Shown here: positions 1 through 64,000 of the stretch, piece after piece
How positions within the stretch are numbered: position 1 is the first letter of the stretch
How the letters are laid out: each line of letters starts with the position of its first letter
Assembly: GCF_000969985.1 (NCBI RefSeq)
Contig: NZ_CP009526.1
Coordinates: 496,001 to 560,000, forward strand
Source of the DNA: Methanosarcina barkeri str. Wiesmoor
Lineage (GTDB): Archaea; Halobacteriota; Methanosarcinia; Methanosarcinales; Methanosarcinaceae
Direction: 5' to 3'
DNA length: 64,000 nt
Translations under genes and position numbers: made by a program
Notes under the pieces: generated by a model
Seen by the model: only the letters and a program-made list of their open reading frames with translations
Told to the model about the DNA's origin: nothing
Databases searched by the model: none

Positions 1-1
1 T

Positions 2-469
2 CCACCTGCCGTGACGACAACTTTCCAGTGGATCACAGCGCTGATATTCGTGACAGGTGGCCTGATCTTCCTGGTGATAGGCCCGCTGCTCACAAAGAAA
101 AGGTTGTTCTGTAGCTTTATATGTCCACTTATGCCTGCCAATACTTTAATTGGGGTCATCAATCCGTTTAAGGTAAAAATCGACACAGACCTATGCAAGA
201 ACTGTGGCTTGTGCGTGAAAAGTTGTGAGCTGTTCGCGATCACCAAAGAATCGCTTGCGAAGGGAGAAACGACGATCGAGTGTGCCAAGTGTGGAAAATG
301 TATGGACAAATGCCCTGCAGGTGCGATCGATTACAAGCTGATGTTTACTGACCAGAACATAAGATTATTTTTTATTCCGCTGGCAATTATCTTTAACCTG
401 GTCATTGTATCGAGCTTCATATGGATGATTGTGCACTACCTGATGACCGGTGAGATCGGGAGTTTCTGA
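2..469 (+). CDS. NapH/MauN-like 4Fe-4S membrane protein (5' end outside window)
   Basis: The reading frame is open to the left edge, so the gene starts upstream; the in-frame GTG at 11 is not a convincing start. The visible part has a membrane segment, a CSFICPLMP motif typical of NapH-type proteins, then two ferredoxin motifs (CKNCGLCVKSC and CAKCGKCMDKCP) and a C-terminal hydrophobic helix. NapH-family proteins are membrane-bound electron carriers that pass electrons between the quinone or phenazine pool and soluble or extracytoplasmic partners. Here the following small membrane protein and DsbD-like gene suggest a role in thiol or electron transfer across the membrane. The electron partner cannot be told from the sequence. 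Confidence 0.8.
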   Translation, partial: PPAVTTTFQWITALIFVTGGLIFLVIGPLLTKKRLFCSFICPLMPANTLIGVINPFKVKIDTDLCKNCGLCVKSCELFAITKESLAKGETTIECAKCGKCMDKCPAGAIDYKLMFTDQNIRLFFIPLAIIFNLVIVSSFIWMIVHYLMTGEIGSF

Positions 470-497
470 TAATTGCATTTCTTATTGACTGGTAATA

Positions 498-608
498 ATG
501 GAAGTTTCTGAAATGGCTATTGATAAAAAAAATATCAGGATATGGGTAATGTATCTGTACATGTTTCTCATTGTGATCGTTGGCTTTTCTTTGTTAGCAA
601 AGTCATGA
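498..608 (+). CDS. Small single-pass membrane protein (36 aa)
   Basis: A 36-codon frame begins with ATG 28 bases after the NapH-like gene and ends 10 bases before the DsbD-like gene. It has a short charged N-terminus (IDKKNIR) followed by one hydrophobic helix (YMFLIVIVGFSLL) and ends AKS. Its position inside a tightly packed operon of membrane redox proteins makes it likely to be a real small subunit rather than chance. I do not recognise a family. Confidence 0.45.
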   Translation: MEVSEMAIDKKNIRIWVMYLYMFLIVIVGFSLLAKS

Positions 609-618
609 GCGGTGGCTG

Positions 619-1227
619 ATGATCATAGAGGCTATTTCCCAGGGCATGTTGCTAGGTTTGTCTACAGGTATTTTCTGTCTGGTCACCTGTGCTCCTGTAT
701 ATGTGCCTTTTGTCCTATCGGAAGATCGAAAGTTGCGGCAGAGTATACTGGCCATCGGAGAGATTGCAATGGGTAGGCTAATTGCTTATCTGTTTTTTGG
801 CCTGATCCTGGGAATTCTCGGCAAGCAGATAGACGGTCCATGGCTCAACAGAGCTATAGGGATTGCTATGGTTCTGCTGTCCGTCCTGATGCTAGCCTTC
901 GTGGCGGTAAAAAAATGTCCTCACTTCGGGTTGTGTAAGCTGAGTAAAAAATACGTGAATTATCCTGCTTTCTTTGGCTTCCTGACAGGAATCAATGTGT
1001 GCCCTCCATTCCTTCTGGCGATGTCTGCAGCTCTGTCTTATGTCAGTATTGCAGGCAGCATATTGCTATTTGGAGGATTTTTTGTTGGAACCTCGTTTTA
1101 TCTCATATTGCTGGTGCCGCTGGGCCTCGCAGCTAAAGTAGAAAGTATCAGGCAGATCGGGCTGATTACAACAGTAATGTCAGGAATAATGTTTCTCGCA
1201 CTGGGAATGGGATACCTGCTATTATGA
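619..1227 (+). CDS. DsbD/CcdA-like transmembrane protein (TauE/SafE-related)
   Basis: 202 residues with about six hydrophobic helices. Two conserved cysteine-proline sites, CLVTCAPVYVPF near residue 20 and NVCPPF near residue 126, match the DsbD_2/cytochrome c biogenesis transmembrane family, in which paired membrane cysteines carry reducing equivalents across the membrane. Two further cysteines occur in KKCPHFGLC. It follows the NapH-like ferredoxin protein and a 36-aa membrane protein on the same strand, so electrons from ferredoxin could be passed to thiols outside the cell; that link is inference. The ATG at 619 follows a GGTGG stretch. Confidence 0.7.
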   Translation: MIIEAISQGMLLGLSTGIFCLVTCAPVYVPFVLSEDRKLRQSILAIGEIAMGRLIAYLFFGLILGILGKQIDGPWLNRAIGIAMVLLSVLMLAFVAVKKCPHFGLCKLSKKYVNYPAFFGFLTGINVCPPFLLAMSAALSYVSIAGSILLFGGFFVGTSFYLILLVPLGLAAKVESIRQIGLITTVMSGIMFLALGMGYLLL

Positions 1228-1627
1228 AGATAGATTCATTTTAGTGATTTTTTGAGTTTCCGATTTTACAGAACTTTTGGTGTAGAACTTTTGGCGCATT
1301 ACTCTATCTATGTCTCTTACAATTTTGATCTACAATTTTGATCTACAATTTTGATCCTACAATTTTGATATAAGATTTTCCAAACCAAAAGTTGCGCGTA
1401 CTCTGGTAAAACTGCAGCTTATGTTAATACTCCTTACTGCAGAAAAGGCTCCCAATACAGAAAAGGCCTGAAAACAGAAAGGGCAGGTAAAAGTATAAAG
1501 TTCTACAGAAAAATGGTAAGCACGTCAGAAAGAAAGAGAGTGAAAATAGTTTGCGCAGGTTAATTTGAAGTAAGTAGATACTTCAAAAACAGTTTTTAAG
1601 GCTAGTTAGAATAGATAAATGATTAAG
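1228..1627. other. Gene-free interval with short repeats
   Basis: No credible gene is seen in these 400 bases between the DsbD-like gene and the tRNA. It contains a doubled GAACTTTTGG near 1271-1293 and the 13-bp tandem repeat listed separately, then A-rich sequence with recurring CAGAAA words. Confidence 0.6.
1318..1370. repeat. 13-bp tandem repeat, 4 units
   Basis: The unit TACAATTTTGATC occurs four times in a row, the third unit carrying one extra C and the fourth ending in ATA. It lies in the gene-free interval downstream of the DsbD-like gene. Confidence 0.9.
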
Positions 1628-1702
1628 CGGGCTCGAAGGGATTTGAACCCCCGACGTCTGGGTTAGAAGCCCAGCGCTATATCCTGGCTAAGCCACGAGC
1701 CC
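1628..1702 (-). tRNA. tRNA-Arg (anticodon UCU)
   Basis: Read on the minus strand, a GGGCUCG acceptor arm pairs with CGAGCCC, the anticodon arm is CUGGG-CUUCUAA-CCCAG giving anticodon UCU, and the T arm contains GGGGGUUCAAAUCCC. Length is about 75 nt with a G discriminator; CCA is not encoded. The loop sequence and stems are canonical and no intron is visible. It decodes AGA and AGG arginine codons. Confidence 0.95.
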
Positions 1703-1703
1703 T

Positions 1704-2051
1704 GTTTGCTTTTCTTAGTACGGAATACGAAATAAGCGTTCTAACATAAAAGCTTTTTGTATGGATACATTAATTGGGACTGTAATTATCTTAAAATATT
1801 TATATAGAAGCGGAATTGTAATATATATTTAGTATATACTGACTTATTCGGCATTTTACTTAGGAATTTGCCAGTATGGAAACTTCCCTGAGGCTTTGAA
1901 TTTTTAAAACCCCGCGCAGAGCTTACATACTGTCAATGAGTGAAAAAGTAAATGGTTTATAGGGTTTGCATATTACAATCATATTTATTGACATTATCAA
2001 GAAAATAAGTAAACTCTATAAAGTAGTAAGATTGCAAAGGATTGTTCGCAA
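1704..2051. promoter_or_regulatory. AT-rich leader upstream of ilvE
   Basis: No gene is seen. AATATTTATATAG near 1795-1808 resembles an archaeal TATA box and would give an ilvE transcript a long untranslated leader of roughly 200 bases; further TATA-like words (AATATATATTTAGTATATAC) lie at 1819-1840. Which of these is used cannot be told. Confidence 0.35.
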
Positions 2052-2930
2052 ATGAGTGAGTTATTGATCTACTTGGATGGGAAGTTTGTTCCCAAATCCG
2101 AAGCCAAAGTTTCGGTCTACGACCATGGTTTCCTCTACGGCGACGGTGTTTTTGAAGGCATAAGGGCATACAACGGCCGTGTCTTTAAGTTAAAAGAGCA
2201 CGTTGACAGGCTTTATGACTCGGCAAAGGCAATTGCAATGGATATCCCCCTTACAAAGGAAGAAATGAGTGAAGCAATACTTGAAACCCTCAGGAAAAAT
2301 AACCTTAAAGATGCATACATCCGTCCTGTTGTTTCGAGAGGGGTTGGAGATCTCGGGCTTGACCCCCGCAATTGTGGAAAACCCTGCGTGGTTGTCATAG
2401 CCCAGGGTTGGGGAGCCATGTACGGCGACCTGTATGAAGTCGGACTCAAAGCCGTCAGTGTCTGTGTCCGGAGAAATGCTCCTGATGCTATATCCCCTAA
2501 TATCAAGTCTCTGAACTACCTGAACAATATCCTGGCAAAGATTGAAGCCAATGAAAAAGGAGGAGACGAAGCCATTTTCCTGGATCATAACGGCTTTGTC
2601 TGTGAGGGTTCAGGAGATAATATCTTCGTAGTTAAGAATAATAAGGTTCTTACTCCCTATACAATCAGCAACTTAAAAGGGGTTACCAGAGCCACAGCTA
2701 TCGAGCTTCTTGATGAGATGGGATACAAAGTCATCGAAGCAAATCTCGGCCTATTTGACCTTTACACAGCCGATGAAGTTTTTGTCACAGGCACTGCAGC
2801 TGAAGCTGCTCCTATAACCAGACTTGACGGTAGGGTTATAGGTACAGGCAAACCCGGGCCTATGACACTGAAGATGGCTAAAGCTTTTGAGAAAATAACC
2901 CAGAGTACGGGCGCACCAATTTATAAATAA
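2052..2930 (+). CDS. ilvE: Branched-chain amino acid aminotransferase
   Basis: This 292-residue protein matches the class IV PLP-dependent aminotransferases and has the usual full length. It transfers the amino group between glutamate and the 2-oxo acids of valine, leucine and isoleucine, the last step of branched-chain amino acid synthesis in the cytoplasm. Visible signatures are [18 protein letters not shown] near residues 23-40, the PLP lysine in [10 protein letters not shown] (about Lys152), and EGSGDNIF near residue 190. ATG at 2052 is preceded by AAGGA. It stands alone with a long leader upstream. The family also contains D-amino acid transaminase and aminodeoxychorismate lyase, but the motif set fits IlvE best. 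Confidence 0.93.
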
Positions 2931-3341
2931 ACAGGCAGCTCTGAAAAATGAAAGAAACAAAAAGGGCAATAAAATCAAGCGGGGTTTTTCCCGCCACGAT
3001 TTTTTTGGACAATTTTCTGAAGCAGTTTTTGTCTGAGCCTTTTTTTAAGTTCCTACTTAAGCTGTTTTAAGTCCCTTTTGAGTTTCTTTTAAGTTCGTGT
3101 TTATTTATGTTCTATGTCCTTTGACTTTCTACTTAGTTTCTATTTGGACTAATTTTGAATTTTTATTTAATCTGTTACCTGGACTAATTTTGAGTTTCTT
3201 TTTAAACTTCGATTTGAGCAGCTCTTAACTAACTTGCCTTCCTGATTTTTCGAGGAGGAAAAAGTGAGTATAAAACATGCCCGGAAATGCTATTAAACTA
3301 GAAAACTTATCTGAAGGCCTATAAATTAGGGTTGAATTTCT
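2931..3341. other. T-rich interval with degenerate repeats
   Basis: No gene is seen between ilvE and the MoeA fusion. TTTTAAGT words recur at 3050-3095, and TGGACTAATTTTGA followed by A/G-TTT occurs twice, near 3145 and 3180. T-runs directly after ilvE may serve as a transcription end. Confidence 0.5.
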
Positions 3342-5270
3342 ATGAAACGCAAAGAATTTCGGAAACTGATCTCTGTAGAGAAAGCACGTGAAATAATTAA
3401 CAGCCTGCAGGTTCTTCCCAGGCAGGAAAGCTTAGCCCTTGAAAACGCTTACGGTGAAATCCTTGCAGAGGATATTGTTACCGAAATTAATGTCCCTCCT
3501 TTTCCAAGAGCTATAATGGATGGGTATGCAGTTAGGGCAGAGGATACGTATGCGTGCAGCGAAACTGAGCCTGTAAAACTCAAACTTCTGGGAAACGTCC
3601 AGGCCGGGTCGAATGAAAAATTCAAGGTTTCATCGGGGGAATCCGTGGAAATATCTACAGGAGCGCCGATTCCTGAAGGAGCTAACGCTGTGGTCATGGT
3701 TGAATATAGTTCTGAAGGAGACAGCACCGTATCGATTTACAGTCCTGTAACTGTGGGAGAAAATATCATGAAAGCCGGTTCGGACATCCGGAAGGGAGAG
3801 CGTGTTCTCAGGGCAGGACGAAAGCTTGGGATCAGGGAAATCGGAGTACTTGCTTCTGTTGGGAAAAAGGATGTGCCTGTCTCTAAACTACAGGTCGGGA
3901 TAATCTCAACTGGAGACGAGCTTGTGCATCCCGGAGAAAAACTTACTCCCGGAAAGATATACGATGCAAACTCTTACACGTTATATGCCGGTATACATGA
4001 ATGTGGAGCTTTCCCTCTGCTTTACGGGATTGTAGAAGATAACGAGGCAGCCATGAAAGAGGCACTTGAAACTGCGGTTTCGGAGTGTGACCTGATTCTG
4101 ACTTCTGGAAGCACGTCATCGGGATCTGGAGACGTGATGTACAGGCTCATAGATGAAATAGGAGAAACCCTTGCCCACGGCATAAGTATAAAACCTGGAA
4201 AACCTGTGGTCATTGGAATAATAAAAGGTGTCCCCATAATAGGGCTGCCCGGAAACCCTACCTCTGCATTAATGATTTTTAACGAATTTGTAGCTCCCCT
4301 TCTTAGAAAAGCCCTTGGAGAAGATAAAGTGCTTAAAAAAACGGAAAAAGGAATTATGGGCACAGTTTTCCGTTCCGAAGGAAGACAGCAATTTCTCCCA
4401 GTAGGCTTGATCCGGGAAAGGGTTTATCCAGCAGACAAAGGCTCAGGCGCTATCACATCTCTTTCCGGGGCAGATGGCTTTATTGAAATTCCATCCAGTA
4501 CAGAGTTTATCGAAGCGGGAACTCCCGTAGAAGTGACTCTTTTCGGGAAGGTTGAAAAACCTGATCTCCTGATAGCAGGCGGTTTCTGTCCTGGCTTTGA
4601 CCTGCTTGAAGACCTTAGTGGACTTCGTCTCAGGACCCTTTACACAAGTTCAAGTGGAGGCTTTAGCGCAATTGCCGCAAATACAGCAGATATTGCAGGC
4701 GTGAATATGCCGTCACAAGACTCCAGGGGGCCGGATGGAATCCTTTATAACATCCCTACAATCGAGAATATGGGACTTTTAGACATTGCTCTTGTCAAAG
4801 GGTACAGGCGGGAAGTAGGGCTTCTTGTCAGGCAGGATAGCCCGGTTTCCGGGCTTTCGGATCTTCCGGGAAAACAACTGATTAACCGGAACCGGGGTTC
4901 AGGCACAAGAGCTCTATTAGACCTGAAAATTACAGAATTTGTAGCTGGAAAGGGAATTAGTAAAAAGGAGTTTACAGATTCGATTCCTGGTTATACATCT
5001 GGAGCAAAATCAGAGGTAGCTGTCTGTGAAGCCGTTGTCTCCGGAAAGGCTGAGGTAGGTGTAGGAATAAGAAACTGTACCAAAAAGAACGGTCTCAAAT
5101 TTGTAAAATTTGCAGAAGAAGAATACGATTTCCTTATAAAGAAGGAAATTCTGGAAACTCCCGAAGTCCGCAGGTTTCTGGAAGTTCTTAATTCCCCAGA
5201 ATTCGCTTCAAAGCTTCCCGATGGGCTGCATGTGTATGAGAGGACAGGAGAAATAATTTTCTTTGAATAA
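3342..5270 (+). CDS. moeA: MoeA molybdopterin molybdotransferase fused to a PBP-like domain
   Basis: This is a 642-residue fusion. Residues 1 to about 400 are a complete MoeA (PPFPRAIMDGYAVRAEDT, ISTGDELV, TSGSTSSGSGDVMY, GLPGNPTSAL), which inserts molybdate or tungstate into adenylylated molybdopterin. Residues from about 403 to the end form a periplasmic-binding-protein-like domain (LLIAGGFCPGFDLLEDL, NRNRGSGTRALLDL) of the type found C-terminal to MoeA and in molybdate-sensing regulators. Methanogens need this cofactor for formylmethanofuran dehydrogenase. The extra domain may bind the metal oxyanion or pass it to the MoeA site; that is inference. The gene is isolated on both sides. Confidence 0.9.
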   Translation: MKRKEFRKLISVEKAREIINSLQVLPRQESLALENAYGEILAEDIVTEINVPPFPRAIMDGYAVRAEDTYACSETEPVKLKLLGNVQAGSNEKFKVSSGESVEISTGAPIPEGANAVVMVEYSSEGDSTVSIYSPVTVGENIMKAGSDIRKGERVLRAGRKLGIREIGVLASVGKKDVPVSKLQVGIISTGDELVHPGEKLTPGKIYDANSYTLYAGIHECGAFPLLYGIVEDNEAAMKEALETAVSECDLILTSGSTSSGSGDVMYRLIDEIGETLAHGISIKPGKPVVIGIIKGVPIIGLPGNPTSALMIFNEFVAPLLRKALGEDKVLKKTEKGIMGTVFRSEGRQQFLPVGLIRERVYPADKGSGAITSLSGADGFIEIPSSTEFIEAGTPVEVTLFGKVEKPDLLIAGGFCPGFDLLEDLSGLRLRTLYTSSSGGFSAIAANTADIAGVNMPSQDSRGPDGILYNIPTIENMGLLDIALVKGYRREVGLLVRQDSPVSGLSDLPGKQLINRNRGSGTRALLDLKITEFVAGKGISKKEFTDSIPGYTSGAKSEVAVCEAVVSGKAEVGVGIRNCTKKNGLKFVKFAEEEYDFLIKKEILETPEVRRFLEVLNSPEFASKLPDGLHVYERTGEIIFFE

Positions 5271-5686
5271 AAAATAATCTTAACTATAGAAGAGATTGTC
5301 TCTTTGAGACAGTCCCTTTGAATAAGAGGGGTAGTCTCTTTGAGACAGCACCTTTCTTAAATAATGGACAGGCTCTTGAACAGGCTTTTGGTGAATAAAC
5401 TTTCGCCGGAAGTAGTTTTCAATAGGCTTGGGAGTAGTTTTCAATAAGCTTTAAATATTATTATAATTATTATGAAATATAAATGTTCTGAGTAGCCCTA
5501 TTATTCAGAACCACTAAATAAAACCATTCCATAGGTATATATATTGCATTCAACTATTCAGGATAAAATATCCAGATACGGATCTCTTTTGGATCAAAAA
5601 GGGTTTGTAGAGACCGCTTGGACACGGTTTCTTTTTCTAATTAATATGAAAATCATTTCTTTAGTCCCTAAATCGGCAGGTTCCAG
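5271..5686. other. Interval with two small hairpins and an AT-rich promoter region
   Basis: Two nearly identical palindromes built on GTCTCTTTGAGAC lie at 5297-5311 and 5334-5346, just after the MoeA fusion, and may end its transcript. Further right, TTAAATATTATTATAATTATTATG and TAGGTATATATATTG are TATA-like and precede the DRG gene. Confidence 0.4.
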
Positions 5687-6781
5687 ATGAGCAGCATACA
5701 GGAGCAAATACAGGAAATCGAAGACGAAATTCGAAAGACCCAGTACAATAAAGCAACTTCCCATCACATAGGCCGTCTTAAAGCCAAGATCGCTCGCCTG
5801 CGAGATGAGATCGAGAAAAAAGCCTCGGCAAGAGGAGGAGGGGAAGGGTACTCGGTCAGAAAATCAGGAGATGGAACTGTAACACTTGTAGGTTTTCCAT
5901 CAGTAGGAAAATCTACGCTTCTGAACAAAATCACGGGTGCCAATTCTGCAGTGGGTGCATATGAGTTTACTACCCTTACAGTTGTGCCAGGAGTGCTGGA
6001 ACATAAAGGGGCAACAATTCAGTTCCTTGATGTCCCAGGGCTTGTAAAAGGCGCTTCTTCAGGACGTGGGCGTGGAAGGGAAGTCATATCAGTTATCAGG
6101 AACTCTGATATGGTTATATTTTTGCTTGATGTCTTCCAGCCAAAGCATTACGATGTACTTATGGACGAACTTTATCAGGCCGGAATTCGCATAGACCAGG
6201 AGCCCCCTGATGTAGTAATCAAGAAAAAAGAACGGGGCGGGATAGAGATCAACTCAACCGTTGACCTTGACCTGGATGAGGAAACTATCAAGGCTGTGCT
6301 GGATGAGTATAAGATCCACAACGCAAGTGTACTTATAAGAGATAACATAACAGTTGACCAGCTTATTGACGTTGTCCTGGACAACCGCAGCTATGTCAGG
6401 TCTCTAATAGCTGTTAACAAGGTTGACCTTGCCTATCCCCAATTGATCGAAGAATGCAGAAAGCTATACCCTAACGCGATCTTTATTTCAGCTCATGAGG
6501 GCATAAATATCGAGACTCTCAAAGACTCTATTTACGACAGGTTGGGTTTCATTCGGGTCTACTTAAAACCACAGGGCCAGTCTGCAGACATGGAAGAGCC
6601 CCTGATAGTTATGAGCGGAACCAATATAGGCCAGATTTGCGATCGCCTGCACAGGGATTTCCGCAGGAAGTTCCGATATGCCCAAGTCTGGGGTGACTCT
6701 GCAAAGCACCCGGGGCAGAGAGTAGGCATTGATCATAGAATGCAGGATGAGGATATTCTTACAATTATCATCCAGAAGTAA
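5687..6781 (+). CDS. DRG-family (Obg-like) GTP-binding protein
   Basis: This 364-residue GTPase matches the archaeal/eukaryotic DRG family at full length. An N-terminal basic coiled region (residues 1-60) precedes the G domain with G1 GFPSVGKST near residue 69, G3 DVPGLVKG, G4 NKVD and the DRG-type GRGRGREV. A TGS domain occupies roughly the last 75 residues (PLIVMSGTNIGQICDRLH to DEDILTIIIQK). Family members bind ribosomes or RNA and assist translation or stalled-ribosome handling. It is a single gene. Confidence 0.93.
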   Translation: MSSIQEQIQEIEDEIRKTQYNKATSHHIGRLKAKIARLRDEIEKKASARGGGEGYSVRKSGDGTVTLVGFPSVGKSTLLNKITGANSAVGAYEFTTLTVVPGVLEHKGATIQFLDVPGLVKGASSGRGRGREVISVIRNSDMVIFLLDVFQPKHYDVLMDELYQAGIRIDQEPPDVVIKKKERGGIEINSTVDLDLDEETIKAVLDEYKIHNASVLIRDNITVDQLIDVVLDNRSYVRSLIAVNKVDLAYPQLIEECRKLYPNAIFISAHEGINIETLKDSIYDRLGFIRVYLKPQGQSADMEEPLIVMSGTNIGQICDRLHRDFRRKFRYAQVWGDSAKHPGQRVGIDHRMQDEDILTIIIQK

Positions 6782-7112
6782 ACATTCTGAAGTAAAATTA
6801 GTAAACATCCAGAAGTAAAAGAAGTAACGGAAATACAAAGAGAAAAACGGAGACGCGAAAAAGAAATATCTGGTCCTTTCGCATCCCGCATTTTTTTGAG
6901 TTTATACACTCTCAAAGGCCTGTACTGTTTTGAGTTTATACGCTCTCAAAGGCCTGTGCTGTTTTGGAAGTGTTTGAAAAAACACTTTTTTCCGGTTATT
7001 TTTGAAATTCATACAGTTTCTGGCTTCAATTTTTTCCTCAAACTCGACAGCAAATTCAGCCGGGATTTTTCTGGGTATACTTCTATAATTTATTCTAAGA
7101 ACTTTATGGGTT
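6782..7112. other. Interval between convergent genes with a doubled 34-bp sequence
   Basis: The DRG and permease genes converge here. CATTCTGAAGTAAAA and CATCCAGAAGTAAAA follow DRG, and a 34-bp direct repeat lies at 6894-6962. No gene is supported. Confidence 0.5.
6894..6962. repeat. 34-bp direct repeat, 2 units
   Basis: Two tandem copies begin TTTTGAGTTTATAC and differ at only two positions (ACTCTC versus GCTCTC, GTACTG versus GTGCTG). Each contains GAGT...ACTC inverted arms, so RNA from either strand could fold into two hairpins between the two convergent genes. Confidence 0.85.
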
Positions 7113-8381
7113 TTAAAAGTTAAGGAAGATTAAGTAGGTAATAGCATCCAAAATAGTAAGTAAAACTCCAATTTTAGAGAATTCGGCAAATGATAGAGTA
7201 TTTCCTTCTTTTTCCGCGTTTTGGATAATTATAACATTGCTTGCAGCTCCAAGGATCAAAAGGTTTCCCGCAATTGTACTTCCTGCAGCAAGCGCCATCA
7301 GTTGCCCTTGAGAAACTGTACTGCCCATGGCAGGCAGATAGAGCGCAACAAAGGGGACATTAGATATAAGTTGGCTGAGCCCAATGCTGAGCGCGAGAAT
7401 CATTGACACAGAGCCTAACTGAGGAGACATTCTGGCAAGCAATTCCTGGCATGCTCCGGAAATCCATACGCTTTTCATTAGCACAAACATTGAAACAAAG
7501 AAAACTAGGGTTGACCAGTCAATATTTTTCAGGACCTCAATGCGTTTTCTACTGAGCAGGACGGGCGATGCGGAGATAAGAGCAATCCAGCTCAAATCAA
7601 AGTCCCAGTCAGGGGAAAATTCCACCAGGAAAATCTTACAGGCTATGAGAACCAACAAAAGCAAAAGAGCAATTTTTGAAGCACGGGCAAGTTCAGGGTC
7701 ATTAATGACTTCTTCGGATTGAGTAAGGGTTGATTTTCCAAATTCTTCTCGGTAAAAGAGTTTTAGCACTGCGTAAGCAATTAAAAGACATATAAGGGTT
7801 GGCAGGGCGAGTGAACGCAAAAATATTACAAACGGGGAATCCAGGTTTCCACCGATTGCTATGAGGAGGTTCTGCGGGTTTCCAATAGGGCTCATAACGC
7901 TTCCTGTAGTTACCCCAAATGCCAGAGAAAAGAGCATGAGTTTGGGAGATACGTTGTACTTTCTGGCAAATCCCAGAACAAGTGGAGTGCCCATGATAGC
8001 CAGAGTATCATTCATGAGAATTGCAGAAAAAATTCCTGTAGAAAACAGCACAAGTAAAACAAGTTGATCCGTATTCTTTGCCCTGGAAACTATCCGGTTT
8101 CCGAGACAGGCAAGATACCCACTCATGTTAAGTGCTTCTCCTACGCAAAAAGCCCCGAAAAGGAAGATGAGCACATCCATATTAATCGCTTCAAGAGCTT
8201 CTTGGGGAGAAATCTCACCGAGCAACAGTACAAGTATCGCTCCAAAGGCCATGATTTGCCATATCTGCAGCCTTAAAGATCCTACTTGCCTGAGAGCGGT
8301 AAGTACAAAGACACCCAGAAGAATAAGCACGGAAAGGTCAGGTAAAGGTATAGGAGAAGACAGTATAAACTCTGCTGGCAT
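7113..8381 (-). CDS. SLC13/ArsB-NhaD superfamily anion permease
   Basis: A 422-residue polytopic membrane protein with about ten to eleven hydrophobic helices. The duplicated-fold signatures of the ion transporter superfamily are seen (FLFGAFCVGEALNMSG, ILMNDTLAIMGTPLVL, SPIGNPQNLLIAIGG, and near the end GSTIAGNLLILGAASNVII), with NDT and SNV-type helical hairpins. Members export arsenite or move sodium, dicarboxylates or sulfate; the substrate cannot be assigned. I chose ATG at 8381; a GTG three codons earlier (8390) is equally open, and neither has a strong ribosome site. No arsenic regulator is nearby. Confidence 0.8.
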   Translation of the reverse strand: MPAEFILSSPIPLPDLSVLILLGVFVLTALRQVGSLRLQIWQIMAFGAILVLLLGEISPQEALEAINMDVLIFLFGAFCVGEALNMSGYLACLGNRIVSRAKNTDQLVLLVLFSTGIFSAILMNDTLAIMGTPLVLGFARKYNVSPKLMLFSLAFGVTTGSVMSPIGNPQNLLIAIGGNLDSPFVIFLRSLALPTLICLLIAYAVLKLFYREEFGKSTLTQSEEVINDPELARASKIALLLLLVLIACKIFLVEFSPDWDFDLSWIALISASPVLLSRKRIEVLKNIDWSTLVFFVSMFVLMKSVWISGACQELLARMSPQLGSVSMILALSIGLSQLISNVPFVALYLPAMGSTVSQGQLMALAAGSTIAGNLLILGAASNVIIIQNAEKEGNTLSFAEFSKIGVLLTILDAITYLIFLNF

Positions 8382-8466
8382 AGGACGCACGAACTTAACA
8401 ATATCTATTTAGAATGTGATTCCAGCTTATGTATAAAACTCCTGCGCTCATGGGCGAGTTTCTAAA

Positions 8467-8545
8467 ATAAATCAATTTTAGAATAAATCAATTTTAGAAT
8501 AAATCAATTTTAGAATAAATCAATTTTAGAATAAAGCAATTTTCA
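8467..8545. repeat. 16-bp tandem repeat, 5 units
   Basis: The unit ATAAATCAATTTTAGA is repeated five times, the last unit diverging (ATAAAGC). It sits between the divergent permease and HicB-like genes, so it lies in both promoter regions. Confidence 0.9.
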
Positions 8546-8597
8546 AGGATATAAAAAACACAAAACGTTTAAATGTAAATTGATAGACTTTTTAAAT

Positions 8598-8789
8598 ATG
8601 ACAATCTTTTTTCCTTTTTCTGCAACCATCCGTTATGAGGAAAGCTTTTTTATCTCAATCTGTCCTGAAGCTGATATAATTTGCAAGGGAATCACTATTG
8701 AAGAAGCTATTGAAAATCTAAAAAAAGAAGTGGAAAAATTCCTTGGTGAAGAACTGTCCCAGGGATTTTCGAAAATCATATTTTACTGA
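8598..8789 (+). CDS. HicB-like antitoxin-fold protein (orphan)
   Basis: 63 residues from ATG 8598; a TTG at 8580 is possible but less likely. The sequence FSATIRYEESFFISICPEAD, then ITIEEAIENLKKEVEKFL, matches the partial RNase H fold of HicB/UPF0150 proteins. HicB antitoxins neutralise HicA mRNA-cleaving toxins, but no HicA frame is seen next to it, so this is an orphan. It lacks the C-terminal DNA-binding part of longer HicBs. A 130-bp MITE begins two bases after its TGA, and the A of the stop codon is part of the MITE's target duplication. Confidence 0.65.
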   Translation: MTIFFPFSATIRYEESFFISICPEADIICKGITIEEAIENLKKEVEKFLGEELSQGFSKIIFY

Positions 8790-8791
8790 AT

Positions 8792-8921
8792 GAGCCTATC
8801 CCATAACTCAAAACTGCTTCTCTAAATCTCGAATAGGGAGTGATCAATGGTTTTCAGATCACGGAAAATAGTTCTGAAACTTTTATCTATTTGAGGATAA
8901 AATTGGTTTTGGGATAGGCTC
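8792..8921. mobile_element. 130-bp MITE, copy 1
   Basis: Terminal inverted repeats GAGCCTATCCCA and TGGGATAGGCTC bound exactly 130 bp, flanked by the 3-bp direct repeat AAT (8789-8791 and 8922-8924). There is no coding capacity. Copies with the same length and ends are at 35964-36093 and 60472-60601. The ends and 3-bp target duplication fit an IS5-like transposase acting in trans; no such transposase is in the window. Confidence 0.85.
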
Positions 8922-8924
8922 AAT

Positions 8925-9137
8925 TTAAAATTTATAGTTTTCTTCCGGAAATATAGATTCTTCTGATTTGAAGTCAGGGCAGTTATCAATGATTTTCATC
9001 AAAAGCCAGAACTCTATAACAGAATAGATAGGATCTCTGGCAAAGAGGCTCCTGGTTTTACCGACATCGTGAAACACGCGGTAAAAGGATTTTAACAGAA
9101 TTAGCAGAAATAAGAGCAGGAAAAATAAGAGAAACAT
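8925..9137 (-). CDS. Possible small membrane-anchored protein (70 aa), doubtful
   Basis: A 70-codon frame starts with a hydrophobic leucine/phenylalanine stretch (residues 1-15) and continues with a mixed soluble part (HDVGKTRSLFARDP, EESIFPEENYKF). Its stop codon abuts the MITE, and without the MITE it would end almost against the HicB-like gene. There is no clear ribosome site and no family is recognised. It follows the structured RNA copy on the same strand, so it could also be part of that transcript's untranslated tail. Confidence 0.25.
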   Translation of the reverse strand: MFLLFFLLLFLLILLKSFYRVFHDVGKTRSLFARDPIYSVIEFWLLMKIIDNCPDFKSEESIFPEENYKF

Positions 9138-9161
9138 ACATTAAAAGGAGGGTAAGGAAAA

Positions 9162-9264
9162 GCCCGGAAATTTATGTTCCTTTTACCGTAGCCCCCGTTA
9201 CGGTCGATCTGAAAATACGCTCCCCCAAGCATATTATTCAGAATAGGATCAAAAGCTTCCGGGC
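9162..9264 (-). ncRNA. Putative structured RNA, copy A
   Basis: Read on the minus strand, an 8-bp outer stem (TTGCCCGGAA region pairing with TTTCCGGGC, plus-strand arms 9257-9264 and 9162-9169) encloses a conserved GATCCTATTCTGAA segment, a hairpin AUAUGCU-UGGGGG-AGCGUAU that needs a U-G wobble available only on the minus strand, and a third hairpin ACCGUA...UACGGU. Copy B about 660 bp away has the same order of elements with compensating changes in the outer stem. A shared AT block at 9341-9362 lies about 77 bases upstream and could be the promoter. No Rfam class is recognised. Confidence 0.45.
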
Positions 9265-9340
9265 AATTCTTTACTTACTATTCACACCCGTTACTCACTC
9301 TTCCTGTTATCTCTAGTGTACAACATAGAATAATTCCTAT

Positions 9341-9362
9341 AATTATTTTAAATTAATTATAT
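9341..9362 (-). promoter_or_regulatory. Shared AT block, putative promoter of structured RNA copy A
   Basis: AATTATTTTAAATTAATTAT plus AT is identical to positions 10001-10022 and lies at an equivalent distance (about 70-77 bases) upstream of each structured element on the minus strand. Such conservation in otherwise diverged flanks suggests a TATA/BRE region. Confidence 0.35.
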
Positions 9363-9639
9363 CAAAAATTAGTTCCAAACGAAAAATGCTTTCGCATAAA
9401 AAGTTTTAAAATCGGAGTATGATTTCATGTTATGCGAGTTTTTAGCGTTCATGTCAAAAGAGTTTTTAACGTTAACTATGGGGGGTTAATAGATTTTGAA
9501 ACGGGAAGACAGTAGTAATAGGTTTGAGATTGTGAGTTAATTTACAGTTTACTATCTGACGAAGCTCTCAATAAAAATCTGCAAAGATATTTTTCAACTT
9601 TTCAAAGAAGCGGTAAGATAATTGATAATAAGGCCAGAA

Positions 9640-9696
9640 GTCAAAAAATATGTCAAAAAATATGTCAAAAAATATGTCAAAAAATATGTCAAAAAA
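9640..9696. repeat. 12-bp tandem repeat, about 5 units
   Basis: The unit GTCAAAAAATAT is repeated from 9640, the last copy incomplete. It lies between the two structured RNA copies and directly adjoins a second tandem repeat. Confidence 0.9.
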
Positions 9697-9769
9697 GACC
9701 ATAGGACAATAAGGCCATAGGACAAAAAGACCATAGGACAAAAAGACCATAGGACAAAAAGACCATAGG
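9697..9769. repeat. 16-bp tandem repeat, 5 units
   Basis: The unit GACCATAGGACAAAAA is repeated with a small variation in the first copies (ACAATAAG). It directly follows the 12-bp repeat. Confidence 0.9.
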
Positions 9770-9816
9770 CTAGAGAGAATAAAAGATTTAGTAAACCGGA
9801 AAAACGTAAGAAAATT

Positions 9817-9933
9817 CCTGGAGGCACTGTACCCGTTTACTGTATCCCCCAATAAGTCTCTCCCCCAATAAGTCTCCCTGATTACTATGCTCCCGTGAGC
9901 ATAATTTTCAAAGAAGGATCAGTAATCTCCAGG
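9817..9933 (-). ncRNA. Putative structured RNA, copy B
   Basis: On the minus strand the outer stem is CCTGGAG pairing with CTCCAGG (plus-strand arms 9927-9933 and 9817-9823). Inside are GATTACT pairing with AGTAATC, the conserved GATCCTTCTTTGAA segment, and the hairpin UAUGCU-CACGGG-AGCAUA with the same 6-base loop size as copy A. A doubled GACTTATTGGGGGA follows. The outer stem differs from copy A on both sides, keeping pairing. The same AT block lies 68 bases upstream (10001-10022). Confidence 0.45.
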
Positions 9934-10000
9934 CTATTCTCTTATCTATCGAGGTGGCTACTCATCTAACTTCCTAACTCCATAATATACTATGAGCATA

Positions 10001-10022
10001 AATTATTTTAAATTAATTATAT
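10001..10022 (-). promoter_or_regulatory. Shared AT block, putative promoter of structured RNA copy B
   Basis: This 22-base block is identical to that at 9341-9362 and sits in the equivalent place upstream of copy B on the minus strand. Confidence 0.35.
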
Positions 10023-10516
10023 GAAAAATTGTTTTTAATCAAAATATATTTTGACGTAAAAGATTTTAGTTCCAGGATATATTCAAATATCGGACAATAT
10101 TTTTAGGTATTCTCTTTTTTGGCTAATACTATTTTTTTATAGATTCCCAGATTATATTCAGTGACTATTCAGTGACGGTTGAATTAACTCTTAGCAGATA
10201 AAAAGAGTTGTGTGCAGATCAAGGGTATAAGATAAATTATTAACTTTGAAATAAACAGGATCGACAGATGAATCATAGGGTAAAATAAGGAATAGGCAGA
10301 AAAGTACTATATTTAAAAAATCCTAAAACAACATATAACAATACAACTATCTTTTAAAAAATAAAATGTTAATCCTGAAACAAAATCGTTTAAACGACTT
10401 TTAAATCAATTTAAACAAATTTTATTTCAGTTTTAACGATGCCTCCCAGTTTCAGAGCAATGTCTGAGTACTTAGGAGACCAAAAGATAGCTTACTAAAA
10501 CACTGTCATTCTTTAA

Positions 10517-10537
10517 ACACAGGAGATGGTCCTGTGT
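10517..10537. terminator. Hairpin downstream of purH
   Basis: ACACAGGA and TCCTGTGT form a perfect 8-bp stem with a 5-base loop, about 100 bases beyond the purH stop. It could end transcription or stabilise the 3' end. Confidence 0.35.
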
Positions 10538-10576
10538 GATTTGCTGTCGGATAGTCGTAAGAACGTTTCAGAAAAC

Positions 10577-10597
10577 CCCTGAGTTTTTAACTCAGGG
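10577..10597 (-). terminator. Terminator-like hairpin of purH
   Basis: CCCTGAGTT and AACTCAGGG form a perfect 9-bp stem with a 3-base loop. On the minus strand it is followed by GGTTTTC, 40 bases after the purH stop codon. Confidence 0.5.
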
Positions 10598-10637
10598 ATA
10601 TTCACGTATTATTTTTTATTGACACATGAAAAGCTTA

Positions 10638-12254
10638 TTAATGAAGGAAGTGGCGCATGCCTGTAAAGACCATGGAAACTCCTAGCCGATTTGCAGCAGC
10701 AATGACTTCGCCGTCCCGAATTGATCCACCTGGGGAAACTATATAGCGAATATTATTTTCTGCTGCATGAACTATGCTGTCGTCGAAGGGGAAAAAGGCG
10801 TCTGAGGCCATTACGCATTCTGACATGACTTTCTGGCAATAAGCTTCAAAAGAGATTGCAGGATTTTCCCGTTCGTAAATCACCTTGAGATTTTCAACAG
10901 CTTTTGTGGCTGCAAGTTTGCGAATTGAGTCAACCCTATTCGGTTGTCCTGCGCCCATAGCAAGTACCATGAAGAAACCTGGCTCGTACTCATGAGCAAG
11001 GATCACGGAATTGGATTTAGTTGACTTACAGGCTTTAAGGCAGAATTCCGAAAGAGAGCGCTTCTCTTCAGGATAGGGCATGTCTGTGACTGACTCCCAT
11101 TTTTCGTAGAGGCCAATATCGCGACTCTGCTTGAGCATTCCTCCTATTACATACTTATATGTGTAGTCTGTCCCGAAAGCTTCCCTGAGATCAGGCAGTT
11201 TAAGAAGTCTAAGATTTTCACTTTTGTTTTTCAGGTATTCAAGAGCATCGGGGTTGAAGTCAGGAGCAAGAATTATCTCTACAAATTTTCCGTTAAGAAA
11301 AGTCGCAGCTTCAAGATCAAAGGTTTCATTGGTGCAGATTATACTTCCATAAGCTGAAATCGGGTCTCCGTCCCAGGCAGCCTGGAGAGCCTGCAGGAGT
11401 GTGTTTCCGGTTGCAAGTCCACATGGATTATTATGTTTTACGATTGCCACGGCGGGGTGAGCATTTCCGAGTTCTTTTACTGTCTGAAGGGCGTTATCGG
11501 CATCCACATAATTATTATAGGAGAGTTCTTTCCCATGCAACTGGGTGGCTTTTGCCAGAGTTGGACCTTCTATTTTGGAATCTTTGTAAAAATAGGCTTT
11601 CTGGTGCCAATTTTCCCCATAGCGAAGTTTTACACCGTCGGTAAAATTCATGCGGAGCACGTTTTCGCCGAGCAGGGTTCTACTTAGATAGGTATCAATG
11701 GTTGCGTCATAATCCGCAGTATGTCTGAAAGCCTTAACTGCAAGGGCAGCTCGAGTTTCCTCCGAAACTACCCCTGTTGAGCGAAGTTCTTTGAGGACAC
11801 GCCCGTAGTCCAACGGGTCTGAGAGTACTGTAACCGAACGGTAGTTTTTAGCTGCCGAACGAAGAAGAGTTGGTCCTCCGATGTCTATGTTCTCAATGGC
11901 TTCTTCGAGTTCGACGCCTTCTTTTGAGACTGTTACCTCAAATGGATAGAGGTTTACAGCCACCATGTCAATAAGCGAAATGTCTTCTCTTTCAGCTTCA
12001 GCCATCTGTTCCTTGCTCTCTCGCAGGCATAAGAGTCCGCCATGAATTCTTGGATGGAGGGTTTTGACCCTTCCTCCCATCATCTCCGGACATCCCGTGA
12101 CTTCCGAGACATCGGTAACTTCTATGCCGGCGTCGCGAAGAATTTTCGCTGTTCCGCCTGTTGAAATTATTTTCACGCCAAGTAATTCAAGCCCGCGTGC
12201 GAATTCTGCAATTCCTGTCTTGTCTGAGACGCTGAGCAGTGCCCTCTTTACCAA
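10638..12254 (-). CDS. purH: Bifunctional AICAR transformylase / IMP cyclohydrolase
   Basis: 538 residues, the full bifunctional length. The N-terminal MGS-like IMP cyclohydrolase domain (ALLSVSDKTG, ISTGGTA, GGRVKTLHPRIHGGLL) is followed by the AICAR transformylase domain with VKHNNPCG and a C-terminal DAFFPFDDSI...SPGGSIRD. It catalyses the last two steps of IMP synthesis. Some archaea use PurP and PurO instead, so the bacterial-type PurH is notable. The start appears to be TTG at 12254 with GGTGAT six bases upstream; no in-frame ATG precedes it. purL and purC lie elsewhere in this window. Confidence 0.95.
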   Translation of the reverse strand: MVKRALLSVSDKTGIAEFARGLELLGVKIISTGGTAKILRDAGIEVTDVSEVTGCPEMMGGRVKTLHPRIHGGLLCLRESKEQMAEAEREDISLIDMVAVNLYPFEVTVSKEGVELEEAIENIDIGGPTLLRSAAKNYRSVTVLSDPLDYGRVLKELRSTGVVSEETRAALAVKAFRHTADYDATIDTYLSRTLLGENVLRMNFTDGVKLRYGENWHQKAYFYKDSKIEGPTLAKATQLHGKELSYNNYVDADNALQTVKELGNAHPAVAIVKHNNPCGLATGNTLLQALQAAWDGDPISAYGSIICTNETFDLEAATFLNGKFVEIILAPDFNPDALEYLKNKSENLRLLKLPDLREAFGTDYTYKYVIGGMLKQSRDIGLYEKWESVTDMPYPEEKRSLSEFCLKACKSTKSNSVILAHEYEPGFFMVLAMGAGQPNRVDSIRKLAATKAVENLKVIYERENPAISFEAYCQKVMSECVMASDAFFPFDDSIVHAAENNIRYIVSPGGSIRDGEVIAAANRLGVSMVFTGMRHFLH

Positions 12255-12646
12255 AAAATCACCAATATCATTGGTTTAAATATTCTTAGCTATAAAACTT
12301 ATGGTCTACACATTATTATATTAAAAAGGAGCATTTTTTTCTGGAGAAACCGAATTTATATTTTACAAATCTAGTATTTTCATTAAGGTGCTTCCAGAAT
12401 TCTTCTGGGAATATGGATTATAGTTCTTTAAGTTTTTGTTACTTTTTATGCATATATCTCTGAAGTTACACATTTTTTGCTTTTTTTCTTTAACCAGATT
12501 CCGGTAAAATACTTTTTTCTTGGGCCAGAATTCAGGTGAAATACTTATTCTCTGAAATCAAAATGGATAAAAATTGTATATAATATATAATTTTAAAACA
12601 TTTTTAATTCGTTTCAGCAAACAATCTTAGAGGGTTGGGGAGTTCA
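12255..12646. promoter_or_regulatory. Divergent promoter region purH / flavoprotein
   Basis: No gene is seen. TATTATATTAAAAAG near 12316-12330 (minus strand reading CTTTTTAATATAATA) may be the purH TATA box, and TTGTATATAATATATAATTT near 12575-12594 the flavoprotein's. Confidence 0.4.
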
Positions 12647-13999
12647 ATGGAAAATAAATATGATATTATAATTATTGGAACGGGTACTGCAGGCAGAACT
12701 TTTGCGGGTAAGGTTGCACATTCAGGATTAAAGATTGCTATAGTTGACTCCAGGGAATATGGAGGCACCTGCCCTATAAGGGGATGTGATCCAAAAGAAG
12801 TGCTTACCAATATCACTAAGGTCATTGACTCTAGTAATCGACTAATGGGAAAAGGTGTAAGGATAGACGCTCCTTTAAAACTCGATTGGACTTCACTCAT
12901 CAAGTTCAAAAAGACATTTACGGAAGGCTATTCCAGCAAAACAGAGAAACATCTGGTTGGGATGGGAATTGATACATATCATGGGAGAGCGCATTTCGAA
13001 AATCAAAACACAGTCGTTGTTGGAATGGATAAACTTAAAGGGGAGCATATTTTCCTGGCTACGGGTGCAAAGCCCAGAACACTCAATATTCCCGGTGAGG
13101 AGTACATTATCACAAGTGAGAAGCTAATGGAAACCAAAAAGCTTCCTGAGAAAATCATTTTCATCGGAGGCGGGTATATATCCATGGAGTTCGCTCATAT
13201 TGCGCGAAGAACTGGAGCCGAAGTAACAATCCTGCAAAGAAGTGAAAAGGTTCTGAGAGCTTTTGATTCTGATATGGTAGACCTGCTTATGAAAGCTTCT
13301 AAAGCTGCAGGAATCAAAATTCTTACAAATAAACCTGTCATTTCAGTAGAAAAAGATAATAATGGTCTTATTTTAAAGGTTCAATCTCAATCTGAAACTG
13401 AACCAGAAATTCAGATCTTCCGTGCAGATATGGTAGTGCAAGGGGCAGGTCGTGTAGCCGATATAGAGGATTTGCGTCTTGAAAATGCCAGGATTAAAAC
13501 CGAAAAGGGAGCTATTGTAGTTGATAAGCACATGAGGACCTCAAACTCCCGAATCTATGCAGGTGGAGATTGCGCATTGGAAGGCATGCAGCTAACTCCT
13601 GTAGCAGCTCTTCAGGGAGAAGTTGCCGCAATTAATGTCCTTGAGGGCGATAGTGCCGAGGCAGACTACACAGGCATTCCGAGTGCAGTCTTTACCATTC
13701 CGGTTCTAGCGTCGGTAGGAATCAGTGTGGCTAAAGATGACGATAAGTATAAAGTGATTTTCCAGGATAGAAGCAACTGGTACACAACCCGAAAAAAAGG
13801 AATGGAGTTTGCAGCTTCAAAAGTAATTATTGATGAAGCAAATGACCGTATAATGGGAGCGCATATTCTGGGCCCTAATGCCGAGGAAGCTATCAATATT
13901 TTCGCTTCGGTAATGCGGCTTGGGCTCAAGGCATCGGACATAAAAAAACTGATCTTTACCTATCCTACTACATGTTCGGATATTCCTTATATGCTGTAA
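12647..13999 (+). CDS. FAD/NAD(P)-dependent disulfide oxidoreductase (mercuric/dihydrolipoamide reductase-like)
   Basis: 450 residues with the class I pyridine nucleotide-disulfide reductase layout. It has an FAD-binding GTGTAGRTFAG at the N-terminus, the redox-active cysteine pair in GGTCPIRGCDPKEVL, the NAD(P)-binding FIGGGYISMEFA near residue 175, YAGGDCA near residue 305 and a dimerisation domain. The ATG at 12647 has GGGGAG seven bases before it and is preferred to the TTG at 12635. The usual C-terminal His-Glu pair of lipoamide dehydrogenases is not evident (the end reads FTYPTTCSDIPYML), nor is a mercuric CC tail. The substrate is therefore open; thiols, polysulfides or CoA-type disulfides are possible. 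Confidence 0.85.
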   Translation: MENKYDIIIIGTGTAGRTFAGKVAHSGLKIAIVDSREYGGTCPIRGCDPKEVLTNITKVIDSSNRLMGKGVRIDAPLKLDWTSLIKFKKTFTEGYSSKTEKHLVGMGIDTYHGRAHFENQNTVVVGMDKLKGEHIFLATGAKPRTLNIPGEEYIITSEKLMETKKLPEKIIFIGGGYISMEFAHIARRTGAEVTILQRSEKVLRAFDSDMVDLLMKASKAAGIKILTNKPVISVEKDNNGLILKVQSQSETEPEIQIFRADMVVQGAGRVADIEDLRLENARIKTEKGAIVVDKHMRTSNSRIYAGGDCALEGMQLTPVAALQGEVAAINVLEGDSAEADYTGIPSAVFTIPVLASVGISVAKDDDKYKVIFQDRSNWYTTRKKGMEFAASKVIIDEANDRIMGAHILGPNAEEAINIFASVMRLGLKASDIKKLIFTYPTTCSDIPYML

Positions 14000-14112
14000 T
14001 CTGCAGTACCGGACGCATAATTGAGAATTCTAAGGGATCTTCAAGAAAATATCATTTCCTCAAAAGAATAATTCCCGGCTAAAGGCGGAAAACAATTGAA
14101 GACGGAGTTAGC

Positions 14113-14820
14113 ATGCCTGAAAAAAAGTCAAAAAAATCTGATAATCAGGGTTTCGTTTCCGAATATGATCTTCCTGATAACAGACACAATTTCGACCGGA
14201 TCTGGGCTCTTTTAAAAGAAGAGTATCCTGACGTAAAACCCTCTCTTAATTACAGCAATCCACTTGAACTGCTTGTGGCAACTGTTCTTTCAGCCCAGTC
14301 AACTGACGTACAGATTAATAGAGTAACTGAGAAACTGTTCAAAAAGTACAGGACTGCAGAAGATTATGCCAGTGCAGACCTCAGGGAACTTGAAAACGAT
14401 CTATATTCCACAGGTTTTTACAAAAGCAAGGCAAAGAATATCAAAACTGCTGCGCAGATGATTGTAGAGAAGTACAATGGAGAAGTCCCGAAAACTATGG
14501 AAGAACTTACCAGTTTGCCAGGGGTCGGAAGGAAAACGGCTAATATAGTACTTGCCAGAGCATTCGGGGTAGTAGAGGGAGTTGCTGTAGATACCCATGT
14601 AAAAAGGGTTTCAAGAAGGCTGGGACTTACGAAAAACTCCGACCCCGCTAAAATTGAACAGGACATTGTCTCACTTGCACGAAGGGAAGATCTTGATTCA
14701 ATCTCCATGACCCTGATCTATCATGGGAGGAAAGTCTGCCAGGCAAAAAAACCAAAATGTAAAATCTGTATTGTAAAGGACTTATGTCCTTCGAGTGTTA
14801 TATTTATTAGCAGTGCTTGA
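14113..14820 (+). CDS. nth: Endonuclease III (DNA glycosylase/AP lyase)
   Basis: 235 residues, HhH-GPD superfamily. The helix-hairpin-helix LPGVGRKTANIVLA supplies the catalytic lysine, VDTHVKRVSRRLG the catalytic aspartate, and the C-terminus carries the 4Fe-4S loop C-x6-C-x2-C-x5-C (CQAKKPKCKICIVKDLC). It removes oxidised pyrimidines and nicks the abasic site. An N-terminal extension of about 30 charged residues precedes the core. ATG at 14113 follows GACGGAG. It lies just left of the composite transposon. Confidence 0.94.
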   Translation: MPEKKSKKSDNQGFVSEYDLPDNRHNFDRIWALLKEEYPDVKPSLNYSNPLELLVATVLSAQSTDVQINRVTEKLFKKYRTAEDYASADLRELENDLYSTGFYKSKAKNIKTAAQMIVEKYNGEVPKTMEELTSLPGVGRKTANIVLARAFGVVEGVAVDTHVKRVSRRLGLTKNSDPAKIEQDIVSLARREDLDSISMTLIYHGRKVCQAKKPKCKICIVKDLCPSSVIFISSA

Positions 14821-15152
14821 ATGTTTTTTCAAGCTTGAATGTTTTTTCCAGAGACAGAATACTAAATTATTTTATTGAAGCAAAACCTGTAAAGTTTTAC
14901 TGAAAAGATTTACTTTTTCAAAGATATTTTTATGTGTGATATTTTTATGTGTGAGCCGTTTCTCCCCTACCTTTCGGGAAGAGAAACGGTTTTCATTTGG
15001 ATTCGGTTAAGGATTTTTAGCTGCTGATCTCGATTTCGACGGAAAAACTCAAATCCAAATGTTTAGTGTTTAAATTGAAATCGATATCATATTCCAGTTT
15101 TGCATTTGAGGAATAATTTAACAAATTTTATGAAAATCAATGCAATTGATAA
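14821..15152. other. Interval after nth with doubled words and a hairpin
   Basis: CTTGAATGTTTTTTC occurs twice at 14817-14848 and GATATTTTTATGTGTGA twice at about 14922-14955. CCGTTTCTC and GAGAAACGG (14956-14989) form a 9-bp stem followed by a T-rich tail and may terminate nth transcription. No gene is seen. Confidence 0.45.
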
Positions 15153-15160
15153 CGATTTTT

Positions 15161-15310
15161 GGTTCCGTTGCAAAAAATTTCTTCTCGTACTTTGAGGCTA
15201 TAATTGGTGCCTTTAAGTACCACTTTTCTGATGAGAAAAATAATTAACTTTCCTAATTGTGAAGTTTTTCACCTGTTTTGTAAAATCGCCAGATTTTTTG
15301 CAACGGAACC
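15161..15310. mobile_element. 150-bp IS6-type element, left copy
   Basis: It is bounded by perfect 18-bp inverted repeats GGTTCCGTTGCAAAAAAT, which resemble IS26 ends (GGCACTGTTGCAAA). It has no transposase of its own and interrupts the 3' end of the adjoining transposase frame. It is identical to 18075-18224. Confidence 0.85.
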
Positions 15311-15621
15311 AAATCAATTGTGTTTCCATTTGAGTCAACTGCTCTGTAAAGATATTTCCATTTTCCTTTCACTTTTACATAAGTCTCATCAACTCTCCAA
15401 GAGTCGTTTGTTGATCTTAAATGCCTTCTTACCTTCTTTTCGATTTCAGGTGAGTATTGATGTACCCATCTCATAATGGTTGTATGGTTGACTATTACCC
15501 CTCTTTCTGCCATCATTTCCTTTAAATTTCTATAACTAAGTGGGTATTTTAAGTACCATCTCACATTCAATAAGATAATTTCACCTACAAAGTGCTTCCA
15601 TTTGAAGGAATTAGATAGCAT
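15253..15621 (-). pseudogene. IS6-family transposase, C-terminal part lost
   Basis: The 122-codon frame contains the IS6 N-terminal region (YPLSYRNLKEMMAERGV, HTTIMRWVHQYSPEI) and the first catalytic region (SWRVDETYVKVKGKWKYLYRAVDSNG). After NTIDL the frame runs into the 150-bp element (VPLQKIWRF...), so the rest of the DDE domain is missing and the product should be inactive. The upstream IS end (inverted repeat at 15669-15686) is intact. Movement of this unit would need an IS6 transposase supplied from elsewhere in the genome. Confidence 0.85.
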
Positions 15622-15668
15622 ATCACTACCTTTGATTTCATTTTTATTTTAGTATATCCCTGGCAGAT

Positions 15669-15686
15669 ATTTTTTGCAACGGAACC
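15669..15686. mobile_element. IS6-type terminal inverted repeat upstream of the transposase remnant
   Basis: ATTTTTTGCAACGGAACC is the 5' end of the original insertion sequence, 48 bases before the transposase start, in the same orientation as the right ends of the 150-bp elements. Confidence 0.85.
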
Positions 15687-15770
15687 TTGTTTGTGAGCCC
15701 ATGGGCGATTACCAAAATTTGATCCTCGCGAATATGGTCTTTTTCTTTTCTACAGGTGCTTCAATTGGGC

Positions 15771-17608
15771 AGCGTATCACAAGTTCTGTAAAATTTTAAT
15801 TGCCTTTTAATAAACCTCTAAAAGCGCCACCAATTCCTCCATACAGAACTCCTGTAATAAGTGAGAAAAAAATTGTTGAAATTATATCGATACTTATGGA
15901 ACCTAATATAGAGAAGTTTAAAGAAAACTTAAAGGAAGCCAAAGCCATTATCAGGGTATAGGGTAAAGCAACATATGCACCAGCTCGAATTCCTGATACT
16001 AATTTATTGGTACCCTTTGCTGAAATATACCCTCCTATTAACAGTGAAATGAGAGGCACTAATAATAACAGCATTGCATTTGCAGATTCGGGATAGTTCA
16101 TCAATGAAAAGATATTTACCGGTTCTAATAATCCCATTGAACGGATATTTATACATTGGATATTTATATATATACCATGGGATAGGTAATAAATCATTCC
16201 TGTTAATTGTAAAGTATAATTATTAAGTATCCCTTTTGTAAGAGAACCTCCAAGAGATCCTAAGGCACCGCCTTTACTAAATGACGATACGATCATATTT
16301 TCACCTATTGTGAAAGTAATGTAGCTTAAGATTATTCCTACCATAAATGCTGTAAGAGCACCACCGATAGTAAAAATTAACTTATTTTCCAAGGCCTGCT
16401 TGTAATCACTTGCCTGCTTGTCACTTGCCTGCTTGTAATCACTTGCCTGCTTGTCACTTGCCTGCTTGTAATCACTTTCTCCCCGTCTATCTTTCTTTGT
16501 TTTTTTCTTTTTTTTGTTTGGATTGTAAAAATTTTGCTCAAGGTATATGTCACCGGTGGTGTCTTTGATTTTGATGGAGGGATTATTTTCTAATGCAAGC
16601 TGGTCAATGTTTTCAACGTTGACATTTATTACAATAGGTTCAATTTCCTTTATTAAACCTGGATTTTTCATTAGCAACTTCAGGATTTCCTGTTGAAGTT
16701 CTTCCTTTGCTTTTGGATCTTTGGAGTTTATGAGAACTTTTGTAAGTGCTTTTTCGAGGGATGAACTCATTTTAGGGCTTATTTTCTCCAGCAGAGCCTG
16801 TGCTCCTTTCCCACTTTCAGAACCGAGTTTTTCAAATGCCTTTTCATAAATCAACTCCACAAGAACTTCTTTGCCTTTGTCAACTGCAGGTTTTCCTGCA
16901 ATGCACAGGGCAGACAAGGCAGGAACGAGAATATTTGTTGCTTGCTGAGCGAGCTGGGCGAGAGCGGCTGGATCCATAAAACACCTGGCAGCGTATCACA
17001 AGTTCTGTAAAATTTTAATTGCCTTTTAATAAACCTCTAAAAGCGCCACCAATTCCTCCATACAGAACTCCTGTAATAAGTGAGAAAAAAATTGTTGAAA
17101 TTATGTCAGGACCTACATCGATACTCGCATAATCGAATGGAGAGAAGTTTAATGAAAATATGGAAGAAACTAGAACCATTATTAAGGTATAAGGTAAGGT
17201 AACATATGCACCAGCTCGAATTCCTGATACTAATTCATTTGTATCCTTTGCTGAAATATACCCTCCTATTAACAGTGAAATGAGAGGCACTAATAATAAC
17301 AGCGTTGCATTTGCAGATTCGGGATAGTTCATCAATGAAAAGATATTTACCGATTCTGAGTATCCCATTGAACTGATATTTATAGATATACCATGGGATA
17401 GGTAATAAATCATTCCTATTAATTGTAAACTATAATTATTAAGTATCCCTTTTGCAAAAGAACCCCCAAGAGATCCTAAGGCACCGCCTTTACTAAATGA
17501 CGATACGATCATATTTTCACCTATTGTGAAAGTAATGTAGCTTAAGATTATTCCTACCATAAATGCTGTAAGAGCACCACCGATAGTAAAAATTAACTTA
17601 TTTCTTAT
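15771..17608. repeat. About 620-bp direct duplication inside the composite transposon
   Basis: Positions 15771-16395 and 16987-17608 align almost throughout, beginning with GGCAGCGTATCACAAGTTCT and covering the membrane halves of both cargo genes. Differences are mostly substitutions plus small indels. The first gene thus appears to be an extended version of the second, or the second a truncated duplicate. Confidence 0.85.
15796..16977 (-). CDS. Transposon-borne membrane protein with soluble N-terminal domain
   Basis: 393 residues, family not recognised. Residues 1-150 are soluble and helical (MDPAALAQLAQQATNILVPA, then a lysine/glutamate-rich region and INVNVENIDQLAL). A lysine-rich linker (NPNKKKKKTKK) and a tandem repeat of SDYKQA/SDKQA (about residues 175-200) lead to a membrane half with about five hydrophobic helices. 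That half is nearly identical to the 213-aa protein encoded next to it. The N-terminal half resembles the soluble adaptor-like regions of large Methanosarcina multidomain proteins in composition only; its role is unknown. Confidence 0.7.
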   Translation of the reverse strand: MDPAALAQLAQQATNILVPALSALCIAGKPAVDKGKEVLVELIYEKAFEKLGSESGKGAQALLEKISPKMSSSLEKALTKVLINSKDPKAKEELQQEILKLLMKNPGLIKEIEPIVINVNVENIDQLALENNPSIKIKDTTGDIYLEQNFYNPNKKKKKTKKDRRGESDYKQASDKQASDYKQASDKQASDYKQALENKLIFTIGGALTAFMVGIILSYITFTIGENMIVSSFSKGGALGSLGGSLTKGILNNYTLQLTGMIYYLSHGIYINIQCINIRSMGLLEPVNIFSLMNYPESANAMLLLLVPLISLLIGGYISAKGTNKLVSGIRAGAYVALPYTLIMALASFKFSLNFSILGSISIDIISTIFFSLITGVLYGGIGGAFRGLLKGN

Positions 17609-17656
17609 TTGGTCTTCATTTGTGGTAAATCTTTCAAATTTTATTTCAGATTCCAT
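17015..17656 (-). CDS. Transposon-borne membrane protein, short paralogue
   Basis: 213 residues. After 20 soluble residues (MESEIKFERFTTNEDQIRN) the protein is the same five-helix membrane domain as in the longer neighbour (KLIFTIGGALTAFMVGIIL, LLVPLISLLIGGYISAK, GGIGGAFRGLLKGN). It lies 37 bases upstream of the longer gene on the same strand, so the two are probably co-transcribed. The glycine-rich helices suggest a pore or an oligomerising membrane domain, but no function can be assigned. Confidence 0.7.
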   Translation of the reverse strand: MESEIKFERFTTNEDQIRNKLIFTIGGALTAFMVGIILSYITFTIGENMIVSSFSKGGALGSLGGSFAKGILNNYSLQLIGMIYYLSHGISINISSMGYSESVNIFSLMNYPESANATLLLLVPLISLLIGGYISAKDTNELVSGIRAGAYVTLPYTLIMVLVSSIFSLNFSPFDYASIDVGPDIISTIFFSLITGVLYGGIGGAFRGLLKGN

Positions 17657-18074
17657 GACATCACCAAAAGTAACCTTTGATCATACAACTACCATCTTTA
17701 TCTGTACTGTCAAGTCGATGGGTGCCAAGAAATTATTCCAGCTACTGTCGAACGTATATATTATCTAGCTCCCGCAGGCATTACAGTACCCAATATCCCA
17801 GGAAAAGGAAGATAAGAAATCAAGAGTTATAGTTGCAGTTGATGTAAATAGCAACTAGGCCAAAAATAAGTTATACTCTTATATATATGTTTTTTTTTGA
17901 TCTTAAATCATAAAAAAATAACATATTTAGTATATTGCAGTTTTAAAATTAAATGATTAATAATAATTTTAAGGCATTTTAAATTAGTTTTAAAATATTT
18001 ATATAAAACTTCACTTTTCAATTTGTATGTATTAAATGTATATAAAATTTAATTAAATATTTTATACATTTGAC
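17657..18074. other. Upstream region of the cargo genes with a coding remnant
   Basis: Beyond the cargo genes lie a plus-strand coding fragment (listed separately) and, from 17880 on, very AT-rich sequence including TTTATATAAAACTTC near 17998-18012. No intact gene is seen. Confidence 0.5.
17691..17815 (+). pseudogene. C-terminal fragment of an unknown protein
   Basis: A plus-strand frame without a start codon reads ...LYCQVDGCQEIIPATVERIY, then YLAPAGITVPNIPGKGR and a stop. Its composition looks like a real protein tail. A second in-frame piece, KKSRVIVAVDVNSN, follows in another frame before the next stop. It is probably the remnant of a gene broken when the composite element formed. The family is not recognised. 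Confidence 0.3.
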
Positions 18075-18224
18075 GGTTCCGTTGCAAAAAATTTCTTCTC
18101 GTACTTTGAGGCTATAATTGGTGCCTTTAAGTACCACTTTTCTGATGAGAAAAATAATTAACTTTCCTAATTGTGAAGTTTTTCACCTGTTTTGTAAAAT
18201 CGCCAGATTTTTTGCAACGGAACC
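18075..18224. mobile_element. 150-bp IS6-type element, right copy
   Basis: This is identical to 15161-15310, including both 18-bp inverted repeats. It is followed at once by CGATTTTT, the right half of the composite unit's target duplication. Confidence 0.85.
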
Positions 18225-18285
18225 CGATTTTTTCCTTAACCGATGACCAATGAAACGGTTTTTAAGGACAGAGAACTTTTTATGT

Positions 18286-18591
18286 TCAGTTTTTTTTGCT
18301 AAAAACTTTTCCCAGCCCTAAACTGATTGCCAGTACTGCAAGTGTTCCAACAGCTATTGCTGCTACTTCTCCCCCTTTTCCCAAGCCTTCTATTGAATAA
18401 TCAGGCATCGGAGAGCCTACTACAGGTTCAGTCTTTTCAATTTTGGACATCTTCGATTCTTCAACTACCCCTCCAGCAGCACTTTCCAGTCCGTCGGGGT
18501 CAGAGGATGCAAGAAAAGGGGCTAGAACCGCGAGCAGAATTGCAATTGCAATTCCGACGTACAAGAATTTCATGTTTGATTTTCTGCTCAT
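18286..18591 (-). CDS. PDGLE-domain protein (orphan nickel/cobalt transport subunit)
   Basis: 101 residues with an N-terminal membrane helix (FLYVGIAIAILLAVLAPFLA), the diagnostic DPDGLE motif near residue 32, and a C-terminal helix (GGEVAAIAVGTLAVLAISLG). PDGLE proteins replace or are fused to CbiN/NikN in ECF-type cobalt and nickel importers and normally sit beside CbiM, CbiQ and CbiO. None of these is adjacent. AGGAGG lies seven bases before ATG 18591. The composite transposon's right end is 60 bases downstream of its stop, so former partners may have been displaced; that is inference. An EcfT-like fragment lies 4.7 kb to the right. Confidence 0.8.
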   Translation of the reverse strand: MSRKSNMKFLYVGIAIAILLAVLAPFLASSDPDGLESAAGGVVEESKMSKIEKTEPVVGSPMPDYSIEGLGKGGEVAAIAVGTLAVLAISLGLGKVFSKKN

Positions 18592-19319
18592 GCATGTGCC
18601 TCCTTTTTATGCTTTTCTGGTCTGGCAGTGTAATTATCCTCAAGAAGGTCAGGACGGGATTCCCTGAATTGGATTTACTCGTATTATGTAGTTTTTTAAA
18701 CTCCTTCACTTACTCTTAATGTTTTATCACTGCAAGACGGTAAATTTTTCAGAAAATAATGCCCCGACTGCGTAAGAATATTATTAAAAAAGTTAATAAA
18801 TTATAACAGAAAATAACCCAAAAGTCTTAAATATTAGCTGGTAATATCGATAAAAGAATCTCTGGCGAACAGACACAAAATAAAATTACCTCCTAAATCG
18901 CCTAAGTCATCCGAACTCCTTTTTTCCCTGCCTGTGGTAACAAAGCAGGCAGGAACTGGATGCAGAGCTTCTGAATTCCAGGTTAAACTGATGATTTTTT
19001 TCATAGTTATTTATTGTCTGAATTTAATCAAACTTTTTTAACCCTTGCAATGGAGTGTTCTGATTTTATGCATATTAGTGCGAGAACCAGGTATACTCAA
19101 TGTTACATAATATAGAAGTAATTTTGAGCTTCAGACTCTGATTTATTATTTCGGCAATGACTTTAAGAGAGTGTCTTTGATTACTATTCGCATAAGTTTG
19201 GCATCGTCTTTATTGTATAATTTCACTCATATTTTTCTCCCCTATATTTGTTTTTTTCTGATATTTTTCCAGTTCTTGATGTTCAAGCTTTTTAAGGGAA
19301 TTTTTCAATTTATTTGCCC
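18592..19319. other. 728-bp gene-free interval
   Basis: No supported gene. A perfect 8-bp inverted repeat, CCTGCCTG and CAGGCAGG with an 11-base spacer, lies at 18927-18953, upstream of the PDGLE gene on the minus strand. It does not match a riboswitch consensus that I know. The rest is AT-rich. Confidence 0.4.
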
Positions 19320-20306
19320 TCATCTCTGGTTATCATCAATTCTGTCATACAGTTTTTCCAGATCTTTCTGCAACCTGTAAACCTCCTTTTTCCATATTTT
19401 TTTATCAAATTCCATACAGGGGCCCATTTTCAAAGCTGTTAGTTTCACATAATTCTGGGAAATTTTTCTGTTGTTGCAGGGAAGGCCGAAAGCCAGATCT
19501 GTTTTTTTGATGCTGTATTTCTCGTGGATCAGAAACTCGTAAAGTTCAGTAACCAGGTCTGGCTTTCCTTCGGAATTTTCGGAAAAGATTGGGCAAAGAT
19601 CAACAAGATTCCTTAGGTGGAACTGGACGCCACGACTTTCAGGGCACAATTTCTTCGAGTTTGCAAACTTAAGCAGTTCTTTGAATTCAAGGAAAATATT
19701 TGTCTGCTCAAAACATGAGGGTAGAGTTTTTCCAAGGAAAATAAGGGTATGTATGCACTCATGAAAGAGGATTTTTGCTATCAGGAATTCGATTCTATCC
19801 TGAAGGTTCCATAACTTTTCGACCAGTTTCTTTTCCCACAACTCATAAGGATTTACCAGGACAAGGGATCGGTATATTATTTTCTTGTCTTCTCTAGAAA
19901 TTATCTTTTTTGGCTCGAAGGCTAACCCTGGCATCATTCCAATAAATTGCACTCGGACCGCCAGATCCCAACAGTGTTTCCATTCCCCAAAACGCACACA
20001 TTTTACCCGATAGTATTTTCCGTCAAAGTTAACTCTTTCTATTAGCCGGTACAGATCTTCACTTTGTTCTTTGATAAGAGCTTTTATCACAGTTTCCCGG
20101 TAAATGTTCAGATCGAGATAGAGAAGCCCTGGAGGAAAAAGTGAATAGTCAGGAGCAGGATTAGAAACAGGATAAGTAAAAGGAGATAAGTATAAGGCAA
20201 CAGGAGAGGTTGGTGAAGGTGCAGGGAATAAATCATCCCGCACTCTATGTACCAGTAAGGTATTTTTTTCCTTTGGCGAAACTTTCTTTGTTCTTATTCC
20301 CTGCAC
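19320..20306 (-). CDS. Putative zinc metalloprotease-like protein (HExxH), family unknown
   Basis: 328 residues. The only clear signature is HECIH in ILFHECIHTLIFLG near residue 182, the zinc-binding HExxH motif of metallopeptidases, set in a helix as expected. A proline-rich N-terminus (SPTSPVALYLSPFTYPV) has no obvious signal peptide. The C-terminal part is basic and helical. The start at GTG 20306 is uncertain; it lies close to the predicted transcription start set by TTTATATA at 20337-20344. An 11-bp palindrome just upstream of that box suggests dedicated regulation. Peptidase activity is inference from one motif. Confidence 0.6.
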   Translation of the reverse strand: MQGIRTKKVSPKEKNTLLVHRVRDDLFPAPSPTSPVALYLSPFTYPVSNPAPDYSLFPPGLLYLDLNIYRETVIKALIKEQSEDLYRLIERVNFDGKYYRVKCVRFGEWKHCWDLAVRVQFIGMMPGLAFEPKKIISREDKKIIYRSLVLVNPYELWEKKLVEKLWNLQDRIEFLIAKILFHECIHTLIFLGKTLPSCFEQTNIFLEFKELLKFANSKKLCPESRGVQFHLRNLVDLCPIFSENSEGKPDLVTELYEFLIHEKYSIKKTDLAFGLPCNNRKISQNYVKLTALKMGPCMEFDKKIWKKEVYRLQKDLEKLYDRIDDNQR

Positions 20307-20336
20307 CGTGATATACCCCTAGATCTCATTTCCCAC

Positions 20337-20344
20337 TATATAAA
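20337..20344 (-). promoter_or_regulatory. TATA box of the HExxH gene
   Basis: On the minus strand TTTATATA lies about 31 bases before the GTG start, predicting a very short leader or a leaderless transcript. Confidence 0.5.
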
Positions 20345-20352
20345 GGCAGTTT

Positions 20353-20380
20353 GTATTACTAAATTTAACTTTAGTAATAC
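20353..20380. promoter_or_regulatory. Perfect 11-bp palindrome, likely operator
   Basis: GTATTACTAAA and TTTAGTAATAC are exact inverted repeats separated by TTTAAC. The site lies directly upstream of the TATA box of the HExxH gene, where a dimeric regulator could block or recruit TBP/TFB. Confidence 0.6.
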
Positions 20381-20771
20381 TCTATATTAACATATCTTAA
20401 TTAATAAATACTTTATCCTATAAAACTAACAATTAGTATTAACAAATCAGGGGATACAAAGAAACTCAAATTGCCTTCGATCTTTTAGAACTCTCTTAGC
20501 TCTGAGAACAGGGAAGCTTAAAATATTTAATTTTTTAAATAATATTATCTGGATTTATTGGACCCAGGTCTGCTGGAATATTTGTGTTCTTTAAAATAAC
20601 TTTTTTAATTGACTTAAATCGTTATATTTCATTTTAGTATTATTTCTACAAATAAATTTATCAATTTTGTATGTATATTATAACCAATAGGAAATAATTT
20701 ATCTTAAGAAATCTATTAAACGTATAAATAAAAAGTTGAGAAATCCTGTTTGGACAGGAAAGGAGAAAAAT

Positions 20772-20909
20772 ATGTCTGAGAAAATTGCAAGAGCAAATGT
20801 TATTAGGTTAAAAAATGCACGTATAAAATGCCTGAAAATTAGACTTAGTAAGTCGGAACCGTTTGTCGTAAAGAATGATCTCAAGGATACAACAACAAAT
20901 GAATCATAG
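20772..20909 (+). CDS. Small basic protein (45 aa)
   Basis: A 45-codon frame from ATG 20772 has a strong ribosome site (AGGAG at 20761-20765) and a small hairpin CCTGT-TTGG-ACAGG just before it. The protein begins MSEKIARANVIRLKNARIK, is lysine/arginine-rich, and ends in DLKDTTTNES. There is no membrane helix and no family is recognised; nucleic acid or protein binding would fit the charge. Confidence 0.5.
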   Translation: MSEKIARANVIRLKNARIKCLKIRLSKSEPFVVKNDLKDTTTNES

Positions 20910-21556
20910 CAGTTTCTGAAATTGGTTTTAAGTTTACATAATATTTGCAAGGCTGCCGAAAAAAGTTCTAAACTTCTCTCTGGATAATTGAACTTTTTCA
21001 AACAAACTGAATATGGATGTAGAATTGAAGCCTTTTAGGTTTTTAACTGAAAAAGTCAAACTATATTTATTTAATATGAGAGTAGACAAAGACTTCTCTT
21101 ATAAGTTTGTGAAGGTATTATTTCATACTCATCCCCTTCAATTTGGATTTTATCATATAGTTTATAACGTTTAATGTATCGTTTGATTGAATTTGTTTCT
21201 CAAATTTAGTCATATTCTTGAATTTTTCACAAAACCATGAAATTTATTTTCCCATTATTCTGAAGTAGATATCTATATTCCTCTAAAATGTCGCATTCCT
21301 CTAAAATGCCGCAACTTTTTTATTTTCACATCGTTAACATATATCTTTTTTTTGTTTTCGTATGGTTTTACTGATTTTTACTAAGCCATCTTACTTTTTT
21401 TGTCTTATTTTTTACTTAATACAATGAAATTTTTTAAATACGCTTACTTTTTTGAAATTGTCGAAATGTTTATATAAATCCCACAGAAATTAATTATATA
21501 CAATATATATTTTTATTAATATATTTTACATAAATAACACGGAGTAGTGTGATCTC
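20910..21556. promoter_or_regulatory. Long AT-rich region with nicotianamine synthase promoter
   Basis: No gene is seen. ATTCCTCTAAAATG followed by T/C-CGC is doubled near 21277-21310. TTTATATAA at 21469-21477 is a good TATA box for the nicotianamine synthase pair, giving a leader of about 55 bases. A further AT-rich stretch (TATACAATATATATTTTTAT) follows at 21496-21515. Confidence 0.5.
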
Positions 21557-22429
21557 ATGAACAGCTTACTAAGTGCTGAGGGCAGCAGTTTACTACCTCC
21601 ATTTCAAGACTATGAGCCGGAATTATATGACATCAGGTCCCATATCTTGCATTTTTACAGCAATATTAAGGATCGTGATTTAAGCATAATTGCAGAATCA
21701 AATATGACTGATCTCTATGAGATATTTTCCGAGCTCGATGAACTTGGGCATCTGGATATTTCTGACGGTCTATGTCAGGCCTTACTTAGAGACCCGGTGA
21801 TCAGTTCCGTCCTTCCTGTGATTTACACCAGCTATACTCATTTTTTTAGTCTGCATGAGACTCAGCTAGCAAAAAATATCCTGGCTTGCAAGGAACCCTG
21901 GAAAATGCTGGAATCTTTTCCTCTATATCCCAGATACGAAAAAATGATCAGGACTCAAGTTCAGGCCTCCCCCGGAATTAAAGTGCTGGCTTTCATAGGC
22001 TGCGGTCCCCTTCCTGTTACTCTACTTCTTTTCAGTAAATTATACGGCATCCGTTGCATTGGTGTAGATCAGGACCCTGAAGCGGTGGGTCTGGCAAAAA
22101 GCTGTATAAAGCACTTTGGGCTTGAAAAGGAAATCAGTATTCTTGAGGGAGACGAAACCGTACTTTCAAAAATTGGATGGGACTCTGTGCTTATAGCAGG
22201 ACTTGCCGAACCCAAACAGCGCATCTTTGAGAACCTACATATGATGATAAAAAATCGAAAATCGAGTTCTAAAAAGCCTGTTTCAGTTTGCTATCGCAAC
22301 TATAGCGGCATAAGACAATTGCTATACTGGCCAGTCCAGCCGGAACAGACTAAAGGTTTCAGAAAAATAAAAGAAATCTATCCTGCTGGAAAAGTAAACA
22401 ATACCCTAGTCTTCATGGAGTGTGAGTAA
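21557..22429 (+). CDS. Nicotianamine synthase-like protein, first of pair
   Basis: 290 residues matching the nicotianamine synthase family, which joins aminocarboxypropyl groups of S-adenosylmethionine (and in archaea also glutamate) into metal-chelating opine-like metallophores. The SAM-binding Rossmann motif is seen in VLAFIGCGPLPVTLLLFS (about residue 140) with the acidic GVDQDPEAV after it, and a conserved N-terminal helical domain precedes it. Its stop overlaps the next gene by 8 bases. No export or opine dehydrogenase gene is adjacent. Confidence 0.85.
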   Translation: MNSLLSAEGSSLLPPFQDYEPELYDIRSHILHFYSNIKDRDLSIIAESNMTDLYEIFSELDELGHLDISDGLCQALLRDPVISSVLPVIYTSYTHFFSLHETQLAKNILACKEPWKMLESFPLYPRYEKMIRTQVQASPGIKVLAFIGCGPLPVTLLLFSKLYGIRCIGVDQDPEAVGLAKSCIKHFGLEKEISILEGDETVLSKIGWDSVLIAGLAEPKQRIFENLHMMIKNRKSSSKKPVSVCYRNYSGIRQLLYWPVQPEQTKGFRKIKEIYPAGKVNNTLVFMECE

Positions 22430-23240
22430 CATTCAAAAAATCGATGTTGAGCCATTAATTACTGAATTTCGCCAGATCTATGCCCAGGTAAAAGATCTTA
22501 AAGAAACCGATATCCTGGATAATCCCTCTCCTGAACTGTATGCCGTGTTTAAAAGGCTGGATGAACTGGTATCTCTGGATATAGATGAACAGTCTATTGA
22601 GGTACTCTTTGAAAGCCCGGATTTTAATATTCTGATTGCTGAGATTTCTCGCTTTCGGTTTTTATACAATTTGAAACTTGAAATCGAAAAAGCAAAAAGT
22701 CTTCTTGAAAGCTCGAATCCGTGGCAAACTCTCCAGAATTTTACGTTTTATCCGAACTACTTGCAGCTTGCCCGAACTGAATATACAGGTTCAGGTCTTA
22801 AACCAAAGGATTGTGTTTTTTTTCTTGGAAGCGGCCCTCTACCACTTAGTCTGATAATGCTCTGTCGCGAACATGGTCTTTTCGGAATCGGAATTGAACA
22901 GGATGGGAAAAGGGCAAGTCTCTCTCGGGAGGTCATTGCTTGTCTCGGTCTTTCCGAAAGTATCGAGATCATCGAAGGAAATCACTTCACCCTGCCCCTT
23001 AAAACCAGATGTGACCTTTACATGGTCGCTGCCCAGGCTGAACCCAAAGAAGAGATATTCGAGCACCTTGCAAAAGTCCTTCCCAAAGGAAGTAAAGTTT
23101 CCTACCGCCTTTATGAAAAGGGCCTTCGGAGAATTTTGGACAGTAATTTCCTCTTTGAACTGCCTTCAGGATTTGAAGAATATCTCAGGGTTCAGCCGGA
23201 ACCTCCAGTTAATAATACGGTTGTATTTTTAAAGAGATAA
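22422..23240 (+). CDS. Nicotianamine synthase-like protein, second of pair
   Basis: 272 residues, clearly paralogous to the preceding gene and in the same order of motifs (ELYAVFKRLDELVSLDI, FTFYPNYLQLARTEY, FLGSGPLPLSLIML, GIGIEQDGKRA, AQAEPKEEIF, VNNTVVFLKR). It starts at GTG 22422 inside the end of gene one, so translation is probably coupled. The two proteins may form a heterodimer or act in sequence on the same product. Both keep the GxGPLP loop. The tandem arrangement is the unusual point. Confidence 0.85.
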   Translation: MSNIQKIDVEPLITEFRQIYAQVKDLKETDILDNPSPELYAVFKRLDELVSLDIDEQSIEVLFESPDFNILIAEISRFRFLYNLKLEIEKAKSLLESSNPWQTLQNFTFYPNYLQLARTEYTGSGLKPKDCVFFLGSGPLPLSLIMLCREHGLFGIGIEQDGKRASLSREVIACLGLSESIEIIEGNHFTLPLKTRCDLYMVAAQAEPKEEIFEHLAKVLPKGSKVSYRLYEKGLRRILDSNFLFELPSGFEEYLRVQPEPPVNNTVVFLKR

Positions 23241-23290
23241 GATCTTCTGGAGATTATAGAAAGTGGTTTTCAAAATTTGTATCTATAATA

Positions 23291-23644
23291 TCAGTTCTCA
23301 GAAGGGCTAAGGAAGTAGTGTAAGCAGTGGAAGCTCTTTTTAGATATAATGGTAGTATAAATATGCAGCAGTAATATGCAGCCTGCACTCAGAAGCAAAA
23401 ATAAGACTTCCTGAGCTCTGATCTTTGTTCTGTAATAAGCTTTTTCGTGGTCCCTTCCGTAGCCTCTGCAAAGTATGCTTATATAGGTTCTTTCTCCCTT
23501 GAAAATTGAACTAATACTGTTTCCTACCTGCTCGATGACCCATTTTCTTTGCACATCTTTGTTCCATATATCAAAGAGTGTTGTTTGCTGTGTTGTTATG
23601 GTTTGTACTTTTATATTTCTGAAGTTTGAGAGATAATTATACAA
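23291..23644 (-). pseudogene. Probable EcfT/CbiQ permease C-terminal fragment
   Basis: A 117-codon frame. Its middle part IEQVGNSISSIFKGERTYIS followed by ILCRGYGRD resembles the C-terminal coupling region of CbiQ-type ECF transporters, whose arginine-glycine motif contacts the ATPases, and it ends with one hydrophobic helix (EVLFLLLSAGCILLLHIY). The N-terminal membrane helices are missing, and the frame begins 24 bases from dinB on the other strand. No ATPase gene follows. I read it as a decayed remnant; an unrelated small membrane protein remains possible. Confidence 0.4.
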
Positions 23645-23667
23645 ATCTTCCCAACCTATTTTTTTCG

Positions 23668-24765
23668 ATGCAGCGTATCATTCTCCATGTAGATATGGAC
23701 TCTTTTTATGCAGCCATTGAAGAGCGGGAAAACCCTGAACTTCAGGGAAAAGCCGTCGTGGTCTGCATGCTTTCCGGAAGAAGCGAGCTCAGTGGGGCTG
23801 TAAGTACCTGTAATTATACCGCACGAGAGTCCGGGATCAAGGCAGGCATGTCATGTTCGAAGGCAAAGAAACTGAACCCTGAAGCAGTTTTCCTGCCTGT
23901 ACGAAAGGATTTCTATACTTCGGTCTCGGACCGGGTTATGGAAATTCTCAGGAGTTATGCGGATGCCAGGGAGATAGGGGAAGCGTTTGAACAGATAAGC
24001 ATAGACGAAGCCTTCCTGGAAATTACTGAAAAAACAGGTGGGGATTTTAACCTTGCCTTTGAGATTGGAACCCAGATCAAGAATGAAGTAAAGGATAAAG
24101 AGAAGCTGACATGTTCAGTAGGGGTAGGCCCAAATAAGCTTATTGCCAAGATGGCATCCTCTGTCCAGAAACCCGATGGGATTACTGTTATAAGTCCGGA
24201 TAAATTTGAGAGCTTTCTCTGGCCTCTCAAGGTATCTAAACTCTGGGGAATAGGGAATGTAACCGCAGGAAAACTGCAGGAAATGGGCATAGTCACAATA
24301 AAAGATCTTGCTGAACACGACGTTATTGACCTGATCTCAACTTTCGGAAAAACGCGGGGAGTCTGGCTTAAACAGGCTGCATCAGGCATCGATGATTCCC
24401 CTCTGAAAGAAAAGGACGGCTCAGAACAGATAGGAAGGATCGCAACTCTGCCTGAGGATACTCTCGACGTTAATCTTATCTCTCAGCTACTTGACAGGCT
24501 GGCAGGGGATGTAATTTCAAAACTCGATTCAAGGGAGCTTTCCTTCAGGACTGTAACTATTACGGTCATAAATTCAAAGTTCAGGATGTACACTAAAAGC
24601 CGTACACTAAACCACCCGGCCTATTCAAAGGAAACTCTTCTCGAGGTGACTCGCGAAATCCTTAATGAGTTCCTTTCAGAAAGCCGGACTGAGTTCAGGC
24701 GTGTAGGTGTCAGGGTAGGAGAACTTCAAAAAAGAATGGGCCAGAAAAGCCTTTTTGATTATTGA
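23668..24765 (+). CDS. dinB: DNA polymerase IV (Y-family, Dpo4/DinB)
   Basis: 365 residues from ATG 23668 (MQRIILHVDMDSFYA), which is the natural family start; a TTG at 23626 is open but unlikely. The catalytic acidic residues are seen in DMDSFYA and SIDEAFLE, followed by a helix-hairpin-helix region (SKLWGIGNVTAGKLQEMGI) and the little-finger domain. The last residues QKSLFDY look like a PCNA-binding PIP box. It copies past damaged bases. There is no neighbouring operon partner. Confidence 0.94.
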   Translation: MQRIILHVDMDSFYAAIEERENPELQGKAVVVCMLSGRSELSGAVSTCNYTARESGIKAGMSCSKAKKLNPEAVFLPVRKDFYTSVSDRVMEILRSYADAREIGEAFEQISIDEAFLEITEKTGGDFNLAFEIGTQIKNEVKDKEKLTCSVGVGPNKLIAKMASSVQKPDGITVISPDKFESFLWPLKVSKLWGIGNVTAGKLQEMGIVTIKDLAEHDVIDLISTFGKTRGVWLKQAASGIDDSPLKEKDGSEQIGRIATLPEDTLDVNLISQLLDRLAGDVISKLDSRELSFRTVTITVINSKFRMYTKSRTLNHPAYSKETLLEVTREILNEFLSESRTEFRRVGVRVGELQKRMGQKSLFDY

Positions 24766-24896
24766 TTTTTGCCCTTTTTTGATTATCAAATTTGCTTTTT
24801 TGAAGTTTTACGTTTACCTCTATATGAATTATCACTTTTTCTTTCTGCAAAGTACTCCGTTCTAATTCGTGTAAATGTAAGAGGTTATGAAAGAGT

Positions 24897-26801
24897 TCAA
24901 ATAAACTTAACAAGCGGGCAGACTTCGATACATGCTCCGCAGTGAATGCAGTTTTCTTTAATTCTTACTTTCTTTTCTTTCATTTCAATCGCATTATGCT
25001 CACAGTGGCCCACGCAAACTCCACACCCCTGGCAGATTAAAGCCCTTCTTACTGAGAGCTCAACAATTCTCATAAGCTTTTTTAGCTCTTTTTCGTTCTC
25101 GCTTCTCCCATTAACATTCCCTGAAGCAAAAACCTGTGCTCTGGATTCTCTGAAAACGACTGACGCAGCCCCTTCTATGAAAGAAGCCTTTCCGACGGGT
25201 GAAAGCATTCCGCTTTCTTTCAGAGTTTCTATGTCAATTGCCTGCCCGAAGCTTCCGTCCGCAGATATTCCTCCTGCTTTGCAGGGCCTGTACCCTGTTG
25301 CGACTTCAAAATGAAGTTCTGTTGGAGCTTCTTGGGATGGAATAAGAGAAATTCCTTTTTTCTCAGCAAGGTTCTGGAGAACCCGAGGATACTGCTTGTA
25401 GCGCCATAAACCGTACTTTACCCACTCAGGAGAAAACCCCATTTTCTCGGCATAGGCAAGGAGATGGGAGTTCAGCTTTTTTGCAAGGTCTGGATGGCTT
25501 TCTTCAAGCTGAAAGAAATCTGCAAGAGAGGAAGATGGGCAGAGCCAGCATCCCATCCTGTCATATCCTTTTTCATAAGCCGGATTATAGGGAGCTTTTG
25601 TCCTGAAAAGGTAAAGCCAAACATGAAGAGCTGTCCATTCCTGTATAGGGGATGCTCCAACCTGGTTTCCCACCCAGGGATTTTTCCAGACTTTCTTGCT
25701 GATTGAACGGGCGTGGGATTCATACTGACGCTGTCCTATGAAACTAAGACATCCGCCTTCGTAGTTCTCGTCAATTAACCGGGTAATTGGCCCGAGTTTG
25801 CAAATCTTGCAGCACCAGCGAGTATCCATTGTAGGAGGGCCAAAAACACTTATCGAGTCCCAGAAAGCGTCTTCTGCGCTTGATGTCCTGAGTTTTTTCC
25901 CGTAGTGTTCTACAACCTGTTTGACGTTTTCAACGGTTTCCGGAAACTCAAGCCCGGTATCTGCAAACATAATTTCGTAATCGTCAAGACTCTCATCAAC
26001 TAGCTGGAGCACAGCAAGGCTATCCTTCCCCCCGGAATAGGATACGCTTACTTTCAGTTCCATGCTTCTTGCTACATTTTTTATGAAGGCATGGGACCTT
26101 TCTATCATGCCGTCCAGAATTTTTTCGTTGGCTTTTACGGCATCTTCCCAGGTCTGTCCTCCAAGTTTTGTTTTTTGAGGCTCTGGGTCTTTGCTCCAGC
26201 GCGGTTTTACTGCATGCCCGTGGTTTTCTTCATACATTTCCTTTCCTGTCATTCGGGCTCGCCCACAGCAGATTACTTCCCCTGCGGGGTTCAGTACAAC
26301 TACCTCATCTTCTTTTTTGATTTCAGGATCGGCATCGAGAACCCCGGGAGCCAGAACACTTGCTCCTTTTTCCAGGATAAAAGGTACAACTGCCTGCTCG
26401 ATAACAACCCATTTTTTCAGGGCTTTTCTATCTCTGCCCTGGAAAAGCCTTCTCGCTCCTTCGAGCCTTGGAAGCAGGACCCATTCACAGCTCTCTATTT
26501 CAAATCTGAGAGACGCAAGCACTTCCCCGTCAACTATAATCTCATCCATACGGTCTTCATACGGAGCTTTATTTAGCACTACGAGGTGTCCTTCAGGTAT
26601 AAGTGGCGCATTGAACTGTTTTTCCGAAACCGAGTTTATGCGTTTTATATCATAATCAAAAGCAGGACGGATATCCCCTGGAGGGGTTACCTCAACTTTT
26701 TTTGTATTTTTGCCGCATCCGCACCGTTTACCTAGCACAGGCACATTACAGGCCTCACACCAGTGCAGAAGCATTTTTCCAAGATATGCTGGTCTGGACA
26801 T
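24897..26801 (-). CDS. PAPS reductase-like PP-loop protein fused to a ferredoxin domain
   Basis: 634 residues with a multi-domain layout. An N-terminal zinc-ribbon (CEACNVPVLGKRCGC) is followed by a region with PUA-like features (residues about 120-200, VVVLNPAGEVICCGRAR), then a PP-loop adenylyltransferase/reductase domain with SVSYSGGKDSLAVL near residue 253 and cysteine motifs CCKIC and CWLCP. A C-terminal 2x[4Fe-4S] ferredoxin domain has CQGCGVCVGHCEH and CIHCGACIEVCP. Such archaeal proteins are annotated as phosphoadenosine phosphosulfate reductases, but the PUA-like part hints at an RNA or sulfur-transfer substrate. The true substrate is open. It is a single gene. Confidence 0.82.
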   Translation of the reverse strand: MSRPAYLGKMLLHWCEACNVPVLGKRCGCGKNTKKVEVTPPGDIRPAFDYDIKRINSVSEKQFNAPLIPEGHLVVLNKAPYEDRMDEIIVDGEVLASLRFEIESCEWVLLPRLEGARRLFQGRDRKALKKWVVIEQAVVPFILEKGASVLAPGVLDADPEIKKEDEVVVLNPAGEVICCGRARMTGKEMYEENHGHAVKPRWSKDPEPQKTKLGGQTWEDAVKANEKILDGMIERSHAFIKNVARSMELKVSVSYSGGKDSLAVLQLVDESLDDYEIMFADTGLEFPETVENVKQVVEHYGKKLRTSSAEDAFWDSISVFGPPTMDTRWCCKICKLGPITRLIDENYEGGCLSFIGQRQYESHARSISKKVWKNPWVGNQVGASPIQEWTALHVWLYLFRTKAPYNPAYEKGYDRMGCWLCPSSSLADFFQLEESHPDLAKKLNSHLLAYAEKMGFSPEWVKYGLWRYKQYPRVLQNLAEKKGISLIPSQEAPTELHFEVATGYRPCKAGGISADGSFGQAIDIETLKESGMLSPVGKASFIEGAASVVFRESRAQVFASGNVNGRSENEKELKKLMRIVELSVRRALICQGCGVCVGHCEHNAIEMKEKKVRIKENCIHCGACIEVCPLVKFI

Positions 26802-26960
26802 GTCATGCAGATTGAGAGAGGTTCACCTTTAAAAGGCTTTGGCTTTTCCTCGTTTTCCATAATCTTTTTTTGAGAATTTTCGGAATGCCAGTAACCTTTA
26901 TTAACAAAATTGACCCGAATGTTTTCAGTTTAGTGTCTAAATGAATGTTTAGTTTAGTGT

Positions 26961-27443
26961 CTAGATACCTCTGGATTCAGTGTCTGGATAATCTGAATTA
27001 TGCAAATCGGGCTTTTTGCTAAGAAGAAAATGAGTTTCTGTATCTTCAATTTTTTCAAAACCAAGTTTGTTGTAAAACTTTTGAGCCGCAAAATTAACTT
27101 TTAATACTCTGAGAGTTGTTTCTATTTTTTCTTTTTGGGCATTGGCAATAATATCTGAAAAAACTAAAGTTCCTATTCCTTTACTCTGATATTCTGGCAA
27201 CACCTGGATTTCATCAATATGAATGGATGTTTCATTTCTACTGAAGGCCACGACGCCAACGTTTTTGCCTTCTACAACAATAATTTGGTGTTTTATCTCT
27301 TTGGATTCCTTGCTGAAAAAAGTTCTCTGTAAATCTTCATCCCAGGTACCCCATGTTTTTATTATATAATCTGCCATGTTAGTCTTCTTCAGATTATAAA
27401 TAAAATCATGATCTTCTTGTGTTGCCATTTTTAAATTATACAT
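26961..27443 (-). CDS. GNAT-family N-acetyltransferase, copy 1
   Basis: 160 residues from ATG 27443, which has GGGTGAG just before it. The acetyl-CoA loop is seen in QVLPEYQSKGIGTLVF (Q-x-x-G-x-G) and the C-terminal AAQKFYNKLGFEKI is characteristic of GNAT enzymes. The acceptor is not predictable. It has a close paralogue at 28726-29256, and the flanking sequences of the two are also alike, pointing to a segmental duplication around the HAD gene. Confidence 0.85.
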   Translation of the reverse strand: MYNLKMATQEDHDFIYNLKKTNMADYIIKTWGTWDEDLQRTFFSKESKEIKHQIIVVEGKNVGVVAFSRNETSIHIDEIQVLPEYQSKGIGTLVFSDIIANAQKEKIETTLRVLKVNFAAQKFYNKLGFEKIEDTETHFLLSKKPDLHNSDYPDTESRGI

Positions 27444-27632
27444 TTGCTCACCCTTTAGAGTAAAGTTTATTGACAATATCAAGCAATTGTTTCAATTAAC
27501 TATATCAGGAAAAAAGCGCTAATTCTAATCTTACCTCAATATAAAATAATTTACTTCTATATATACTCTCCCACATCAACCTATATATTGAAATGTACTG
27601 TTTTTCCAAATGTTTTGCTCTTTTAACAAGGC

Positions 27633-28340
27633 TCAATAATCCAAGGATTGGGGCATACTTTCGTATAATACATTGGCAAGTTCTTTCAATGAGACAATAA
27701 TTTTAATGTTTTTGTTTTGCAAAGTTTTGTTGTTTCTATTTATCCATATGCCTTTCATTCCAATTTTTTCACATGGTATAATATCAGTTTCGATGGTGTC
27801 TCCAACATAGAAGCATTTTTCTGGTTCTTCACCATTTCTTTTACATGCAATTTCAAATATTTCCGTATGGGGTTTTGAAACATTAAATTCTCCTGCTGCT
27901 ATGATATCAACAAAGTAATGAGAAATTTTCATTTTATCTAGCTTTAATTTTTGTTGCCCTAAATCGCCATTACTGATGATACCCATTTTTAATTTTGAAA
28001 GTTTTTTCAAGCATGGTATCACATCATTAAAGGGTTTCCAGCTTAATTCATAATTGCGTAAATAGTAATCAAATACTTCAAGTGCTTCTTCGCTTGCCAG
28101 GTTAATATTTCGTTCTAAATACAGTTCTTTAATTCGCTCTATTCGCTGCTCTTCAAAAGAGCATTCTTTTGCTAAATATTTTTCAAAGTGTTTTTCTGAT
28201 AATTTGCACCAAATAGAATAAAATTCATTAAAATCCATACCAAAAAAATTTCGGTAATTCTGGTGAAATAATTTTACCCCAGTGAATTCTGCACTTTTAT
28301 GATCCAACAGAGTACCATCTATGTCAAAGAAAACCATCAT
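27633..28340 (-). CDS. HAD-superfamily hydrolase
   Basis: 235 residues with all four HAD motifs: FFDIDGTLLD at the N-terminus (nucleophile and acid aspartates), ISNGD (motif II), the lysine in SKPHTEIFE (motif III) and YVGDTIETDI (motif IV). A helical cap of subfamily I lies between. It is probably a phosphatase acting on a small phosphorylated compound. It lies between the duplicated GNAT genes. Confidence 0.88.
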   Translation of the reverse strand: MMVFFDIDGTLLDHKSAEFTGVKLFHQNYRNFFGMDFNEFYSIWCKLSEKHFEKYLAKECSFEEQRIERIKELYLERNINLASEEALEVFDYYLRNYELSWKPFNDVIPCLKKLSKLKMGIISNGDLGQQKLKLDKMKISHYFVDIIAAGEFNVSKPHTEIFEIACKRNGEEPEKCFYVGDTIETDIIPCEKIGMKGIWINRNNKTLQNKNIKIIVSLKELANVLYESMPQSLDY

Positions 28341-28725
28341 ACTTTTTCCTCAAACTTAATAATATGAAATACGAAAATTTAGCAGGAATATCTTTGTATC
28401 AGTAATACAATAGGAAAGATCTGTTTTCTTCAAGTTATACTCTCTGTTTAATAATTAGTTATAAATTTCCTGATAAATAATCATTTTTCATAGGTCAAGG
28501 AATTTTTTTGCCTGAAAGCTATCGATTTTGCACCCAAATCCTGCTTTAAGTTTTGGACTATTTACATGAAATCGATACTCTGTTCCATCCTACAATGAAA
28601 TTAAATATTTGGCAACTGTTGCGGGAATGGAAGAAATTTCTCTTGATTTCTCAATTAACCGAAAACGCATGTATGGTATTCTTTTAGCGATAACGTCTTG
28701 ACAAAATCGGTCTGAATGTTTCAGT
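28341..28725. other. Interval with a short coding remnant
   Basis: On the plus strand, about 28569-28701, the frame RYSVPSYNEIKYLATVAGME then EISLDFSINRKRMYGILLA ends in a stop and has no start, and looks like the tail of a lost gene. The block at 28380-28490 is similar to 29400-29505 (both contain AAGATCTGTTTTCTTCAA), so the duplication around the GNAT genes reaches here. Confidence 0.35.
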
Positions 28726-29256
28726 TTAGTGTCTAGATTCCCTGGATTCAATATCCGGATAATTCGGAATATTCAAATTGGGTTTTTTACTAAGAAGAAA
28801 ATGAGTTTCTGTATCTCCAATTTTTTTAAAACCAAGTTTGTTGTAAAAATTTTGAGCTATAAAATTAACTTTTAACACTTTGAGATTTATTTCTATTTTT
28901 GTCTTTTGAGCATTGGCAATAATATCTGAAAGAATTAAAGTTCCTATTCCTTTATTCTGATATTCAGGCAATATTTGTATTTCATCAATAACAGTGGATT
29001 TTTCATTTTGACTGAAAGCAACAATGCCAACATTTTTATCATTTACAACAATAATCTGGAATTCTATAGTTTGGAAATACCTGCTGAAAAACTCTCTTTG
29101 AAAATCTTCGTTCCAATTGCCCCATGTTTTTATTACATAATCTTCTATGTTAGCCTTATTCAAGTTATAAATGAAATTATAGTCCTCTTGTGTTGCTATT
29201 TTTAAAATATATATTTGCCCACCCTTCCAATAAAATTTATTGATAATATCAAGCAA
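28726..29256 (-). CDS. GNAT-family N-acetyltransferase, copy 2 (normal start codon lost)
   Basis: The frame is full-length and intact, close to copy 1 along its whole length (ILPEYQNKGIGTLILSDIIA, AQNFYNKLGFKKI). At the position of copy 1's ATG, this copy has ATA after a preserved GGGTGGG ribosome site. The listed end uses a TTG 13 codons earlier, which also exists in copy 1 and is probably not a native start. Translation from ATA, or loss of expression, are the alternatives. The intact frame argues for recent change. Confidence 0.6.
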   Translation of the reverse strand: MLDIINKFYWKGGQIYILKIATQEDYNFIYNLNKANIEDYVIKTWGNWNEDFQREFFSRYFQTIEFQIIVVNDKNVGIVAFSQNEKSTVIDEIQILPEYQNKGIGTLILSDIIANAQKTKIEINLKVLKVNFIAQNFYNKLGFKKIGDTETHFLLSKKPNLNIPNYPDIESRESRH

Positions 29257-29839
29257 TTGTTTCAGTTCATCATAGTTTCAGTTCATCATATCCGGAAAAG
29301 TGTTAATTTTTGTTTTCTTTATTACAAAATAATCTTACTTGATAATATACTCTTCCGCATCAACTTATATTTCCCGTTTCATGTCTAAACGTGTAAGTTA
29401 TGCTTCTTTAAGTAATATATAATAAGGAAGATCTGTTTTCTTCAAATCATAACCTCTGTTTGACAACTCGTTAAACATTTCCTGATATATATCATATTTC
29501 ACATAAGTAGAGATGAAATCATAATTATTAACTTGTGACCATAGCGACGGAGAACATCTTTCAATGTACAACCTGTTGCAATTACAGATATATCCTATTC
29601 ATTGATTTTCTTGCATCTTCAAAAAGCATTCTTGTATGTTGTTTCTGTGGAAGAACATATAGGTCTATGGACTTCCACAAATGTAATCTGTTTTGTAATC
29701 TGTTTTACAGAAGAATATTATAATATTGAAAATAATAAAATTACTATTACTTAGACTGCTATTTATTAGACTGGTTTCAGAATCGGCTCATGATATAGAT
29801 ATATACAAATGCAGAAATAATGGATATTGGGGGAACTTC
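29257..29839. other. 583-bp interval with duplicated leader sequence
   Basis: CAGTTCATCATA is doubled at 29263-29288, and the region to 29505 repeats sequence also found upstream and downstream of GNAT copy 1. No gene is supported; the cysteine-rich plus-strand frame at 29535-29723 lacks a ribosome site and family. Confidence 0.4.
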
Positions 29840-30127
29840 ATGGTAGTCATAAAAGAAATAGATTCAGCCGGATTCGGGAAAATCCTTACAATCCTTTATG
29901 GAACAATGGGTTTAGTTTTTGGGTTTTTTACAACAATCGCTGCTTTAATGGGAATTTCTATACCAAAAAAATTCGGAATTTTTTCCTCAATTTTCGGGAA
30001 ATGGGCTGTACTTAGTCTACCTATATTTTATGGAGTATCTGGATACTTTATAGGGCGTATTGCAGCTAGCTTCTATAATACTATAGTAGGCTCGAAAAAA
30101 GGGTTCAAGGTGGAGGTTTTGCGCTAA
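29840..30127 (+). CDS. Small two-helix membrane protein (DUF3566-like)
   Basis: 95 residues from ATG 29840, preceded by GGGGGA; the frame is open further left but without a ribosome site. The protein has VIKEIDSAGFGKILTILYG then two long hydrophobic helices separated by a short loop (MGISIPKKFGIF), ending in a basic tail. This arrangement is seen in small archaeal membrane proteins of unknown function. No operon partner is present. Confidence 0.6.
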   Translation: MVVIKEIDSAGFGKILTILYGTMGLVFGFFTTIAALMGISIPKKFGIFSSIFGKWAVLSLPIFYGVSGYFIGRIAASFYNTIVGSKKGFKVEVLR

Positions 30128-30448
30128 AAATATATATCTTCTATAAAAATTAAAACTCGAAACTTCATATCTCAACAGTTTGTTTTTGTTACTTTTTCTT
30201 TTTCTTAGTTTGCTTATTTAAATGAAATTACGGGATAAAACTGGTTGCCTATGCTGCTTTCATTTTCTGCTCCCAATCACATTTAAGCTTTTTATGGTAA
30301 TTCACTGATTAGTTTAGCAATGGTTTAAAAAACCAAAATTAGGACAACCTTAACACCTAAGGTAATGACGAGATCGATAGTCAAAAAAGGGTGAGGTGAA
30401 AAGTACTTTCATTTCTTTGTGTCTGTCATTCGAGGCAATCATATCCGT
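30128..30448. other. Interval, nothing assigned
   Basis: AT-rich sequence between convergent genes. A short minus-strand stretch near 30310-30330 (IAKLISELP then stop) could be a transposase tail but is too short to support. Confidence 0.3.
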
Positions 30449-31330
30449 TTATTTAGATGAATTTCTTGTTAATCTGTCCAATTCTTCCTGGTAATCTTCA
30501 ATATCCTTATTTACAAGACATAATAATTCATCAAAATCCGTCTTTGTATACTTTAATAATAGTTTTGCGTTACTGTTTTCTTTGCAATCCTGTAAATGTT
30601 TATTATAAGCTTCCATAGTTGTAACTTTATAAAATAAATCAAAAGTCGACTTATTAACACGGTATGTATAAATTCCAAATTTTTTAAGCTCCGCTGATTG
30701 TACGTGATAAAGAATAGCTTGTGGGTTCTCTTTAGTATATGGATCAGGAGGGTCAAAAAGAAGTAAATATTTTTTATAATTCCCGTCATAATGAAGATTA
30801 CTGCGTGCAGGACACAGTTCAGGTAAAAAGTATTGTTTATCCTGCAAAATATCTTTAACTGGCAGATAAAAATTTTCTAGTGATTTTTCAATATATTCAA
30901 TTCTTTGTTTGTCTTTTGATTGCTTCAACATAGCATGGGTGTCTAACGCATAGAATGCTGTAACCACAATAAGCGAAGAGGTAAGAATTACATTTGCAGA
31001 CATACCAAGTAAAGTTGCTTTTGTGTCAACATCATCAGTAACAAATAATGTCGAATTAAAAAGAGCAAGTCTATCATCCCAAAATAAAAATCCGCATATC
31101 TCCTTTGCAATTAACATTATCAGTCCAGAAAGAATTAGTATCAATATTAATTTCCACGAAATCAAACAAATTTCACTAACCCAATTTTTTACCCCCAAAA
31201 TCCTGTTTTTCAGCCATCCCATCCAAGTTTTAACACAAATACGCCAATTTTTAGGATCAGCTGAGCATGTGTTACAACTATTTATTTCGCTTTTAATATT
31301 TTCTTCACTTTGGCTCATATTGTCATACAT
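30449..31330 (-). CDS. Membrane protein of unknown function, two helices
   Basis: 293 residues. A soluble N-terminus with cysteines (SCNTCSADPKNWRICVKTW) leads to two hydrophobic segments (ISWKLILILILSGLIMLIA and LGMSANVILTSSLIVVTAFY), followed by a cytoplasmic-looking helical domain of about 170 residues with several conserved-looking aromatic positions. No family is recognised. The pattern of a small membrane anchor with a helical tail is frequent in accessory regions. Confidence 0.6.
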   Translation of the reverse strand: MYDNMSQSEENIKSEINSCNTCSADPKNWRICVKTWMGWLKNRILGVKNWVSEICLISWKLILILILSGLIMLIAKEICGFLFWDDRLALFNSTLFVTDDVDTKATLLGMSANVILTSSLIVVTAFYALDTHAMLKQSKDKQRIEYIEKSLENFYLPVKDILQDKQYFLPELCPARSNLHYDGNYKKYLLLFDPPDPYTKENPQAILYHVQSAELKKFGIYTYRVNKSTFDLFYKVTTMEAYNKHLQDCKENSNAKLLLKYTKTDFDELLCLVNKDIEDYQEELDRLTRNSSK

Positions 31331-31528
31331 TGAGCATACATTTTAAAAAGTTGACCATTTGTTTGCAAATATGACCTAATAAGAGATTATGTATTGAGTC
31401 TATTAAATAGGGATGATATACAGAAAAATAACATCTTCTCTTCTCCTGCGTTCTCTTGAGTTCTAAAGGTACAGGGGTAAGGACTCCTAAGTCAAATCCA
31501 TTCAGTGAATTTCAAAATTTATTCCTGT

Positions 31529-32350
31529 TCAGAAAAATTTTGACATAAGGGAAGACTCTGAAACGCAGTGTTCTGAAAAATTACACTCTTTGCAGAATTT
31601 TTCTTCTTTTCTCTCAGGCATAATTCCGTCTTTAATTTTTTTCACTTCTCTACAGATTTTGAGCACTTCCCGCCTATCCGAGCTTCGAACAGCCACCCTT
31701 CGGAGCAGGCCGAAACTTACATACTCCACGAAGGCAAAGGGAACTTCTTTTTCATTTTCGGCTTCAAGAAGCAGGACAAAAGCTGCGGCGTGTATCCGGT
31801 CAGAAGCCCATACTCCATGTTGAGGGCAGCTTCCGGGCTTTAATATTGAGGGAACCTGCACACCTTCAAAGCAAACGAGTTTTGATGGAACACCTTTGAG
31901 GTTGAGTCTTTCTGAGGACAGAAATGGCTCGGTTTTAACAGGCGTAAGTGCCGCAAGCATAGGCTCTTTCCCAAATTCTTCAAGTGCTCCCAGCAGGTTG
32001 GCTGTAATTTCGGGAAGTTTAGCTCTTGCCCGCGCTTCTCCTTCCTCATAAATCTCCTTTGTAACACCTACGAGTTCTCGCGGAAACAGGAGTGGGAGGT
32101 CTGTACATACCTTTGACAGGGAAATTTCAAGCTCTTCATGAAGGCTATCGGCGTTTAACGAACACTCCTTCACAATTTCGGGGTAATTCAGGGAGAGTTC
32201 CTTCAGGATTATTCTTTCGAGCCTGGAGGCGGTCACTTCCGAAAACAATTCAAAGCCTCGACTGACAAAGTATACTCTCCTCGGGCAGTTGGTGTATAGA
32301 AGAAGGTCTGAGACATTTATCTCCTTATTGGACGAATCGGTTGACATCAT
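31529..32350 (-). CDS. Cas4-like PD-(D/E)XK nuclease, not CRISPR-linked
   Basis: 273 residues. The first cysteine lies in LLLYTNCPRRVYF and the C-terminal cluster in FCKECNFSEHC, together the four-cysteine iron-sulfur frame of Cas4/RecB-like nucleases. KGVPSKLVCFEG and FVEYVSFG occupy the nuclease core, where acidic catalytic residues look weak. No CRISPR array or other cas gene is in the window, so this is probably a stand-alone relative involved in DNA repair. It diverges from the HMG-CoA synthase cluster regulator. Confidence 0.75.
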   Translation of the reverse strand: MMSTDSSNKEINVSDLLLYTNCPRRVYFVSRGFELFSEVTASRLERIILKELSLNYPEIVKECSLNADSLHEELEISLSKVCTDLPLLFPRELVGVTKEIYEEGEARARAKLPEITANLLGALEEFGKEPMLAALTPVKTEPFLSSERLNLKGVPSKLVCFEGVQVPSILKPGSCPQHGVWASDRIHAAAFVLLLEAENEKEVPFAFVEYVSFGLLRRVAVRSSDRREVLKICREVKKIKDGIMPERKEEKFCKECNFSEHCVSESSLMSKFF

Positions 32351-32486
32351 ACATTAATTCTTTCGCAAGTATTATAAATTTTTTTAAGAGCATTTGCAGT
32401 ACATTGATTCAGAAGTCTTGCGACAATTGCCGAATTCATATTCGTTAGATATATAAGGTAATGTTTCCTCTTAGAGTACGTGAGTC

Positions 32487-33227
32487 ATGACATCTAATGA
32501 ATCCTCAGAAAATCTGCGCAACCGTCTGGCGGAAAAAATGGCTGGAGATATAACCCTTTCGGAAAAGCCGGGAGAGTCGCTCAAAAAATGGAGATTGAAT
32601 TTTGAGATATCCCAGACCGACATTGCAAGTTATCTTAAGGTTTCCCCCTCCGTTATCAGTGATTATGAAAGTGGGAGACGAAAGTCTCCAGGAACACTAA
32701 TTATAAAAAAGATTGTTGAGTGCCTACTTGAAATTGATATGGATAGGGGAAGCAAAAAAATTCACGCTTACGAATCTGTACTTAATGCCGAAAGCGGTAC
32801 GAAATCCATTTACTCAACATACGAGTATACGATCCCGATACAGCTTGCTAAACTGGTCAACCTTATTGAAGGAGACATTATCTACAAAGGAGTTGAAAGA
32901 CCTCTTTACGGTTTCTCTGTCATTGACAGCCAGAGAGCAATCCTGGAACTTTCTTCCCATGAGTTTCAGAAGCTCTATGGTTGGAGTACCGATAGGGCCA
33001 TGATCTTCACGAAGGTCAGCACCGGTAAATCCCCAATGGTAGCCATCCGGGTTACCAACCTTAAGCCTGGTGCCGTGGTACTTCACGGGCTTCGAAAAGA
33101 AGAGGTCGAACCTGTTGCAATCAAAATGGCAGAAGTCGATCGTATTCCCCTGGTTGCAACTAAAATGGATCTTGACCAGATTGTTCAGTTACTTAGAAAA
33201 TACAGTCAATATTATACCAGGGAATAA
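32487..33227 (+). CDS. XRE-family transcriptional regulator of the mevalonate cluster
   Basis: 246 residues. A helix-turn-helix at about 30-75 (ESLKKWRLNFEISQTDIASY then LKVSPSVISDYESGRRKSPG) is followed by a long C-terminal domain (IPIQLAKLVNLIEGDIIYKG to LDQIVQLLRKYS) that may sense a ligand. It is 47 bases upstream of HMG-CoA synthase on the same strand and likely co-transcribed, so it may control mevalonate entry. TTAGATATATAAGG near 32446 is a TATA-like box. Confidence 0.85.
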   Translation: MTSNESSENLRNRLAEKMAGDITLSEKPGESLKKWRLNFEISQTDIASYLKVSPSVISDYESGRRKSPGTLIIKKIVECLLEIDMDRGSKKIHAYESVLNAESGTKSIYSTYEYTIPIQLAKLVNLIEGDIIYKGVERPLYGFSVIDSQRAILELSSHEFQKLYGWSTDRAMIFTKVSTGKSPMVAIRVTNLKPGAVVLHGLRKEEVEPVAIKMAEVDRIPLVATKMDLDQIVQLLRKYSQYYTRE

Positions 33228-33274
33228 AACCCTGAATTCTAATGCCCTGAAACACTCAAAAACAGGTGGAAATA

Positions 33275-34324
33275 ATGACTATTGGAATCGTGTCTTACGG
33301 TGCTTATGTCCCCCGATACCGTATCAAAGTTGAAGAAATCGCCCGGGTATGGGGTGATGATGCAAATGCTCTTAAAAGTGGCCTGATGGTATATGAAAAA
33401 TCCGTACCTGATATCGATGAAGACGCAGCAACTATAGCTGTGGAAGCGGCAAGATACGCGATGACAAGAAGCGGGGTTGATCCAGAAAGGATTGGGGCGG
33501 TATATACAGGCTCGGAGAGTCATCCCTATGCTGTAAAGCCAACAAGCACAATTGTCTCCCAGGCTATAGGAGCGACCCCAAACATGACTGCAGCAGACTT
33601 CGAATTTGCATGTAAAGCAGGGACAGCCGCAGTTCAGGCCTGTATGGGACTGGTAAGTTCAGGGATGATTGACCTGGGCATGGCTATAGGAGCCGATGTT
33701 TCTCAGGGGGCCCCAGGTGATGCCCTCGAGTATACTGCAGCTGCAGGAGGAGTTGCCTGCCTCATTGGGAAAAAAGAATCCGAACTTGCCGCAATTATTG
33801 AAGATACTTATTCTTTTACAACTGACACCCCTGACTTCTGGAGAAGGGAAGGAATGCCCTATCCTGAACACGGAGGCCGTTTTACAGGAGAGCCAGGCTA
33901 CTTCAAGCATGTGACTAACGGCGCAAAAGGTCTTCTGAATAAACTTGGAACAAAGCCTGAAGATTATGATTATGCGGTTTTCCATCAGCCAAATGGTAAA
34001 TTCCCTACCAAAGCTGCAAAAACCCTGGGTTTCACTAAGGCCCAGATTGCTCCAGGACTTGTAGTTCCAAAAATCGGGAACACGTATTCAGGTTCCTGTC
34101 TTATGGGAATTGCTGCAACTCTGGACCAGGCAAAACCAGGGGACAGAATTTTCGCGACTGCATTCGGGTCAGGTGCAGGGTCTGATGCTTTTAGTATAAC
34201 GGTTACAGATAGGATCGAGGAAATACGAAACAGGGCTCCGACGGTTTCCGAACTGATTAAAGATCCTATATATATTGACTATGCAAGATACGCCAAACAT
34301 AAAGGTAAGATCCGCAGGTCATGA
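33275..34324 (+). CDS. Hydroxymethylglutaryl-CoA synthase (archaeal type)
   Basis: 349 residues from ATG 33275 with AGGTGG upstream; the GTG at 33266 is less likely. The thiolase-fold enzyme condenses acetyl-CoA with acetoacetyl-CoA, the second step of isoprenoid synthesis for membrane lipids. The catalytic cysteine is in [15 protein letters not shown], the acid in GSESHPYA and the histidine in [10 protein letters not shown]. It is followed 16 bases later by thiolase and then a DUF35 protein, the known archaeal arrangement in which the three form one complex that channels acetoacetyl-CoA. Confidence 0.95.
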
Positions 34325-34340
34325 AAACGGAGTGAAGAAT

Positions 34341-35513
34341 ATGAGAGACGTAGCAATTATCGGAGTAAAGAATACCAAGTTCGGAGAACTCTGGGGACGT
34401 TCCCTGAGGGATATAGTAGTAGAAGCCGGGGCCGGAGCACTCGAAGACGCAGGTATTGGTGGAAAAGAAATCGACTCCCTCTACGTAGGAAACATGAGCG
34501 GAGGCCGATTTATTGATCAGGAACATATAGGGGCTCTTATCGCGGACTATTCGGGACTTTCCAAGAACCTGCATGTGCCGGCTACGCGAGTTGAAGCTGC
34601 CTGTGCGTCGGGTGGGCTTGCCCTTCGACAGGCCATCATGGCTGTAGCTTCCGGTTATAACGATATCGTGATTGCAGCAGGAGCAGAAAAAATGACTGAT
34701 GTAGAGTCTGAGGAAGCGTCTTCAGCTCTTGCAGCAGCGGCCGATCGGGAGTGGGAAGGGATGACAGGGGCAACTTTTCCCGGGATTTATGCAATGATTG
34801 CAAGGTTGCATATGCACAGGTATGGGACTACCAGCGAACAGCTTGCCGAAGTTGCCGTAAAGAATCATAAAAATGGCTCTTTGAATCCTATTGCTCAGTA
34901 TAAAAACAGAATCACTGTGGACGACGTATTGAACTCTATAATGGTAGCCGATCCTTTACATATTTTTGACTGTTCTCCAATAACTGACGGCGCTTCAGCT
35001 CTTGTGCTTGCCCCAGCGGATATTGCGCACAAGTACACGGATACTCCTATTTATATCAGGGCAACCGCTCAGGCAAGTGATACAATTGCGCTTCATGACC
35101 GGCGGGATATAACAACCCTCGATGCAACCGTGGTGGCTGCAAAACGCGCATATTCCATGGCAAAACTGAGGCCTGAAGATATCGACCTTGTGGAAGTACA
35201 TGACTGCTTCACCATTGCTGAGATTTGCGCAATTGAAGACCTCGGGTTTGCAGAAAAAGGAAAAGGCGGAATTGTCACAGCAAACGGGGAAACCGCAATA
35301 GGAGGCAGGATTCCTGTCAATACATCCGGCGGCCTCAAGGCCTGCGGACATCCAGTAGGGGCAACAGGCGTAAAGCAGGCCGTAGAAATTGTAACTCAGC
35401 TGCGCGGAGACGCAGGCAAGCGTCAGATCGAAGGCGCAGAGTACGGCATGACCCATAATGTAGGAGGGTCAGGAGCAACAGCAGTAGTGCATATTTTTTC
35501 GAGGGAGAGGTGA
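34341..35513 (+). CDS. Acetyl-CoA acetyltransferase (archaeal thiolase)
   Basis: 390 residues from ATG 34341, with GGAGTGA before it. Catalytic features are the nucleophile in [15 protein letters not shown] and CGHPVGATG near the C-terminus, with HDCFTIAEI in between. It makes acetoacetyl-CoA for the preceding HMG-CoA synthase. It is separated from the DUF35 gene by six bases. Confidence 0.94.
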
Positions 35514-35519
35514 TATCCG

Positions 35520-35918
35520 ATGTCTTCCGTTCCAAGATTCTGGAGAAGTATCGGCAGCAGGTATAACCTTGAAGGTACCCGTTGCAAAGAATGTGGGGAA
35601 CATTTCTATCCCCCGCGCAATTTTTGCGTAAACTGCAGGCGTGTAGGTCATATTGAACCTTACAAGTTCAAAGGCACTGGGAAAATAATATCGTATACAA
35701 TAATCCATACAGCTGCGGAAGGTTTTGAAGACCAGACTCCTTACACTCTTGCGATAATTCAGCTAGATGAAGGTCCCCGCCTGACTTCGCAGGTAATTGG
35801 TGATCCTGAAAAAATTCATATTGGAATGAGGGTAAGATCCGTATTCCGTAAGCTCGGAGAGGACGGTGAAGGTGGCATGATCTATTATGGCACCAAGTTC
35901 GTTCCTGAAGATGCATGA
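35520..35918 (+). CDS. DUF35 zinc-ribbon/OB-fold scaffold protein
   Basis: 132 residues. A rubredoxin-like zinc ribbon (CKECGEHFYPPRNFCVNC) with an N-terminal helix precedes an OB-fold (GKIISYTIIHTAAEGFED and onwards). In archaea this protein bridges thiolase and HMG-CoA synthase and helps pass acetoacetyl-CoA between them. Gene order and spacing match that system. Confidence 0.92.
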   Translation: MSSVPRFWRSIGSRYNLEGTRCKECGEHFYPPRNFCVNCRRVGHIEPYKFKGTGKIISYTIIHTAAEGFEDQTPYTLAIIQLDEGPRLTSQVIGDPEKIHIGMRVRSVFRKLGEDGEGGMIYYGTKFVPEDA

Positions 35919-35963
35919 AAGATCCGGATTTTCCGGGTCCCATTTTCTTTAGCTTTTAATATT

Positions 35964-36093
35964 GAGCCTATCCCATAACTCAAGACTGCTTCTCCAAATA
36001 TGGAATTAAAAATAATCAATGAGTTTCTAATCACGGGAAATAGTTCTAAAATTCTATCAATTTTGAGTATAAAACTGGTTTTGGGATGAACTC
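35964..36093. mobile_element. 130-bp MITE, copy 2
   Basis: Ends GAGCCTATCCCA and TGGGATGAACTC, exactly 130 bp, flanked by ATT on both sides (35961-35963 and 36094-36096). It is more similar to copy 1 than to copy 3 internally. It lies just after the DUF35 gene. Confidence 0.85.
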
Positions 36094-36191
36094 ATTAAAT
36101 ACACAGATTATAATTTTTCATCCAATATTATAATTTTTCATCCAATATTACAATTTTTCATCCAATTTTTATATTTTATTGAGGATATTTG

Positions 36192-36801
36192 ATGAGGATG
36201 AAAATTGCGATGGCGTTGATGTCTGTTATTTTTATGCTTGTGGTCGCAATTATATCCGATGTCTTCCATTTGCTGCCCGATAGCGATGAGGCTGTCCTTC
36301 TAGAATTAATGAGCACTATCTCTCTTTTCGGTTCTGTACTTTTCTTATCAGAAGCAAGAAAAGTACTACCCAGTGGTATCTGGCAGTCCCGTTTTGTATT
36401 TCGCTCTTTTTACTATTTCTCGTAAGTTTTTGGCAAGTTAATGGTGAAAAACTTCTGGTGACTACAGGTACCTCGTAACACCCATCGTGATAACACTTCT
36501 GTCGTTTCTGTCCCCATTTTCGTTACTGGTCTTTTTATCTTTGCATAGACATCCATACTCGATGAAGCCATATCTTGCAGTTTCATTTATAGTGAGCGTT
36601 ATCTCTATATTTTCCCTTTTCTTTGCAGTCTGGAAACTTTCATCAAGGCACTCACACGAGGCATCTTTTAGTGACGGTCTCATAGCAATTTATTTCCTTT
36701 ATTGGTTAATTGTAATGCCAATTATAGGATTATGTTTTTTACATCGTTCTAAGGTAAGAATAACAGGGTTATGTCAAGTCAAGGGGAGGACAATTTCATG
36801 A
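36192..36801 (+). pseudogene. Membrane protein gene with two frameshifts
   Basis: Starting at ATG 36192 (GAGGAT upstream), the frame reads two hydrophobic segments to LFLSEARK, then must shift at the A-run near 36359-36362 to continue as STTQWYLAVPFCISLFLLFL and VSFWQVNGEKLLVTT. It must shift again near 36460 to give DYRYLVTPIVITLLSFLSPF and the tail to 36801. Both shifts are single-base losses, and together they restore a plausible four-to-six-helix membrane protein of about 200 residues. The family is not recognised. Recent decay or assembly errors would both explain this. Confidence 0.5.
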
Positions 36802-36947
36802 GTTCTATATTCGCTGGTATAATTTTTGTCACTAGTAGACTTATCGCCCATAGATTTGATAGAGTTTGCTTCAAGCAAATTTATATATCCTTTTTAATGT
36901 AAGTGTTTACTAATTTAATCGTATTTAACTGGAGATGCCTGAAAATT

Positions 36948-37481
36948 ATGATTGAAATCGAGGTCAAAGTCAGAACAGACCATTCAAAGGCCCGCCCTAT
37001 TCTCAAGAAAATAGGGGCAGTAAAACTTGGAGTTGAGAACCAGTCCGACGTTTATTTTGCAGCTCCTCACAGGGATTTTGCAAAAACCGATGAAGCGCTC
37101 AGGATACGTTCCCTGAATGATCAGGCTGTACTGACTTACAAAGGCCCCAAACTCGATGGGATCTCCAAGACCCGGGAAGAACTCGAAACTCCTGTAGACG
37201 AGGCCACTACAACACAAATACTGCATGCCCTTGGGTTTTCGGAAGCCGGAGTAGTCCGCAAAAAAAGGGAAGTTTTCAGGGCGGAAGAGATCACTGTCTG
37301 CCTCGATGCCGTTGAAGGGCTTGGAGAATTTCTTGAAGTCGAAATCGTGGCTGAAAATGAAAAAGAACTCGAAACTTCAAGGGCAAAGTTATTTGAATTA
37401 CTAAAACAGTTTGGTGCCGGAGAAAAGGATTCTATCAGGACTTCTTATCTTGAGATGGTACTGGAGAAAAATAAAGGTTAA
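36948..37481 (+). CDS. CYTH-domain protein (class IV adenylate cyclase / triphosphatase-like)
   Basis: 177 residues from ATG 36948. The N-terminal E-x-E-x-K signature is MIEIEVKVR, followed by further tunnel residues (LRIRSLND, LTYKGPK, REELE, KKREVF, CLDAVEGLGEFLEVEI). Family members hydrolyse triphosphates such as thiamine triphosphate or inorganic triphosphate, or make cAMP in a few bacteria; CyaB-like archaeal members are of unknown substrate. A fragment of its 3' end is duplicated at 38329-38470. Confidence 0.9.
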   Translation: MIEIEVKVRTDHSKARPILKKIGAVKLGVENQSDVYFAAPHRDFAKTDEALRIRSLNDQAVLTYKGPKLDGISKTREELETPVDEATTTQILHALGFSEAGVVRKKREVFRAEEITVCLDAVEGLGEFLEVEIVAENEKELETSRAKLFELLKQFGAGEKDSIRTSYLEMVLEKNKG

Positions 37482-37666
37482 TACATCTGGTAGATGTATG
37501 TAACAATTTTTCAATGTTTTTCGTACACTCTTTTTACAGGTAGTGTCTTGTAAAAGAGTTAATCTTAAGCTGAAGAAATTGATATAACACTTGATATTAT
37601 AATATTATCTTAATTTGGAAACCCCGGAAATACAGCCGGATAAACATTTCAGGTGGGTATGGAGGC

Positions 37667-38275
37667 ATGAAGGATATAGAAGATTTAATACAGAAAGCTG
37701 TGGAACTGCAAAGCAACGGGCTTGCGATGGGCCAGATCGCCGACGAACTCAATGTTTCAAGGGAAACCGTTACCTGGCTTTTAACCCGTTCAAAAAAAGA
37801 AGAAATAACTCCCGCTCCAAAAGATATTTCTGTAAACTGGAACAACATAGGAAAAAGTGCTAAACGTCTCCACAACATCTCGCTTGCACTCTGCGATGTG
37901 GCGCTCGAGAACTTGGAAAAAATAGGTGCTGAAGTAGATGTGGTTGTTGGCGTTGCAGCCAATGGTATTCCTCTGGCAAGCATGATGGCATATGAGCTGG
38001 GTGCGGATTTGGCTATTTACCATCGTAAAGGGCAGGAGACTGTTCGCGCAGGCAAAGGGACTATAAGCAGAAATTTTGGATCCGTTGCCGGTAAAAACTG
38101 CGTTATCGTGGATGATGTTATTACCACCGGTTCAACCAGTAGGGAAGTGATTGAGCAACTGAGGGAAATGGGTGCAAAACCAAGAGTTGTAGTGGTCCTG
38201 GTAGACAAAAAAGGTGTAGATACAATCTTTAATGTTCCGATTCAGTCTCTTTTAAAAGTTGTACGTTTGGACTGA
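37667..38275 (+). CDS. gfcR: GfcR-type HTH-phosphoribosyltransferase regulator
   Basis: 202 residues combining an N-terminal helix-turn-helix ([21 protein letters not shown]) and an orotate phosphoribosyltransferase-like domain with the PRPP loop [17 protein letters not shown]. Archaeal proteins with this layout (GfcR, formerly PyrE2-like) act as regulators of central carbon metabolism that sense PRPP-type ligands, rather than as pyrimidine enzymes. The CYTH gene lies 185 bases upstream. Confidence 0.85.
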
Positions 38276-38328
38276 AAATACTTGGTATCGCGTTAATCCT
38301 CAAGGATTCAACTATTTTGAATAATTGT

Positions 38329-38470
38329 CCTTGAAGTCGAAATTGTGGCTGAAAACGAAAAAGAGCTCGAAACTTCAAGGGCAAATTTATTCTAACTGCT
38401 AAAACAGTTTGGCGCTGGGGAAAAGGATTCTATCAGGACTTCTTATCTTGAGATGGTACTGAAAATAAAA
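38329..38470 (+). pseudogene. Duplicated 3' fragment of the CYTH gene
   Basis: About 140 bases match 37333-37473 closely (CTTGAAGTCGAAAT, GGATTCTATCAGGACTTCTT), encoding the last ~47 residues of the CYTH protein. One in-frame TAA interrupts the copy, and there is no start. GfcR lies between the parent and the copy, so the event involved the whole gfcR segment or a later insertion. Confidence 0.85.
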
Positions 38471-38573
38471 AATCACTAATCTATCCTAAATTCAAATATA
38501 CTTCTGTTAATCAGTATCTTGAATGGTAATATAAAAATATAACCTGCGTAAGTTAGATTCAATTATTTTCTCT

Positions 38574-40151
38574 TTAGAAGTAAAAGTTATTTTTACAGGG
38601 TATATGCAAATGGAAAAAATAAACTTTTCCCAAAGAATCTCCAACAACAATAATATTTTCATCTTTCAAAATATCAAAAGCTGTAAATGGAACATCTCCT
38701 GTAAAGCAAGAAACTTCGCTACTACTTTCTAAATCCCATACCCTAAGGGTATTATCTCTAGAAGCTGAAACAACATACCGTGAATTAGAAGTGACTGCGA
38801 CTAAAGTGGCAGAATCAGTATGTCCTCTAAGTGACGTTTTTACTATTTGTTTTTTTAAATCCAAAATCTTAATGGTTCTATCATATGAAGCTGAAACTGC
38901 ATATTTTCCATCCGGTGTGATCACAATTGTTGATGGTGCAGATTTATGACCTTCCAAAGTTGCTATTTCTTCTCTGTTCTCCAAACTCCATATTTTATGT
39001 GTACCATCTCCTGAAGCCGAAACAATAGACTTTCCATCAGGAGTTATTGCTACTGAACTTACTGATCCTGAATGACCAATAAGAGTTATTGTGTCTATTC
39101 CTCTATCTAAATCCCACACCTTAAGAGTTTCATCATGTGAAGACGATACAATACAATTTTTATTTGGTATAATTGAAATAGTGGATATGTAGTTTTTGTG
39201 ACCTTCTAACGTCACTTTTATTTTTCCGTTTTCCAAGTCCCATACTTTAATTGTTCTATCAAATGAGCCTGAGATGGCATATTTTCCATCAGAAGTAATT
39301 GCTACTGAAGTCACTTCACGCTTGTGGCCTTTTAAAGTCATGTTTCCTTTTTTCAAGTCCCAAACCCTTAAGGTTTTATCACTTGAACCTGAAATAATAC
39401 GCTTCCCATCAGGAGTTATCACAAAATCAGTTACTGGCCCAGAGTGCCCTTTTAAAGTTACTTTTTCTTCTTTTGTTTTCAAGTCCCAAACCTTTAGAGT
39501 TCCATCATATGAACTAGAAACGGCAAGTTTGCCATCAGGAGTGATTACGATTTTATTTACTGACTTTGAATGTCCTGTAGATATTGTTTCTTCATCTAAT
39601 TTTTTCAAATCCCAGACTTTTAAAGTGTTATCAGATGAACCTGATATAGCATATTTTCCACTAGGGGTGATTGCGATTTTACTTACTGAGTTTGAGTGGC
39701 TTATTAAAGTCGTAAGTTCTTCCATTTTCTCCAGATCCCAAACTTTTAAGGTGTTATCAGATGAGCCTGAAACGGCACGCTTGCCGTCAGGTGTGATTAC
39801 AATTTCAGTTATTGGCTCTGAATGCTCTTTGAAAGCTGCTTTTTCTTCTCCTGTCTCCAAATTCCAAACCTCTAGGTTTCCATCAAGTGAACCCAAAACG
39901 ACAAGTTTTCCATCAGAAGTTATCGCAAAAGCAGTTATTGATTTTGAATGCGCTCTTAAACTTCTTATTTCTCTCCATTTTTCTAAATCCCACACCTTAA
40001 GAGTTCCATCGTGTGAACCTGAAACAGCATATTTTCCATTCGGAGTTACTGCAATTGAGAATACCTTCTCGTGACCTCTCAAAGTTGCCATTTCTTCTCC
40101 TTTTTCCAAATCCCAAACTTTAATAGTATTGTCTCCTGGAATTTCATGCAA
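38574..40151 (-). CDS. WD40 repeats, 3' part of frameshifted NLR-like gene
   Basis: 525 residues of WD40 repeats (about 11-12 units such as GHSGPVTDFVITPDGK, LKVWDLE) ending in a degenerate last repeat. It continues the WD40 array begun in the TIR-NB-ARC frame at 40277-43186, from which it is separated by one missing base near 40289. The ATG at 40151 (MHEIPGDN) lies inside an extended fourth repeat and is not a natural gene start. Whether it is translated separately is unknown. Confidence 0.75.
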   Translation of the reverse strand: MHEIPGDNTIKVWDLEKGEEMATLRGHEKVFSIAVTPNGKYAVSGSHDGTLKVWDLEKWREIRSLRAHSKSITAFAITSDGKLVVLGSLDGNLEVWNLETGEEKAAFKEHSEPITEIVITPDGKRAVSGSSDNTLKVWDLEKMEELTTLISHSNSVSKIAITPSGKYAISGSSDNTLKVWDLKKLDEETISTGHSKSVNKIVITPDGKLAVSSSYDGTLKVWDLKTKEEKVTLKGHSGPVTDFVITPDGKRIISGSSDKTLRVWDLKKGNMTLKGHKREVTSVAITSDGKYAISGSFDRTIKVWDLENGKIKVTLEGHKNYISTISIIPNKNCIVSSSHDETLKVWDLDRGIDTITLIGHSGSVSSVAITPDGKSIVSASGDGTHKIWSLENREEIATLEGHKSAPSTIVITPDGKYAVSASYDRTIKILDLKKQIVKTSLRGHTDSATLVAVTSNSRYVVSASRDNTLRVWDLESSSEVSCFTGDVPFTAFDILKDENIIVVGDSLGKVYFFHLHIPCKNNFYF

Positions 40152-40276
40152 TGAATTTTCTAGATTTTCAAAAGCGGAAGAAGAAGTAGAAAGTACATAT
40201 TTTCCATTGGGAGTTATTACAATTTTATCTACCGGCCCTTCATGTCCTACTAATGTCGTTTTCTCTTTTCCTGTTT

Positions 40277-43186
40277 CTAAATCCCAAATTTAATAGTTTT
40301 ATCAAGTGATCCAGAAACGATATATTTTCCGTCTGGAGTAATAGCAACTGTTTGGACCCAATGTGTGTGTCCTTTAAGAGTTGTTTTTTCTTCTCTTTTT
40401 TCCAAGTCCCAAACCTTAATGTTGTTATCTCCAATTAAGCACATTATGTGGTAAGAACAAGAAGCGGCGTATTTTCCGTCCAATGATACCGCAATTGCAG
40501 TTACAGGAGTGAGATGTCCCTTCAACGTCCCCTTTTCTATCCACTCATTCAAATCCCAAATTCGAATGGTTTTGTCCGTTGAAGCCGAAATTGCAACTTT
40601 TCCATTGGATGTGATAACGACATCATTTATTGGATGAGCATGTGCCTTAAAAGTTCTTTTCAGCGAGCCACCGGGCGGTTTTAGGCAAGGTTGAAGAGGA
40701 ATTAGTCTGACATCTTCTTCTTTCCATTGAGTAGCTTGATCCAATAATAATCTTATTTCTTCATTTTGATTGAAAACTTGCAGTCGTCCAATAAGTTGCC
40801 CAGAAAATTGAGCTTCATCTTTAGCTATAATGTCAAAAGAAAGCTGGATTGCCTCTTTCACAAGTTCAATTTTTGGTTCATTAGAGAGAAATTCGTAATC
40901 ATGAAGTAGGGAATTTAAATCTGGGATTCCTTTTCCATCTTTTTCCTGCATTAAACGAACACATTTGATCTTTTTGCACATCCACTCAAAGTCTAAAAGG
41001 AGCTTGTGAAGTTCTTCCCTTCTTCCAGCTTCTTTCATGTGGTATGCAAGATGTTCGAAGAAATAGCCATCTTCAGAACCATTACTCCATTTATTGCCAC
41101 ATTCTTTACCATATGCTGCCAGCAGCTTGTTATGGAGACTGGTTAAATCCCCCACTGTCGCTCTCAAGTAATCTAATTGCAGGTCATGCAGAGATATAAG
41201 GCGATTAGGGGCTTCACCATCAAGTCGCAGAAGAGATCTATCTTTCAATTTAGTGAGCAGTTTTTCAACATTGCGTCTTTTCAGGTTCCCAGTATGTTCC
41301 CAAAGCATTGCAATTGTAGTTTCGGGCACTAATTCATCTTCAGGAAAGATCACTAATTCCTGATAACGCATTACAGCATTAGGATCTTCAAGTGATAGAA
41401 AATCTACACTGACTTTCAATGCTCTGCCTACATTGGGATCTGGATAATTTGGCAATTGAGCTTCAATGAATTCAAGATCAGCCTCTTGTAAGGCTTCGAG
41501 GATATACGTCCATGATATGCCACTTTTAGCCATTGCACCGCATATGGATAGGGCAAGTGGTAAGTATCCGCACTCTCTGGCAACCTCGGCAGCCTTAGAT
41601 GTCAATGAATCTATTTCCTGTTCGCACCAATTTGCTAGAAGCTTCAATGCTTCAGGTTTGCCGAGCACTTTTATTTCATGTTTCTGAGCTCCAAGAGAAG
41701 TGACAACGTCATCATTTCGCGTGGTAATAAGTAGCCTGCAACGTGAACCTAAAGCATTGAAGAAAGGCGTAGCTTGTGGAACTTTCCAGACATCATCAAG
41801 TATAATGAGGCAGACTTTATCTGATAGCATCTTTGAAAGACTCGCTTCAGCTTCTTTTTTACTACTATAATTTACAGGGTCATCTCCAAGATTTGTTCCG
41901 ATCAGTCTCATATTCCCACTAGCATCAGATTCCGATGCTTCTAATCCAACAGTAATCCAGAATATTCCATCATAAAAAGCTCTACGAGTTTCCGCAGAGC
42001 GGGCAAAAGCTGCTGATAATACGGATTTTCCCATTCCTCCCATACCTTGAAGTGCAGTAACTTGTTTCGTAGATGTGATTACCACAGGTTTAACTGTGTC
42101 AGCTAATATTATTTCTTTAATTATATTGAGATCGTTTTTTCTAGGTAAGTGGTTAGGAGGAAGCGAGGGAATTCCAATTATTGGGCCAAGAGAAGGAATA
42201 GGCTCTTTTAAAAGCCGGATAAGTTCTTCGAGTGCCTCCTCGTAAGGACGCTTTTCTCGAAAATCCGGGCAGTGTAATTTTGACATTTCAGGAAGAAGTA
42301 AGTTATAATCACCCATACGCAAAACTGGAATCACACCTTTACTAAAAAGAAGGGCATGTTCCCATTCATATCGAACAGAATCAGATTCAATTGCTTTAGG
42401 TCCTATAACGGCAATCAATAGGTCTGAATCTTCAATTGCATCTCTTATTTCCTGCAAAAAAGTTCTGCCGCGATTTTTCATGGCGGTTCTATCCCACCAG
42501 ATCTCAAAACCTTTCTCTTTCAGACCCTGGTAGAGTTTTTCCACAAATGGCTCGTCATCTTCTCGGGCATACGAAATAAATAAGGACGGTAACTTTTCAG
42601 TTGGGATTTTCTTTTCTTGAACTGCTCTGGAGCTCTCGTTTATAAGCTTTTTAACTTCTTTGAATCCATTTGCTAATTTATTTTTCATATCAAAGTGCCG
42701 ACGGTTGGAGAGTGCGTTAGAGGCACCTGAAGATCCCTCATCTACTGCCCTGTTTAGAGCAGTTTGAATTCCTTCGTCTAGTACCTCAAATATCTTAAGT
42801 AAAAAAGAAATTCTTTCCCCAGTTTCCAGATTTATTCTTCCATTTTCTAGATTTATTGTCTTGGGAAATAACGATACAAAATCTTCCTTGATTTCATCAA
42901 GGCTTTTGTTAATATCACTCTGAAACACATATAATTGCTTGATTATTATTTCGATATCTTTAGAGTTGTATAAAATCTCACAAATAGCCTTTATGTCCTC
43001 TTTAGATACCGCAGGAAACTCTTCTAAATCTGTTTTCTCTTCAATTATTTTTCCAAAATCAGCTTTTCTAATGGCTGTTTTTTCACTAGACTCCTTTTCA
43101 AAAACGTAATTCTTTAATTTGTTGTATAGATAAACTCCTACACTGCTTATTTCCCCATTTATTAAATCTTCAGCAGTAGATTTCAT
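40277..43186 (-). CDS. TIR-NB-ARC-WD40 (NLR-like) protein, 5' part; frameshifted
   Basis: About 969 residues from ATG 43186 (AAAGGT before it). The order is an unrecognised helical N-terminal domain (about 200 residues), TIR (SLFISYAREDDEPFVEKLYQ, EIWWDR, RYEWEHALLF) and NB-ARC with P-loop GMGGMGKS, Walker B CLIILDDVW, RLLITTRND, GYLPLAL and LHD. Winged-helix and helical regions and three WD40 repeats follow. STAND proteins of this layout act in immunity or regulated cell death, with TIR consuming NAD+; here that is inference. Restoring one base gives 1,537 residues with 15-16 repeats. Confidence 0.85.
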   Translation of the reverse strand: MKSTAEDLINGEISSVGVYLYNKLKNYVFEKESSEKTAIRKADFGKIIEEKTDLEEFPAVSKEDIKAICEILYNSKDIEIIIKQLYVFQSDINKSLDEIKEDFVSLFPKTINLENGRINLETGERISFLLKIFEVLDEGIQTALNRAVDEGSSGASNALSNRRHFDMKNKLANGFKEVKKLINESSRAVQEKKIPTEKLPSLFISYAREDDEPFVEKLYQGLKEKGFEIWWDRTAMKNRGRTFLQEIRDAIEDSDLLIAVIGPKAIESDSVRYEWEHALLFSKGVIPVLRMGDYNLLLPEMSKLHCPDFREKRPYEEALEELIRLLKEPIPSLGPIIGIPSLPPNHLPRKNDLNIIKEIILADTVKPVVITSTKQVTALQGMGGMGKSVLSAAFARSAETRRAFYDGIFWITVGLEASESDASGNMRLIGTNLGDDPVNYSSKKEAEASLSKMLSDKVCLIILDDVWKVPQATPFFNALGSRCRLLITTRNDDVVTSLGAQKHEIKVLGKPEALKLLANWCEQEIDSLTSKAAEVARECGYLPLALSICGAMAKSGISWTYILEALQEADLEFIEAQLPNYPDPNVGRALKVSVDFLSLEDPNAVMRYQELVIFPEDELVPETTIAMLWEHTGNLKRRNVEKLLTKLKDRSLLRLDGEAPNRLISLHDLQLDYLRATVGDLTSLHNKLLAAYGKECGNKWSNGSEDGYFFEHLAYHMKEAGRREELHKLLLDFEWMCKKIKCVRLMQEKDGKGIPDLNSLLHDYEFLSNEPKIELVKEAIQLSFDIIAKDEAQFSGQLIGRLQVFNQNEEIRLLLDQATQWKEEDVRLIPLQPCLKPPGGSLKRTFKAHAHPINDVVITSNGKVAISASTDKTIRIWDLNEWIEKGTLKGHLTPVTAIAVSLDGKYAASCSYHIMCLIGDNNIKVWDLEKREEKTTLKGHTHWVQTVAITPDGKYIVSGSLDKTIKFGI

Positions 43187-43472
43187 GGCATACCTTTCGA
43201 AGTTTAGTATTATGTTTCGAGGAGTTATTTCCCAATTAACTTTTCGTTTTTGTTTGTCTAGTGCTCTTTTTTGAAGTTTCACAAGTAAGAAGGGTCTTCG
43301 CTGTTTTTAGTGAGTAGTTTTTCGTTGCTTTCGAAATGTGGTGAACCATACATAATATTAGAAAACTTTTTGTGAGGAAAACCACATTCAAGCTCAATAT
43401 TTATCTATTTGATGAAGCTGTTTTTAACTGGATAATTATTTTCAGCCCACGCAAAATAACGAAGAGCCATTG

Positions 43473-44192
43473 TTAGTTTTTCCTTTTTAAGTATCTGACT
43501 GCCCCAAAAATTACTGCAATCGCATTGATAGGACTCATGAAAGGAGTGGTGTTTGATTTCTGGGCCTGATTGGAACCTTCTTCCTGTTCGCCTGTTGTTC
43601 TCGTATTCTCTGTTATTTCGGCTTCATTTGTCTTAGTTTCATTTGTCTTAATTTCATTTGTCTTATTTTCTGTTTGATTTTCTTCTTGCTTGTCTATTGG
43701 TTCAATGTTCTCTATCTCTTCAGTCTCGTTTGTTTTGTTTTCGTTTTGGTTTTCTTCCGGCCACTTACCCAGAGCTTTTAGCTCGTCAATTACCGCATCT
43801 CTATCAGAAATTGGGTGTTTTCCTGGATCTCCTATAGCAACATGGAAAAGCTGTTGATCTAGATTTATATCATTTAGCATCAAGAGCACTGATTCGTTCT
43901 GAATGAAATTGGGCTCGGTTGACATCGCTACATTAGTCCCGATTCCACTTCTTACTTTTATGGTTTTTGTGGGCAGAGAGTTATAGAGCCACTCATTAAC
44001 TTTAATTGTAGCAATCATGTGGTCACGAAACATATCAACCCTGCTCACTGTACCAATAACTATGCGGTCAGAGCTGTTTATCTGGTACGGTATTTCTGCA
44101 GCTTCTGCAATAAATGAAGCCGCTGCGAGATTCGGAACTAGAAGAAGCAGTATAAGTGTAAAAAGTATCGAAAACAAATTTAGGCGTTTCAT
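43473..44192 (-). CDS. Secreted, membrane-anchored protein with sequon-rich linker
   Basis: 239 residues from ATG 44192, preceded by AGGAGA; an upstream ATG at 44210 lies before the ribosome site. A signal peptide (LNLFSILFTLILLLLVPNLA) leads to an extracellular domain of about 110 residues (RIVIGTVSRVDMFRD, GDPGKHP), then a low-complexity linker with repeated NKTNE-type words that form N-glycosylation sequons. The end is a hydrophobic anchor and RYLKRKN. It is likely an S-layer-associated surface protein. It lies upstream of, and on the same strand as, the NLR-like gene, about 290 bases apart. Confidence 0.75.
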   Translation of the reverse strand: MKRLNLFSILFTLILLLLVPNLAAASFIAEAAEIPYQINSSDRIVIGTVSRVDMFRDHMIATIKVNEWLYNSLPTKTIKVRSGIGTNVAMSTEPNFIQNESVLLMLNDINLDQQLFHVAIGDPGKHPISDRDAVIDELKALGKWPEENQNENKTNETEEIENIEPIDKQEENQTENKTNEIKTNETKTNEAEITENTRTTGEQEEGSNQAQKSNTTPFMSPINAIAVIFGAVRYLKRKN

Positions 44193-44748
44193 CAAAGTTC
44201 TCCTGTTCATTATTTCAATTTTCTAAAGAGTAGGTCATCGACATCTCTGGCTGGATTTTTCATGATTTATTGTAATAACTGTCTGTTTTTTCCATTTATT
44301 AAATCATATTCATCTAACTCCACTGAGATTTAAAAATAAAAGTTGAAAGTATGGGATTTATTCAAACAGCTTACTTTATATCTATCAAATCTATGTAACT
44401 ATATAATAATATTTTTCATATTAATAAAATACTTTTTGTTATGGGTTACGTTGTTGATGCTTGAGCAAAAAATAATGAAGAATCCATAACGCTTATTAAA
44501 TGAAAATAAAAACAGAAAGCAGAAAATAAGAGTAAAAAGCAGAAAATAAAAATGAAACCCCTACCTCATAAATAACAGGATTGAATTCTACCTGCATGTT
44601 ACTCTTTTCAAATTGTATTTTATCTTTTTTGCTTAACTCTACCTTTTCTGGAATGCGCTGCCAGATAAACTGGTTGAGGTGTCCTCTAATATATAATTAG
44701 AAGACGGTTCTAAGCCAGTAAAAGTATTTTTGAATTCAAGAGGTTGTT
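44193..44748. other. AT-rich interval
   Basis: No gene is seen. GAAAGCAGAAAATAA-type words recur at 44510-44550. The T-rich stretch after metG on the minus strand may end its transcript. Confidence 0.4.
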
Positions 44749-46881
44749 TCAGCGTATCCTTGAACCCGGTTTTATCTCTTTATCCGGCATCAGGGCTGAT
44801 ACGATTTCTCCGCCGTCGTCGGCTGCAAGCATCATGCCGTTTGATTTAACTCCGCAGAGTTTGGCAGGTTTCAGGTTGGCGAGTACGATTACAGATTTTC
44901 CTACAAGCTCTTCAGGAGCGTAATAAGAAGAAAGACCTGCAACAAGCTGCCTTGTCTTTTCTTCACCGATGTCTACTTCAATCCTGATAAGCTTTTTTGA
45001 CTTCTTCACCGGTTCAGCAAGCAAAACTTTTCCTACGCGGATGTCGAGTTTTGCAAAGTCTTCGTACTCGATCATGGGAAGTGTTTCTTTTTCCTCTTCC
45101 CTGGGTTTTGCTGCACCTCCAGCTTTCTCGGCTGGTTTTGCTTCTTCGGCAGGCCCCATCCCTTCGGCTTTGGTGGGCTCTTTACCGTTACCCTTTCCTG
45201 CGGCTTTCTTTGCATCTGCAGCTTTTACTCTCTGATTTGCAATCTCTTCCATTTCTTCAATCCTGTCATCTTCAAGCTTTGTGAAAAGGATTTTGGGCTT
45301 TGCAAGTTTTGTACCTGCTTTTAGAGGCACGAGAGCATCAGCATACAGCGTGGTGTGCAGGTCTCCTTCCTGCCCGAGTTCTTTCCATGCGGTCTCCATG
45401 CTTCCTGGGGTTACTGGTTCAAAAATGAGGCATAGAGCTTTTGCCAGGTGCAGGCAGTTGTAAAGCACCTGTCCACAGGCTGCCTTATCCTGTTTTATCA
45501 GGTTCCAGGGCTCGTGGGACTGGAAGTAGGTGTTTCCGAAAGAGGCAAGGGACATTGCAGAATCAACGGCTTTTTTGAACTCGTATTCAGCCATTGCGGC
45601 TTTTACTTCCTTCAGAGCCTTTTCAATTTCTTCCCTTACCTCAGGCTCGAGTTCTCCAGACGGGACTTCTCCATAGTTCTTGAAAGCGAAAAGCATTGTC
45701 CTGTACAGGAAATTTCCGAGCACGGAAACAAGTTCGGTATTGATCTTTTCCTGAAGCACGCGCCAGGAAAAGTTCAGCTCCTTTGTGTGGGAAGTATAAC
45801 TTGCCAGATAATATCTCAGCAGGTCAGGGTGGAAACCGTGGCTAAGGTAATCTTCTCCTACCCAGACAACATTGCCCCGGCTCTTGGAAAACTTTTTATC
45901 TTCAATTTTGACCATTCCTGAAGCTACAACAGCAGTCGGCACCGAATAATCCGCGCCTTTAAGCATAGCTGGCCAGAAGATACAGTGATGATAGGTAATG
46001 TCCCCTCCTATAAAATGGACAATTTCCCCGTCATTTTTCCAGAATTTTTCCCAGGAATCCCCGGCTTTTGCAGCCCATTCCTCGGTAAAGGCGATATACC
46101 CTATAGGAGCATCTACCCAGACATAGACTACGAGGTCATCATGCCCAGGGAATTTTACTCCCCATTCCAGGTTACGGGTGATGCACCAGTCCGTAAGTCC
46201 CTGCTTTACCCAGCCAAGTGCATAGTTTCTGGCATTAATGGTTCCGCCAAGGTCATTTGAGAGATAGTCCATGAGGTAGTCGCTGAATTCGGAAAGCTTG
46301 AAAAAGAAGTGTTCCTGCTGTCTGTATTCGGCAGGCCCTCCGCAAATAGTGCAGACAGGGTTTAGAAGTTCTCCGGGCTCAAGGTGTTTTCCACATCCCT
46401 GGTCGCATTCGTCTCCTCTTGCAATTTCGCCGCAGTGAGGGCAGGAACCTTCTACATAGCGGTCAGGGAGAAAACGATTGCACTTAGGGCAATAGGCAAT
46501 TTCGATAGTTTTCGGGTACACATAGCCTTTTTCAATCAGCCTGTTAACAATATCCAGGGTCCGATTATGATTTTCAGGATCGTCCGTAGTCCCAAAAGCA
46601 TCAAAGTAAACTCCAAGCTGCTTGAAAGTCTCGTCAAAATGTTTGTGATATACCTCTACAAGTTCTTTAGGAGTGATCCCTAGTTCTTCGGCATTTACGA
46701 CAATGGGGGTGCCGTGAGTATCCGAGCCGCAGACAAAAGTAACGTCCCTCCCTTCTTTTCGTAGGGAACGGGCATAAATATCAGCGGGCACATAGGTCCG
46801 GAGATGCCCGATATGAGCCTTGCCGTTAGCATAAGGCAGGCCACAGGTGACAAGTACGGGTTTACTGGATGGTTCTGGCAT
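44749..46881 (-). CDS. metG: Methionyl-tRNA synthetase
   Basis: 710 residues from ATG 46881 ([20 protein letters not shown]), with GGAGAT upstream; earlier starts are unlikely. Class I signatures are AHIGHL and KFSKSRGN. The zinc domain has knuckles CPKCNRF, CPHCGE, CDQGCG and CTICGG. After the anticodon-binding domain comes an alanine/glycine/lysine-rich linker (about residues 555-605) and the C-terminal EMAP/Trbp111 tRNA-binding domain ([20 protein letters not shown]). It charges initiator and elongator tRNA-Met. Four hairpin repeats lie upstream. Confidence 0.96.
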
Positions 46882-46928
46882 TCTTATCTCCATATATTTT
46901 TTATGAATATGTTTCTCTTCGATGATTG

Positions 46929-47223
46929 CAACTCTGAAATATATTTCGCTCACACTTTTTGATCAAACTTTTTTCGAAAAAGTTTGTTGCACCTCTGAAA
47001 TATATTTCGAGATATTTCGCTCACGCTTTTTGATCAAACTTTTTTCGAAAAAGTTTGTTGCACCTCTGAAATATATTTCGAGATATTTCGCTCACGCTTT
47101 TTGATCAAATTTTTTTCGAAAAAGTTTGTTGCACCTCTGAAATATATTTCGAGATATTTCGCTCACACTTTTTGATCAAACTTTTTTCGAAAAAGTTTGT
47201 TGCAACTCTGAAATATATTTCGC
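46929..47223. repeat. 71-bp tandem repeat, 4 units, each with a strong hairpin
   Basis: Units start about 46961, 47032, 47103 and 47174 (measured at GATCAAA) with a constant 71-bp period and very few differences. Each holds CAAACTTTTTTCGAAAAAGTTTG, a near-perfect palindrome, and a GAAATATATTTC palindrome. The array lies just upstream of metG, so RNA from metG's leader would carry four hairpins if transcription starts beyond it. Confidence 0.9.
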
Positions 47224-47624
47224 TACTGTATTTTACAAGGTAATCTATTTGAGGAATAGTTAATAATCATATATAAAGAAGGATGGAATGTAGAGACAGA
47301 TTAATAATAGCTCCACAGGTAAGCTGTTAAGTAAATTCTATTGCTTGCGAGCTTTTGTAAGTTATCCTTCTTGCACCGCCTGCTACAATAATATATACTC
47401 TTAGGACTTACGCACTTGAGAAACAAAATCAATTACGTTAAAGACTGTGGATTAAAGTCAAGTTTTAATCAAACGGCCTGATGCTATTGATTTTGCTATT
47501 TATTTTTAGTTCAACTGCGTTAAATCCTACATTCTCTTGATTAAAAATATAAATAATGCCCAAGGCTGCAAACTAAAGCGGCAAATCTAAAATATACGGT
47601 CCTATATATACGGTTCCATCAAAT
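47224..47624. promoter_or_regulatory. sppA upstream region
   Basis: No gene is seen. CTATATATACGG at 47601-47612 is the best TATA box and lies only about 20 bases before the sppA ATG, suggesting a leaderless or near-leaderless mRNA. TATACGGT is doubled at 47592 and 47606. Confidence 0.4.
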
Positions 47625-48809
47625 ATGAGCGATAAAACCATAAACCCTGAAGACACGAACTCAAAAGATCTATCTGGAGATAACAACTTACAAAGTAGCC
47701 CTCACAACGGAAGAGATGACTCTGTCCCTGATAGTGGAACTTACGGTACGAGTGATAACTCCTTTGACAGCTCTGCTCCTGGTGGTCCGGAAAAAATGGC
47801 TGATCATGGGACCCACGTTGAGGTCTCTGAAAATAAAGAAATTAAAAACAAGAGTTTAAGCATGAATCCCAATCCGTATCCACAGAAAAATAAGCATAGA
47901 TGGATGCCCTACTTGCTGGTCTTACTGGCTCTCATTACTATCATACTGGTGAGTCTTGTGTTAATCTCCTCCAATTTTGGTGTTGGTGGAAACTTGGGAA
48001 GTTCGGAGAAGGTAGCTGTTATCTATATCCAGGGTACTATCTTTTCCGGAAACGTTGCTGAAGGGCTTGGTTATGCTACTTCAGAAGCGATTGCAGGAGA
48101 TATCCGCAGGGCTGCTGCAGATGATGGAGTCAAGGCAATTGTGCTTAGAATTGACAGTTCTGGAGGATCCCCAGCAGCAGCCCAAGAAATTGTAGAAGAA
48201 ATTAAGAAAGCCCAGGCAAAAGGAATTCCTGTTGTTGTATCCATGGGGGACCTTGCAGCCAGTGCTGCATATTATATCTCTGCACCGACTGATTACATTA
48301 TTGCAAACCCCTCTACGAATACCGGATCCATTGGAGTGATCTGGGTCTTCCAGAATAATTCTCTCTCTAATGAAGAAACAGGTGTAGATTACTATGTTGC
48401 AAAATCTGGAGAAATGAAAGACATGGGAAGTACCTGGAGAGGACTTACTGATCAGGAAAAAGAGTATGCTGATTCTGTAGTTATGGATAGCTACGAAAAT
48501 TTCGTAACTGAAGTTTCTGAAGGGCGCAACATGTCCAGAGGTGAAGTCAAAGCCCTTGCTGATGGCCGCATATACACCGGAACCAGGGCAAAGGAACTTG
48601 GGCTTGTGGATGGCTTTGGAAATATTTATGATGCAATTGACAAGGCTGCTGAACTTGGAGGAATTTCAGGGGAACCCAAAGTTGAATATATGAATAAAGC
48701 AAGTCTTTCAAGGCTACTTTTAGGTTCGGATTCCAAAGTATCTAATGAGACAGCCAAACAGTCTGTCAGTTACTTTGAAGAAAGTCCATATGGGAAACTT
48801 CTTGCCTGA
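47625..48809 (+). CDS. sppA: Signal peptide peptidase SppA
   Basis: 394 residues. A disordered acidic N-terminus (about 85 residues) precedes one membrane helix (YLLVLLALITIILVSLVLIS), then a ClpP-like S49 peptidase domain with LRIDSSGGSPAAAQEI, the nucleophile region VVSMGDLAASAAYYIS and the general-base lysine likely in KSGEMKDMGS. It cleaves signal peptides left in the membrane. The long N-terminal tail is unusual compared with bacterial SppA and may be cytoplasmic. It is a single gene. Confidence 0.92.
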   Translation: MSDKTINPEDTNSKDLSGDNNLQSSPHNGRDDSVPDSGTYGTSDNSFDSSAPGGPEKMADHGTHVEVSENKEIKNKSLSMNPNPYPQKNKHRWMPYLLVLLALITIILVSLVLISSNFGVGGNLGSSEKVAVIYIQGTIFSGNVAEGLGYATSEAIAGDIRRAAADDGVKAIVLRIDSSGGSPAAAQEIVEEIKKAQAKGIPVVVSMGDLAASAAYYISAPTDYIIANPSTNTGSIGVIWVFQNNSLSNEETGVDYYVAKSGEMKDMGSTWRGLTDQEKEYADSVVMDSYENFVTEVSEGRNMSRGEVKALADGRIYTGTRAKELGLVDGFGNIYDAIDKAAELGGISGEPKVEYMNKASLSRLLLGSDSKVSNETAKQSVSYFEESPYGKLLA

Positions 48810-48843
48810 AATCCTAACAGAGTATTAATAAGTAATATAGTTT

Positions 48844-48916
48844 TAATTGTGAGCAGTTAATTGTGAGCAGTTAATTGTGAGCAGTTAATTGTGAGCAGTT
48901 AATTGTGAGCAGTTAA
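48844..48916. repeat. 14-bp tandem repeat, 5 units
   Basis: TAATTGTGAGCAGT is repeated five times without change between sppA and serS. Confidence 0.92.
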
Positions 48917-48934
48917 GATTTCCATATTTTTTAA

Positions 48935-50335
<1,401 letters not shown>

Positions 50336-50821
50336 ACTCAGTAAGTCTAGACTTAAGCTAAATAAGTCTAGATCCCACTTTCCGCAGTAAATTTACGTAA
50401 ATTCATATTTTTACTGCTATCGATTTTCAATCAAATGTAGATTTATTGGACTTTTATGCAGTAGGTAAAAGCAACGATGTGGTGTATTTAGGGACCAAAA
50501 ATGATATCATTCAATTTTCACCAAATACCATTAAAAATCCAAATTATTTACTCTGTTCCAAAAACGCTATCAGGAAAAATATTGATTTTCAAAAAAATAC
50601 TGCGGAATGTAGGTAGATTTAAACAGAAGGCAAGGAAAAAATAGATTCCAAAACTACTGTCAACGCGAAAATGCGTGGAAGAAAGGATGTAAGAGGGCAA
50701 TTCTTCATTGCTTTTCTTGCTTTTAGGGGCTCTTGCCTCCCTCAATTCCTTTAATATTTATTCCGATAGATGAAAAACTGCGTAATTCACTGTGTTTCTC
50801 TTTTTCTCAGACTTTTACTCC
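50336..50821. other. Interval between convergent genes
   Basis: AAGTCTAGA occurs twice (50344-50377) just after serS. No gene is supported in the rest of the 486 bases. Confidence 0.4.
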
Positions 50822-52843
50822 TTAGCTTTCTTGCATATTCCCGGCTTTTATCCTGCAGATTTTGTCCAGAAGCAGAATATTATTAAGTATCAGAGATCCA
50901 CTCCATCCTAGAGGGATTGCCCAGGCAGGGCTGCCTGTAGACTGATCTACTTGCTCCGGGAGAAGCCCTGTACTGGTTGCTCCGGCAAGAGCCCATTTGA
51001 GGTATCCAATTCCTTCCTTGGTCAGCCTTTTAACTGTTTCTTCAGGTCTTTCTTCTTTTTCATAGGTGCCCTCCTGAGTGGGGGAAAAGTTTTCTTTTTC
51101 ATTGGAAAGTTCAAGGGCAAAGGTAAACATTGCTTCCGAAAGCCAGAGCGTAGTTACTACCCACGGGTTTCCGTTTATGTAACTGTCGTTTTCATACCTT
51201 TTAATGCCGTAACCGAGATTTATGGGTACTGAGAGTTTTTTCTGAATGTTCTCTATCATGAACTGAATCATCTCCTTTTCCAGGGGGTCTTTTGCAGAGA
51301 GCATTCCAAAAGGAACATAGGTGCCAAGAATACTTGCATCAATAGTTTTGTCCAGCTTCTCGTTAATTACTCCTTTTGCAAAGTAGCCTTCCTGAAGCCA
51401 GAAACGGTCAATCGTAGCCTGTTTGACGAACTCCGCTCTCTTTTTCCAGCGTCTTGCCATGCCAGCTTCCCCATTTTCTTCCGCCAGATGGGAAGCACCC
51501 ATGAGCCCGGCATAAATCGAAGCATTTGTATATGTAAAAATTCCGTAGTAAGTTTCCCAGAGATCCATACATCTTTCGTGAATTCCTGATTTGGTCCGCT
51601 TCATCAGGTATTCGGCAGCTCTGAGCACCGAGACCCAGACCTCTTCAAGAAATTCAGCTTTTTTCAGGCCTTCGAGAATCCTGTAATAAACATCCATAGC
51701 ATAGAGCGTGGACCCGGTTTCGTCAATCTGAGTTGAGTAGTCAAAATTACCCCATGAGGGAGCTATATCCCCATTTAGCCAGTAGCGTTGAAACCACGAA
51801 CCATCAGAGAGCTGAGTCTGGATGCACCATTTGAAAAACATGTCACAATAGTCTGGATAGCCTGAGTGCTTTAGTGCAAGCACGATTTCTGCAGCATCTC
51901 TGTTCCAGCAAAATCCATATCCTCCGCATTTCTCGAAGTTTGAGTCAAATTCCGGAGCAGCTACGAAAGACCCATATTCGCGGTCATTAAGGAGGTAAAG
52001 CATCAAAAGAGCCCGGTTATAGGCATTGAACAGATCCTGGCGCAGGTTATCGTATTCTTCAAGTCCTGGGATCTTGATCACCTGCTTTCTGGAAAGCCAC
52101 ATAACCCAGTGTTCCCGCGTCTTTTCAAAAATGTATTCAAGAGGCAGTTTTGAGAGCTCTTGCATTCTCTTATACAGGAGGCGTCGGGAAGAAGCAGCGC
52201 CTATAAAGATCACAAACTCGTTTGATCCGTCAGCCTCCAGTTCAAGATCCCAGCCAGCCGCGTTATTAATATTTCCTATGTCTTCTTTATTCCTCTGGAG
52301 TTTTCCATCTTCCATATCATATTTGGAATTCGTCCACCATATAGTATCCATTGCCTTTCCAATTTGCCACTCATTAAACTCTGGCTGGGAATATATCCCT
52401 ATATGATAGTTTTGCCAGTATTGTACGAGCAAATGAATATCGGTATCGCAAAACCCGGAGTTTTTCTTGGAGGTTTCCCCTACGTTAAAATTCGAGTAAT
52501 AAAAGAATTTTCCTGAAAGCTTATTCTGGGACTGGATCTTAAACCTGCGGATAAGGATAGGCACGTCAGGGTGCACAAGGTCAAGAATGGAAATACGGAT
52601 TCCCGAATCATGGTAAAGTTTTGTTGACACAATATTTGTGTCCTCTATATAGTTCTGGATTCCTTGCCATTCGTTATCATAGGTCCAGAGAAGCCTTTCT
52701 CCTGTATGAATACAGGCAACAGATTCCTCGATATGCTGAGCATGGTCTCGGCGAGGATAAAAAAAACCTATGATTTCCCCTTTTTTTCCCATTGTTACAA
52801 GCAGATCGTCATTTCCGAGGATAACATTGGGTTGCTTTATCAC
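50822..52843 (-). CDS. Glycoside hydrolase family 15 glucoamylase
   Basis: 673 residues, matching the archaeal/bacterial GH15 layout of an N-terminal beta-sandwich (about 1-270) and an (alpha/alpha)6 barrel. Barrel motifs are GGYGFCWNRDAAEIVLAL, YSTQIDETGSTLYAM and the C-terminal SPAWAIPLGWSGSLILN. It releases glucose from the non-reducing ends of alpha-glucans, probably storage glycogen, in the cytoplasm since there is no signal peptide. It is the last gene of a four-gene operon and overlaps the preceding gene by four bases. Confidence 0.92.
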   Translation of the reverse strand: MIKQPNVILGNDDLLVTMGKKGEIIGFFYPRRDHAQHIEESVACIHTGERLLWTYDNEWQGIQNYIEDTNIVSTKLYHDSGIRISILDLVHPDVPILIRRFKIQSQNKLSGKFFYYSNFNVGETSKKNSGFCDTDIHLLVQYWQNYHIGIYSQPEFNEWQIGKAMDTIWWTNSKYDMEDGKLQRNKEDIGNINNAAGWDLELEADGSNEFVIFIGAASSRRLLYKRMQELSKLPLEYIFEKTREHWVMWLSRKQVIKIPGLEEYDNLRQDLFNAYNRALLMLYLLNDREYGSFVAAPEFDSNFEKCGGYGFCWNRDAAEIVLALKHSGYPDYCDMFFKWCIQTQLSDGSWFQRYWLNGDIAPSWGNFDYSTQIDETGSTLYAMDVYYRILEGLKKAEFLEEVWVSVLRAAEYLMKRTKSGIHERCMDLWETYYGIFTYTNASIYAGLMGASHLAEENGEAGMARRWKKRAEFVKQATIDRFWLQEGYFAKGVINEKLDKTIDASILGTYVPFGMLSAKDPLEKEMIQFMIENIQKKLSVPINLGYGIKRYENDSYINGNPWVVTTLWLSEAMFTFALELSNEKENFSPTQEGTYEKEERPEETVKRLTKEGIGYLKWALAGATSTGLLPEQVDQSTGSPAWAIPLGWSGSLILNNILLLDKICRIKAGNMQES

Positions 52844-53649
52844 CGCGTCACCCCTCTCATCTGATATTCCTGGCTTGTACCGCCCGACGGCGCCGGCGAG
52901 ATTATGTGTTCGCAGACTTCTTTTCCTGTAGCTTTACAGCTTACCTCTCTCACACTTATGTTTTTCCCGAAATATTCGGTCAGATAACCTGCAAAATAAC
53001 CGCTCATATAGGCACAAACTGGCTGTTCCGACCCTCCGTAAACATCAGCTATAAACGAGTCTTTCACAATGATTTTTCCTTCATAAGTTTTGGGGTCACA
53101 TTCGATTTCCAGAATTCCCCAGCCCACACCTTTGAAGAGTTCTGCAAGCATGCTTGCAAAATTACTGTCATTAAGGTCCAGAATACTCTTGAAATACTTT
53201 GCTGCGTGAGTCCCACCCTTAAGTCCTGAAAGAGTGAGAAGTCCTTCTGCATGCGGCGCACTCTGGTTGAGAGTTTTAATGATATCAACAATGGTAAGTG
53301 CCCTTGCCATAACTCCCCTGACTCCTATAACATTTAGAGGGAAGTCCACGGAGTAAACCATTCCGTATTCTGAAATCCCATATTCGACCTCATTTACAAC
53401 TTCAAGTTCCTTTATTTTTTGGGCGAAACTTTCTGGATCCACATCTTTCTCAAGTTCGGTAAATACTGAATATTCTCCAGTTTTCTGTGTAATATTATCC
53501 AGATGACCAAACATAATGAACGCATTCTCTTTTTCGAGAAAGTCAGTTATTAAAGACAGAGATCCGGGTTCTTTCGAGTAGATTATCTTAAACCATACAA
53601 TCTGCGAGTTTTCATTAAAACCTGCAAACATGAATAAGTCTCTTACCAT
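52840..53649 (-). CDS. V4R-domain protein with N-terminal ACT-like domain, in glycan operon
   Basis: 269 residues. The N-terminal half (IVWFKIIYSKEPGSLSLITD) looks ACT-like. The C-terminal half is a V4R domain, with GWGILEIECD and the typical end EVSCKATGKEVCEHII. V4R domains bind small hydrophobic ligands or sense signals. Its ATG follows GH57 by 37 bases and its stop overlaps GH15. A regulatory role on glycan breakdown is inference from context. Confidence 0.75.
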   Translation of the reverse strand: MVRDLFMFAGFNENSQIVWFKIIYSKEPGSLSLITDFLEKENAFIMFGHLDNITQKTGEYSVFTELEKDVDPESFAQKIKELEVVNEVEYGISEYGMVYSVDFPLNVIGVRGVMARALTIVDIIKTLNQSAPHAEGLLTLSGLKGGTHAAKYFKSILDLNDSNFASMLAELFKGVGWGILEIECDPKTYEGKIIVKDSFIADVYGGSEQPVCAYMSGYFAGYLTEYFGKNISVREVSCKATGKEVCEHIISPAPSGGTSQEYQMRGVTR

Positions 53650-53686
53650 GTGACCTGACTCCCATAAGTTAGTATGTGTTCTTTAG

Positions 53687-54883
53687 TTAAGCTATTGTGC
53701 TAAGTTTTCTGAATACCTGTGCTTTGAAATCCATAAGTACAGCCATGAAATTAACTGCTGCATCGAAAGGCGTGGAATGAACACTGAAATATGAATGTAC
53801 ATCTCCATCTCCGAGCCATTTGGTACACATATAGTAGTAATGGTCCGAAGTCAGCAAATGCTTCCATATACGCAGGATTTCAGGGTCCTCCGTCTTCCTC
53901 ACAAAGGGTTCAAGCAGCTTTATTTCTTCAAAACAGCGCCTTTGCATGTCGTTCCCAAGCCATGCGCTTGTATCGCGTTCCATATCAGCCCAGGAAATTG
54001 TGGAAAAGTCTCCAACATCGATATCAGCGACAGGTGTATATTTATCGACAAGTTCACTAGGGGTGCTGAAGTCCAGGTGGGTCTTGAGTACTTCCCCGGG
54101 AAGTTCTTTCAGGAAGGAAAATATCCCGGTTTCTTCCCACTGATGCTCTCCAAAGGTCTCATAGTCCATAAAGATATTAACACAATCTTCATTATTTCCT
54201 GAAGCCCATAAGGCCCATTTCTTTGCAGTCAGGGGATAGCCTTCCCACCACCCCGCAGAAAACCTGTATCCTATATCGTCACTCAGCTTGTAATTCCTGA
54301 AGATAATAGGAAGTCCTGAACCTTTTGCCCTGTAAAGTACGTTAGGTGACCTCCCTTCAAGCATATGGTCCGCTCCTTCGGTAAGGATCGCCCTGTACCC
54401 AAGATCCGAAACAAGCTTTGCTATAGTGTTATTGTAAAGCAGTTCGGTATTCCGGAATACCTGAGGTTTGACTCCCAGAAGGTCAAACATAATTTCTCTA
54501 TGTTCTTTTATCTCCTCAATAAATTCGGTTTTGTCTTCAAAAAGACTTGAAAGGGAATGATAAAAGGTTTCGTCCAGAAATTCCACTGCTCCGGTTTCCG
54601 CCATCTGCCGGAAGCCTTCAAGGGCATCTTTTCCCCAGAGTTCGCATTGTTCGAGCAGGGTTCCGGTAACTGAAAGAGAAAACCTGAATTCTCCTTTATG
54701 TTCGTCAAGAGCATCCAATAGGAGCTTGTTTGTAGGAATATAGCATTTCCGAGCTACTCTTTCAAAGATCTCCCTGTTGCTTCTCTCGTCAAAATAGCGG
54801 AAAAAACCTGATCTATCATCAGGCCAGAACCTGCGCAGTCTGAAAGGCTGATGTGCCTGGAAATACATGCAAACCGAGGTCAT
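53687..54883 (-). CDS. Glycoside hydrolase family 57 (alpha-amylase-type)
   Basis: 398 residues. Conserved regions are seen: YFQAHQPFRLRRF at the start, FYHSLSSLF, the nucleophile region FRNTELLYNN, LTEGADHML, and the acid region IFMDYETFGEHQW. The enzyme acts on alpha-1,4 or 1,6 glucans. It overlaps the preceding GH57 by four bases (ATGA) and is followed by the V4R gene. The catalytic residues are kept, unlike in its paralogue. Confidence 0.9.
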   Translation of the reverse strand: MTSVCMYFQAHQPFRLRRFWPDDRSGFFRYFDERSNREIFERVARKCYIPTNKLLLDALDEHKGEFRFSLSVTGTLLEQCELWGKDALEGFRQMAETGAVEFLDETFYHSLSSLFEDKTEFIEEIKEHREIMFDLLGVKPQVFRNTELLYNNTIAKLVSDLGYRAILTEGADHMLEGRSPNVLYRAKGSGLPIIFRNYKLSDDIGYRFSAGWWEGYPLTAKKWALWASGNNEDCVNIFMDYETFGEHQWEETGIFSFLKELPGEVLKTHLDFSTPSELVDKYTPVADIDVGDFSTISWADMERDTSAWLGNDMQRRCFEEIKLLEPFVRKTEDPEILRIWKHLLTSDHYYYMCTKWLGDGDVHSYFSVHSTPFDAAVNFMAVLMDFKAQVFRKLSTIA

Positions 54884-56016
54884 TCTCTCTCCTCCAGCAC
54901 AGCTCTCCTGAAATCGGAAAGGATGGAAAAGTAATTGACAGCTCTTTCATACCCTTCCCTGAGATTCCCAGAATTCATAGAAAAAAAGATTTCACTCTGC
55001 TGAAGATAACCGAATATATGTTTAAGTTCTCGATAGTTCTTATTTTCTTTAAGCTCTGAGAGTTCCTCTTCGATTCTTACCAGTTCTCGCAGGTAAAGCT
55101 GCTGAGCATGGTTACCTAATGCGTTATTCATCCCGTAACGAATTGTCTGTTCGGTTCCCAGGGTAGGAAGTTTTAAGGGTTCAAATCTCCTGACAGCTTC
55201 AGAAGGTGTGAGCATGTCAATGCCCCTGGACTTTAGGGCTTCTGGAAGCATCCTGATAAAATCGTCTATCATACTTTTATTCCTGTAGTGAAAGCAAAGG
55301 CTTGTATAATTAAAATAAAGGGTCAGGATGTCACCTTCCATGCTAGCAATCCAGTCTGCAAACTTTTCCGGAATAAGAGGGTAGCCTTGCCAGTTTTTTT
55401 CCGAAAAACGCAGTTCAAGGTCTTCGCTCAGGTTTATGTGCCTCAGCAAAGTCGGAAGATGGTTCTCAAAGACATGTACAGGATCATATCCATTCAGGAG
55501 GTTCCTGGACCCCTCGGAGATAAGGCAGTTAAAGCCCAGGTCGGTAAGAATCTTCTCTACTCTTTCAGTGTACAGAAGCTCTGTGTTTACGAAGGTTTTG
55601 GGGGTGATATCCAGTAATTCCCGAAGCATTTCTCTGTATATTAGTACTTCTTCCTTAAACCAGGAAAGATCGGGATATAATGAACTCAGGGAGTGATATC
55701 TGCAGCTCCCTGTGAATTCCACGTTCCCATTTTCTCCAAATTCGCGGAATGACTCGAGAAGTTCGGGGTCCCATCTACATTGTCCAAGGAATGGCCCGGA
55801 TAGATCAAAGGAGTATTTTCCCCCTCTTTCTATGGACTCCATAATCAGATCATTAAGGCGTAAAAACTGTCGGCTTGTTTTTATAAATTTTGAAAAAATA
55901 TTGTTCCGGTCAAAATACCGGTCCATTTCAGGCACCCCGAAAAATCCCTCTACAGGCCAGTACCACTTGGGACTGTAAGGCAGATGCACTCCCATACAGA
56001 TGCATACAGCTTTCAT
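54880..56016 (-). CDS. GH57 paralogue with degenerate acid region (possible pseudoenzyme)
   Basis: 378 residues, first gene of the operon. It aligns with the next gene along its length (MGVHLPYSPKWYWPVEGFF, YHSLSSLYPD, FVNTELLYTERV, LISEGSRNLL). The nucleophile region is kept, but the acid/base region that reads MDYETFGEHQW in the partner is here FNYTSLCFHYRN, lacking the aspartate. It may be non-catalytic, perhaps a regulatory or binding subunit of the other GH57. Confidence 0.88.
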   Translation of the reverse strand: MKAVCICMGVHLPYSPKWYWPVEGFFGVPEMDRYFDRNNIFSKFIKTSRQFLRLNDLIMESIERGGKYSFDLSGPFLGQCRWDPELLESFREFGENGNVEFTGSCRYHSLSSLYPDLSWFKEEVLIYREMLRELLDITPKTFVNTELLYTERVEKILTDLGFNCLISEGSRNLLNGYDPVHVFENHLPTLLRHINLSEDLELRFSEKNWQGYPLIPEKFADWIASMEGDILTLYFNYTSLCFHYRNKSMIDDFIRMLPEALKSRGIDMLTPSEAVRRFEPLKLPTLGTEQTIRYGMNNALGNHAQQLYLRELVRIEEELSELKENKNYRELKHIFGYLQQSEIFFSMNSGNLREGYERAVNYFSILSDFRRAVLEERE

Positions 56017-56277
56017 AACACAGTATTCTAGTGCGGAAACCTACTAAAAACTATTGTTTTAGTTAACTCAAAACTATTTCTATTCCAAACTTAAACTTGC
56101 AAGAGATCAGAAAATACTGATAATATCTCAAGGGTAAAAAGAACAACTTAGATTAAAAACAAATTAAAAGGTAAGATAGAATGGGATCCAATCTAAATTG
56201 GAAGCAAAGAAAATCTCGTGCTTCCAAAAACAAGGCATGGGCGAAAAAGCCGTAACCTTGTAAGTTATCCCACTTAA

Positions 56278-56337
56278 GTGAAACTTATTTACGTGAAACT
56301 TATTTACGTGAAACTTATTTACGTGAAACTTATTTAC
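56278..56337. repeat. 15-bp tandem repeat, 4 units
   Basis: GTGAAACTTATTTAC is repeated four times exactly, about 110 bases beyond the purL stop on the minus strand. Confidence 0.92.
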
Positions 56338-56387
56338 AATATTTCTCAGCCCTCTTGAGCGAAGCGAAAAGGGCACCGTCCTCCCGA

Positions 56388-56443
56388 GACGGGACTCGGG
56401 TGACGGGACTCGGGTGACGGAATTCGGGTGACGGGATTTGGGA
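56388..56443. repeat. 14-bp GC-rich tandem repeat, 4 units, at purL 3' end
   Basis: GACGGGACTCGGGT is repeated twice exactly and then twice with changes. CCCGAG-ACGGGA-CTCGGG folds at 56383-56400. This GC-rich array directly adjoins the purL stop and may act in termination. Confidence 0.88.
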
Positions 56444-56446
56444 ACT

Positions 56447-58594
56447 TTATCTCATCATAAACCTTGTCAGGCTGCTGTATGCATCGGAGATTTCTTTGAG
56501 GGAGAGGGAAATCTCAAAGTCTTTTCCTTTAACTTCAAGGGAATTGCCTTCGACTTTGCCGATTACCATATGAGGCACATCTTTGAGGATTTCGAGTACA
56601 GCCTCTGGTTCACTTGTAGCAAGCAGCGCTCTTGCTGGAGCTTCTGAGAATAATAGTTCCTCAGCTTTTAATTCTGAAACTTCACTCAGGTCTACCTTTG
56701 CACCGGAATTCCTGCACATCCTCGCAAGTCCTGCGGCAATTCCTCCCAGGGAAAGGTCGTGTGCCGAGCTGAGTTTTCCGCTCCTTGCAGCTTCGATTAC
56801 GGCTTTTATTATCTCAGGAGCATTTTTCGGGACAGAAGGAACTTTTCCGGCATTCAGGGCCTCGAAACAGGCATAGTATTCGGAACCTCCCATATCTGCA
56901 GTTGTCTCTCCTACCAAAATGATAGCGTCTCCGGATTTTGCAAAGAAGCTTGAAGGAAGAGGAGTTTCAAAGTTAACTTTTCCTATTATTCCTATCGAAG
57001 GGGTTGGGAGAATTGCGGTCTTAAATTCATCGCTTTCGTTATACAGGGAAACATTTCCTCCCACAACCGGAATTGAGAGTTCCCTTGCTCCATCTCCAAG
57101 CCCAAGTACGGAGTTTTTGAGTTGCCAGTAGATCTCCGGACGATCCGGGTTTCCAAAGTTCAGGCAGTTTACAATCGCAAGCCCGTCGGCCCCTTTTACT
57201 GCAAGGTTCATGGCGTTTTCAATTACTACATTCTTTCCTCCGTTATATGGGTCAAGAAGGGTAGCTCTTGGCTGGCAGCCGCAGGAAAGTACGAGTCCTT
57301 TTTTATCAGTTATCTTGAGCACGCCAGCGTCTTCTCCGGGTTTGATAACTGTTCTTAACTGGACCTCATGATCGTACTGCCTGTAGATCCATTCCTTTGA
57401 GGCAATATTGTAAGAAGAGATAACTTTCAGGAAGGCTGCCTTAAGGTCTTCCGGAGTTTTGGGGGCTTTACCTTCTTCAACCTGAGGAATAGGAGCTACT
57501 GAGGATTTCTCGCAGGTCGGAGCTCCACCTGTCAGGAAATCAATCGGAATATCTACAACGACTTCCCCTTTGAATTCAACTGTGTAGTTTGGTTTCTCTG
57601 TTAAGTACCCCACTACGGCCCCATTAAGGTCGTACTTTGCTACCAGAGCAAGTACGGCATCGACGTCTTCAGGGGCTACTTCAAAGACCATGCGTTCCTG
57701 AGATTCCGCAAGCAGGATTTCATAAGCATTCATATTGGGTTCGCGCTGGGTCACGGCATCTGCAGTAATGTGGGCTCCAAGTCCTCCCTTTGCAGCCAGT
57801 TCCGCGCTTGCCCCTCCTAGACCAGCGGCTCCCAGGTCTTTGCAGGATTTTATATAACCCTTCTCCATGGCTTCCAGCGTCATTTCGATTACGAGCTTTT
57901 CAGTATATGGGTCTCCCACCTGGACGCTCGGGCGGTCTTCAGCTTCGGCTGATTCGGAAAGGTCTCTGGAGGCAAAGGAAGCTCCTCCAAGTCCGTCTTT
58001 TCCTGTGCTGGAGCCTGCGAGCACAAGCTTGTTTCCGGCTTTCTGGGAGCGGGCAGTTATGACCTCTTCTTCCCGGCAGAGCCCTACTGCAACCACATTT
58101 ACAAGAGGGTTTCCACTGTATCTTCGGTCAAAGAAAGTCTCACCATTGACCACTGGCACTCCTATGCAGTTTCCATACCCTGCAATTCCCTTAATTATCT
58201 GTTCAAAGAGAAACATATTTTTTGGAGTGTCCAGAGGCCCGAAATAGAGTGGGTCCATGAGGGCTATTGGGCGGGCTCCCATGGAGATTATATCTCTTAC
58301 GATGCCTCCTATCCCGGTAGCAGCTCCGTTGTAGGGGTCAACATATGAAGGGTGGTTATGGCTTTCCATACCTATGGCAAGCACATAGCCATCATCGAAT
58401 TTTATAATTGCAGCATCGTCCCCCGGGCCAATAATTACGTTTTCACCCTTACTGGTAAAAGTTTTCAGGAGAGGGGCACTTGAGCGGTAGGAACAGTGTT
58501 CGCTCCATAAGTTTAAAAAGCAGCCCTGTTCTACAAGGGTGGGCTCTCGCCCGAGTTCTTTTTTAATGATCTTAAGGTCTTCTTCAGGTAACAT
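56447..58594 (-). CDS. purL: Phosphoribosylformylglycinamidine synthase subunit PurL
   Basis: 715 residues, the short-form PurL that works with PurS and PurQ. Signatures include [11 protein letters not shown] near residue 30, [38 protein letters not shown]-type loop [12 protein letters not shown] and [15 protein letters not shown]. It makes FGAM from FGAR with glutamine and ATP, fourth step of purine synthesis. purS and purQ are not adjacent. A GC-rich repeat array lies at its 3' end. Confidence 0.95.
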
Positions 58595-59269
58595 TGCCTT
58601 GCCTCTGATACTTAGTCCTTTTTGGATGCCGAAGCTCTGGTTTTTTCTTAATAGATTATTGATTATTCCCTTAAATTCAAGAGTTTCAGTATTAGCATTA
58701 ACAGTTTATGCCGACATAAAGGGATAAGAATTAAATAAATATTTCTAACCCAATCATTTTGAAAAAACTGCTTGCCTGCGAGCTTTTTAAAAACTGCTTG
58801 CCTGCGAGTTTTTTAAAAACTGCTTGACCGCAACCCTTTTCAAAAAACTGCTTGATCGCAACCCTTTTCAAAAAAGGCTTGACCGAAAACTCCCGCAACA
58901 ATGTGGTCTACGTGACCAACCGGTGCAATGGTTGTGGCTCAACGATTGCGTTTAAGAGGGTTGAATTCATGCGTCTTCGGTTAAGTGAAGAATCGTGACA
59001 AATTGCGTCAATTTCCTCAACATTTTCCAAATATTTTCATAAATTATGAACCGTATTTATAAAGTCTCATACTGGGTGAAAAGAGGGTAAAGATCATTGA
59101 TACAGGATTCAAGGTTACTTTCTGCGTTGGATATTATGATCGATCAATCGAGTCCTCTTTCTAAAATACTATCTTGAAATTTTTACTGATTGAAAATAAA
59201 ATCGGTTTTGTAATGAACTATGGATAAAAAAGGATTTAAAATAAAATGGATAAAAGAAATGTGTTAAAA
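58595..59269. other. Gene-free interval with a 26-28-bp repeat
   Basis: It contains the repeat array at 58760-58888. From 58900 to 59269 no gene is seen; a stretch at 59190-59220 weakly resembles the right end of the MITE family. Confidence 0.5.
58760..58888. repeat. 26-28-bp degenerate tandem repeat, about 5 units
   Basis: Units share AAAAACTGCTTG followed by CCTGCGAG or ACCGCAACCC and a T/A-rich tail; spacing between AAACTG cores is 26, 26 and 28. Two sub-types alternate from left to right. Confidence 0.85.
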
Positions 59270-59518
59270 TTATATTTGCTGGATCATTTTTTCTACTTTT
59301 ACTCCTGATTCGGTAAGAGAGTACATTTCTTCCTTTTTTGTAATTAATTCTTTCTGTTCAAGTTCATCGAGAGTTTTTGCAATGGTGGGATGTGCAACTC
59401 TCAGGGTTTTTGACACTCTTTTCCCTTCCATTTCTCCTTTTGAGGAAAGTAAGGAGAGCACTTTTTGCCTTATATTGTTTCCGTTTACAAAACCTATTAA
59501 ATCGTTCAATTCGTTCAT
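59270..59518 (-). CDS. Small winged-helix DNA-binding protein
   Basis: 82 residues from ATG 59518, preceded by GGGGGC; longer versions of the frame start in AT-rich promoter sequence. The protein is essentially one winged helix-turn-helix (NIRQKVLSLLSSKGEMEGKR, LRVAHPTIAKTLDELEQKEL, ITKKEEMYSLTESG). It may be an archaeal transcription regulator. TTTATATAATAAAAG-like TATA sequence lies about 45 bases upstream. Confidence 0.8.
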   Translation of the reverse strand: MNELNDLIGFVNGNNIRQKVLSLLSSKGEMEGKRVSKTLRVAHPTIAKTLDELEQKELITKKEEMYSLTESGVKVEKMIQQI

Positions 59519-60107
59519 CAGGTGCCCCCGATTTTTTAGTATATCTAATACTTTTATACTGCTATATTTATATAATAAAAGTGTATATATATGCAATAGC
59601 AGGTTATAGAAAAAGATGGAATTCAAGATATATCTAACTTGTCGCTGGTATGAAAGGCTCTTTCCGGCAAAATCAGGGATTTTAAGCTTGTTTAGCTTTC
59701 CTAGCTTTTTATCTTTCATGGCTTTTCAGCTTTTCGGCTTAGATTTTTCCCCGAAACGTTAATCTTTTGAATTTCTTGTAGATACCCAGCTTTTTCGCTT
59801 GCAGTCTGTACCAATTTATACTCTTCACTAACAATAATGTTATTAAATTTACTCTATAAGTAAAAATTATAAACGAACATTACAAACGAATATATTAATA
59901 TATAAAAAAATTGAAAAATAATAAAGCTTTGGTTGGCTTTTTATATTGTCAAGAGTTTCGGGTTATTAGCTGAAATTCAATATAAAGTGCCTGAATAATA
60001 CCATTAGGCTTTAATACCTTCATTGATAAGTACTTTATATCTATTTAGTTCTTTTTAGATGTAAGTTACATATATAATGATTACAAATTCGGAGGATATA
60101 CCAACAA
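59519..60107. promoter_or_regulatory. Divergent promoter region winged-helix gene / aIF1
   Basis: No gene is seen. CTTTATATC at 60033-60041 is a good TATA box for aIF1, and GGAGG at 60091-60095 is its ribosome site. ATATTTATATAATAAAAG near 59563-59580 would serve the winged-helix gene. Confidence 0.5.
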
Positions 60108-60416
60108 ATGAGCAGCGGAATGTGCCCAGTATGTGGGCTTCCAAAAGAACTTTGCATTTGCGAAGAAGTTGCAAAAGAGCAACAGAGAATTACTGTGAAA
60201 GTTAATAGAAGAAGATACGGCAAAGAAGTTACCGTTGTAGAAGGTTTCGACGCAAGTGAAATAGATCTTCATGAACTGTCCACTTATCTTAAATCAAAGT
60301 TTGCATGCGGCGGTACGGTAAAAGGAAATACTGTGGAACTTCAGGGTAATCACCTGGCCCGCATGAAAGAAGTCCTCATGGAAAAGGGTTTCTCTGCTGA
60401 ACAAATCAAAAACTAA
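60108..60416 (+). CDS. Translation initiation factor aIF1 (SUI1)
   Basis: 102 residues. The N-terminal zinc knuckle [13 protein letters not shown] is followed by the SUI1 fold (KRR-type basic [17 protein letters not shown], then [19 protein letters not shown]). It binds the small ribosomal subunit and keeps start-codon choice accurate. GGAGG lies 12 bases before ATG. Confidence 0.95.
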
Positions 60417-60471
60417 ATCCTGACAAGTTTCAGGGATAAACCGGGTCTGAGAAATAGCAATAATATTTAGC

Positions 60472-60601
60472 GAGCCTATCCCAAAAGCTACTTTATTCTT
60501 GATCATTGGGAATTTTCAGAATTGTTACCATGATCATGAGCTTTATTGATTATTCAAAATACAAGGTCTAAAAAGCAAATTTCAAGTTTTGGGATAAACT
60601 C
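60472..60601. mobile_element. 130-bp MITE, copy 3
   Basis: Ends GAGCCTATCCCAAAA and TTTTGGGATAAACTC bound exactly 130 bp, flanked by AGC on both sides (60469-60471 and 60602-60604). The interior is much more diverged from copies 1 and 2 than those are from each other. It lies just after aIF1. Confidence 0.85.
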
Positions 60602-60800
60602 AGCAATAACTTTTCAGGTCTGGAATTACTATATTTTTGTCTGTATTTTAATAGCATGCGTTTTGGGTAAATTAAGAGATATATTTTCTACTCAAAAAGT
60701 AAAAGTATACGGATATCTTACTAATTAATAAATCTCTGGATGTAATTTTGGTTAAGAGAATCTCTCAAAATTTACCTGATTTATGTGGTGTTGGTCTTTT
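60602..60800. promoter_or_regulatory. Upstream region of HTH-nreA pair
   Basis: No gene is seen. AATTAAGAGATATATTTTC near 60669-60688 is TATA-like. The ATG at 60801 has no strong ribosome site. Confidence 0.3.
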
Positions 60801-61166
60801 ATGAAAACAACATGTGAAATTATGGTACAGAAAGTCTTGCCCGCAATTAGGGCAGAACTTTCCAGAACAATGATCTTTGAGCATGGTTGCACGCAGCAGG
60901 ATGTAGCGGACATCCTGGAGCTTTCAAGGGCTGCGGTATCCCAGTACGTGAGTGAAAAACGTGGGGCTGAAGTTGATTTTTCCGAAGAGACTCAGAACGA
61001 AATTCGGAAATTTGCATCAGTGCTTCTAAATAAAGACTTATCCTCTCAGGAAAAGGTAGATGGCATGTGCAACGTTTGCAGGTTTGTTCAGAAATCCGGC
61101 TGGCTATACAGGAACGCTCCTGGAGCTAAAGCCTGTATCATCTGCGAGGATACGGATTTAAAGTGA
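60801..61166 (+). CDS. HTH regulator with C-terminal cysteine cluster
   Basis: 121 residues from ATG 60801. A helix-turn-helix occupies about 30-65 (MIFEHGCTQQDVADILELSR, AAVSQYVSEKRG), and the C-terminus has paired cysteines MCNVCRF and KACIIC, a likely metal or iron-sulfur site. It overlaps nreA by four bases, so it probably controls or senses the same stress. Sensing by an iron-sulfur cluster is inference. Confidence 0.85.
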   Translation: MKTTCEIMVQKVLPAIRAELSRTMIFEHGCTQQDVADILELSRAAVSQYVSEKRGAEVDFSEETQNEIRKFASVLLNKDLSSQEKVDGMCNVCRFVQKSGWLYRNAPGAKACIICEDTDLK

Positions 61167-62386
61167 ATGGAACACTGTGTATTAAATGTAAAGGAAAAGG
61201 ACTTTGTGGGCGTCCCCGTTGTCCAATCCTTGAAAAATTCAAGTCTTTTCAGTCCATTGCTCCTGTAATCTCTGGAAATTCGGTTTTTGGAGCATCTCCT
61301 CCTGCTGTTTTTGTCGGAAGTTTTGGTTACCCAAGGGTCTCGGCAGGCCCGCTCATTCCCCCTCTGGCAAATGAGAGCGAAGCTTCAGTTTTTGAAGATA
61401 CCTCAGCCTGGGCAAACATGCAGATTGAAGACATTATCTCCATGCGTTCCCGTATGGTCAGGGCAAACACAAATTTCCATGTAAAGGATGCCCACAGCAA
61501 AGAAAACCCTCTCCTTGTAAAGGCGCAGGAACTTGCCCTCTCCAGAAAGCCAGTGGATACCGAAGCCTGGTTTTTTAAAGCCCCTAAACAGGAACTCAAA
61601 TTCGATGCCGTACTGACGCCTATGGGCCCTTCAGGGCTTGTCAAAAACTTTGAGCTTGCAGAAAATCCAAACGTTCCGAAAAAAGTGGATTATCTTGTCT
61701 ATGACACTGACGCCCGGGCAAAAGATGCGGTACTTGAACTCTATAAAGGGGATATTCCGGCTGAACATATTACTCGCCTGTTCTCAATTGGCTTGCTCGG
61801 AAAAGAACGAAAAATCGTGCCAACACGCTGGTCAATTACAGCCGTGGATGACATGGCAGGAAAGGAACTTGCAGACCGTATAAAGGACTTTCCCTGGGTC
61901 TCAGAGATCCAGCTTTTTAGCGGGACTCATTTCGGGAACCATTTTGAAGTCCTTATCCTTCCACGGGCTTATGCCTTCGAACTTATAGAAATCTGGCTTC
62001 CAAAGGCAGTCTGGTCTGGAGAATCAAGCTGGATTGGGGAAGACAGTGAGGGTTATGATGGGAAAAAAGGTTATTCTCCTCTGGCTGGAGGTTATTATGC
62101 CTCACGGCTGCCTGTGCTTGAATATCTGACAGAAATCAAAAGGCAAGCCTCGGTCTTCGTACTCCGGGAGATAACTCCGGATTACTGGGCTCCCCTTGGA
62201 GTTTGGGTCATCAGGGAAGGCATGAGAAAAGCTCTTCGGAACCCTGCAAAAAAATTCGATTCTCTCGAAGCTGCAGTTTCAGATCTTGCGGGCAGGATAA
62301 GCACATCAAAATCCGAATGGATGCAGCAGGCAAAGATGCTTTCAGATTTCCGTTTTCAAACGACTCTGGATTTCTTTTTTACATAA
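61163..62386 (+). CDS. nreA: NreA-type DNA repair protein
   Basis: 407 residues. The N-terminal zinc-finger-like CIKCKGKGLCGRPRCPIL and the Nre signature VFVGSFGYPRVSAGPLIPP are clear, and the C-terminus QTTLDFFFT is a PCNA-binding PIP box. In Haloferax, Nre proteins aid survival of interstrand crosslinks and interact with PCNA. It is translationally coupled to the HTH/Cys-cluster regulator in front. Confidence 0.92.
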   Translation: MNGTLCIKCKGKGLCGRPRCPILEKFKSFQSIAPVISGNSVFGASPPAVFVGSFGYPRVSAGPLIPPLANESEASVFEDTSAWANMQIEDIISMRSRMVRANTNFHVKDAHSKENPLLVKAQELALSRKPVDTEAWFFKAPKQELKFDAVLTPMGPSGLVKNFELAENPNVPKKVDYLVYDTDARAKDAVLELYKGDIPAEHITRLFSIGLLGKERKIVPTRWSITAVDDMAGKELADRIKDFPWVSEIQLFSGTHFGNHFEVLILPRAYAFELIEIWLPKAVWSGESSWIGEDSEGYDGKKGYSPLAGGYYASRLPVLEYLTEIKRQASVFVLREITPDYWAPLGVWVIREGMRKALRNPAKKFDSLEAAVSDLAGRISTSKSEWMQQAKMLSDFRFQTTLDFFFT

Positions 62387-62487
62387 AAACAGATCGCTGA
62401 CTATATTTTAAAACCAAAAATAAGCAGGCAGGAAAACTTTAAAGCCCTTTTTCCGGCTTATTAAGGTTTCCTGGCCTATTTTCACGT

Positions 62488-63201
62488 TTATTCAAATATT
62501 TCGGGCACTATGCGCCGTGCAACTTCTTCGTAAGCTTTAGAAATATCGCCTTTGTCAAATCTAAAGACATCTTTGTCCATTGACTGGCCGGTCTTCTTAT
62601 CCCAGAACCGGCAGGTATCGCAGGAAATCTCATCTGCAAGTATGATTTCTCCGTTCCTCCTTCCGAATTCTAGTTTGAAATCCGGAAGTAAAATACCTTT
62701 TTTGTCCAGATGGGGCACAAGCAGTTCGTTAATTTTCAGAGCGAGTTCCCTGAGTGTGGCGAGCTCTTCCTGTGTTGCTAACCCAAGTGCAAGAGCAATA
62801 TCGTCATTTAGCATGGGATCCCCATACTCATCGTTTTTGAAGTCAAAAACAAGTACAGGGGTCTTGAAAACTGTGCCTTCTTTAATGGGATATCTTTTTG
62901 TAATCGAACCTGCGGCAATATTCCTGACAATGACCTCGATTTTTATAATCTCGACTTTCTTCACAAGCATATCGATATCAGAAAGCATTTCGACAAAATG
63001 AGTCTTTATCCCCTCTGCTTCGAGCATCTCAAAAATTTTTTTTGAGATTTGGGCATTATAATACCCTTTCTTTTCCATCTCCCCTTTCTTTTCTCCGTTA
63101 AATGCAGTCAGACTGTTTCGGAATTCGGTAATAAGGGTGTCAGGATCATCCGTCTTATAGATAGTTTTTGCTTTCCCTGAATAGAGCTGTTCTCTTGTCA
63201 T
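62488..63201 (-). CDS. purC: SAICAR synthetase
   Basis: 237 residues from ATG 63201, with AGAGGAC before it; the TTG at 63222 is unlikely. Signatures are [15 protein letters not shown], the [15 protein letters not shown] loop and [15 protein letters not shown]. It joins aspartate to CAIR in purine synthesis. The 5' end and leader are tandemly duplicated upstream (63115-63428), giving a truncated upstream reading frame. Confidence 0.95.
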
Positions 63202-63428
63202 GCAATGGTCCTCTAAGGACAATTCTGGATTTCCTTAGATAGAGATCTTAGGAATGATAGTTTTAATATGTTTCGGAATTCGGTAATAAGGGTGTCAGGA
63301 TCATCCGTCTTATAGATAGTTTTTGCTTTCCCTGAATAGAGTTGTTCTCTTGTCATGCAATTGTCCTCTCTAGGGATAATTCTGGATTTCCTTAGATAGA
63401 GAGATCTTAGGAATGATAGTCTTAATAT
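63115..63428. repeat. Tandem duplication (about 155 bp) of the purC 5' end
   Basis: 63115-63269 and 63270 to about 63428 match with few changes, both starting GTTTCGGAATTCGGTAATAA. The unit covers the first ~29 codons of purC, the start, ribosome site and about 65 bases of leader. The upstream copy has small insertions near the ribosome site (TCCTCTCTAGGGATAA). Confidence 0.92.
63213..63356 (-). pseudogene. Truncated PurC upstream ORF (47 aa)
   Basis: The upstream duplicate begins with the same ATG context and encodes the first 29 purC residues ([19 protein letters not shown]...). It then crosses the duplication junction to read [18 protein letters not shown] and stops 12 bases before the true purC start. 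If transcribed it would act as an upstream reading frame in front of purC. Confidence 0.75.
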
Positions 63429-63839
63429 ACTAGTTCTGATAATGCAGAAGTTTTGATAATTCCGTGATATTCCAGAAACAAGCTATATGGATTGAATCGT
63501 CTCTAAGACGCGAGTAAACCTACCCGGAGACACGATTTGCGATTTCCAGAATTCACAATCACTTTCTGAAAATGAAACATTTTCCGGAGGCGACAAAGGC
63601 TTTTTCCGAAAATACGCTTGAATTCCCGAAAGAGATAGAGTAGATGATAACGTCTTCTGCTAGATAAAGTTATCATCTCCAGCCGATCTTTTCTTTTACT
63701 GTCGGCAGCTTCGTAAATTTTATCATTGAAGAAAATCAATTATTAGGTTCAGAAACTTGAACAATAATTTAAGAACTTACCGCATTTGAGTGCCCAACAC
63801 TTGATAGTGGATTAGTCCAAGCACGCAACAGGTAAAAAC
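63429..63839. other. Gene-free interval near right edge
   Basis: No convincing gene. A minus-strand frame at 63503-63739 starts with MIFFNDKIYEAADSKRK but shows no family. GATGATAACGTCTTCTGC...AAGTTATCATC near 63640-63677 can fold as an inverted repeat (GATAAC and GTTATC). Confidence 0.35.
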
Positions 63840-64000
63840 ATGTCAGGCACTATATTAGATATCGTAGAACTACTGTTAACCGCAGAGATCTATAATCGCT
63901 ATCCAGAACTGGATGTAAATGATCTTCCAAAAAACATTCGAAAAAACTACTGGAATAGCACAGAAAAAACCGTTCCCAAACCCATCACAGCCACGTTTAT
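63840..64000 (+). CDS. Unknown protein, 3' end outside window
   Basis: From ATG 63840, with CAGGT about 6 bases upstream, the frame is open to the window edge (53 codons): MSGTILDIVELLLTAEIYNR, then YPELDVNDLPKNIRKNYWN. No family is recognised from this short N-terminus; the composition is that of a soluble protein. Confidence 0.45.
   Translation, partial: MSGTILDIVELLLTAEIYNRYPELDVNDLPKNIRKNYWNSTEKTVPKPITATF

Follow-up and report, generated by a model that had tools for sequence, protein, structure and literature searches.

In bacteria, the CsrB/RsmX/Y/Z RNAs exist in multiple copies, carry repeated G-rich hairpin loops and are linked to sensor kinases, and the hairpins bound by ANTAR proteins are linked to HisKA_2-type kinases. 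Among the archaea, Methanosarcina species serve as genetic models for small RNAs and for methanogenesis. The intergenic sRNA162 and sRNA171 of M. mazei are reported as two copies beside ArsR-family regulators, possess conserved promoters and fold into three stem-loops with a 39-nt linker (PMC3510493). In sRNA154, likewise of M. mazei, two hairpin loops are functional; this RNA acts in trans (PMC3177094, PMC5867862), and its gene, described as a single one, carries an NrpR operator, GGTA-N6-TACC (PMC3177094). Here, we compare with these systems a structured RNA of Methanosarcina which almost certainly represents a multi-copy small-RNA gene family, as judged from sequence comparison, and of which two copies lie side by side in the region analysed.

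Results

The window, that is, the whole stretch of DNA that we analysed, comprises 64,000 nt (G000:C2:496001-560000) of a 4.9-Mb Methanosarcina genome. An initial annotation had proposed that its minus strand carries two tandem copies, A and B, of an unrecognised structured RNA with covarying stems. The elements it described are indeed present: the outer stems CCCGGAA/TTCCGGG (copy A) and CCTGGAG/CTCCAGG (copy B), the segment GATCCT..T.TGAA in both copies, and the hairpins TATGCT-TGGGGG-AGCGTA in copy A and TATGCT-CACGGG-AGCATA in copy B. Only the extent of the outer stem had been understated; it is longer because AAGAA pairs with UUCUU beyond it, and the structured cores span positions 9153..9272 (copy A) and 9807..9942 (copy B). 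A covariance model, R1, built from 32 of the homologues found with copy A, scores this copy at 122.9 bits (E 5.5e-26 for the whole genome) on the minus strand versus 31.6 on the plus strand, so that the strand had been correctly assigned. Copy B reaches 88.6 bits (E 1.5e-17), and an improved model, R2, gives 106.5 bits for copy A, obtained with the structure alignment, and 73.9 bits for copy B. Against dinucleotide shuffles, the folds of copies A and B have z values of -3.4 and -3.0, respectively. As the initial annotation had supposed, there is no matching class in Rfam 15, neither for the RNA in the window, at the gathering threshold or at E values up to 5, nor for three other family loci at E values up to 1.

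Homologues of copy A were found by DNA search in all 31 Methanosarcina genomes. The covariance-model search of these genomes, which had been suggested together with the remark that a lack of homologues with conserved pairing would speak against an RNA, returned such homologues in 31/31, with 1 to 24 copies per genome. The two copies noticed at the outset are both real, but their number was far too low: the present genome alone holds eight clear R1 copies (E 5.5e-26 to 2.2e-8) and a weak one. A second genus (g5), sister to Methanosarcina, was positive with R1 in 4/4 genomes, at 4-6 copies each, and none of the 203 remaining genomes of the same class gave a match. Searching 18 genomes of other genera with R2 and laxer filters produced a single match, at E 0.05, which we consider due to chance because the G-rich loops and the AT block described below are missing from it. 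The viral contigs searched gave chance matches to the hairpin or to the AT pattern and none to the RNA, and the plasmids searched contained no family match. Copies stand singly or in tandem arrays, with a maximum of six within 2.6 kb (G036), and the loci are syntenic across species. Those of G001, for example, include C1:730034-730155(+), 2465291-2465410(+), 2577991-2578111(-) and a group of three at 5369062-5370046(-).

The consensus derived from 55 diverse sequences has 44 base pairs, 35 of which show changes on both sides, in agreement with the covarying stems that had been proposed. In the alignment, 90.3% of the cells are paired, a value reached in 0/500 shuffles, with 41-55% for slid controls, and the consensus energy is -60.7 versus -15.7 +/- 3.5 for column-shuffled alignments (z -12.7), it being understood that, for these structure statistics, A1 and A4 include mutually related sequences. 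Furthermore, RNAalifold applied to a sequence-only alignment of 67 copies left out of R1 recovered one and the same architecture, in which two hairpins with G-rich loops (GGGGG in each) are borne by a long closing stem. Together, the 99 homologous matches with E below 1e-7 among the collected loci, a consensus fold lying 12.7 standard deviations below shuffles and the recovery of the structure in held-out copies exclude chance.

The closing stem P1 pairs AAGAA..GCCUGGAGG with CCUCCGGGC..UUCUU. Within it, P2 (CUG.AUCC/GGAUACAG; the GAUCC/GGAAC region in copy A) leads to a junction with P3 and P4. P3 consists of GCUCCGAA/UUCGGAGC followed by AUAUGCU/AGCAUAU, with the loop UGGGGG, and P4 is the hairpin ACUGUAUU-GGGG-GAUACAGU. 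Covariation is seen in these internal hairpins, too. The loops stay constant while the stems vary: in the held-out copies, GGG is found in loop 3 of 63/67 and in loop 4 of 62/67, typically as GGGGGA. In copy A the GGGGG tracts occupy 9222..9226 (loop 3) and 9192..9196 (loop 4) of the minus strand. In the R2 alignment, loop 4 of copy B is 17 nt longer and contains a second GGGGG tract, which arises from a duplicated segment (9846..9866 on the minus strand, with tracts at 9862-9866 and 9846-9850). The G tracts may be dispensable in some lineages, since the loops of the G017 copies and of the sole copy of G024 (L183) have degenerated while their stems persist. This decay may date the loss of a loop-binding partner in these genomes.

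Upstream of the two copies, the initial annotation had noted an identical 22-bp AT block (9341-9362 and 10001-10022). The identity is real, but the block as such is 30 bp long, at 9341..9370 for copy A (AATTTTTGATATAATTAATTTAAAATAATT) and 10001..10030 for copy B (AATTTTTCATATAATTAATTTAAAATAATT), both on the minus strand. The pattern AATTTTTnnnnTAATTAATTTAAAATAATT is found upstream of 93/97 copies, at a distance of 49-80 nt in all but two cases, which stand at 95 and 130 nt, and the 17-bp core TAATTAATTTAAAATAA has five exact matches in this genome, all five standing before family copies and none away from them. Because of this exclusive association, the AT block is, on the evidence of its distribution, a promoter element dedicated to the family. 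Its inner part forms a near-palindrome centred on TTTAAA, and the element could be a strong TATA/BRE promoter or the operator of a specific factor.

Transcription of copy A is predicted to start near 9320-9325, from the TATA-like TTTAAAATA, and that of copy B near 9981. The predicted 5' leaders, drawn from the sequence and the leader alignment, would cover 9273..9325 and 9943..9982 of the minus strand, respectively. On the 3' side of copy B, T-rich tandem repeats made of 16-bp TATGGTCTTTTTGTCC and 12-bp ACATATTTTTTG units (9640..9778, minus strand) are likely its termination zone. More generally, the DNA downstream of the copies is T-rich (47% T vs 32%), which is compatible with archaeal U-tract termination. 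Several other copies have different T-rich tandem units directly 3'. We did not retain tandem repeats as a family trait, as at a low threshold they are only slightly more frequent downstream (54/96) than upstream (41/93) of the copies.

Other features of the window include four 16-bp tandem repeats of TTTTAGAATAAATCAA downstream of copies A and B (8460-8543) and an inverted repeat resembling a transposon remnant (8771-8942), whose GAGCCTATCCCA arms are 37 nt long and 73% complementary. A small HicB/UPF0150-like ORF (8598-8786) is convergent with copy A; its orthologues in other species are likewise convergent, 15-750 nt 3' of the RNA array, and, being confined to one ancestral locus, the gene was rejected as a general neighbour of the family. 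Further away, two adjacent minus-strand ORFs (15796-17656), the first of which has no Pfam match, share a near-identical membrane domain and appear recently duplicated.

Another kind of neighbour recurs. Among the copies listed from four genomes, 10 of the 21 loci lie less than 3 kb from a HisKA_2 domain, compared with 0.78 for random placement, the control being uniform random positions, and 0/20,000 draws reached ten. Sensor proteins are numerous among the neighbours: they comprise MASE3-PAS-HisKA_2, MEDS-PAS-HisKA_2 and multi-PAS kinases, together with a CheB/CheR-PAS protein and a DUF2111-PAS-GAF protein, and in a recurring layout the RNA stands between two MASE3 kinases (L085, L115, L130). 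An unusual ribosome-binding site, GGGGG(G), precedes the MASE3 kinase located 3' of the RNA (L082, L085, L090, L093, L115, L124, L130), and the orthologues of this kinase mostly lack an ATG, with an apparent CUG or UUG start. We set this site aside as independent support for the role of the G-rich loops: it belongs to a single orthologous group, and is weak evidence for that reason.

Discussion

The family resembles the CsrB/RsmX/Y/Z RNAs in its several copies per genome, in the repetition of identical G-rich hairpin loops and in its suspected link to kinases. Indeed, the repeated G-rich motif in hairpin loops that characterizes CsrB/RsmY-type RNAs is found in 62-63/67 held-out copies. However, the family has a fixed three-way junction with two loops only, GGGGG in place of ANGGA, and no Rfam match, and in these archaea a CsrA-type partner is only hypothetical; to our knowledge, no CsrA/RsmA protein is to be expected in this genome. 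The tandem hairpins bound by ANTAR proteins offer a second likeness, with two short-loop hairpins and a tie to HisKA_2-type kinases. Their loop sequence differs from that of the family, though, and the ANTAR domain (PF03861) is found in 0/4 Methanosarcina genomes, which led us to reject an ANTAR target RNA.

That the family is a described M. mazei RNA (sRNA162/171, sRNA154 or sRNA41) under another name seems very improbable. It shares with sRNA162 and sRNA171 an intergenic location, a similar size (191 nt for sRNA162), paralogues and conserved promoters (PMC3510493). Compared by description, however, sRNA162 is distinguished by its adjoining ArsR-family regulator, by three stem-loops and by a single-stranded 39-nt linker between SL2 and SL3. 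R1 finds no match in the clusters of FilR1-type regulators, and among the copies listed in two genomes (G008 and G009) none lies less than 1 kb from such a regulator. As for sRNA154, which resembles the family in its two hairpin loops, it is described as a lone gene under an NrpR operator, whereas the family has many copies and the operator is found within 200 nt upstream of 0/99 of them. By the features compared, the family thus probably differs from sRNA154 and sRNA162/171. The FilR1-type regulators themselves form tandem clusters of near-identical genes (L163, L164, G009:C1:2843500-2868000; L165, G008:C1:3645000-3662000), in which 85-95% identical DNA reaches into the flanking intergenic regions; these may carry other small RNAs. 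In the open papers searched, we found no earlier description of the family. Presumably, individual copies are among the unnamed intergenic sRNAs of M. mazei transcriptomes. The family is new to Rfam, and its kind, the multi-copy small regulatory RNA, is already known.

Are these RNAs genes in their own right? The initial annotation had left the choice between paired small RNAs and a duplicated cis-acting leader. As a general account, the gene alternative is to be preferred from the genomic arrangement, and a tandem-duplicated riboswitch or attenuator acting on the downstream gene seems improbable. It is true that, counting ORFs of at least 100 aa, the RNA and the gene that follows share a strand at 27/41 loci. 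These include the MASE3 kinases, which follow at 209-321 nt, and at such kinase loci a leader role is possible. Nevertheless, the next ORF is convergent at 14/41 loci, which disfavors the leader account in general, the downstream genes are unrelated to each other and each copy has a promoter element of its own. Moreover, the ancestral array locus, to which the window copies correspond in other species, has the order array, HicB-like gene, then URO-D or permease. Here, a small gene of opposite strand separates the array from the following gene on its strand, and the URO-D gene has a TATA-like sequence of its own. A still less probable account, which we regard as highly improbable, is that of a MITE-like mobile repeat whose terminal inverted repeats mimic a stem. 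Dispersed copies in numbers varying from 1 to 24 per genome would suit it, but in 93/97 copies the AT element is placed beyond the inverted repeats, with little variation in its distance from them, positions are syntenic between species and the covariation includes the internal hairpins.

If the RNAs are a small-RNA gene family, how would they act? They could be base-pairing regulators using the G loops or the variable leader as seeds for C-rich or complementary mRNA sites, which is the mode of known trans-acting Methanosarcina sRNAs, exemplified in M. mazei by sRNA154 and sRNA162 (PMC3510493, PMC5867862). Leaders do differ among paralogues, as target-specific seeds should. Nevertheless, the two loops have the same sequence in nearly all copies, which would be odd for distinct targets, and ORF starts show no enrichment of CCCCC (9/446). 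We therefore hold this mode to be rather doubtful. GGGGG is found around 26/446 ORF starts, with overall frequencies of the two motifs about equal, and this excess favors mimicry of G-rich sites over antisense pairing. Since the G-rich loops resemble G-rich ribosome-binding sites, titration or mimicry appears to be the likeliest mode, although, given a small-RNA gene family, we would put it at slightly less than an even chance.

In the titration model, each RNA would be transcribed from the AT element, would extend over about 170-190 nt into the U-rich zone past the closing stem, and would act in trans. Two hairpins would be displayed by the closing stem and the junction, and their G-rich loops, UUGGGGGAG and AUUGGGGGAU, would form the working surface. 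The partner of these loops would be a protein, or the 30S anti-Shine-Dalgarno end, with an affinity for G-rich sites; the RNAs would titrate this partner or signal by way of it, and their dose would be set by the copy number, the tandem arrays and the common promoter control. For the reading as a whole, namely separate trans-acting small RNAs under common control, working by G-loop titration or signalling and linked to kinases, the balance is about even.

The location of about half of the loci next to orphan sensor kinases suggests that the RNAs are part of these kinases' output. For orphan HisKA_2 kinases, DNA-binding response regulators are mostly missing. More specifically, orphan kinases of the MASE3, MEDS and PAS types would act through the RNA family, whose G loops would sequester an RNA-binding protein or the ribosome, a proposal that we put forward as a speculative one, unlikely as it stands.

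In conclusion, an RNA family that extends through the whole genus, with as many as 24 copies in one genome, has been missing from Rfam and from the open papers searched. As it is strongly enriched beside kinases and is preceded by a promoter element of its own, the question of its part in kinase signalling can be tested in genetically tractable strains. As a candidate, the family could fill the place of the output that is missing in archaeal signalling and, if the kinase proposal is true, archaea would possess their own equivalent of the bacterial Gac/Rsm circuit, assembled from unrelated components.

Follow-up and report, generated by a model that had tools for sequence, protein, structure and literature searches.

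Genes A and B of Methanosarcina barkeri str. Wiesmoor, which lie in the 64,000-nucleotide stretch analyzed here (the window), encode two putative nicotianamine synthase (NAS)-family enzymes that, with slightly better than even likelihood, cooperate in the synthesis of a single nicotianamine-type ligand, which would bind nickel or possibly cobalt and act with ECF-type uptake. Support comes from membership in the NAS family, the predicted fold, the catalytic residues, a conserved gene overlap, ancient pairing, purifying selection and gene linkage. Every methyl-coenzyme M reductase needs nickel, and the acquisition and handling of this metal in methanogens and methane-oxidizing archaea are poorly known. 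The NAS pair and the genes linked to it, which encode nickel/cobalt importers, a methyltransferase and, among ANME-type relatives, also a nickelochelatase, offer a concrete candidate pathway, and this linkage suggests that the pair helps the cell to obtain or handle metal for methane formation. Because Methanosarcina is genetically manipulable, the idea is directly testable there.

Two NAS-family genes in one overlapping unit

The features of the unit are given below, where MtNAS denotes the enzyme of Methanothermobacter thermautotrophicus (PDB 3FPE).

21557..22429, + strand: gene A, NAS-like, clade on the MtNAS side of the tree; 290 aa, ATG start; catalytic E101 and Y127; loop GCGPLP; Q134 where most NAS have E
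22422..23240, + strand: gene B, NAS-like, the other major clade; 272 aa, GTG start; catalytic E87 and Y113; loop GSGPLP
22417..22429, + strand: conserved junction GGAGTGTGAGTAA, with the TAA of A (22427-22429) within the first codons of B

Both proteins score above the curated cut-off of the Pfam NAS profile PF03059 (65.3 bits for A and 117.6 bits for B versus 27.1), and the best solved relative of each is MtNAS (E = 1e-37 for A and 2e-31 for B). They are 32% identical to each other; relatives of B within Methanosarcina show 70-82% identity. The ORF coordinates show that the two genes, both on the + strand, share exactly 8 nt. These scores, coordinates and loops confirm the preliminary description of two full-length NAS paralogues that share 8 nt and both retain GxGPLP.

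MtNAS is described as using E81 and Y107 (PMC10491745, available text), and the plant equivalents of these residues are reported to be essential (PMC10248798, available text). Alignment places A E101 and Y127, and B E87 and Y113, at these two positions. The preliminary description had proposed comparing the catalytic glutamate and tyrosine with the Methanothermobacter enzyme and had named a paralogue without catalytic residues as evidence against its view; both residues are kept in A and in B, so neither paralogue is of that kind. Among 103 aligned NAS proteins, including all 13 A and 14 B, E81 is present in 102 and Y107 in all, and A retains most of the near-invariant positions in addition to E81, Y107 and GxGPLP. 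Gene A differs from MtNAS in lacking an equivalent of E114: glutamate occupies this position in 88 of the 103 proteins, and the 13 A proteins carry histidine (10) or glutamine (3). Both A partners of family f7 have glutamine there.

AlphaFold models of A and B were built from shallow alignments (5 and 12 rows) and have mean pLDDT values of 79.9 and 73.3, respectively. The top VIA structural match of both is MtNAS (Z = 26.8 for A and 23.7 for B), spanning 257-258 residues, so that both proteins are predicted to share its two-domain fold. CntL of the staphylopine pathway is second (Z = 21.3 and 17.4) and resembles A and B in predicted fold and reaction type. We regard A and B as putative NAS-family 3-amino-3-carboxypropyl transferases that use SAM. 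The earlier suggestion of an “opine-type” chelator is not supported: A and B score 30.6 and 31.4 bits against the NCBIfam CntL equivalog, whose cut-off is 350, and the opine dehydrogenase profile PF10100 (Staph_opine_DH) was found in 0 of 111 family genomes, with a control that was also silent in 14 of 14 genomes.

Both reading frames are under purifying selection, and the pair is far beyond chance. NG86 dN/dS values against the two nearest relatives are 0.17 for A and 0.11-0.15 for B; across six comparisons they range from 0.14 to 0.25 and from 0.11 to 0.24, respectively.

The GTG start of B at 22422 overlaps the last codons of A. All 15 Methanosarcinaceae pairs read, damaged ones included (14 pairs plus L061), show the junction pattern GGAGTGTGNRTAA, and the two f7 pairs overlap by 8 nt (L124) and 17 nt (L123). 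GGAG stands only one base ahead of the GTG. Since this spacing is too short for an ordinary ribosome-binding site, B is likely to be translated by re-initiation after the stop codon of A. The conserved overlap and the co-inheritance of A and B favor joint action. An Rfam scan of the window returned a single tRNA only, with no riboswitch or other RNA control, and a search for promoter words shared upstream of the pairs yielded A/T-rich words and start-codon context, with no regulator site. The region upstream of A (21295-21556) is A/T-rich and contains a TATA-like stretch; CTTAC words are repeated there in several relatives.

Under the favored reading, A and B would be co-produced by translational coupling. 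Most likely, one enzyme would transfer a first aminocarboxypropyl group from SAM to a starter amino acid, and its partner would add the second, with the proteins arranged as a hetero-oligomer or as a relay. The class I methyltransferase encoded beside the genes in many relatives may tailor the product. The ligand would then act with ECF-type nickel/cobalt uptake and, in ANME-type relatives, also with a nickelochelatase that belongs to the F430 pathway. It could do so outside the cell, as a nickelophore that is secreted, or inside it, as a carrier of nickel. We infer this division of labor, the complex formation, the product, its metal and its location or secretion from the features listed in the opening paragraph. 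One point against this reading is that transporters of the CbiM type are generally regarded as carriers of free ions rather than chelates.

Nickel and cobalt genes near NAS genes

In other Methanosarcina the pair is mostly found between CbiM plus a PDGLE-type N component and CbiQ plus CbiO, with the transporter genes on the opposite strand. The linkage was counted at loci with at least 8 kb of sequence to either side. A CbiM gene is found within 8 kb for 10 of 12 B genes and for 8 of 10 A genes, but for none of 18 members of the other NAS clade of Methanosarcina, which served as an internal control (Fisher p = 2e-6 for B and 1e-5 for A, from rows that are not independent). A random site in the M. 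barkeri genome, which has four other CbiM loci, has CbiM nearby in about 1.4% of cases. Of the 14 loci represented in the tree by their B protein, 8 have a class I methyltransferase gene within 2 kb of B. No CbiM or CbiQ match was found in the flanks of the f7 pairs, which are short; this also counts against the favored reading.

NCBIfam names the pair-linked ECF components of Methanosarcina as “cobalt” transporter parts, which counts against nickel, yet the N component matches PDGLE rather than the Pfam CbiN domain. This transporter may therefore carry either nickel or cobalt. For the ligand, nickel is the more likely metal, with support from the wider gene context. In genera g7 and g11 a single NAS gene lies on the same strand as NikK (DUF4198, PGF-CTERM)-NikM-NikL-CbiQ-CbiO. 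At L080, L081 and L083 it starts 31-33 nt past CbiO and faces a methyltransferase of the pair-linked family. Families f3 and f4 (genomes named ANME-2 cluster or Methanosarcinales archaeon) and f11 (ANME-1-like, as a guess) combine NAS with NikK, NikL, NikM, CbiQ, CbiO and a methyltransferase in other gene orders. The NAS-linked genes belong to the known Nik/CbiMNQO and NikKMLQO ECF families and differ from the known systems in being linked to NAS genes. NikK/NikL and NikN are assigned to nickel uptake in a 2009 survey, which, in its available text, detected only NikMNQO-type variants in archaea (PMC2667541); here, NikK/NikL-like genes are found in several archaeal genomes.

A CbiX-family gene is located beside or between NAS genes at six loci (L100, L103, L106, L140, L142 and L144). 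The NCBIfam F430_CfbA nickelochelatase equivalog (cut-off 120) was run on three of the six proteins and gave 152.5 (L041, equal to the L103 locus), 130.8 (L140) and 132.1 (L142). For the copy that G121 has between its NAS genes, the match is only partial (35.9 bits). Seven genomes of this group were searched, and each contains a further strong CbiX-family match (86-93 bits) at another place, so the NAS-linked gene is an extra copy. The preliminary guess of nickel or cobalt is therefore backed by CbiM-type, NikKML-type and CfbA-type neighbors in relatives.

Two further NAS clades, X (26 rows) and Y (17 rows, on the side of B), are found in f3, f4 and f11. They occur together in 13 genomes, in 11 of these within one local cluster, and clusters contain up to three or four NAS genes (L117, L138). 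Nine genomes have X only and three have Y only, although many of these genomes are incomplete; that not every ANME-type genome has both clades counts against a joint product. At L137 (8772-11727) three tandem NAS stretches adjoin a NikK-M-L-Q-O operon; one ORF of 484 aa has NAS at residues 20-162 and a long remainder without a match of its own.

A broader proposal, which we consider less likely than not, is that Methanosarcina and ANME-type archaea share two-component NAS systems, in which two anciently distinct enzymes form an obligate pair and make an undescribed nickel ligand that passes imported nickel on to CfbA and F430. If true, methyl-coenzyme M reductase would have a nickel supply system of its own.

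Whether the ligand leaves the cell is a separate matter. It is quite possible, at a little under even likelihood, that it is no secreted metallophore but an intracellular nickel or cobalt buffer or carrier, like plant nicotianamine, with NAS, importer and nickelochelatase forming an internal line to F430 or corrinoids; such a carrier is compatible with a joint enzyme of A and B. The CfbA-type chelatase gene next to NAS genes at six loci suggests an internal carrier, and the linked CbiM/NikM-type transporters are importers. Secretion is compatible with two other observations, which speak against the carrier: the NikK-type protein has a PGF-CTERM surface anchor that would suit capture of an external complex, and the L124 f7 pair is followed by MacB-like export-type ABC genes.

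A and B are members of a known family, but the conserved two-enzyme unit and its linkage to nickel/cobalt ECF genes, a methyltransferase and CfbA were not found in the open-license literature searched. That literature yielded no link of NAS to nickel/cobalt ECF transporters, CfbA or Methanosarcina, and no reported nickel ligand for methanogens or methane-oxidizing archaea. For a Methanobrevibacter, NAS genes are mentioned in a 2024 paper, whose available text guesses at a high metal demand (PMC10819710). A 2023 paper on nickel uptake by methanogens never mentions nickelophore, metallophore or nicotianamine (PMC10617489).

An ancient and unevenly preserved pair

The NAS tree was calculated from 103 rows. 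NAS matches that scored no more than 100 bits, or whose length fell outside 230-360 aa, were dropped; broken NAS copies are thereby under-counted in the tree and in the linkage counts. The weak NAS-like pairs with a FeoA domain (L147-L150 and L122) were excluded as a different group. A proteins, MtNAS and two f8 proteins fall on the opposite side of a branch from B proteins (SH-aLRT 100), and A occupies a long branch. In two f7 genomes of the same class the A-B order is as in Methanosarcina, and each of the two genes is sister to its Methanosarcina counterpart (support 99 on the A side and 88 on the B side). A single clade of all A and B is rejected with p-AU 0.0026, a result to be read with caution because of the long branches in the test. 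Note that constraining Methanosarcinaceae A and B without the f7 members gives p = 2e-72; this version is too easily rejected, and 0.0026 is the fair value. A recent tandem duplication was rejected on the same grounds, the SH-aLRT 100 branch and the p-AU of the joint clade. The tree, the f7 gene order and the rejected joint clade indicate that NAS genes of two ancient types came to lie side by side and have since been inherited as a unit.

The preliminary statement that archaeal NAS genes are usually single does not hold for this class, in which 29 of 63 NAS-positive genomes have at least two matches (some being fragments of one gene) and NAS clusters of 2-4 genes are common. The conserved pair and its gene linkage also suggest a greater age and a wider spread of two-enzyme NAS systems than the single-enzyme view implies.

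The ancient divergence also bears on an alternative that we consider unlikely, namely that A and B are independent enzymes making two different ligands, with the overlap serving only co-regulation. They come from anciently diverged clades, and the histidine or glutamine at the E114 position of A could mean different substrates. MtNAS, moreover, is described in the available text as one enzyme that alone performs both transfers to glutamate (PMC10491745), as opposed to the two diverged enzymes in one overlapping unit seen here; two enzymes are thus not chemically required, which also counts against the favored reading. Against independence, the A-B order and junction are conserved across two families, and among ANME-type loci 11 local clusters contain members of two NAS clades.

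Sequences of both A and B are present in 14 of 30 genomes of the genus (M. barkeri Wiesmoor included), G099 has only a 5'-truncated B, and one more genome of the family, G005, also carries the pair. Ten of these 15 pairs (G000, G005, G075, G077, G083, G084, G085, G087, G097 and G103) have uninterrupted, full-length reading frames for A and for B. The remaining five are damaged by a frameshift in A (G096 and G090), an in-frame TAG in A (G098), an insertion in B (G082) or decay of both (G089). A is interrupted while B is open at L053 and L060 (frameshifts) and L054 (in-frame TAG), which counts against joint production of one ligand; the L053 frameshift lies near a run of six C and could be a sequencing error. 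B may work alone, or the loci with an interrupted A may be decaying. The TAG at L054 (8219-9085) follows codon 236 of A and represents either pyrrolysine insertion or a broken gene. Methanosarcina can read TAG as pyrrolysine.

These interruptions, with the long branch of A, speak for an alternative in which A is a subunit with weak catalysis or a regulatory role and ordinary thermonicotianamine is made by B alone. We consider this improbable, because A keeps E81, Y107, GxGPLP and most near-invariant positions and its dN/dS (0.14-0.25) is like that of B.

A broken ECF locus beside the pair

The window contains the following parts of an ECF locus, with remnants defined by comparison to L047.

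18286..18591, - strand: PDGLE-type N component (CbiN/NikN-like), 101 aa, intact
18591..18662, - strand: CbiM remnant, last 24 residues
23291..23644, - strand: CbiQ remnant, last 80 residues (match 23354-23578)

Two deletions are seen when the window is compared with L047, one of about 1.07 kb between 18661 and 18679 and one of about 1.66 kb between 23592 and 23594; the first removed the rest of CbiM, and the second removed the N-terminal part of CbiQ together with CbiO. No CbiO and no remnant of the pair-linked methyltransferase was found in the window. The genome has 34 class I methyltransferase matches, the best of them 43% identical, and one of these may stand in for the missing gene. A simple move of the lost CbiM elsewhere was rejected, since the CbiM proteins of the four other loci are at most 35% identical to it. 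Given these four loci, metal uptake is covered elsewhere in the genome. The broken locus counts against the favored reading; even so, the NAS pair stayed under purifying selection although two deletions broke the transporter. With only the N component intact, the pair does not depend on the linked ECF transporter.

That the ECF linkage is mere chance, one ancestral insertion inherited by the genus, is very improbable: Methanosarcina loci do mostly share one ancestral location, so that the 10 of 12 are not independent, but NAS with nickel/cobalt ECF genes recurs in other genera and families in different orders (L080-L083, L109-L121 and L137-L142) and the other NAS clade gives 0 of 18.

Between the N component and A, the window encodes a 328-aa protein (19320-20306, - strand) with an HECIH (HExxH-like) motif; it has no Pfam or NCBIfam match and, of 16 loci that were compared, 5 have it conserved close to the pair. 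Distant NAS-like/methyltransferase genes of family f20 (L147 9000-10819, L148 9193-10757 and L149 8779-10598) are paired with 4-nt overlaps, and others lie at L122 (9106-10557) and L150 (9357-10397). One such gene per locus has a C-terminal FeoA domain (L149, L122 and L150 checked), and these pairs are possibly an iron-related cousin of the paired NAS design. The third NAS of the M. barkeri genome has the following coordinates.

C2:1459263-1460084 (L045 9246-10130): NAS, member of the separate Methanosarcina NAS clade

Genes of this clade (L045 and L065-L084) are often beside a 97-aa ArsR-type regulator and a MerR/GyrI-type regulator rather than CbiM, and the clade is likely to have a different regulation or role.
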